The notes under the pieces: model-generated
What the model was told of the DNA's origin: nothing
The model's input: only the letters and a program-made list of their open reading frames with translations
Database searches by the model: none
Program-made: the position numbers and the translations under genes
Shown here: positions 1-36,322 of the stretch, piece by piece
How the letters are laid out: each line of letters begins with the position of its first letter
Numbering within the stretch: the stretch's first letter is position 1
Source of the DNA: Bacteroidota bacterium
Lineage (GTDB): Bacteria > Bacteroidota > Ignavibacteria > Kapaibacteriales > UBA961
Length of the DNA: 36,322 nt
NCBI GenBank assembly: GCA_005788035.1
Contig: SXZI01000051.1
Coordinates: 1-36,322 of the forward strand
Reading direction: 5' to 3'

Positions 1-239
1 CCGCCACGAAGATCGAGTCCCAATTTCACACGATTCATTTTTGCAGTACGATATCTCTCGCCTTTTGCATTTTCAAATGCTTTCAATGCAGAGCTGTCCT
101 TGCCATGCAAAGCTTGATGCAGGGCTTGTGATTCTTCCTGCTCCAATAAATACGCATCAACGGTTGGCCATAAAATGACTGCAGCCGCAACAAGCGGGCC
201 CAAAATCAATAACCAACGTCTCAATTGTTTATTCTTCAA
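1..239 (-). CDS. secD: Protein translocase subunit SecD, N-terminal part (truncated by window edge)
   Basis: Own translation of the reverse strand from a TTG at 239: LKNKQLRRWLLILGPLVAAAVILWPTVDAYLLEQEES...MNRVKLGLDLRGG. N-terminal TM helix followed by the SecD LGLDLRGG motif; GGAGG Shine-Dalgarno (247-251) 7 nt upstream of the TTG. Not in the ORF track. Confidence 0.82.
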   Translation of the reverse strand, partial: MKNKQLRRWLLILGPLVAAAVILWPTVDAYLLEQEESQALHQALHGKDSSALKAFENAKGERYRTAKMNRVKLGLDLRG

Positions 240-338
240 CGCTTTTCCTCCGACATTTCGGTATGGTGTTATTCGGCATAAGCCGAGGATTCAAAGAAGT
301 GCGAAAATACAGTTTCGAGGGCAATTAAACCAATGAAT

Positions 339-1550
339 TTAGTGAGTGTCTGTCTTCTCAATGATCATTGCAAGGCCTTGCCCGACACCTATGCACAAAG
401 AAGCTATGCCAAATCGAATTTCTTGCTTCTGCATAGTTCTTGCCAAATGACCCGCAATCCGTCCACCGCTCATGCCCAATGGATGGCCGATTGCAATGGC
501 TCCTCCATGAATATTGACCTTATCGGTGGAGATACCCAATTCACGGATACAAGCCAATGCCTGTGAAGCAAATGCTTCATTAAGTTCGAAAAGGCCTATA
601 TCGTCTATGTGCATATTGGCCTTTTCAAGCGCCTTGCGAATGGCATAGACCGGACCGATGCCCATGATACGTGGATCCACACCGGCTGTTCCAGATGCCA
701 CATATCTAGCAATGGGTTTGAGTGCGTATTTCTTGACGGCTTCCCCACTTGCTAACATCATGGCCACCGCACCATCATTAAGTGATGATGCATTTCCGGC
801 AGTAACCGATCCGCCTTTTCTAAATGCAGGCGATAATGTGCCAAGTGCCTCGAGAGATGCATCACTCCGCGGTTGTTCATCAGATGATATGATGACGGGA
901 TCACCCTTTTTCTTCGGTATTGCAATAGGAATGATTTCTTCTGCGAAATGTCCGGCTTGCTGAGCCATAACTGCTCTTTGATGCGATGCCAATGCGAATG
1001 CATCTTGATCTTCACGAGATATGCCGAATTTCTCGACGAGATTTTCGGCAGTCTCCCCCATGGATTCAAGAGGAAACATTGATGCCATCGATGGGTTTGG
1101 ATAACGCCAGCCGAGTGCAGTGTCGAAAGCCGTCAGATTGCCAAATAATGCCGATCCTGTAGCATTTTTTGGGAATGAATACGGTGCGCGAGACATGGAT
1201 TCCACTCCACCGACAATTAAGACTTCGGCTTCGCCTGATTTGATTGCCCTGGCTCCTTGGATGATTGCTTCGAGTGATGATGCGCAAAGGCGATTTACTG
1301 TCACACCCGGAACTGAATATGGCAAACCCGCAAGCAATGCAGACATTCTAGCGATATTACGATTATCTTCTCCGGCTTGATTTGCACAACCAAATATCAC
1401 ATCATCAATTGCTTCTGGATTGATGCCTGTGGATTGCACAACTGCTTTGATCACATGCGCGCCCAGATCATCGGGTCTGATGGAGGATAAAGCTCCACCG
1501 TATTTCCCGACAGGCGTTCTGAGTGGTTCAATGATGTAAACTTCTTGCAT
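339..1550 (-). CDS. Acetyl-CoA acetyltransferase / 3-ketoacyl-CoA thiolase
   Basis: Thiolase motifs: VNRLCASSLEAI (nucleophilic Cys), GGAIAIGHPLGMSGGRI (GHP), SLCIGVGQGLAMI (second Cys). Confidence 0.95.
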   Translation of the reverse strand: MQEVYIIEPLRTPVGKYGGALSSIRPDDLGAHVIKAVVQSTGINPEAIDDVIFGCANQAGEDNRNIARMSALLAGLPYSVPGVTVNRLCASSLEAIIQGARAIKSGEAEVLIVGGVESMSRAPYSFPKNATGSALFGNLTAFDTALGWRYPNPSMASMFPLESMGETAENLVEKFGISREDQDAFALASHQRAVMAQQAGHFAEEIIPIAIPKKKGDPVIISSDEQPRSDASLEALGTLSPAFRKGGSVTAGNASSLNDGAVAMMLASGEAVKKYALKPIARYVASGTAGVDPRIMGIGPVYAIRKALEKANMHIDDIGLFELNEAFASQALACIRELGISTDKVNIHGGAIAIGHPLGMSGGRIAGHLARTMQKQEIRFGIASLCIGVGQGLAMIIEKTDTH

Positions 1551-1564
1551 GATATATGCTCCGA

Positions 1565-1774
1565 TTAGGGTACTTCATCTATTCCGCCGGGATGCCCCGG
1601 ATGACATTTCACAATGCGCTTGATGGCGAGCCATACACCTTTCAATGAACCGTATTTTTCTATGGCCTGCATGGCATAGACAGAACATGTTGGGTGAAAT
1701 CTGCAATTATTGCCAAGATATGGGGAAATTGCAAGACGGTAGAAACGCAAGATGAGAATAAGTACTGCCTTCAC
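1565..1774 (-). CDS. yidD: Membrane protein insertion efficiency factor YidD
   Basis: 69 aa with [33 protein letters not shown]...[12 protein letters not shown], typical YidD; sits next to rnpA/rpmH. Confidence 0.95.
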
Positions 1775-1792
1775 TGATTCTATCCTTTGTCA

Positions 1793-2185
1793 TTATTGCT
1801 TGCTAAAATACTGCATTGCCTGATGCAAAGCATCGTTAACTTGGGGTTTGATATCCACAGTTGCGGCTTCTTTGGGTGATTGCATTGGGGTCTGCCACAC
1901 AAATGCAAGGGTCATGAAGGGTATATGCGGATATTCAGCACAGAAAGATCGTACACATTCCCTGATGATACGTTTTATGCGATTGCGAGTGACGGCGAGT
2001 GGCACTTGTTTTTTTCTGACCGCACAAATCACGAAAAGATCCATATGACCACCCTGGGGCGCATCATGTTCCCCTGCATGAGAACGATCACGCACATGAA
2101 CAATGATTGAGTGGGATGCAAAACGCTTTCCCCGACGAAATGCCGCGGTTATTTGTTTGCGTCCTTTGAGTGCAGAAATGTTCAT
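1793..2185 (-). CDS. rnpA: Ribonuclease P protein component
   Basis: RGKRF...AVRKKQVPLAVTRNRIKRIIRECVR contains the RnpA RNR-type motif; position between rpmH and yidD. ATG at 2185 preferred over the TTG at 2191 used in the track. Confidence 0.9.
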   Translation of the reverse strand: MNISALKGRKQITAAFRRGKRFASHSIIVHVRDRSHAGEHDAPQGGHMDLFVICAVRKKQVPLAVTRNRIKRIIRECVRSFCAEYPHIPFMTLAFVWQTPMQSPKEAATVDIKPQVNDALHQAMQYFSKQ

Positions 2186-2189
2186 AGGC

Positions 2190-2217
2190 AAAAAAAAGAG
2201 GGCCGCAATGGGCCCTC
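2190..2217 (-). terminator. Intrinsic terminator between rpmH and rnpA
   Basis: GAGGGCC (198-204) / GGCCCTC (211-217) 7-bp GC-rich stem, then an 8-T run on the minus strand (2190-2197). Confidence 0.8.
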
Positions 2218-2241
2218 AAAACTACATCTATTTCAGGATTA

Positions 2242-2382
2242 TCAACCTGAAACGGTCAAACGATGGCGACCTTTCGCTCTTCTTCTAGAAAGAACCTTAC
2301 GGCCATTCTTGGATTTCATGCGAGCACGGAAACCATGCACATTTTTGCGCTTACGTTTACTTGGTTGATACGTTCTTTTCAT
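2242..2382 (-). CDS. rpmH: 50S ribosomal protein L34
   Basis: Own translation: [46 protein letters not shown]. Classic L34; absent from ORF track because it is 46 aa. Confidence 0.97.
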
Positions 2383-2584
2383 AGTGATATGCTATAATTG
2401 TTCACAACATCAGGATTACAAAGATACAATCTTTTTCGATACTTACAAATCAAAAAATGCCATAAAACAGTAACCACAAAGAGAATTTTTAAACCATTAT
2501 GATTATTGCCGATGGAATTCCGGAAGAACTCATTCTCATTAGCAAAATACTAGGTTCAATGAGAGAGTATGGTTAATTAAGGCT

Positions 2585-4504
2585 TTATTTACCATGAAAA
2601 GTAGGTTGGCTTAGCTTCAGCAATGTTTCACAAAGTCCTTTAGCATCCAGTTTCAAATCTGCAAACAATTCTTCTTGGGTTCCATGATCCACGAATTCGT
2701 CGGGGATCCCCAAGGGTATAAGTGAGCCGGTAAATGTTTCACGAATGGCAAACTCAGCAACCGCGCTTCCAAAGCCACCTTGAATTTGACCATCTTCAAC
2801 TGTAAATACATGATCATGATCTGCAAATATGGATCTAAGAAGCTCTTCATCCAATGGTTTTACGAAGCGGGCATTCACTACAGTGACCTTTATGCCTTGT
2901 GCTTCCAATAATTCAGAAGCTATCATGCATTCATTTACCATTTTGCCAATACCTATAAGTGCAATTGCTTCCCCTTTCTTCAGAATTTCTCCTTTCCCAA
3001 TTGGAATGCTAAGAGGTGCGCGAAGTTCCACGCCAAGACCACTACCTCTTGGATAACGAATGGCTGAGGGACCTTCCGTATAGTCATACACCGCGGAATG
3101 GAGCATGTCTCTCAATTCTTGTTCATCTTTCGGTGCCATGACAATCATCCCTTGGATAAGGCGCAAATATCCAAGATCAAGCACTCCATGATGAGTAGGG
3201 CCATCGGCTCCAACCAGACCTGATCTGTCAAGTGCAAAAACCACATGCAAATGTTGCAATGCACAATCATGCACGATATTGTCAAATGCTCTTTGAAGGA
3301 AGGAAGAATAAATCGCACAGACAGGAACTATTCCTTCGCAGGCAAGTCCGGCAGCAAATGTCACAGCATGGCTCTCGGCAATTCCTACATCGATCACTTG
3401 CTCAGGGAAAGACTTTGCAAGAATATCCAGTCCAGTACCATCAGGCATTGCAGCGGTTATTCCAACAATGCGCTTATCCTTCGCACAAAGTTCAGTCATT
3501 GCTTCACCAAACACTTTCTGATATGTTGGAGGAACGGGTTTGGTTGGAGCGGGAGAAGGAAATGATTTCCCGGTTATCTTGTCCACCTTGCCGATTGCAT
3601 GAAGGAATTGTTTGTCTTTCTCTGCCGGTGCATATCCCTTCCCTTTTTGAGTGATGACATGCAAGAGCGTTGGACCTTTGGCATCTTTCAAATTGCGAAG
3701 CATGGTCACGAGATTATTGACATTATGCCCATTGATCGGTCCAAAATAATTGAAACCCAATGCCTCAAACAACATTCCGGGTGTAAGCAAAGCTTTTAAG
3801 CCATTGTCAACCTGATGTGCAACTTTTCGAATGCGATCACCGACAGTATCAATTTTACCTGCTATGTCCCAAATATGAGAACGTAATTTTGTTCCCGTTG
3901 GAGAAGAAAATATTTGAGAAAAATAATTGCTCAATGCCCAAACATTAGGTGCTATGGACATATTATTATCATTGAGAATTACAAGAATGTCTCTATTCTG
4001 CACACCGCAATTGTTCATTGCTTCATAAACCATGCCGCCTGTCATGGCTCCATCTCCAATGACAGCAACCACGCGATAATCATCACCGGTTAGATCACGT
4101 GCAGTGGCCAAACCTAAAGCAGCAGATATGCTTGTGCTGGCATGCCCAGCTCCAAATACATCATATTCACTTTCTTCTCTTTTCAAAAAACCGGAAAGAC
4201 CGTCTTTTTGACGAATTGTATGAAGTTGATCCTTTCTTCCTGTAAGTATTTTATGCGGATACCCTTGATGCCCAGTATCAATTACTATTTTGTCATGCGG
4301 GGTATTAAAAACATAATGAAGAGCAACAGTCAACTCAACAACACCAAGTCCAGCACCGAAATGTCCACCTACTTTGGTTATGGTATCCACCATATATTCA
4401 CGTACTTCATTGCTCACATCACGGAGTGCAGTCTCCGGCAAAGCTCTGAGATCGGATGGTAAATTTATATTCGACAAATAAGGATATTCGGTAGGAGCTG
4501 ACAT
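2585..4504 (-). CDS. dxs: 1-deoxy-D-xylulose-5-phosphate synthase
   Basis: 639 aa; GGHFGAGLGVVELTVALHYVF, VIGDGAMTGGMVYEAMNN (TPP), AIRYPRG; full-length DXS signature. Confidence 0.97.
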   Translation of the reverse strand: MSAPTEYPYLSNINLPSDLRALPETALRDVSNEVREYMVDTITKVGGHFGAGLGVVELTVALHYVFNTPHDKIVIDTGHQGYPHKILTGRKDQLHTIRQKDGLSGFLKREESEYDVFGAGHASTSISAALGLATARDLTGDDYRVVAVIGDGAMTGGMVYEAMNNCGVQNRDILVILNDNNMSIAPNVWALSNYFSQIFSSPTGTKLRSHIWDIAGKIDTVGDRIRKVAHQVDNGLKALLTPGMLFEALGFNYFGPINGHNVNNLVTMLRNLKDAKGPTLLHVITQKGKGYAPAEKDKQFLHAIGKVDKITGKSFPSPAPTKPVPPTYQKVFGEAMTELCAKDKRIVGITAAMPDGTGLDILAKSFPEQVIDVGIAESHAVTFAAGLACEGIVPVCAIYSSFLQRAFDNIVHDCALQHLHVVFALDRSGLVGADGPTHHGVLDLGYLRLIQGMIVMAPKDEQELRDMLHSAVYDYTEGPSAIRYPRGSGLGVELRAPLSIPIGKGEILKKGEAIALIGIGKMVNECMIASELLEAQGIKVTVVNARFVKPLDEELLRSIFADHDHVFTVEDGQIQGGFGSAVAEFAIRETFTGSLIPLGIPDEFVDHGTQEELFADLKLDAKGLCETLLKLSQPTFHGK

Positions 4505-4599
4505 ATATGTTATAAATGTGCATGAAATCTGAATCTGTGCATTCAGTCAAGTTATGTATAAGATTGACCGATAACGAATTGCGTATCGGCATGGTTCCA

Positions 4600-6084
4600 T
4601 CAATGCAATTTCATTCCGAGCCAATCTGCTCTATCATAAACGGATGTTTTTTTCTGAAGAGCTAATAAGACATCGTCTACATATTCCACCGATCGTGCTC
4701 CAATGAGCACTGATGAGGTTCCTTCTATTGAACGTACTGCATTCAGTGCGGCTTGAGAAAGAGGTATATCTGTAAAACCACCTGGGAATGTTTTATCCAA
4801 AACGGATCGAATATATCCCACTCTTTGAAAATCAGCATTGGAAATGGTGGCATAGTAACGAGTAATCAAATTTACCACTTTGCTCGTAAGGCCGGCTACT
4901 TTCAATACCCACTCTTGAACTTGGGGTTTTGCAACTTGATTTATTTCCGTTAAAGCTACTGCCATTTTACCCAGCATGCCATCACGGACTTTTGTCCAAT
5001 CATCCATCGATGCAAATTTATTCCAATTGACTTGCAGAGCATTCACCGATGTGATATAGGAGATAAGGAGGTTTTCCACTTCTTTATCCTGCACTCCTAG
5101 GGCTTCAACGTTCATGGTGAAAGAATGCGTAGCATGTGCAATTCGTTCCACTTCATGCTGGATCATTTCAAGATCAGGTAATTGCACTGTTTCTTTATCC
5201 GACAACCGAATCAGTTGTCCATTTCTGATTCCATTTAGAGGCCTATTAACTAGAGCTACAAGGGAATGTTTATGAGCAAACTCAATCAATGTGAGCGATT
5301 CATTTTCCTGATTCAATTCTGTGGATGCTTCCGGTTCGATTAAATTAAATGGAAATTGAATAATTTGAAAATGATGATCCTTTGATAGTTCATTTGCGAT
5401 TGCCAAGCATTGATCAGCTGAGCAAAACTCAGGATGATCAGTCGCATACGGAAATGAATTTGAAGATATGCCATAATAGCGAATCAATCCTTCAGAAACC
5501 ATATCCTCCATACATTCAAATGCGATGCGAATTCTGCGATAGAATTCATTGCGTTTTTCTTCAAGTGGCAGTTCCTTTGAGAGCGAAGGATCTTTGAAGA
5601 AATATTCTGGATTATGTAGCAACAAAGCATCAGCATAAGGAGTTGCCATTCTTCGCAAGCTTTCGCTTAACTGGGCTTTCAATATTTCAGGATGAATGCA
5701 ATGCCAAATATCTTCACCGATTTTTACCATATCAGGATAAGGATTTCCTGCTTCTTCTCTTGTTTTTGCGTCTTCAAGCAATGGGCCTTGTAGATAGCCT
5801 ATTTTTGTAATGATGACAAGATCGGAACGTTTCACGTCTTGTTCCAATGCCTTCATTACTTCGCCAATTAAGGATTCACTTGCTCCAAAAGAATAATTCG
5901 TGGAGGTGTCTATGAGATTGATGCCACTTGTGATTGCTTTCATCAAAGCCAAGGCATGTCCATCATTACCCAAAGCAATACGATATGTACCGAAACCTGC
6001 CTTTGAAACTGTTTGGCCACTCGGCCACACTTCATAGGGAAGTTCCGGGAATTCAGAGGCATATTCTTTTGTGGTGTCTGTCAT
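4600..6084 (-). CDS. Aldo/keto reductase family oxidoreductase with long internal helical insertion
   Basis: Catalytic tetrad motifs: NLIDTSTNYSFGASE (Asp/Tyr), VIITKIG (Lys), ALLLHNPE (His); C-terminal VLIGARSVEYVDD. 494 aa, longer than a typical AKR. Confidence 0.85.
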   Translation of the reverse strand: MTDTTKEYASEFPELPYEVWPSGQTVSKAGFGTYRIALGNDGHALALMKAITSGINLIDTSTNYSFGASESLIGEVMKALEQDVKRSDLVIITKIGYLQGPLLEDAKTREEAGNPYPDMVKIGEDIWHCIHPEILKAQLSESLRRMATPYADALLLHNPEYFFKDPSLSKELPLEEKRNEFYRRIRIAFECMEDMVSEGLIRYYGISSNSFPYATDHPEFCSADQCLAIANELSKDHHFQIIQFPFNLIEPEASTELNQENESLTLIEFAHKHSLVALVNRPLNGIRNGQLIRLSDKETVQLPDLEMIQHEVERIAHATHSFTMNVEALGVQDKEVENLLISYITSVNALQVNWNKFASMDDWTKVRDGMLGKMAVALTEINQVAKPQVQEWVLKVAGLTSKVVNLITRYYATISNADFQRVGYIRSVLDKTFPGGFTDIPLSQAALNAVRSIEGTSSVLIGARSVEYVDDVLLALQKKTSVYDRADWLGMKLH

Positions 6085-6126
6085 GAAGATAATTGCGTGA
6101 GAAAACGATATACACAGAGTGTATTG

Positions 6127-6858
6127 TCAAAGTCTGTATTGAATGATCACAGCCGTCGTAATTCCACCAATCATTGATTCCACTGATTCCGTGATGGAAG
6201 ATGGTGTGAATAATTCACCGCGTTCATTATCTCTTCCAAGAAGATTGAACACAGTATATCCTGCGGAGATATTTACCGACCAACGATCTTCCACAATGCC
6301 TTCTATGCCAACTCTTAGTCCTGTGCCAAGTCTGGTTGCTGAAGACTTTCCGAAATATCTAGTTGTATCGGGGAAATCGGGTTTTTCATAATTAAGATTC
6401 ACTTCCAATTCAGTCGGCGCCATCATGGAAAGCCGAAGATCGAATCCTGCATAAGCTTTTGCATTTGCAAGAGGCAATTCTGCAAATGCATATTCAAAAC
6501 CTGTGAACAATGTTGGAATATGTATGGTATGGCTCGCTTGTATTGTATAAAATTTATCTGGCAATCGTTGCACGCCGTTCATGATATAATAATCCAAGCC
6601 GAATGGAATGCGATAGGTATTTTTTTTATCGATTCCCAATGTTCCTTTCAATGAAAATCCTGATTGCCAATTCGGGAAACCTCCACCAATCGCTCCTTCA
6701 CTTTCTTTTGGAAAGATTTTCTGATTCGCAGGGTTAGCACCATTCAATAGGAATGTTGTTATGCCAAAACCTACCGAAGTTGTGCCATCAAACAAACCAT
6801 CTGCTTGGCTTGGAAGGAATGCCACACAGGCAATGATAAAAGAAAGAAAACATTTCAT
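6127..6858 (-). CDS. Hypothetical exported/outer-membrane protein
   Basis: N-terminal signal peptide MKCFLSFIIACVAFLPSQADG; beta-strand-like pattern, ends VIIQYRL. Start at 6858 preferred over the TTG at 6882. Confidence 0.6.
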   Translation of the reverse strand: MKCFLSFIIACVAFLPSQADGLFDGTTSVGFGITTFLLNGANPANQKIFPKESEGAIGGGFPNWQSGFSLKGTLGIDKKNTYRIPFGLDYYIMNGVQRLPDKFYTIQASHTIHIPTLFTGFEYAFAELPLANAKAYAGFDLRLSMMAPTELEVNLNYEKPDFPDTTRYFGKSSATRLGTGLRVGIEGIVEDRWSVNISAGYTVFNLLGRDNERGELFTPSSITESVESMIGGITTAVIIQYRL

Positions 6859-6878
6859 GCAGTACATCCTTAGAATGA

Positions 6879-7985
6879 TCAATCGAGTGTTTCTCGAATG
6901 CCATACGTTGTAGTTTCAAGGGAATTTTTTACCACAAGTTCACCAATGAGTCCCATTGAAATGAGCTGGACACCGACAATGATCATAGCGATGCCGAATA
7001 GTGCCAGTGGCCTTTGACTGAGAAATGTCAAGCCCATTGCCCATTCAACAGTGAGATAAATATTCACCGCCAATCCTATAAGCACCATGATTGAACCTAC
7101 GGTGCCAAACAAATGCAATGGTCTTTTCACATAACGAGTAGTGAACATCACCGTAAGCAAATCCAAAAATCCCTTGAAAAATCTGCTGAATCCAAACTTG
7201 GAATGGCCATACTTTCTTGGGTGATGCAATACGGGAATTTCTGTTACTCTGAATCCTTCCCAATGGGCAAGAGCAGGTAAATAGCGATGCATTTCACCAT
7301 AGACTTGCAATGTTTTCACTACTTCTTTTCGATATGCTTTTAATCCGCAATTGAAATCATGAAGTTTGATTCCACTCATGCGAGAAGTGACGAAATTGAA
7401 AAAACGTGATGGAATTGTTTTATGCCATGGGTCATGTCTTTTCTTCTTCCAACCGGATACCAAATCATATCCCTGTTCTAATATCTCAAGCATACCGGGC
7501 AACTCTTTTGGATCATCCTGCAAGTCTGCATCCATGGTAAAAACAAATCTACCTTTTGCTGCAGCAAAACCAACTGCCAAAGCAGCAGACTTTCCGCAAT
7601 TTCTTCTGAATCGAATTGCTTTATAACGTTGATTTGATTCGTGGATATCACGAATGACCGAAAAAGATGAGTCCGTTGAACCATCATCAATGAATATCAC
7701 CTCATAATGCCCTCCACTCATGCCGGGAAGCACCTCTTCCAAAGCATGATAGAGAGGACGCAACGATTCTTCCTCATTGAGAAGAGGAATCACGATGCTC
7801 ATGAATGGCTTTGAACCGGGATGTTTTCTCTGCGGATGTGCGTTCTTCTCCGAATGAGAATCAGGTTTCTCTATGGAATCAATCTCGCGCTCTATATTGT
7901 CAAGAGCCGGAGAAGAATGGCGTTCATGCCGCGAATCGGGTTTATTCCGATGTCTATGTCTTCGACGATGATGTTGATGTTCCAC
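6879..7985 (-). CDS. Glycosyltransferase family 2 (polyprenyl-phosphate glycosyltransferase type)
   Basis: SIVIPLLNEEESL, VIFIDDGSTDSS, FTMDADLQDDP motifs plus two C-terminal TM helices; His/Arg-rich N-terminal extension. Confidence 0.93.
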   Translation of the reverse strand: MEHQHHRRRHRHRNKPDSRHERHSSPALDNIEREIDSIEKPDSHSEKNAHPQRKHPGSKPFMSIVIPLLNEEESLRPLYHALEEVLPGMSGGHYEVIFIDDGSTDSSFSVIRDIHESNQRYKAIRFRRNCGKSAALAVGFAAAKGRFVFTMDADLQDDPKELPGMLEILEQGYDLVSGWKKKRHDPWHKTIPSRFFNFVTSRMSGIKLHDFNCGLKAYRKEVVKTLQVYGEMHRYLPALAHWEGFRVTEIPVLHHPRKYGHSKFGFSRFFKGFLDLLTVMFTTRYVKRPLHLFGTVGSIMVLIGLAVNIYLTVEWAMGLTFLSQRPLALFGIAMIIVGVQLISMGLIGELVVKNSLETTTYGIRETLD

Positions 7986-8119
7986 GGAAGATCAATGCGA
8001 GTGGACAAAAGCATAGATTGAATTGAGGGCGAAAATGGAATTCCTGCCAATCAATATGCTATAAATTACCTTTTCTATGGCTGAGAATCAACAAGAAACA
8101 CCAATCAATCGAAGGCATT

Positions 8120-9001
8120 TCATAAACTATTGATAAGTTTTGAGAAATGCTCATCAGTCAATTCGTAGCTTGAACTGCAATATTGACAAACAAGCTCCCT
8201 TTGCCCCTCTGCTTGCATGGACATAAGTTCTTTTTTGCCCAAAGTGAGCAATTTGCTCATGAACCGTTCCAAGGAACAACGGCAAAAGAAGTCCACAGGA
8301 GTATTATTGACCACTTCAATGGGGAATGGCATTGCCTGGCGGAGTATTTCTTCGGGGGAATAACCACTATCGAGTAATTCTTCGATTGGGGGCATTTCCT
8401 CGAGTGATCTTTGTACTTCAACGATGGCAGGAAGCTCAGCACCGGGCATGGCCTGCACGATTATACCACCTGAATGTACAATTTCGCCATCATCATTGAT
8501 TGTAACGCCTAAATTTACTGCCGTTACAATTTGTTCGGATTGTTCGAAATAATATGACAAATCGGATGCGATATCCCCGCGGACCAATTCTACAATACCG
8601 GTAACGGGTTCTTGTTTTTCATAGAGTATCTTCGAAACCTTTAAAAAACCTGTGCTAAGGGCATCAGAAAGTGAGGCAGGCATTGATTGTGATTCATCGA
8701 TGACCACAAATCCTCTGACTTCTCCAACCTGCATTGCTTCCGCAAAAATAAGCTTGACTCTACCAGTGCCCTCAGCTTGGACAATCACTCTCTCCTCACC
8801 CTTCAGAAATGAAGAAAGCAAAATCGAAGAAGTAAGAGTTTTCCCAAGTAAATAGGACAACAATGGATCAAGATCATGTTTGATTCGCGCCTGTTCTGTG
8901 GTATCCGTGGTTTTTGCAACCGCAATGCGAAACATCCCATTGCCAGACATTGCCCGGACGACGCGATCTCTGTGTTGATATGTTTTTTTTAGGTCATTCA
9001 T
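8120..9001 (-). CDS. hslO: Redox-regulated chaperone Hsp33
   Basis: 293 aa with Zn-binding CxC...CxxC (FFCRCSLERF...LVCQYCSSSYEL) and the Hsp33 N-terminal fold sequence. Confidence 0.95.
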   Translation of the reverse strand: MNDLKKTYQHRDRVVRAMSGNGMFRIAVAKTTDTTEQARIKHDLDPLLSYLLGKTLTSSILLSSFLKGEERVIVQAEGTGRVKLIFAEAMQVGEVRGFVVIDESQSMPASLSDALSTGFLKVSKILYEKQEPVTGIVELVRGDIASDLSYYFEQSEQIVTAVNLGVTINDDGEIVHSGGIIVQAMPGAELPAIVEVQRSLEEMPPIEELLDSGYSPEEILRQAMPFPIEVVNNTPVDFFCRCSLERFMSKLLTLGKKELMSMQAEGQRELVCQYCSSSYELTDEHFSKLINSL

Positions 9002-9060
9002 AATGAATTTCTATCCGTATTCAATGTAATTGGCATAATTCCTGCAATGATTTCGATACT

Positions 9061-9576
9061 ATGAAACGCACACTTTCCATATTGCTCATGCTCATCTTGA
9101 TGATTTGCTTCGCCTCAGGATGCCAATCATTGCATATGGCATCATCTGGCAAAAAGCAGTCAGTACCGAATTATGTGATTCCTGAATATCTGGAGCCGAT
9201 GCGTATGACAGTATTGCAAGAGGCATTGCGATATATTGGGACTCCATATTGCTATGGTGGCAAAACACCATTCTGTACGGATTGCTCTGGTTTTGTGATG
9301 CAGGCATATCGCGCTGTTGGCATAACAACACCTCGTACGGCACATGACCAATTTCTGAAATATGCATCCGAGGATGTCATTCCGGAACCAGGTGACTTGA
9401 TGTTCTTTCGATATGCAGACAAAGGAACCATATCCCATGTAGGTATCTATGCCGGTGATGATTATATCATTCATGCCTCAGAAAAGAAAGGCGTCGTTCT
9501 CACCACATTAGAATACATGCGCAAGCATATAGTAGGTTATGGACGCATGCCCATTCAAGAATACTCCTCAAAGTAA
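9061..9576 (+). CDS. NlpC/P60 family lipoprotein (cell-wall endopeptidase)
   Basis: Lipobox CFASGC; RYIGTPYCYGGKTPFCTDCSGFVMQAY (catalytic Cys) and ISHVGIYAGDDYIIHA (catalytic His). Confidence 0.93.
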   Translation: MKRTLSILLMLILMICFASGCQSLHMASSGKKQSVPNYVIPEYLEPMRMTVLQEALRYIGTPYCYGGKTPFCTDCSGFVMQAYRAVGITTPRTAHDQFLKYASEDVIPEPGDLMFFRYADKGTISHVGIYAGDDYIIHASEKKGVVLTTLEYMRKHIVGYGRMPIQEYSSK

Positions 9577-10784
9577 GCTATCGAGCAGAAGCTCACAGCA
9601 GAAGCTGTATCGGGCTGATCCCACCATTGATATGAAAGTAATTCTGCCTGCTGAACACTATTCATGCTTTGAAGCAACATATAATTTGGTGAACAACCGC
9701 ACACCCTAGAATGATCCGCTGTATTGGCTATGCGAGCAAAGAATGCATTTGCATCATTATCGCATAATGCCTTCATCAATGCTTGATCATGAATAGTGAT
9801 ATCAGGCTTCAATGACTGCGCTTGATCAGCATCGCCGAATTTTCTGCCTATATGAGATAAATCACCACTGGATACGAATAATACGCGCCTATTTATTGCT
9901 GCGCAATATTCTTTTATGATGCAGATGATTTCATTGATACCATCATCATTGGGATGTTCTGCAAAAGAAAATCTATCATGCATGCCATTGACCAATATAG
10001 GCAATAATGAAAACGATGACGAACCATATGTATATTGCAAAAGCAATAAAACGAGTTCAATGGAATGATCATATCTGTGCTGAGAGTCATCTTTTGTGAG
10101 TGGCAGCATTGCTTTATCAAAAACATGCTCGACAAATGCTTTGTCGGTTTTGGTGGTTCCAAGCGGAGTTACAAAATCCTTTTCAGTAAATATAAAACGT
10201 CCTTCCCCACCATAATGCGAGGTAGCGAAAAGCACCACCAGCTCAGGTGCTTCACTCGCTTCCAAAGCTCTCAAAACTGATGCATAAACTTGCTTGCCTT
10301 CGGCCAATTCAACATGCGGTATAATGATTCCGGACAACTGAGATGTTGTTCTGACAGATATGGATTTTTTGTATTCATCAAGCATCGAGATAACTGAATC
10401 ACGTTGTTCGGGATATACTGTTCCTAAACAAAATGGATCCCTTATAGTCGATTCTCTGAAAGCTTGATCCATAACAGACTTCGTGTCATGAAACACTTCG
10501 TCGAATAAAAAACAACGGTCACTCATTTGGGCTATGACATCAAGTATTGCCTCAGCCTCAACCTGCCCTTCATAAGCTATATCTGCAATCTCCTCGCATG
10601 TTACGCTCACTTCTCTTTGTAGACAATCGAGTAATTTTATTGCATGCAATGCCAGTATCATGGGAGCACGAGAATACCGCAATGGATCATACATCAATAT
10701 GTATTCATCTTCTCCATGCACATGCTTCATGAGTGCGATGTCTGTTCTAATTTTTGGTAGTTTCGAGTAAATGGTATAATTCAT
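9555..10784 (-). CDS. MEMO1 family protein (AmmeMemoRadiSam system protein B-like)
   Basis: C-terminal MEMO-like domain: GIIIPHVELAEGKQVYASVLRAL, LFATSHYGGEGRFIFTEKDFVTPLG, LFVSSGDLSHIG; N-terminal extra domain. Confidence 0.8.
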   Translation of the reverse strand: MNYTIYSKLPKIRTDIALMKHVHGEDEYILMYDPLRYSRAPMILALHAIKLLDCLQREVSVTCEEIADIAYEGQVEAEAILDVIAQMSDRCFLFDEVFHDTKSVMDQAFRESTIRDPFCLGTVYPEQRDSVISMLDEYKKSISVRTTSQLSGIIIPHVELAEGKQVYASVLRALEASEAPELVVLFATSHYGGEGRFIFTEKDFVTPLGTTKTDKAFVEHVFDKAMLPLTKDDSQHRYDHSIELVLLLLQYTYGSSSFSLLPILVNGMHDRFSFAEHPNDDGINEIICIIKEYCAAINRRVLFVSSGDLSHIGRKFGDADQAQSLKPDITIHDQALMKALCDNDANAFFARIANTADHSRVCGCSPNYMLLQSMNSVQQAELLSYQWWDQPDTASAVSFCSIAYFEEYS

Positions 10785-10796
10785 GAAATCCCCCTC

Positions 10797-12245
10797 TCAT
10801 GATAATTGTGTCAAATGCTTTTTATAGTGCTTTGCTTCTTCCAGCCACTGATCCTTTTGCTGAAGCAATAATTTCTTCGCCTGTTCATGGTCATTTGGAA
10901 TAATGCCTTCCAATATCGCCTCCTCGATCATATGCTTGATATAACCAATTGCAGGTGATGGTTGCAATGAACACAATTCCATGATCTCTTCTCCTCTGAC
11001 CGGCGATTGGAATGCTCGTAATTGATCCCTCTCACGAACATCGAGAATTTTATTATATACTTTCTCATAATTTCTTAAGTAGCGTTCTGCTTTTTTGGAA
11101 TTCTTCGTTGTGATATCTGCTTTGCATAAGAGAAACAAATCGTCCAAAGCATCGCCTGCATGAACAGCAAGGCGCCTAATGGCCGAGTCCGTAACGCCAT
11201 CATCAACAAGAACCATAGGTCTTTGATGCAATCTGACAAGTGTTTCAACATAATTACTATGTTCAAGCGGTAATTTCATGCGTCTGAATATGCCGGATTG
11301 CCATCTGGCACCCAATTCTTCATGACCATGAAATGACCAACCTATCCCCTCTATGAAACGCTTTGTTTTTGGCTTTGCTATATCATGCATCAATGTTGCA
11401 AAACGCAGCCAAACATTGTCGGACATTTCACAGAGATTGTCGAGAACTTGCAATGTATGAAGAAATACATCTTTATGCGCATAACCATGATCGCCCACTT
11501 GAATCAATTCAATTCCTGACAATGACTCCAATTCAGGAAAAACATATTTCAGCAATCCTGTTTCGTGAAGAATTTTGAGTCCGATACTTGGTTTTTTTGT
11601 CTTCAACAAATTGATGAATTCATCACTGATTCGTTCTTGCGAAATAATCGAAATACGATCGGCCATCGCTTTCATTGCTTTGATCGCTTCCGGGTCTACT
11701 TCACACTCAAGCTTTGATGCAAATCGAGCGGCACGCATCATGCGTAGCGGATCATCACTGAATGTAATTACCGGATCGAGTGGCGTTCGCAATATTTTAT
11801 TTTCCAGATCAGTTTGGCCATCATGTAGGTCAATTATGGATCCAAATGAATCAGCTTGCAATGATAGGGCAAGGCAATTCACGGTGAAATCTCTTCTGTT
11901 GATATCATCTTCAAATGTCCCTTCAGTCACGATGGGTTTACGAGACTGTTCTTCATATTCTTCTTTTCTCGTTCCTACAAATTCCAACAGATATTCACCC
12001 ACGGGCACCAATGCAGTTCTGAATCGCTCATAGATCACCGCTTTTGAATGTTTTGATTCAGCCACAAGATGAGCAAACGCGATTGCATCGCCGACAACGG
12101 TAAAGTCTATGTCTTTGGAATCAATGCCGAGAATGCGATCTCTCACATATCCACCAACCACATAGATTGAATAACCATTGCGCTCGGCCAGATGCGCGAG
12201 ATCATGAATGATATCGGGAATATCTGTCAATACATGATACTTCAT
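10797..12245 (-). CDS. cca: CCA tRNA nucleotidyltransferase / poly(A) polymerase family with HD domain
   Basis: YVVGGYVRDRILGIDSKDIDFTVVGD (GG..DxD), DDINRRDFTVNCLALSL, DDPLRMMRAARFASKL, HD motif TLMHDIAKP. Confidence 0.93.
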   Translation of the reverse strand: MKYHVLTDIPDIIHDLAHLAERNGYSIYVVGGYVRDRILGIDSKDIDFTVVGDAIAFAHLVAESKHSKAVIYERFRTALVPVGEYLLEFVGTRKEEYEEQSRKPIVTEGTFEDDINRRDFTVNCLALSLQADSFGSIIDLHDGQTDLENKILRTPLDPVITFSDDPLRMMRAARFASKLECEVDPEAIKAMKAMADRISIISQERISDEFINLLKTKKPSIGLKILHETGLLKYVFPELESLSGIELIQVGDHGYAHKDVFLHTLQVLDNLCEMSDNVWLRFATLMHDIAKPKTKRFIEGIGWSFHGHEELGARWQSGIFRRMKLPLEHSNYVETLVRLHQRPMVLVDDGVTDSAIRRLAVHAGDALDDLFLLCKADITTKNSKKAERYLRNYEKVYNKILDVRERDQLRAFQSPVRGEEIMELCSLQPSPAIGYIKHMIEEAILEGIIPNDHEQAKKLLLQQKDQWLEEAKHYKKHLTQLS

Positions 12246-12246
12246 T

Positions 12247-13425
12247 TTACCAAATCCATGAAGATGCGGCAGAATATGCTTCTTTCGCGGCTTCGTCCAA
12301 TGTGTGTGAACATGTGGTCAAATGACCCATTTTGCGGCCTTTTCGACAATCTTTTTTTCCATACAAATGCACAGTGGTATGTGGATGCTTCAATGTATCA
12401 ACCGGGCTGTCAGGCACACCTGGCCCTGTTCTTGTTCCCAATAAATTCACCATCACCGCTGCAGGAACTTTCATATCGGGCGATCCAAGAGGGAGATTAA
12501 GAATCGCACGAATACAATTTTCAAATTGTGAAGTATGACATGCCTCTATTGTATAATGTCCGGAATTATGTGGTCGAGGTGCAATTTCATTAAAGAGTAC
12601 TTGTCCATCTTTTGCAAGAAACAATTCAATTCCAAATACCCCAATTCCATTGATTGCTTCCACGCATACTTTTGCCATCTCACGGGCTTTCTGCGCAATC
12701 TCATCTTCTACTCGTGCAGGGGCGAGGACAAATCTGCAAATATGATCTTCTTGTATTGTCTCAACGCATGGATATACCGCTGTTTCTCCCCTTCTATTAC
12801 GGGCAACCATCACTGCCAATTCTTTTGAAAAATACACGAATGCTTCGCACATGATCTCGCGAGGAGCTTCAGAATCTGTAAACCGATTCCATGCTGCTTG
12901 AATATCGGATGCTTGTTTGATTGTTGCATTTCCATAACCATCATAGCCAAGTGTTCTTGTTTTCATGATGAATGGATAACCATATTGATTGCCAAATGCA
13001 ATTGCATCTTCAACTGAATGGCAATCAGCAAATGGCGTAACTGCTATTCCTGCTTCTTGCATGGTTTGCTTTTGTGTGAACTTGTCTTGCACAAGTGCAA
13101 TGGTTTCAGGCAAAGGAAAGACGGGTCTTTTTTCTGCTATACGTGTAAGTATTTCAGGATCTATGAATTCATTTTCCAATGTAATGATATCAGAGGTCTC
13201 AATAAATGCTTCGAGTGCTTCCTCATCATTCCATCCGGTACCCCAAGATTGCTTTGTCATCAAACCTGCAGGTGAATCATCACCATGCTCAATGATTGCT
13301 GTTCGCATACCCATTTTGAATATATCTTGGGAAAGCATTTTGGCCAATTGCCCTCCTCCCAAGATACCTATGGTTTGAGGACGTGGTTCATATGTAGCAT
13401 AGATTGAAGGTAACATGTCTTTCAT
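12247..13425 (-). CDS. purK: 5-(carboxyamino)imidazole ribonucleotide synthase (ATP-grasp)
   Basis: IGILGGGQLAKMLSQ, GYPFIMKTRTLGYDGYGNATI, FNEIAPRPHNSGHYTIEACHTSQFENCIRAILNLPLG. Start at 13425 (MKDMLPS) or 13416, not 13467, because the upstream part overlaps a terminator hairpin. Confidence 0.95.
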   Translation of the reverse strand: MKDMLPSIYATYEPRPQTIGILGGGQLAKMLSQDIFKMGMRTAIIEHGDDSPAGLMTKQSWGTGWNDEEALEAFIETSDIITLENEFIDPEILTRIAEKRPVFPLPETIALVQDKFTQKQTMQEAGIAVTPFADCHSVEDAIAFGNQYGYPFIMKTRTLGYDGYGNATIKQASDIQAAWNRFTDSEAPREIMCEAFVYFSKELAVMVARNRRGETAVYPCVETIQEDHICRFVLAPARVEDEIAQKAREMAKVCVEAINGIGVFGIELFLAKDGQVLFNEIAPRPHNSGHYTIEACHTSQFENCIRAILNLPLGSPDMKVPAAVMVNLLGTRTGPGVPDSPVDTLKHPHTTVHLYGKKDCRKGRKMGHLTTCSHTLDEAAKEAYSAASSWIW

Positions 13426-13450
13426 CCGGATTGGAATTACAAAGATACGG

Positions 13451-13499
13451 ATTTGAACAAACAACAATCCGCCGCGAATTGAGGAACTCGCGGCGGATT
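13451..13499 (-). terminator. Intrinsic terminator downstream of the T9SS cargo gene
   Basis: 12-bp perfect stem AATCCGCCGCGA (13466-13477) / TCGCGGCGGATT (13488-13499), followed on the minus strand by GTTGTTTGTT. Confidence 0.85.
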
Positions 13500-13520
13500 T
13501 GTATTCTGTGAGACTATGTA

Positions 13521-16500
13521 TCAGCGATTGATGGTAAAGGGCTTTACTTCCGTGAATGGGCCTGCCATGATTCTACAGAAATAATTGCCATTTGGCAATG
13601 CATCACTTGGAATGGCAAGGCGATATTCACCTGGTTCCAATATTTCATCAACTGCCAATGAGACGCGCTCACCAAGAGAATTATAGACTTCAACTGTGGT
13701 GGCTACTTTGAAACCAATGCTATAATCAATGGTAATATTTCCTGATTGCAATGGATTCGGTGAAACTCCTTTCAATGAAAATGCAGTGCTACCAAATGAA
13801 ATGAGTCGACCATTGATGAAACATGCATCCAATGAAACTGTTCCCGGCTTTGTTTTAATTGGTGTACAAAGCGAACGATCTTTGGTTGTTGCATCAGTGA
13901 TATCAATCATATATGTTGATGAATCACTCATCAAAATCTTGAAATCTCCAATGATGAAATCACCATTATTTGGATTAGTGGATCCTGTTGCTTTGATTGA
14001 AAGACCATCGGTGGACTCAGTAGCAGTGATAGTCCAATTTGGAAGGCCCGGCCCTGCTTTGATCGAACCTGTTTCATAAGCCATCATGTCTGAATCATAG
14101 TGAAGCTTCATATCAATGGATCGCACCTGTGTTACAGGCCATTTTGATTGATCCTGTGTACTGCCTTTCACAGCAATGGTCTTCACTGTTCCTGCTTTGA
14201 TTTTGTCCATTGCACTCGGTGATACTTCGAGCAAAATCTCAACAGAGAATCCAAATCCGTCCAATTCAATGAAATCAGTACGGATATTACCTTGTGCATC
14301 TTTGAGATTTGTTGGAGTGACAAGTACTTGTGCCTTATAGGGTCTTTGTGCATCCGGCGAGAAAGTCACGCCAACGATATATGAATCACCCGGCTTAATA
14401 GTAATCGGATATGTTTGTGGATCCAATGTGAATGAACCAGCATCTGCACCGATCAATTGCATATCTCCAATGATCAAATCATCAGTTCCCGGATTTGTGA
14501 TGGTGGATGTCAATCGCTTGTCATCGCAGAAAATCACATTTCCATAAGAAATAGGTGTAACTTTGATGTCAGGATAACGCGTTTCAATACCTGTACCAAT
14601 CACATCCACATTTGTGATGATTCTTGGTTCTTCGATTGTTCTCGTTCCCGGGGCAGCATCATTGTTGATGTCAACAGCTGTTATTCTTTGACCAATATCA
14701 GTTGGTTTGAATTTTACGGGGATTACCAATTCTCCACTAATCGGGATAGAAACATTTGATGGCAATGTTGCGGGAGAATCCCATTCAAAATCGGAGGCAT
14801 TTGGTCCGCTTGCACTAAAGTCCATGGACTCAATAAACAATGGAGCACTTGTGCTTGTATTCTTGATAATCACTACGCCATTGTTTGCAGAATAACTTCC
14901 AACCAAAACCGGGTTTTGGAATATATATCCTGTTGCTTGAATTTTAGGTAGAAAGCCATATCCTTTTAATGTTCCTATTGCTGAACCGGCATTATTTGCG
15001 CTTGCAGTGATTGTTGTTGTATGATCAAATTCACTTGTTGGTTCATATTCAATCTGGATAGTGACTTTATCTCCATTATTTCTTAAGACGAATGGCGCAG
15101 CATCACTTACAGGGGGATTGACATTGATGATTCTAAAATTAGTGTTTGCGGGTGTTGCAAGTTCAACTTTAGTCACATTTGCTGGAGCAGATCCTGAATT
15201 CGTCACATAGACTTCCTTCATCAATACTGTTCCCTGACGACGTTTGCCCCAGTCTTGATCAGTAATAATCAATCCAGGTTGAATGCCTGTACCATACCAT
15301 GTAGAATTTGGCGAACAATCATCACCATAAGAATCCGACTCGAATACGGCGATGATCGTATCTGATTTCTCTTGAGTCGGGTTGAAACAGATTGAATTGA
15401 AAAATACATTCGCCTTCGGTGCAATCTTGAATGGGAATGCAGGATTTGAAGGTGATGATACGGTGAATGGCAGGCTCACACCTTTGATGCCTGTGACTGT
15501 GAGTGTATCAGTACCTGTATTTGAAATTTTCAAACCAACAGAAGCATTGTCATCCTTGCATATTTTTTGATTTATGGGTACTCTACCCGCATTCCATTGC
15601 GGTTCAACTGCAATGCAAGGTCGAACGCCTTGACCTTTCAATGGCCATTTGAATTCAGCACATTCGGTTTTTGCCATCAATGAATCAATGTCGAATGTTT
15701 TTTCATCCGGCATTTCTCTAATCGGAGTGTAAGCTATCTTCACATCACGACTTTCACCGGCTTTTAAAGGTGTGGTATCAGCGCTTATGAGCTTGAACTC
15801 TTTGCCAAATCTTGTTTTGATTTCTTTGAGCTTTATCTCATTTGTGCTTTCATTTTTTAGTTGAACCGTCATTTCTTTGGTTGTACCCAGACGGACGCGA
15901 CCGAATTCGACAGGATCCGGATTCAGTGCAAGTTTATCGACTGTATAACGCACACTGTCGATCGTATAATTGCCGGCGCGATCCATCACGACAAAAATCG
16001 CGAATGCATCTTTTGTTTTGTCAAGCACTTTGAATTTGAATTGGAATTCTTTCACTTTTGGGTCAACCACGATTCGATCAGCAGTGATGAATTCCAAAGC
16101 ATAATTCGTTGAAACGGAGTCGATCATTTCTATGGTTGAGATACCTTGATCAATTTGTGCTGTGTCCGGTGGCGGACCGAATGAACGCACTTCTGTTGCT
16201 GTATACGTGAAGTCACCACAATCTTCTTCGAATGTGAGAACGGGTGGCAATGTATCTATTTCGTCAAGTTTTCTGATGGCCATTGCTGCTGGCCAGCCAT
16301 AGGAGTCGAAGGAACTGAAACCATAGATATACCCACCGAATCTAGTCTGACTTGTTACTTTGTGAGGGCCGGGTGCAACATTTATATTCTGCCAAAAGAG
16401 ATTGGTTCCAGGGATGCGATTTGACAAAAATGTGGGTTGTCGAATCCAAATAGGCTTGCCATCCAATGTTACTGACTTGAGTTTTTTCTGTTCTGCATCG

Positions 16501-17786
16501 GTTGAATCTCCCTCTGCAACAACATTGAACCAATTAGTACTAAACGCACTGTTTGCAGGAGATTGAAAAACCGTTGCTTGAATATATTGCTCTTGGGGTG
16601 TAACGATGATCATGAATGGATCGAATTCATCACCTAAATCCCAATTGGCGGAGTAGGAATATTGCATGACCAAAATTGGTTTATCGGCTTCCCAAACTGA
16701 AGTACCACGGAAACCTTCAACCAATCCACGACCTACATATTGATTGAAATCCTCAAAAAATTCACCGGCATTCAAAATTCCCTCACGTTGACCAAGCAAG
16801 TCGCCACTTACTTTATCATAGTATTTCATTTTCCAGCGTGTTTGATTCTGAGAGGCAATAACACGGAAAAAATCACCTTTATTGTCTCGTTTATATTCTA
16901 CTGTTGCATACCGTTTCCCCCATGCCTGTACAGGAGGGAGCATTTCAACAATATGATCTCGCCCATTTACATTTGTAGCAGGTATCATGCATCGTTCTTG
17001 ATAAGAAACCAATCCAATGGGTTTGTTGGATGTAATCTTTGAGCCTGACATGTCAAAGACGCCACGCGTTGATGCTTCACCTTTCACATTGAAGATTTGT
17101 CCTTTCATCAATGTTGCTTTAATGGTCTTTCCAAGGCGATTTCCTTTTACTGTTTTAGCACCTGCATTAGCTGCACCCCTACCTCGTAGGAGGATGGAGA
17201 TTTCAGTTTCATCCTCTGAGGCAACAACAGTGAAACCTGTAGCCCATCTGCGAACTTCATTGAAGTCATAATAACTGAGGTGAATATATTCCGTTCCCCA
17301 AACACTTGTGGGTAATGCAAGGAATCCTTCTGAAGTCACCGGCTTTGCATTCAATACATACACGGAAATTGGAGCATCTGCAAAAACATGCACGGCAATG
17401 TCATCAGGCACTTCACTAGAAGTTACTTCCCATGCAGTGGAAACGGAACCGTCTCTCGTGCTGAATGTCACAACATCCAAAGCACGTAATGCTTTCTTGC
17501 GACTAAAGCCCTGACCCGGAACTTCAAGTGTAACGACGGTATTTGTGGAGCCTGTCACATATATTTCAATGGCATTTAACGGTGCTTGAGCATTATCATT
17601 CATTGGGATAGCAAACCAAAAATCTTTCCCTTGAGCTGAATTATTCAAGACAGCTTCTGGTGCGGGAAATTTCTTCGCCACTTCTGGAAAATTTTGTCTG
17701 TGTGATTGCGCTTGCAATCCAATTACATTCATTGCAATGGCAAGCAAACAGACGAGAATTCGTACACCACTGTTCATTCTCATCAC
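13521..17786 (-). CDS. Large secreted multidomain protein: IgGFc-binding-like N-terminus, ASH/choice-of-anchor-D-like repeats, cohesin-like module, T9SS type A C-terminal sorting domain
   Basis: Signal peptide; GKDFWFAIPMND...VTLEVPGQGFS...VYVLNAKP (IgGFc-binding-like); about five repeats of the type V.FG.V.LG....V.L.N.....L; C-terminus LKGVSPNPLQSGNITIDYSIG...VEVYNSLGERV...LPNGNYFCRIMAGPFTEVKPFTINR is a T9SS sorting domain. Confidence 0.88.
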   Translation of the reverse strand: MMRMNSGVRILVCLLAIAMNVIGLQAQSHRQNFPEVAKKFPAPEAVLNNSAQGKDFWFAIPMNDNAQAPLNAIEIYVTGSTNTVVTLEVPGQGFSRKKALRALDVVTFSTRDGSVSTAWEVTSSEVPDDIAVHVFADAPISVYVLNAKPVTSEGFLALPTSVWGTEYIHLSYYDFNEVRRWATGFTVVASEDETEISILLRGRGAANAGAKTVKGNRLGKTIKATLMKGQIFNVKGEASTRGVFDMSGSKITSNKPIGLVSYQERCMIPATNVNGRDHIVEMLPPVQAWGKRYATVEYKRDNKGDFFRVIASQNQTRWKMKYYDKVSGDLLGQREGILNAGEFFEDFNQYVGRGLVEGFRGTSVWEADKPILVMQYSYSANWDLGDEFDPFMIIVTPQEQYIQATVFQSPANSAFSTNWFNVVAEGDSTDAEQKKLKSVTLDGKPIWIRQPTFLSNRIPGTNLFWQNINVAPGPHKVTSQTRFGGYIYGFSSFDSYGWPAAMAIRKLDEIDTLPPVLTFEEDCGDFTYTATEVRSFGPPPDTAQIDQGISTIEMIDSVSTNYALEFITADRIVVDPKVKEFQFKFKVLDKTKDAFAIFVVMDRAGNYTIDSVRYTVDKLALNPDPVEFGRVRLGTTKEMTVQLKNESTNEIKLKEIKTRFGKEFKLISADTTPLKAGESRDVKIAYTPIREMPDEKTFDIDSLMAKTECAEFKWPLKGQGVRPCIAVEPQWNAGRVPINQKICKDDNASVGLKISNTGTDTLTVTGIKGVSLPFTVSSPSNPAFPFKIAPKANVFFNSICFNPTQEKSDTIIAVFESDSYGDDCSPNSTWYGTGIQPGLIITDQDWGKRRQGTVLMKEVYVTNSGSAPANVTKVELATPANTNFRIINVNPPVSDAAPFVLRNNGDKVTIQIEYEPTSEFDHTTTITASANNAGSAIGTLKGYGFLPKIQATGYIFQNPVLVGSYSANNGVVIIKNTSTSAPLFIESMDFSASGPNASDFEWDSPATLPSNVSIPISGELVIPVKFKPTDIGQRITAVDINNDAAPGTRTIEEPRIITNVDVIGTGIETRYPDIKVTPISYGNVIFCDDKRLTSTITNPGTDDLIIGDMQLIGADAGSFTLDPQTYPITIKPGDSYIVGVTFSPDAQRPYKAQVLVTPTNLKDAQGNIRTDFIELDGFGFSVEILLEVSPSAMDKIKAGTVKTIAVKGSTQDQSKWPVTQVRSIDMKLHYDSDMMAYETGSIKAGPGLPNWTITATESTDGLSIKATGSTNPNNGDFIIGDFKILMSDSSTYMIDITDATTKDRSLCTPIKTKPGTVSLDACFINGRLISFGSTAFSLKGVSPNPLQSGNITIDYSIGFKVATTVEVYNSLGERVSLAVDEILEPGEYRLAIPSDALPNGNYFCRIMAGPFTEVKPFTINR

Positions 17787-17894
17787 GCTCCGTGATTGTA
17801 TAGAGTAAAATTGATCAATTTCATATTGTAAAATACCTCAAAATCCTCATTAAGCCAATTATCCATTTGGAATGTGGATATCTCAATCCCAATG

Positions 17895-18758
17895 TCAATC
17901 ATTGCCAGACCATGCCATATTGTCGATGAGCCGTGTCTTGCCCAAAAAACCAGCTACGAGTAGGACAATTTCATCTTTTTCAGAAAACTCATCAGGCATT
18001 TCAAGAGTATCACCCAAAGCGGCATTGCAATACTGGATCTCAAATTCCGGGCATGTTGCAAGTATAACTTTCATCTGTTCTTCTATACTTATTCTGCTGC
18101 GAATACCTTCCCGAATAAGTGATAGACCTGTCTGCAGTGCCGATTGTAACACCAAAGCTGATTTTTTTTCTTCTGGGCTTAGATATACATTACGTGAACT
18201 CATGGCCAGGCCGGAGGATTCGCGTAAAGTTGGAATCACCTGTATATCGATCCCCATATTTAAATCCTTCACCATCTGCTTGATCACCAAAGTCTGCTGA
18301 TAGTCTTTTTGTCCAAAATAGGCCGCATCCGGCTTCGTGGCTGCAAATAACTTTGCTACTACTGTTGCAACACCCTCAAAATGCCCCGGTCGATACAATC
18401 CTTCGAATGATTTGCTTATGTTGCCAATTGTAATGGTGGTTTGATATTCAGGGGGATACATTTCATCAATCGAGGGTATAAACACATACTTGCCACCTGC
18501 TGCCGAAATGATGGCGATATCTCGCTCAGGGTCTCGAGGATAGCGCTCAAAGTCTTCCTTCGGTCCAAATTGCAGGGGATTCACAAATATGGTTGTGATC
18601 ACTATGTCATGATGTTTGACTGCCTCCCGAATAAGCGAGGCATGCCCTTCATGCAAATACCCCATGGTTGGAACACAGGCTATGCTCTTCCCTTCTTTGC
18701 GAAGCGCATTGGAAATAGACTGCATATCAGAAATTGAATGTATTACGTTAAGGGACAT
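17895..18758 (-). CDS. panC: Pantoate--beta-alanine ligase
   Basis: VPTMGYLHEGHASLIREA, TTIFVNPLQFGPKEDFERYPRD, YFGQKDYQQTLVIKQMVKDLN, MSSRNVYLS. Confidence 0.97.
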   Translation of the reverse strand: MSLNVIHSISDMQSISNALRKEGKSIACVPTMGYLHEGHASLIREAVKHHDIVITTIFVNPLQFGPKEDFERYPRDPERDIAIISAAGGKYVFIPSIDEMYPPEYQTTITIGNISKSFEGLYRPGHFEGVATVVAKLFAATKPDAAYFGQKDYQQTLVIKQMVKDLNMGIDIQVIPTLRESSGLAMSSRNVYLSPEEKKSALVLQSALQTGLSLIREGIRSRISIEEQMKVILATCPEFEIQYCNAALGDTLEMPDEFSEKDEIVLLVAGFLGKTRLIDNMAWSGND

Positions 18759-18761
18759 ATC

Positions 18762-19550
18762 ATGGTCAACATTTCAATGATTGGATTCTTATTATTGTCG
18801 GGGTTCTTTGACTACACTGAAAGTCATGAACAAAAACCACACAAATATACCACCAAAAACAAGTCAGAGAGTAGTCTCTTTGATAGTCTGATGAAACAAT
18901 GCTTCAAAAACAATGTCCTCCGCTGCGACTCATGCGATACCGTATCGCTCAGGCGATATTTGGAAGAATCATCAGCTCGCATTGAAAATGGTGGGCGCAA
19001 TCAACAAGCAAGACTTTGCTCTTTGATGAATGTCTATCATGCTTGGTTGATACTAAGATTATGTGCATCCAATGGCTTGCAAAGAATCTCGAATGATTCG
19101 ATGTTCTTGTACAATGATACATTGATGATTGACAGATCAAGATTCACTCTTGCAACTTTACGAGCAAGCATACTTGAGATGGCTCAAAAAGAACAATTGC
19201 AGATTTGGTGTTCTTTATGGGATGGAACTGTTTCCGGGGCTTCGCACCCAAAGAAGGAATTTCATCCCCAAACATATTCATCTACAATCAAATCAAAAGC
19301 AAAATCGTATTTCAAATCTACACATGATGAATATGTATTGGATAGATCTAAAGGAATATTAAGCTTATCGGAATCATTGCTGCGTGAATTGTCACTCATC
19401 AAGGGATCTAGCATGCGTGAGACACCTTATATCCTGGAATTGATACTTCCTTACATTCCCGAAATGGACGCAGCATATTGCCTTGTGAATAAACACATGC
19501 TTCGTGTGAGAAGCATGATAGTTTCTGACAGAATACAAATGGTTCAATGA
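18762..19550 (+). CDS. Hypothetical protein (orphan), possible N-terminal signal/TM segment
   Basis: Only long ORF between panC and the recombinase; start either 18738 or 18762 (MVNISMIGFLLLSGFF). No recognised family. Confidence 0.55.
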   Translation: MVNISMIGFLLLSGFFDYTESHEQKPHKYTTKNKSESSLFDSLMKQCFKNNVLRCDSCDTVSLRRYLEESSARIENGGRNQQARLCSLMNVYHAWLILRLCASNGLQRISNDSMFLYNDTLMIDRSRFTLATLRASILEMAQKEQLQIWCSLWDGTVSGASHPKKEFHPQTYSSTIKSKAKSYFKSTHDEYVLDRSKGILSLSESLLRELSLIKGSSMRETPYILELILPYIPEMDAAYCLVNKHMLRVRSMIVSDRIQMVQ

Positions 19551-20506
19551 ACGAATTCCAGCATATGTAATGCTTGATGCAATCCTGCTTCGTGTGCTTG
19601 ATGGGTTAAATTCAGATACCGCTGTGCTATGGAAGGTGAAACTATGCGCATTCTTTGCATGATTTCTTCAAGGTCTTGTCCTGCCAATGCCATGATGCAA
19701 CCGGCGGTATGGCGCAAAGAATATGGCGACAGTACCTTTTGTCGATCAGGTGATATACCGGATTTTTTCATTCGCTTTTGAAAAGCATCACGTAATCCAC
19801 GAACGCTCATCCTGCAGCCTAATGAGCGATTACTCAAACTGTGAAAAAGTGGGGCATCTTGGATCATGACTTCAGGGAATCGCTCGTGCAAATAGCTCGA
19901 TAAAGCTTCGCTTGCAAAATGAGGAAGTTTCACCTCGCATTGTTTTTCACTGATTGCCTCTGGTAGCTTGATCACCGAGTTCATGGATAGCGTTTGAGTA
20001 TCGGCAATCGTCAAGCTCAACAATTCCTGTTCTTTCAACATAGATCCGAGCATGAATGAAAACAATGCTTTATCACGCAATCCATGCATACTTTGCATAT
20101 CCATTGTATCAAACAACATTAACAATTCATGAAAATTGAAAAATGATGGAATTGTTGAGATGGGATTTTTTTGTGCATGAACATGCTTCGCTGGATTTCG
20201 TGGAAGAACTTTCACTTCCACCAGATATTGCGAAAATCTTCTCAATGATGTAAGATATGTCGAAATGGAAGGAGATTGCAATTTCTTGGTTTCAATCAGA
20301 TGAGATTTATACCGTTCAAAATCCTTGATACGAAATTTGAATTTTCTGTCCTGGATCACAAATGACAAAAAACATCGCAATGAACGTGAATATGTATCTG
20401 CTGTATGGGGTGATGCTGATTTACGAATATGGGATTCAAATACTGAAATATGCTCAGCGAGAACGGCATTTCTAAGTGTGACGGGTTGATACATGTCATT
20501 GATCAT
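19544..20506 (-). CDS. Tyrosine recombinase/phage integrase family protein (Xer-like, degenerate catalytic site)
   Basis: SAM-like core-binding N-terminus (HTADTYSRSLRCFLSFV) and C-terminal SPYSLRHTAGCIMAL...IAQRYLNLTHQ; several catalytic positions substituted. Confidence 0.8.
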   Translation of the reverse strand: MINDMYQPVTLRNAVLAEHISVFESHIRKSASPHTADTYSRSLRCFLSFVIQDRKFKFRIKDFERYKSHLIETKKLQSPSISTYLTSLRRFSQYLVEVKVLPRNPAKHVHAQKNPISTIPSFFNFHELLMLFDTMDMQSMHGLRDKALFSFMLGSMLKEQELLSLTIADTQTLSMNSVIKLPEAISEKQCEVKLPHFASEALSSYLHERFPEVMIQDAPLFHSLSNRSLGCRMSVRGLRDAFQKRMKKSGISPDRQKVLSPYSLRHTAGCIMALAGQDLEEIMQRMRIVSPSIAQRYLNLTHQAHEAGLHQALHMLEFVH

Positions 20507-20525
20507 GCTTCACCTGTATTCTTCC

Positions 20526-21845
20526 CTATTTGCCAATGATGATCACTTCTGTTCGACGATTCAATCGTCTGCCAAATTCGGTTGCATTGCTTGCGATGGG
20601 CTTTGTATCTCCAAAACCGGCAGACTCCAATCGCTTTGGGTCTATGCCTTTCTTTATGAGATATTGTCGCACCGCTTCTGCACGGAACATAGAGAGTTTG
20701 CGATTCAGAGACTTGCTTCCTCTTGAGTCAGTATGACCTTCAATGCGAACAGACACTTTAGTCCTATTCAGAAGAAATTCACGCAATATTTCCAATTCAT
20801 AGACCGAATCCGGAAGAGTTGAACTATTTGTTTGAAAGAGTAGATTCTCAATAATGAGTTTTCTTCCCAATTCAACAATTGGAATGATTTTCTTGACAAT
20901 CTCTCTTTTCTGCTCATCGATAATACCAACACTCAATGAATCAGGGATAGCTGTTTTATCTGAACGATATGTGATCGCAAATAGATTTGTAAGCTGCGTG
21001 GAATAATCATCAAGAATCGTTGCAAAAGGAGTAGAGATGTCAAACATGGAACCACGTGTACCCTCGGTCAATGTTCGATAGTCTTGCAATACGGGAGGAA
21101 CAATCGTGAATAATCTAATGGAATTATCTTTTAATGTTTGAATAATTGATTCCGTTGTTTGCAATGTTCTACCCTGTCCTCGCTCGCCCTTCTGATGATA
21201 TGGTGCATCTGTAATAATGATTGCTACTTTGTTCGCGGCTGGTCTGAATTTCATTTTCGACATGTCGGACAATGCTTCGAGAGCATTTTCTTTATCATCT
21301 CCGCCACCTGTTGCCCATACACCTGTGAGCCATTTACCGAAATCTTTTACATTGTCTGTGGGATTATAAACTTTTTCTACTACATCAGAAAAAAGAACAA
21401 GTCCTACGCGATAATCAATGCCTTTTGCGGAAACATTCCCAACAAACTTTTCTATATTATTTCTGATTGCATTGATATATGTACCCATTGTGGCTGTAAC
21501 ATCAAGCACGAAAACGAAGTCAATAGGAATATTTTCTTTGAATGAAATCTTCTCAATTGAAATAACTTTCTTTGTGACCCCATTTTCAACCACTGAAAAT
21601 TCTTTTGGATTCAATGTATCCAATGCGGTACCATTTGCTTTTACCGCTTCAACAATCAATTTCACTTCAGGGAATTTCGTGATGTCTATGTTTTGAATAG
21701 CCATCCGAATATTACCTTCACCCATTTTCAAGCGTGCTGACTCTGCCGCTTGTTTTGCTTGCGCTTTGACAGAATCTGTTTGGGCATGCAAACATGTTGC
21801 AGAAATAAACAGGAAGATTGTAAGAATGGTGGCGAAGAGATTCAT
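20526..21845 (-). CDS. Exported von Willebrand factor A domain protein with C-terminal OmpA-like peptidoglycan-binding domain
   Basis: Signal peptide MNLFATILTIFLFISATCLHAQ; vWA FVFVLDVTATMGTYINAIRNNIEKF; OmpA-like NLLFQTNSSTLPDSVYEL...IEGHTDSRGSKSLNRKLSMFRAEAVRQYLIKKGID...GFGDTKPIASN...GRRLNRRTEV. Start at 21845 preferred over 21878. Confidence 0.9.
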   Translation of the reverse strand: MNLFATILTIFLFISATCLHAQTDSVKAQAKQAAESARLKMGEGNIRMAIQNIDITKFPEVKLIVEAVKANGTALDTLNPKEFSVVENGVTKKVISIEKISFKENIPIDFVFVLDVTATMGTYINAIRNNIEKFVGNVSAKGIDYRVGLVLFSDVVEKVYNPTDNVKDFGKWLTGVWATGGGDDKENALEALSDMSKMKFRPAANKVAIIITDAPYHQKGERGQGRTLQTTESIIQTLKDNSIRLFTIVPPVLQDYRTLTEGTRGSMFDISTPFATILDDYSTQLTNLFAITYRSDKTAIPDSLSVGIIDEQKREIVKKIIPIVELGRKLIIENLLFQTNSSTLPDSVYELEILREFLLNRTKVSVRIEGHTDSRGSKSLNRKLSMFRAEAVRQYLIKKGIDPKRLESAGFGDTKPIASNATEFGRRLNRRTEVIIIGK

Positions 21846-21867
21846 AATCGTGGTCTTACAAAAGAAA

Positions 21868-21898
21868 CCCCCTGACAAGATAACACCTGCACAGGGGG
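21868..21898 (-). terminator. Terminator-like hairpin between the barrel-protein gene and the vWA-OmpA gene
   Basis: CCCCCTG (21868-21874) / CAGGGGG (21892-21898) stem followed on the minus strand by TTTCTTTTGT. Confidence 0.55.
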
Positions 21899-21920
21899 AA
21901 CACTGTTCTGAGTATGCACC

Positions 21921-23318
21921 TTAAATATTAAGGCGCAATACTGGTGAAATCATAAATACGGACTGATCAAATGGTCTTGATTCGCTACGCAATGGAATTG
22001 AATAACGAGCATCCAAATACAACCATTCTCCGAGCAATGGAAGATAGAGTCTTCCTAGAAATATCTGATTTGAATATTGTGCACTCAATCCAAATGGGAA
22101 TGTTGATTGATTACGATATTCAACTTTGGCATAGAGCCAATCCAAAAATTCTGTTGGATGGAAGAATGTCAAACCATCGACTTTATCATTCAATGCAAAT
22201 GGACCTGTGTCATTCCCAAGACGATTCAAGGCAACTTCACGAACTTCAGTATAATTTATACCCAAGTCAAAGCGCACATAGTTTTCAGGATTCTCAGGAT
22301 CGAGCCACCAGTTATAGAACAATCCGGTATTGCCAGTAATTCTCAACAAAGGTGCAACTACCAATGGATCGCGTGGACTTGCAGGATTGTTTTTGAAATA
22401 AGCTGCATATGTGGCACGCTCAACGGTTTTGAGTGTGTCTATGCCTTGTAATGGTACCTCAACATGAAATGTGATACCAAAGTTTGGTTCGAATGGTGCA
22501 TGAAAATCAAAACCAAAGATTCCTTTTCCGCCATATGCTGCATTCATTCTACGTTGCGGCAAGAAATTAAGCATGCCGTTTGACGTATCCTGCATACGAT
22601 ATCCCATACCGATATGAAAATGCAATAAGTTTGGAATGGCCTTGCGTGTTGCAATATCTTCATTGACATACAAAGGATGTTGAACCATCACTTTTGCTTC
22701 ACCGGAAGAGATAAAAGGTAATCCTGCACCTTCGGTACCAATCACGGAACGAATCCAATATCCATCTTCTTTACCGATTTTAAGTGTCTGCTCAAAAGCG
22801 GACAATGAATATGAATGGGTTGTATTCGTTGGCATTTCAAGATAATTTGTAATTGCTTCAATCTGCGCTTGTGATGGAGCAGATGCAACCGGAACATCTT
22901 GATAGCAATATGGTCTCTTTGGACTAATCAACGTTGACACAAGTGTTTTCAACTTGGAATCAACTTGATCCGCTGTCATCTTTTCTTTTCCGCATTCAAT
23001 CAAAAGAATATTATAATCAGGATTCTTTGGATCTTTAATCGGAGCTGATGTTATGAGAATTGTTCTCATATCCAGATTTTCTGCGGGCCTACCGTCCAAC
23101 TTGAATACCTGGAAAATCTGCAATTGCAAATTCGGCTCGCAAACACTCCAACGGGGAAAATAGGGCAATAAGCCGGGATCTACGGACTTCAAACTTGCCA
23201 ATGCAAGCGAATCACTAGTCTGGGCTTGTGCGGTCATAACTCCAAATCCGCTCATCGAAATGATGCATAGGAGGAAGAAATGCAAGTAGCGTTGTTTTAT
23301 CATGGTTTTCATCACCAT
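21921..23318 (-). CDS. Hypothetical outer-membrane beta-barrel protein
   Basis: Signal peptide (RYLHFFLLCIISMSGFGVMTAQAQ), amphipathic beta pattern in the C-terminal half (WLYLDARYSIPLRSE...VFMISPVLRLNI). Confidence 0.6.
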   Translation of the reverse strand: MVMKTMIKQRYLHFFLLCIISMSGFGVMTAQAQTSDSLALASLKSVDPGLLPYFPRWSVCEPNLQLQIFQVFKLDGRPAENLDMRTILITSAPIKDPKNPDYNILLIECGKEKMTADQVDSKLKTLVSTLISPKRPYCYQDVPVASAPSQAQIEAITNYLEMPTNTTHSYSLSAFEQTLKIGKEDGYWIRSVIGTEGAGLPFISSGEAKVMVQHPLYVNEDIATRKAIPNLLHFHIGMGYRMQDTSNGMLNFLPQRRMNAAYGGKGIFGFDFHAPFEPNFGITFHVEVPLQGIDTLKTVERATYAAYFKNNPASPRDPLVVAPLLRITGNTGLFYNWWLDPENPENYVRFDLGINYTEVREVALNRLGNDTGPFALNDKVDGLTFFHPTEFLDWLYAKVEYRNQSTFPFGLSAQYSNQIFLGRLYLPLLGEWLYLDARYSIPLRSESRPFDQSVFMISPVLRLNI

Positions 23319-23380
23319 TTATATCAAGTAATGTTCAAATCAAATGTTATCGACACTATGCCGACGCATTTCTTGCTGAA

Positions 23381-25174
23381 TTAGAAATTAAACAGCATTT
23401 GTAATGATGGAAGAACGATTGTTTGTTCTTCCCATGGTTTTGGATCGCGAAGAGCAGTCTGGAAATATTGTGCTTGGAAACGTAAATCAAATCCATTCAC
23501 AACAGGAACTTGTGCCCATACATCACCTGAAACGCAACCATCAAAAAACTGCATGGAAGCACCCCAAGGCACTGTGCGAGATCTATTCATAAATTCAATA
23601 CGACCTGAAAGACCAGCAACTACTTCTGAACCTTTTAGTCCACTCATCGCTGCAACTTTCAATTGATCAAAACGATTGAGAATTGCCAAATCTTCATAGG
23701 AATATTGATCCACTTGACGATTCTTCTTTTCGTAAACCGGACGACCATTATTGTCATTGCCATTTTGTTGTTCCAATTCAGCATAACGTTGAATGACATA
23801 CATCGTTGCTCCAAGTTTGAATCGGAAGAATGCTGTTCTGTCAATATCAACTGCAAATGAATAATGCGCTTGGGCATGGAAGCGCGGCAAATAACTCAAA
23901 TCAAGATTTCTGTATGAAGCCGAGTCAGATGTTCCACTTGTATTTCGACCTGCAAACATGAACTGTGTCGCAATCGGATTGACTGCTGCGGGACCAAATA
24001 CATAGCTTCCATTAAAATTGAACACACCACCTTGATTAAGAAGCTTAATTGGGAAATCAAGTGACCCATAAATACCAAGTCCGGCATTTGTCAATTTACG
24101 TTGTGCACTGAATACATCTGTAGCCAATGAAGACCAACCATTTGTTGGAAGAACAATTCCAAATTTGTTTGATTGCCACATGACATTGAGCGTCATGCGT
24201 TCACTCCACAATGATGGATAATTGATCTCGGGCATTCCATAGCGAAGCTCAACTCCATATAATGGAAGATGCTTATTATACACTCGCTTTACTGTAGAAT
24301 CGCCTTCACCTTCTTCAGGAATGAGATTTCCCTCTTCATCAAATTCTTCGAGTTTCCCATAATGACGGAAACGAATCAAATCGAATAATCCAATAGTCAA
24401 TTCATTGGGCGCATTATATTCTTGTGGTTGTCCATCGGTGATACGCAGATATTGCTGTATATCATCTTCATTGATTGGATATGTTGTACCATATTTCTGA
24501 GGGAGAAATGTAGCATCTGCTCCAATTCCTTGAGCTTCAGCAGTGATGTTTTCAGCATCATTCTGAAGAATTTTTCTCTCAAGATATTCATAGAGCGTTT
24601 TTGCAATTCCAAGTGTATCCGGAGAACTCACTTTTTGCAAATCATTCGCCAAGAAAATACCCTTTGGAGGATCAATGATTTCATCAATCTTAGCAACCAT
24701 CTCTTTATTGCCAGATGTAAGCAATCCGATGATTTCAAATGGTTCGCCAACTCTGAATCGAGTTGTTACAACATAAGCACGGCTAAAGAGCTCATCTTGC
24801 CATTTTGTATAGAGACGATAGTATTTTTCATATTCTCTATCATCATTGTTCATGTTGCCACCACCATTGTTCTTCAAGAAGAGTGCAACATCTGCCTCAC
24901 CTTCATCAATGGCTTCTTGAATAGCATCCTTTTTCTTGGATCTATTGGCAGCAGCATTAGCTTTTGGCTCAGGTACGCCCAATAAGGGATTGATTGCTGT
25001 TACGGTTGGATCATCAACCTGAAACAGGAATACATTAGAGTATCTATAACTCTTGAATTTTCCGAGGATTGATCGGATCTGTGCAGTTTGTTGCGCTTGC
25101 ATTTGCACTGCAGCAAAGACCATCAGGCAAAGCATGGGAAGTACTGCCATTGGTCGAACAAATCTTGAACTCAT
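23381..25174 (-). CDS. Hypothetical outer-membrane beta-barrel protein with periplasmic N-terminal region
   Basis: Signal peptide (MAVLPMLCLMVFAAVQMQAQ); C-terminal barrel-like strands and terminal Phe (FDLRFQAQYFQTALRD...VLPSLQMLFNF). Confidence 0.6.
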   Translation of the reverse strand: MSSRFVRPMAVLPMLCLMVFAAVQMQAQQTAQIRSILGKFKSYRYSNVFLFQVDDPTVTAINPLLGVPEPKANAAANRSKKKDAIQEAIDEGEADVALFLKNNGGGNMNNDDREYEKYYRLYTKWQDELFSRAYVVTTRFRVGEPFEIIGLLTSGNKEMVAKIDEIIDPPKGIFLANDLQKVSSPDTLGIAKTLYEYLERKILQNDAENITAEAQGIGADATFLPQKYGTTYPINEDDIQQYLRITDGQPQEYNAPNELTIGLFDLIRFRHYGKLEEFDEEGNLIPEEGEGDSTVKRVYNKHLPLYGVELRYGMPEINYPSLWSERMTLNVMWQSNKFGIVLPTNGWSSLATDVFSAQRKLTNAGLGIYGSLDFPIKLLNQGGVFNFNGSYVFGPAAVNPIATQFMFAGRNTSGTSDSASYRNLDLSYLPRFHAQAHYSFAVDIDRTAFFRFKLGATMYVIQRYAELEQQNGNDNNGRPVYEKKNRQVDQYSYEDLAILNRFDQLKVAAMSGLKGSEVVAGLSGRIEFMNRSRTVPWGASMQFFDGCVSGDVWAQVPVVNGFDLRFQAQYFQTALRDPKPWEEQTIVLPSLQMLFNF

Positions 25175-25218
25175 TATCTGCTTTCTCCGGGATTACGTGG
25201 GGGATAGCATGAAAAAAA

Positions 25219-27417
25219 TTAAAATACGATGTTAAACTTGCAAGACTTGGATGCTTCAGGAGATGTTTCTCCACTTGGCAATTGTGCAGCAGCCTTGGCT
25301 TGTATCTTGATAGAACCTCCGGTTCCGCGTGGTATTGGAAGCTTTCCATCGAGTCTGTAACTCTGGGTCCACTTTCCACTAGTAAGCTTTGGCTCACCAA
25401 CTGGTACCACTTTGTAACCTTTGATGTTCTGTTCCTTCACTTCAAACTTGACACCTTTGATAGTTGCAGTGATGTCGGCATAAGTTGGCGCCTTGATTTC
25501 GACATTCACGAAGAATATCGGAGTCTTAGCATCCGTGATGCGCGATGCATCTCCACAAACAACACGTGGGCGCTTCGGACCTGGTTGCGCTTCAACTGCA
25601 CTTGAGCCATCTGTTGGGAATATCTGAACTTGAATTGACTGATCTTTTGGATCTTGCCAAACAATGCGAACACTAACGCGATCAGCATCAATCGGAATAT
25701 TATATCCATCATTTGCTCCAACTTGCAAGCCAACGACCGGTGATTTCTTGGTCGTACCATCAATGATGGTTCTAAATTGGCTACCCGGAATCGTGCTTCC
25801 TGAAGTTGGAACGGCAGTGAATTCAACTGCATCACCCTTGGACAATGACTTGACCAATCCGGTGATTTCTTCTTCATTTTTCACATCATCGCCTTCTTCA
25901 GTTTTGACTGTTGCCAAACCGGTTGCGAAGATTTTCAAATTCATTTCTTCAACGACTGTCTTCCCTGCTGATGACAATGAAGCAGTCATTTTATATTCAC
26001 CTGGTGATAAATCACGGTTGATTTCAACTTTATAGCGACCAGCTTTTCCATTCGTGCTCGTAGGTCCAACTTTGGTTATGCTCACTCCTGATGTTGAACC
26101 ATTGAATTGAATGGATGGAGTTGCTTTATCATAAAGGTTAGCTACGAATGTTGCAACGTATTTTCCGGCTTTGTCGAATGAATACAATTGACCATTGTCA
26201 TCCCAAGTGATAATTGGATCTTCTTGCTCAATCTCTGGTTGCTGAACAAAAATGTCAATCTCAATGCTACCCTTATTTTGGTCAAATGTGGTATATCTAC
26301 CCGGTGATAGAAGCTTCGCGATATAGCCGAATAAATCGATCCGGCTGGTATTTTGAGCAACTTTATCACCTCCACCATCAATGACTTTCTTCTTAGCGGC
26401 TTCCAATTGATCATTGAACTTGTCGAGATCCAATGAACCATTTGCAAAAGCATCTGCTGAAGGAATACCTGTTCCTGATAATTGATCTGATAATTGGCGC
26501 TGAACGCTTCTCAAATCCTTTACCTTCAATTGAACAGTACCAATATTTACTTTTTGATCATCTTTCAATGAATTGAATTTCTGTTCAGCAGAAATACCCA
26601 TGATACGATTCGTCTGTGAACTGAAACGCAATTTATACCAACCCGGTTTGCTCGGTGGTTGGAAATTGCAGACAAAAGCTCGTTTTGTCAATTTTCCATT
26701 GTTCGATTGACGTAGTCTATCTGTTTTCTCTACTGAATAACCAAATATGCGATTCACTCTCGCAGAATCAGGTGGAGCAAATTGAGCAATATCACCTGTT
26801 TTCACTGATGACTCACCATATGATGGCTCTTTGAAATCCTTCATGGATTTTGTGCTCAATTCCAATTTGCGAGTTGCCTGCAATTCCCAAGTTTCTGTTG
26901 AGGTTGCATTCGGCGGATTCGCAAGTCTCATCCCCGATTGTGGAGATGATTGAACTTTCTTGAATTCAGAGGCCGGAGGTGAAGGAGGAACATCCACTTC
27001 TTTACTTGGATGAAAATACACCTCATACTGCAATTCCTGAACATTCGCGAGTTTTTTGAGTGTCTCTATTTTTTCTTTTTTCTGAGCATCATCCATTCCA
27101 TCCATATTCAATGCTGATGCAACGTCTGTAACACCAACTTCGATATAATATGTACGAAACTTTTTGAAATACTTTCTTTGCTCTTCTGGGAGTTTTTCTG
27201 ACAAAACAATGGCATCCTGAGGTCTCGTATTGATACCTTCGGTTCCAGCACCTGACTGCAACTGCGTCAGAATACTCTCAACGATGCGCATTGATTCCTG
27301 CTGCTTTTTTACTAGATGCTCCTCAGCTTCATCGCGTTCAACGATGATGATGAGAAGTTCCAGAATAACTGCAAGATAGAGAACGAAATAAACCTTTCCG
27401 GCTCCGCCTTTTGACAT
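25219..27417 (-). CDS. Single-TM anchored large periplasmic protein, GldM/PorM-like architecture
   Basis: MSKGGAGKVYFVLYLAVILELLIIIVERDEAEEH: short basic N-terminus, one TM helix, acidic periplasmic side, then helical region and several beta-rich Ig-like domains; C-terminal Cys pair. Similarity to GldM is by layout only. Confidence 0.55.
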   Translation of the reverse strand: MSKGGAGKVYFVLYLAVILELLIIIVERDEAEEHLVKKQQESMRIVESILTQLQSGAGTEGINTRPQDAIVLSEKLPEEQRKYFKKFRTYYIEVGVTDVASALNMDGMDDAQKKEKIETLKKLANVQELQYEVYFHPSKEVDVPPSPPASEFKKVQSSPQSGMRLANPPNATSTETWELQATRKLELSTKSMKDFKEPSYGESSVKTGDIAQFAPPDSARVNRIFGYSVEKTDRLRQSNNGKLTKRAFVCNFQPPSKPGWYKLRFSSQTNRIMGISAEQKFNSLKDDQKVNIGTVQLKVKDLRSVQRQLSDQLSGTGIPSADAFANGSLDLDKFNDQLEAAKKKVIDGGGDKVAQNTSRIDLFGYIAKLLSPGRYTTFDQNKGSIEIDIFVQQPEIEQEDPIITWDDNGQLYSFDKAGKYVATFVANLYDKATPSIQFNGSTSGVSITKVGPTSTNGKAGRYKVEINRDLSPGEYKMTASLSSAGKTVVEEMNLKIFATGLATVKTEEGDDVKNEEEITGLVKSLSKGDAVEFTAVPTSGSTIPGSQFRTIIDGTTKKSPVVGLQVGANDGYNIPIDADRVSVRIVWQDPKDQSIQVQIFPTDGSSAVEAQPGPKRPRVVCGDASRITDAKTPIFFVNVEIKAPTYADITATIKGVKFEVKEQNIKGYKVVPVGEPKLTSGKWTQSYRLDGKLPIPRGTGGSIKIQAKAAAQLPSGETSPEASKSCKFNIVF

Positions 27418-27517
27418 ATCTTGACTCCGCTTGAAGACCTAAGACAGTAATGCAATGATACAAATGCCAATCGTGATTGTCATTTGTCTTTGTTTAAGTG
27501 TGTTGTATTGATGCCAT

Positions 27518-27602
27518 AAGCCCTGTGATCACATCACAAGGCTTACTTTCATCATGCATACCACGAATAAATCCGTGGTAAGCTCTTTGGTCGAAACCAA
27601 AG
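27518..27602 (-). other. Array of three consecutive stem-loops (candidate structured RNA leader)
   Basis: Minus-strand stems: CTTTGGT-TTCG-ACCAAAG (27602-27585); TACCACG-GATTTATT-CGTGGTA (27580-27559); AAGCCTTGTGAT-GTG-ATCACAGGGCTT (27544-27518, one G-U). Confidence 0.6.
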
Positions 27603-27611
27603 AACTCTAAT

Positions 27612-27845
27612 TTAGTTTTTAGGTGCTACTTCTTTCTTTGTATTGTCAGCAGAAGTTTTTGAGCAATTGTCGCCCTTCGCTTCTTTTGAACTCATCTTCT
27701 TTTTGCAGCAAGCCATACCATCTTCTTTGGAGGCTTCTTTTGCACATTCTGCCTTTGATTTTGTACCGCAATCAGCAGTCATAATTACAGGCGCTGCGAT
27801 GAACGCACTCAATACAAATGCCATGATCATATTTTTGGCTCTCAT
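27612..27845 (-). CDS. Small exported Cys/Lys-rich protein
   Basis: 77 aa; signal peptide MRAKNMIMAFVLSAFIAAPVIMTA then DCGTKSKAECAKEASKEDGMACCKKKMSSKEAKGDNC. Confidence 0.65.
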   Translation of the reverse strand: MRAKNMIMAFVLSAFIAAPVIMTADCGTKSKAECAKEASKEDGMACCKKKMSSKEAKGDNCSKTSADNTKKEVAPKN

Positions 27846-27865
27846 GGTAACTCCATATGGATATA

Positions 27866-28136
27866 TGTGGATAATTCTACTGAAAGAACAAGAGGTTCTT
27901 CGTCACTGAAACGCAATATATTGATTAACTACCCCATGGACAAAGAATTTTTCGATTCAAAGGTGCTCTGAATCATCACCTGCCATTAATATGACAATGG
28001 AATGACCGTATTCCTAACAAGGTAAAATCAAAAGTTATCAACATCATCTAATGACTTGAAACATCACATCCTATGCGTTTTTCCACATAATTCCATAGTT
28101 TAGGGGGTTATTCTCATTGTGAATAAGTTATCCACA
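27866..28136. promoter_or_regulatory. Cluster of DnaA-box-like 9-mers (candidate oriC or DnaA-regulated region)
   Basis: TGTGGATAA 27866-27874 (perfect, reverse), TTATCAACA 28035-28043, TTTTCCACA 28079-28087, TGTGAATAA 28118-28126 (reverse of TTATTCACA), TTATCCACA 28128-28136 (perfect). Confidence 0.5.
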
Positions 28137-28149
28137 TTTCCTGATTTTG

Positions 28150-29280
28150 ATGATCTATCTTGATAATTCGGCCACGACGCACATTGATGAAGAAATTTTG
28201 GATGCAATGTTGCCCTGGATGAGGGATTTTTTTGGAAATCCATCTTCGGCTTATGCACTTGGGAGAAAAGCTAGAGTGGCAATTGAAGAAGCAAGGGAGG
28301 AAATTGCTGCATCAATGAATGCTCATCCTGCAGAATTACTATTTACAAGCGGGGGAACTGAGGCAAATAATGCGATTTTGAAAAGTTGTTGCATCGAATC
28401 AGGACTCACAAATGCATTGGCGATTTCAGCGATTGAACATCATGCTGTTTCTCATCCATCGGAATGGCTTGCAGTTCAAGGATTTACAGTAAAGATACTT
28501 GGGGTTGATTCGCTTGGGATTGTAGAACAACATTGGTATGAAGCATTGCCTTCAGAGAATACGCTTATTAGTATCATGCAAGCAAATAATGAGACCGGTG
28601 TGATACAACAGATTGATACGATACGCGCAATGATTCCTGAACAATCATTCATTCATACAGATGCCGTGCAGAGTTTTGGGAAAATACCTATCGATGTCCA
28701 GCAATTGGGCATTGACTTTCTTTCCGTATCCGCCCATAAAATTCATGGTCCTAAAGGAATTGGGGCCATGTATATCAGAAAAGGAATTGATTTTAAGTCT
28801 CATCAGCATGGTGGTGGACAAGAGAGAAACAGAAGGGCCGGCACCGAATCTCCGGCTTTGATCGTGGGTTTCCAAATTGCGGTACGCAATGCCATCCGTG
28901 AGATGGAATCAAGACATCAACATATGCGATCTTTGCAGCTACTCATGCGTTCTTTGTTGAAGGAACACATACCGCAAGCAAGAATAAATACACCCGAGAA
29001 CCCCGCTTCAAGCCTACCTTCCATCATGAATGTTTCATTTCAGCATATCAATGATGGAGAGGCGATTCTCCAATTAATGGATATGGCTGGAATAGCAGTG
29101 TCAAACGGATCGGCATGTGTATCGGGAAGCCAACAGCCCTCACATGTATTGAAGGCACTTGGGTTGAGCGATCAAGAGGCAAAAGCCGCAGTTCGATTCT
29201 CTTTTAGTAAGGATAATACTGAAGAGGAAATCACTGAGGCAGTATTGGAACTGAAACATATCATTGCTTCTTTGTCTTGA
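28150..29280 (+). CDS. Cysteine desulfurase (NifS/IscS family)
   Basis: MIYLDNSATTHIDEEILDAM, FTSGGTEANNAIL, SVSAHKIHGPKGIGAMYIRKG (PLP Lys), VSNGSACVSGSQQPSHVLKALG (active Cys). Confidence 0.94.
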   Translation: MIYLDNSATTHIDEEILDAMLPWMRDFFGNPSSAYALGRKARVAIEEAREEIAASMNAHPAELLFTSGGTEANNAILKSCCIESGLTNALAISAIEHHAVSHPSEWLAVQGFTVKILGVDSLGIVEQHWYEALPSENTLISIMQANNETGVIQQIDTIRAMIPEQSFIHTDAVQSFGKIPIDVQQLGIDFLSVSAHKIHGPKGIGAMYIRKGIDFKSHQHGGGQERNRRAGTESPALIVGFQIAVRNAIREMESRHQHMRSLQLLMRSLLKEHIPQARINTPENPASSLPSIMNVSFQHINDGEAILQLMDMAGIAVSNGSACVSGSQQPSHVLKALGLSDQEAKAAVRFSFSKDNTEEEITEAVLELKHIIASLS

Positions 29281-29806
29281 TTGGCTTATCACCAATCTGC
29301 AAGTATGGTTTCATCTTTGCGAATTTCTTATCTCCGATTCCTTTCACATTCATGATGTCCTCAATAGTCGAAAAGGATTGCTGCTTACGATAAGCAAGTA
29401 TTTTTTCCGCAGTAGATGGACCAATTCCGGGCAATTGCATGAATTCTTGCGCACTTGCAGTATTGATATTGATTATGCTCGGTTGTTTTATTGTTTTTTG
29501 GGGATATGTCGGCCTGATTCCGGCATCAAGTAAAGAAGGAATGGTGTCTTTTGTTGAGTCTACCGAAAGCATTTGCTCTAGTCTTTTGTCTTCGGCTTTT
29601 ATGATACTATCGATGATGAAATGAGCACGAGTCATGCCATCGTGAGCTCTGATTCCCTGCATGCTTATGACCCCTGTTCTTCGAATAATCATGCCCGTCA
29701 ATCCACCACTGATCAATATAATCAAGATTACAACTTCTTGTCTTGTCATACCGAAAGCAGATTGCAAAAGCATCCGTAATTGCTCTCCGACCTTTTTGCT
29801 TGTCAT
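29261..29806 (-). CDS. ComEA-like helix-hairpin-helix protein with N-terminal TM segment
   Basis: INTASAQEFMQLPGIGPSTAEKILAYRKQQSFSTIEDIMNVKGIGDKKFAKMKPYL; TM VVILIILISGGLTGMII. Start moved to 29806 (MTSKK) to avoid overlap with dnaJ. Confidence 0.88.
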   Translation of the reverse strand: MTSKKVGEQLRMLLQSAFGMTRQEVVILIILISGGLTGMIIRRTGVISMQGIRAHDGMTRAHFIIDSIIKAEDKRLEQMLSVDSTKDTIPSLLDAGIRPTYPQKTIKQPSIININTASAQEFMQLPGIGPSTAEKILAYRKQQSFSTIEDIMNVKGIGDKKFAKMKPYLQIGDKPIKTKKQ

Positions 29807-29834
29807 TGAAATGTCCCCTGAAATCGTTAATCGA

Positions 29835-31016
29835 TCAACCGGAAAAAGCACCTTTCATTCGTTCAAAAAATGCGGATGAGCCATGCCCTGAATGCTCGTC
29901 TCCATAGGTTCTTTCCGGATTAATATGCTCGGATTGAGCCAGTTCTTTCAATATTTTCTTTTCATCACTTGACAGACTTGTTGGAACATGTACATTCACA
30001 TGTACATGTTGATGACCTCGTCCGCCGGCCTGCAAATGCTTTATTCCCTTTTCCTTCAATGTTATAACAGTGCCTGGTTGAGTACCTGCTTTTACTTGTA
30101 TTTCTTCAACACCATAGAGAGTCGGGACTTGAACTTTCGCGCCCAAGGCTGCTTCAGGATAACTTACAACCAACTCGAAGAGAATATCATCTTGCTCGCG
30201 AATGAAATGCGGATGATCTTTTTCTTCGATCACGATGAGTACATCCCCTGCCTGACCGCCGCGTTTACCGGCATTGCCCCTGCCTCGAAGTGGTATATAA
30301 TTACCTTCGCTTACTCCGGCCGGAATATCAACGGTTTCTGTGGTCTCACCCGTGATTCTTCCTTCACCGGAGCATGTACCACACATGTCTTTGATGATTT
30401 TTCCTGAACCTGAGCAATTTGCACATGGTGCGATATTCACAAATTGACCAAACATTGAACGAGATATTTGGCGTACTTCACCGGCGCCATTGCATGCCGT
30501 GCAAGTTATATATCCCGAACCACCTTTGGCACCTGTTCCAGAACATGAATCACATGTGCAGTATTTTTTGATTTTCAGCGTTTTTGATACACCCATAGCA
30601 ATCTCTTCCAATGTCAATTGCATGCGAACACGCATGTCCTGACCGGGCTGCCCCATGGATTGGGATCTTCTTTGCTGTCCACCACCAAAAAATTCATCAA
30701 AAATGGAATTACCGCCGCCACCGCCAAAGAATTGATTGAAGACACTAAACACATCATTCATGTTTTGATATGAATGAAAATCTTGCCCGCTCTTCATGCC
30801 ATCATGACCATATCTATCATATCGAGCGCGTTTATTGTCATCACTCAATACTTCAAAAGCTTCAGTTGCTTCTTTGAATTTTTCTTCGGCTTCTTTATTG
30901 TCCGGATTGCGATCTGGATGATATTGCAATGCTAGCTTTCTATATGATGATTTAATCTCATCGGCTCCAGCCTGCTTGCTCAATCCGAGCACTTCATAAT
31001 AATCTCTTTTACTCAT
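29835..31016 (-). CDS. dnaJ: Chaperone protein DnaJ
   Basis: J domain [40 protein letters not shown], four CxxCxGxG-type zinc motifs. Confidence 0.98.
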
Positions 31017-31030
31017 TGCATTCCATATAA

Positions 31031-31570
31031 TTAATCGGGACTTCCGGCTGATGTGACAACCTTCGTGTGCCGTATCACTTTTTCTCTCAATGTATATCCA
31101 CGCTGAATTTCTTGAAGAATATGCCCCTCAGGTGCATCATTGGAAGGCATATGTGCAAGTGCTTCATGCACTTCAACATTGAATGGCTCTCCTGGTGAAG
31201 TTACAATAGGTGAAACTCCTGCTTCTTCGAATATCTTAATTGCTTTCGCATAAATCATCTCCACACCTTTCAAAAACCCATCAGGATCTATGGATTGTTT
31301 TGCTGCCTCCAAAGCTACATGCAAATCATCAACAACCGGAAGCATTTTCAGGATGAGATGCTCATTCGCAAAGTCAATGAGGTCTTGCTTTTCCTTCATT
31401 GTTCTTTTGCGATAATTCTCAAATTCAGCTGATTTTCTCAATAATTGATCGCGAAAATCATCTCGTTCAAGAAGGATGCTCTCCAATGCAGACAACTCAG
31501 TTCCAGAGTTTTCTGCTGATTCACCTTTGTTTTGCTCGTCAGATGCAGACATGTCTAAATCTTCATTCAT
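31031..31570 (-). CDS. grpE: Nucleotide exchange factor GrpE
   Basis: [22 protein letters not shown]...[15 protein letters not shown]...[39 protein letters not shown]. Confidence 0.96.
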
Positions 31571-31759
31571 CGGTAAATACCTTTTCGATTATCAGCCCTT
31601 AGGCACATTTTTAACAAATTTACGGCTAAATTCGCCGAAAAACAGGCAGAACTGACGATATTTTTAATCATTCATTTTATTTCAGTTGGAATTTCCGAGA
31701 AATGATTTGGAATTTAGACTTACGTTGTCGAATTTTACCTAAATTTGCCATAGTATTAG

Positions 31760-31779
31760 TTTACTCTCAAATGAGTAAA
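31760..31779. promoter_or_regulatory. Inverted repeat upstream of RNase G gene
   Basis: TTTACTC (31760-31766)-TCAAAT-GAGTAAA (31773-31779), 20 nt upstream of the rng ATG. Confidence 0.45.
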
Positions 31780-31799
31780 GATCTCGAGCAAAGGATTGA

Positions 31800-33635
31800 A
31801 TGAAAAAAGAAATTTTGATATCGTCCACATTGAATGAAACAAGAATCGCAATCACCGAACATGGTGAATTGGCTGAATTGTTTGTGGAAGTCCCTGAGAA
31901 GGAACGATATGTGGGTAATGTATATATGGGGCGTGTGGAAAAAATCATTCAGGGAATGAATGCTGCTTTTATTGATATTGGTTTGAATCAAGGTGCATTC
32001 CTTCATTTTTCCGATGTGGATTCTTCGCTGGAGGAATCATTCAGCACCGATGATGAAGATGATGGTGATGATATAGTTCGCAGTAAATCCAAACCGGACA
32101 AAGGTTTGATTACGATGAATTTCGCTCCGCCTCAACAAACACATATTCCTGCTTCAGATATTATCGAAGCAGATGTGAATGAAATGATAGCAGAATTGCT
32201 TGATCAACCGACGATTGGCAAACCAAGGGGCTTCAAGGCATTTATTGCATCCCTCAAACAACATACATTCGCTCCGATTCAAGTTGATGAAAAGCCTGCA
32301 TTGTCAGATGCAGCGGCAATTGCATTGCGTTTGAAGAAGATGCCTGAAAAACAGGGCAATGCCAAACCATTGCCAACTTTCAGCACAAAACGTTCCGGTA
32401 CAATCAGCATCAATCTCCAACCCAAGCAAACAATCATTGTACAGGTTGTTCGAGAAGGTTATTCATCCAAAGGGGTGAGAGTCACAACCAAGATTGGCTT
32501 GCCGGGAAGATATATGGTATTGCTCCCATTCGAGCAATTGATAGGCGTTTCAAAAAAAATACCATCAATCAAAGAGCGTAAAAGATTACGGTCAATAGCA
32601 AAAACATTCGTGCCTGATGGAATCGGCTGTATCATAAGAACAGCGGCTGAGGACAGAACAGAGGTTGAATTGCAAAGAGATTGGGCTTTGCTCATGGAGC
32701 AATGGAAGGAAATGGAAGCCAATGTAATGAAGGCAAAAGCTCCTTCGCTGCTATACAAAGACAAAAGTCTTGCAGGCAGTGTGATTCGCGATTTGTTTTC
32801 CGAAGATGTTCAAAGAGTTGTGTTCGACTCAATGCATCAGCATAAAGAGACCATGAATTACTTGGGAATAGCCGATCCGGATTTGCAGTCCAAGGTGGCT
32901 CTCTATGAAGGCCGCAAGCCACTTTTTGACTATTTCGGCATAGAAAAGTCGATACGCGAGACATATGAAAGAACCGTTCGACTTCCCAGCGGTGGCTCTA
33001 TTGTGATCGATCAAACAGAAGCATTGCATGTGATTGATGTGAATAGTGGCCGATCCTCTGCGGGAGAAGCCGAGCAGGAGAAGATCGCATTCAAAACGAA
33101 TATGGAAGCGCTAAAGGTTGCTGCAAGACAATTGCGACTTCGTGATATCGGTGGAATGATCATCATTGACTTCATCGATATGCAACTCGAGGAAAATCGA
33201 AAGAAAATTTACAATGAGATGAAGCGAGAGTTACTTAGAGACAGGGCAAAAACAGTTGTCTATCCTATCACACAACTTGGTTTGCTACAGATTACCAGAC
33301 AAAGAATTCGCCAGGCAATCTCTGAACGCCTCTCTGATACATGCCCAACTTGCGAAGGTGCAGGAAGAATCCCTTCTCGATCATTGATTTTTCAAGAAAT
33401 CGAACATTGGATTCGCTTGTTTAGAGGCCAACAATTGGATTTTGGCATAGATTTGCATGTACATCCTGATATGGCTGCATATCTCACCAAAGGACCAATC
33501 TCAAGACTGTCGAAACTGATGATACGATATCTCATCCGCGTACACTTGACAATTGACGATCGATTGGCCCCGGATGATTTCCGTTTTTATTCGATGAAAA
33601 CTTTTACCGATATTACTGCTGATTATTTGTTGTAA
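31800..33635 (+). CDS. rng: Ribonuclease E/G family protein (RNase G-like)
   Basis: GRVEKIIQGMNAAFIDIGLNQGAFLHFSDV, SGGSIVIDQTEALHVIDVNSG, LRDIGGMIIIDFIDM, CPTCEGAGR Zn-link motif. Confidence 0.95.
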   Translation: MKKEILISSTLNETRIAITEHGELAELFVEVPEKERYVGNVYMGRVEKIIQGMNAAFIDIGLNQGAFLHFSDVDSSLEESFSTDDEDDGDDIVRSKSKPDKGLITMNFAPPQQTHIPASDIIEADVNEMIAELLDQPTIGKPRGFKAFIASLKQHTFAPIQVDEKPALSDAAAIALRLKKMPEKQGNAKPLPTFSTKRSGTISINLQPKQTIIVQVVREGYSSKGVRVTTKIGLPGRYMVLLPFEQLIGVSKKIPSIKERKRLRSIAKTFVPDGIGCIIRTAAEDRTEVELQRDWALLMEQWKEMEANVMKAKAPSLLYKDKSLAGSVIRDLFSEDVQRVVFDSMHQHKETMNYLGIADPDLQSKVALYEGRKPLFDYFGIEKSIRETYERTVRLPSGGSIVIDQTEALHVIDVNSGRSSAGEAEQEKIAFKTNMEALKVAARQLRLRDIGGMIIIDFIDMQLEENRKKIYNEMKRELLRDRAKTVVYPITQLGLLQITRQRIRQAISERLSDTCPTCEGAGRIPSRSLIFQEIEHWIRLFRGQQLDFGIDLHVHPDMAAYLTKGPISRLSKLMIRYLIRVHLTIDDRLAPDDFRFYSMKTFTDITADYLL

Positions 33636-33645
33636 GAGGTACAGC

Positions 33646-33900
33646 ATGGCAACAGAACATTATCAGGAATTGCTCAAGCTTGTGCAAAGCTTTGAAAAGG
33701 ACTTCGACAAGTTCTACAATGCGCGCAATAAGGAGGCCGGTGTTCGCCTTCGCAAGCACATGCAAACATTGAGAGAAGCGGCTCGCAGCATCAGAGATGA
33801 TGTGCAAACTGCGAAATCCACTTTCCCCATCAAAAGGGAAGATCTCTCTCTACGCAATGCGCAAAGGAATCCTGCATCCAAAAATCCTGATCAGGAATAA
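33646..33900 (+). CDS. Histone H1-like protein Hc1 family
   Basis: 84 aa: YQELLKLVQSFEKDFDKFYNARNKEAGVRLRKHMQTLREAARSIRDDVQTAK, the Hc1-type helical core. Confidence 0.78.
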   Translation: MATEHYQELLKLVQSFEKDFDKFYNARNKEAGVRLRKHMQTLREAARSIRDDVQTAKSTFPIKREDLSLRNAQRNPASKNPDQE

Positions 33901-33951
33901 ATTCCCCATCCCGCATTAACGGGAATCTTTGTGAATTGTCTATAGAATCAC

Positions 33952-34794
33952 ATGGACTTACGGCTCATTTTGATCCTGACGGGGATCATTGTCAGTTTTC
34001 TTTCACTTGCCCTACTTGTAACACTGCAGGTGCGAAGGAGTGTGAGAATTGGCATCCGCGCTCTACGCGAATTGTCGATAGGGAGTACTTCTCACTTTTC
34101 AATTGAAGGGTCCCTTCAATCCTGTCCGGAACCCGTTCGGAATTATCTTCGCATGGCGATGGGCAATTCCAAACGATTAATCCACTTCGCCCGCATTAAA
34201 CAGATTGGAGAATTCAGAACTTCGCCTGATGGAGATTGGTCTCCCTCCCGTGCGGACGGACATTACCTTGCAACAAAACCGGGATTTATCTGGAAAGCCC
34301 GATTCGGTGGGGGTTTAATACCTTCAAAGATTGCCTGGCTTGAATTATTGGATGGACGCGGATTTGGTTCTGTTAAATTTCTCGGTCTATTCACATTATT
34401 GAATCCCTCAGGCCATGAGGCGGATACTTCCCTTCTTACCCGTTATCTTATGGAATCGATATGGTTTCCCACGGCATTGCTTCCCAGTAATTTACTGAGG
34501 TGGAATCCCATTGATGAGCATTCCGCTGAGGCAGTCCTGCATTATGGCTCTATTCATGTATCAGCCGTGTTCACATTCAATGATCGCAATGAAGTGGTGA
34601 ATATAAAGACCGAAGACAAATACAGAGATTTCAGAAGTTCCTTCGAAAAAGCTACATTCACCCTACATTGTAGTGAATTTCGGGTTTTTGATGGTATGAC
34701 CATCCCGACTTCCGTTGAATTCGTGTGGAATCTTCCAAAAGGGGATTTTTCATATGGGAAGTATACAGTGGTGCAAACCAACTATGAGTTTTGA
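33952..34794 (+). CDS. DUF6544-like membrane-associated hypothetical protein
   Basis: N-terminal TM helix; CPEPVRNYLRMAMGNSKRLIHFARIKQIGEFRTSPDGDWSPSRADGHYLATKPGFIWKARFG pattern resembles DUF6544 proteins. Confidence 0.55.
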   Translation: MDLRLILILTGIIVSFLSLALLVTLQVRRSVRIGIRALRELSIGSTSHFSIEGSLQSCPEPVRNYLRMAMGNSKRLIHFARIKQIGEFRTSPDGDWSPSRADGHYLATKPGFIWKARFGGGLIPSKIAWLELLDGRGFGSVKFLGLFTLLNPSGHEADTSLLTRYLMESIWFPTALLPSNLLRWNPIDEHSAEAVLHYGSIHVSAVFTFNDRNEVVNIKTEDKYRDFRSSFEKATFTLHCSEFRVFDGMTIPTSVEFVWNLPKGDFSYGKYTVVQTNYEF

Positions 34795-34900
34795 CGAAAC
34801 TTTTTCTTCGATTTGAGACTTTTCCTCATACCCTGACAGCTCATCAAAAAACACTATATTTGTTCAATGATTTCCTTTGATGTTTAAAGGCTCACAATTC

Positions 34901-36232
34901 ATGTATACCAGTCCTCATCTTGTTATTCCCCAGATTAAAGATCTTCACAAGATCGATGTGTACACAGCCAATGGCGGATATGAGCAGCTTCGTAAAGTGC
35001 TCTCATCCAAGTCTCCTGATGATGTCATTAACGATGTGAAAGCCTCCGGCTTGCGCGGTCGTGGTGGAGCATGTTTCTCCACAGGCATGAAATGGAGTTT
35101 CATGCCAAAGGCTAATGACAAACCTAAATATCTCGCAATCAATGGCGATGAATCTGAACCGGGGTCATTTAAAGACAGACAAATTCTTGAATATAACCCT
35201 CATCAATTGATTGAAGGTATTCTCATCGCAGGTTATGCGATGGGTATCACAAAAGCATTTATCTATATTCGTGGTGAATATCACAAGTGGGTACGTTGCA
35301 CTGAAGATGCAGTTAAAGAAGCCTATGCAAAAGGCTTTATTGGCGAAGGAATGAAATCCGCATTCGGTTCTTCATTCAGCATGGACATTGTTGTTCATAA
35401 AGGAGCGGGTGCTTATGTATGCGGCGAAGAAACTTCACTCATGAATTCAATCGAAGGTGAAAGAGCATATCCTCGATTCAAACCTCCCTTCCCTGCAAAT
35501 AAGGGATTATGGGGTTGCCCAACAACAATTAACAATGTTGAAACACTTGCCACTGTTCCTGCCATATTCGCAATTGGCGCAGATGCATATAGTAAGATTG
35601 GTGCGGCGAAACATCCTGGGACTTTGCTCTTTGGCTTGTCCGGACATATCAATAAACCCGGCGTTTATGAATTACCGACAGGTATTCCATTGAAGGAATT
35701 GCTCTATGATATCGGTGGCGGAATTCCAGGTGGAAAAAAGATCAAAGCAATCATACCCGGCGGAAGCTCAATGCCTCCAATTCATCCTGATGAGATAGAT
35801 CGCGTATTGATGGATAATGAGTCCTTGAAAGAATTTGGATCATATATCGGAACAGCCGGCGTGATGGTGATGGATGAAGATACAGATCTTGTGAAAGTGC
35901 TTCTCAGACTCGCTCATTTCTATCATCATGAATCATGCGGACAATGTACTCCATGCCGCGAAGGTTGCGGTTGGATGGAAAAGATTTTGAAGCGCATGGT
36001 AAAAGGTGAGGCCACAACACATGATGTGGATTTGCTGTTCAGTGTTGCTTCAAACATCGAAGGTAATACCATCTGTGCATTGGGTGAAGGCGCTGCATGG
36101 CCGGTCAAAGGATTCTTGAAGAAATTCAGAAGTGAATTTGAGCAAAGAGCGAAACCAAGTCGCGAATTCTTCTCATTGAATGTCGTTCACGGAAAAGAAG
36201 CCACGCGAAATCAATTGATTTTGACTCAGTAA
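34901..36232 (+). CDS. nuoF: NADH-quinone oxidoreductase subunit F
   Basis: GLRGRGGACFSTGMKWSFMP (FMN/NADH), GAGAYVCGEETSLMNSIEG, ESCGQCTPCREG (Fe-S), NTICALGEGAAWPVKGFL. Start at 34901 or 34880. Confidence 0.97.
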   Translation: MYTSPHLVIPQIKDLHKIDVYTANGGYEQLRKVLSSKSPDDVINDVKASGLRGRGGACFSTGMKWSFMPKANDKPKYLAINGDESEPGSFKDRQILEYNPHQLIEGILIAGYAMGITKAFIYIRGEYHKWVRCTEDAVKEAYAKGFIGEGMKSAFGSSFSMDIVVHKGAGAYVCGEETSLMNSIEGERAYPRFKPPFPANKGLWGCPTTINNVETLATVPAIFAIGADAYSKIGAAKHPGTLLFGLSGHINKPGVYELPTGIPLKELLYDIGGGIPGGKKIKAIIPGGSSMPPIHPDEIDRVLMDNESLKEFGSYIGTAGVMVMDEDTDLVKVLLRLAHFYHHESCGQCTPCREGCGWMEKILKRMVKGEATTHDVDLLFSVASNIEGNTICALGEGAAWPVKGFLKKFRSEFEQRAKPSREFFSLNVVHGKEATRNQLILTQ

Positions 36233-36252
36233 CATGATTGATCGATGAAAAC

Positions 36253-36286
36253 AAAGGATGTTTCAAGAATGGGACATCCTTTTTCC
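36253..36286 (+). terminator. Intrinsic terminator downstream of nuoF
   Basis: AAAGGATGT (36253-36261) / ACATCCTTT (36274-36282) 9-bp stem running into a short T tract. Confidence 0.7.
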
Positions 36287-36322
36287 ATATCTCCCAAAGC
36301 AGCAAGAGGAAACAATGGTAGA

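Follow-up and report, generated by a model that had tools for sequence, protein, structure and literature searches.

Four consecutive open reading frames lie on the minus strand at positions 20526-27417 of the window, i.e. the whole 36,322-nucleotide stretch of DNA that was analysed, and the window's list of open reading frames gives them in the order M-B1-B2-V. These genes, together with a small gene upstream of them, are as follows.

27612 to 27845, minus strand: small secreted Cys-rich protein (77 aa), on the same strand as M and 194 nt upstream of it.
25219 to 27417, minus strand: M, 732 aa, predicted to be anchored in the inner membrane (IM), with one transmembrane (TM) helix followed by a coil and, in the periplasm, by beta-rich and Ig-like domains.
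23381 to 25174, minus strand: B1, 597 aa, secreted, with an N-terminal periplasmic domain and a C-terminal barrel region ending in LFNF; paralogous to B2.
21921 to 23318, minus strand: B2, 465 aa, secreted, with an alpha/beta N-terminal domain (residues ~48-181) and an outer-membrane (OM) beta-barrel.
20526 to 21845, minus strand: V, secreted, with a vWA domain and a C-terminal OmpA domain of the peptidoglycan-binding type.

V was listed as 20526-21878 (450 aa from a TTG codon); the internal ATG at 21845, where the signal peptide begins, is its likely start. The intergenic gaps measure 44, 62 and, with this correction, about 75 nt, and hydropathy places exactly one N-terminal hydrophobic segment in each of the four proteins. 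Coordinates, gaps and N-terminal segments all bear out the preliminary description of four neighbouring, tightly spaced envelope genes. In most genomes of the order, M is preceded by small Cys-rich open reading frames similar to the one listed above, which is an uncertain member of the module. Directly downstream of the cluster lies a tyrosine-recombinase gene (19544-20506); the nearest relatives have it too (41-87% identity), but in G204 it is not next to the module.

The arrangement M-B1-B2-V, on a single strand, is intact in 20 of the 22 genomes fetched from the window's order and family f12; the two exceptions are G105, where V is not adjacent, and G136, where a contig ends. Such a shared same-strand order shows that the cluster is not a chance one, and since the identities of its proteins fall to 24-40% across these genomes, the arrangement has been maintained over a long divergence. 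Neighbourhood conservation in relatives, which the preliminary description had proposed as a check, is thus established. M itself was found in 33 of the 297 genomes of the phylum that were searched, among them all listed members of the window's order. A plasmid search matched nothing. The window's genome also carries truncated paralogues of M and B1 side by side on another contig (G000:C134, L034:6780-9067): a lipoprotein-like protein that matches M over residues 398-732 (51%), and a neighbour matching the N-terminal region of B1 (34%).

Only V, among the four proteins, has a convincing Pfam or NCBIfam match. Its two domains, vWA (1e-11) and OmpA (9e-19), are solid in Pfam, which confirms the earlier assignment as a vWA-OmpA protein. 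V shares with OmpA-family vWA proteins the vWA domain, the C-terminal OmpA domain and the signal peptide, but differs from them in that it comes after M-B1-B2 in nearly all genomes of the window's order. It adjoins the barrel genes only in that order and in family f12.

The two barrels that had been predicted from the sequence are upheld by different routes. The structural model of B2 (pLDDT 79) has the N-terminal domain followed by about eleven strands, and nearly all of its Foldseek matches are OM barrels, with weak E-values; together with the signal peptide, the model thus identifies B2 as a predicted OM beta-barrel. B1 has the C-terminal barrel half in common with B2 (hhalign E 1.9e-14), and this profile paralogy makes it a predicted OM barrel as well.

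The preliminary description called M GldM-like, and this holds for the overall layout of one TM helix, a coil and tandem beta domains, but not for sequence or fold. The TM helix (residues ~9-27), within the near-invariant GKVYFxLYLAVxLELLIIxxERDxAE, is the best-conserved stretch of M. In the model (pLDDT 83.8), a long N-terminal helix leads into a beta-rich region, which contains a helical insert, and then into Ig-like domains. The best 50 of its 119 significant Foldseek matches are generic Ig-like proteins only, with neither GldM nor PorM among them. M has no match to TIGR03517 or PF12080, and its comparison with GldM N-terminal profiles is not significant (hhalign E 0.022, probability 2%). 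Family, profile and fold searches thus lend no support to M as a true GldM.

A possible partner of M is encoded outside the window. This family, termed L, has a GldL-like two-helix hairpin with an invariant Glu. The window's genome has three L genes, on contigs C119 (463 aa), C187 (353 aa) and C9 (~270 aa), and none on the window's contig. The earlier statement that no GldL homologue lies nearby is thus correct for this contig but incomplete, as GldL-like genes are present on three others and L adjoins M in other families. The C9 gene (L3) adjoins a second M-type gene, M3; the L3-M3 pair (G000:C9, L123:7210-9676) has no barrel genes beside it in the window's genome, and is present also in G043, G204, G059 and G128.

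In the Ignavibacteria families f8, f9 and f13, L immediately precedes M, in the gene order L-M-(secreted C)-B1-B2. The B1 and B2 of f8 and f13 match those of the window (E 3.5e-7 and 4.7e-9, respectively) and stand in identical order. In these two families, a short protein of ~205 aa begins with the counterpart of residues 1 to 35-55 of M; it is preceded by a two-helix L of 174-228 aa and followed by the secreted protein and B1-B2. The idea that the secreted protein of f8 is the detached C-terminal half of M was dropped, as profiles gave it no support. One f9 genome (G055) has three copies of the L-M-barrel operon (L192-L194). Within the window's own order, G276 and G284 each have an extra M copy that is immediately preceded by L. 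Searched with an L-hairpin profile, all tested genomes of the order have two or three L genes and those of f12 and f14 have one or two, while 22 of the 49 class genomes in the L search have none. A profile of the M N-terminus matches all five L-positive and none of the eight L-negative genomes, so that L and M agree in 13 of 13 genomes tested.

All 21 L hairpins contain YxGAA, Gly-x-Arg and a single, invariant Glu in the middle of the second helix. By hydropathy, L1 and L2 of the order and the L proteins of f14 and of one f9 genome have four predicted helices; L3 and the L proteins of f8, f13 and the remaining f9 genomes have two. For comparison, canonical GldL sequences were collected from the genes that precede GldM in Bacteroidia. 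The L hairpin aligns with them at hhalign E 2.7e-4 (probability 41%), placing GldL E49 on the invariant Glu; E49 is strictly conserved in GldL and essential for GldLM (PMC8986121). This score is matched by 1 of 300 shuffles that preserve helix composition, and a reversed profile scores far lower. The match is weaker with full-length four-helix L (E 0.048) or with L from f8 and f13 only (E 0.012), yet both alignments still put the second helix of GldL on the helix that bears the Glu. The GldL family TIGR03513 has no match over cut-off in 15 genomes, where it gives scattered weak matches only. Homology of L to GldL is thus suggestive and marginal, and does not prove family membership. Neither L nor GldL gives a match to the MotA/ExbB profile, and the assignment of L to MotA/ExbB was rejected. 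A search of the PDB with L and M profiles returned only chance or low-complexity-type matches.

Taken together, L-M-B1-B2 is best read as a class-specific, mostly unannotated module encoding a GldLM-like driven envelope machine, to which the vWA-OmpA protein has been added in the window's order. We give an even chance to the specific proposal that the cluster supplies the axle and the OM end of an ion-driven, GldLM-like trans-envelope machine with its own barrels, particular to the class. The TM hairpins of L proteins, encoded elsewhere and each with one essential Glu, would assemble into a ring around two M helices, and the pair would be driven by protons. The periplasmic stalk of M may then pass movement to the N-terminal domains of B1 and B2, the putative driven parts, and the vWA-OmpA protein would serve, in the window's order, as the link between the outer end and the peptidoglycan. 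The client process would most likely be the movement or export of a surface protein. This proposal builds on what is observed of the gene set and its conservation, the barrel character of B2, the adjacency and co-occurrence of L and M and the invariant Glu; it is weakened by the marginal homology to GldL, the non-significant M-GldM comparison, the generic Ig-like folds and the absence of linkage between L and the window's M. The lineage-specific trans-envelope apparatus suggested earlier draws support from the conserved unit, the barrel evidence and the GldL-like partner elsewhere in the genome.

Compared with GldLM/PorLM of Bacteroidia, L shares a hairpin of two predicted helices, the second of which bears an invariant Glu, M is likewise a single-TM partner with tandem beta periplasmic domains, and L and M are adjacent in several families. 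However, M is not significantly similar to GldM and has no sign of its helical first periplasmic domain, no GldN was found, the module having two barrels and the vWA-OmpA protein instead, and many L proteins have two extra N-terminal hydrophobic segments. With the 5:2 motors MotAB, ExbBD and TolQR the pair shares the plan of a multi-TM ring protein and a single-TM axle, and the four-segment forms of L have a MotA-like hydropathy layout; these motors differ in that no profile match is found and that the conserved acidic residue lies in the ring protein L rather than in the axle. We tentatively propose, as a possibility that is more doubtful than probable, that L-M is a separate branch of GldLM-type motors, some with the four-helix MotA layout and others with the two-helix GldL layout, bridging MotAB/ExbBD and GldLM in evolution and driving its own barrel-based OM machine.

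Among the alternatives, it is fairly unlikely that type IX secretion (T9SS) in the order is powered by the module, or by the separate L3-M3 pair, in place of canonical GldL and GldM. All 41 distinct class genomes that were tested have SprA, the window's genome has 68 sorting-domain matches, and L and M are universal in the order. Furthermore, canonical GldM exceeds the cut-off in 48 of 198 genomes of the phylum and in none of the class, canonical GldL does so in none of 15 genomes and GldN in none of 15 class genomes; the only weak GldN match, in G116, is a substrate-binding-like protein. However, all 22 L-negative genomes (of the 49) carry SprA, so type IX secretion is independent of L there and the module cannot serve as its general motor across the class; they also lack canonical GldM. 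Three module copies in one genome (G055) speak against the same reading, as does the absence of SprA beside any module copy examined. The GldL, GldM and GldN components of the type IX core do not track SprA as a set, given the lack of GldN over cut-off and the genomes with SprA and no L. In the window's order, the module or L3-M3 might still act as the type IX motor. The divergent T9SS/gliding sub-module of the preliminary description is not shown, as M lacks detectable GldM homology, SprA is not beside the module copies examined and SprA occurs without L. The cargo invoked in its support, a 1421-aa protein (13521-17786) that combines IgGFc-binding and Ig-like domains with a weak sorting tail of the type IX kind, is one of the 68 in the genome and hence uninformative about a link between module and T9SS.

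A passive envelope scaffold, in which M and the vWA-OmpA protein join the inner membrane, the wall and two porin-like barrels and there is no motor, is unlikely. In its favour, barrels and an OmpA domain of the peptidoglycan-binding type are typical features of structural links, the window's genome has M and L at separate loci, and the sequence of M resembles no known motor stalk; against it, conservation in M is highest in the TM helix, M occurs together with a TM protein that bears an invariant buried Glu, and L adjoins M in three families as well as at two extra copies in the order. A TolQR/ExbBD-like energiser for OM maintenance or uptake would fit an IM motor-like pair with OM barrels and an OmpA-type protein, but is highly improbable given that L has no MotA/ExbB match, that the genome already has a separate, genuine ExbB-type protein, and that the acidic residue conserved across the family is in L and not in M, whereas in MotB and ExbD it sits in the axle protein.

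The module is absent from the literature on T9SS in Ignavibacteria and Kapabacteria covered by our search, which left aside preprints and most subscription papers; the T9SS motor papers found deal with Bacteroidetes models. The class keeps the SprA translocon and many cargo proteins without a recognisable GldM, which exposes a gap on the motor side of its type IX secretion. How GldLM relates to MotAB/ExbBD has been described as unresolved (PMC9389320, PMC12505986), and if our reading of the cluster as part of a GldLM-like driven machine is true, L and M would be candidate intermediates between them, and a large bacterial class would carry an unannotated, motor-like envelope machine.
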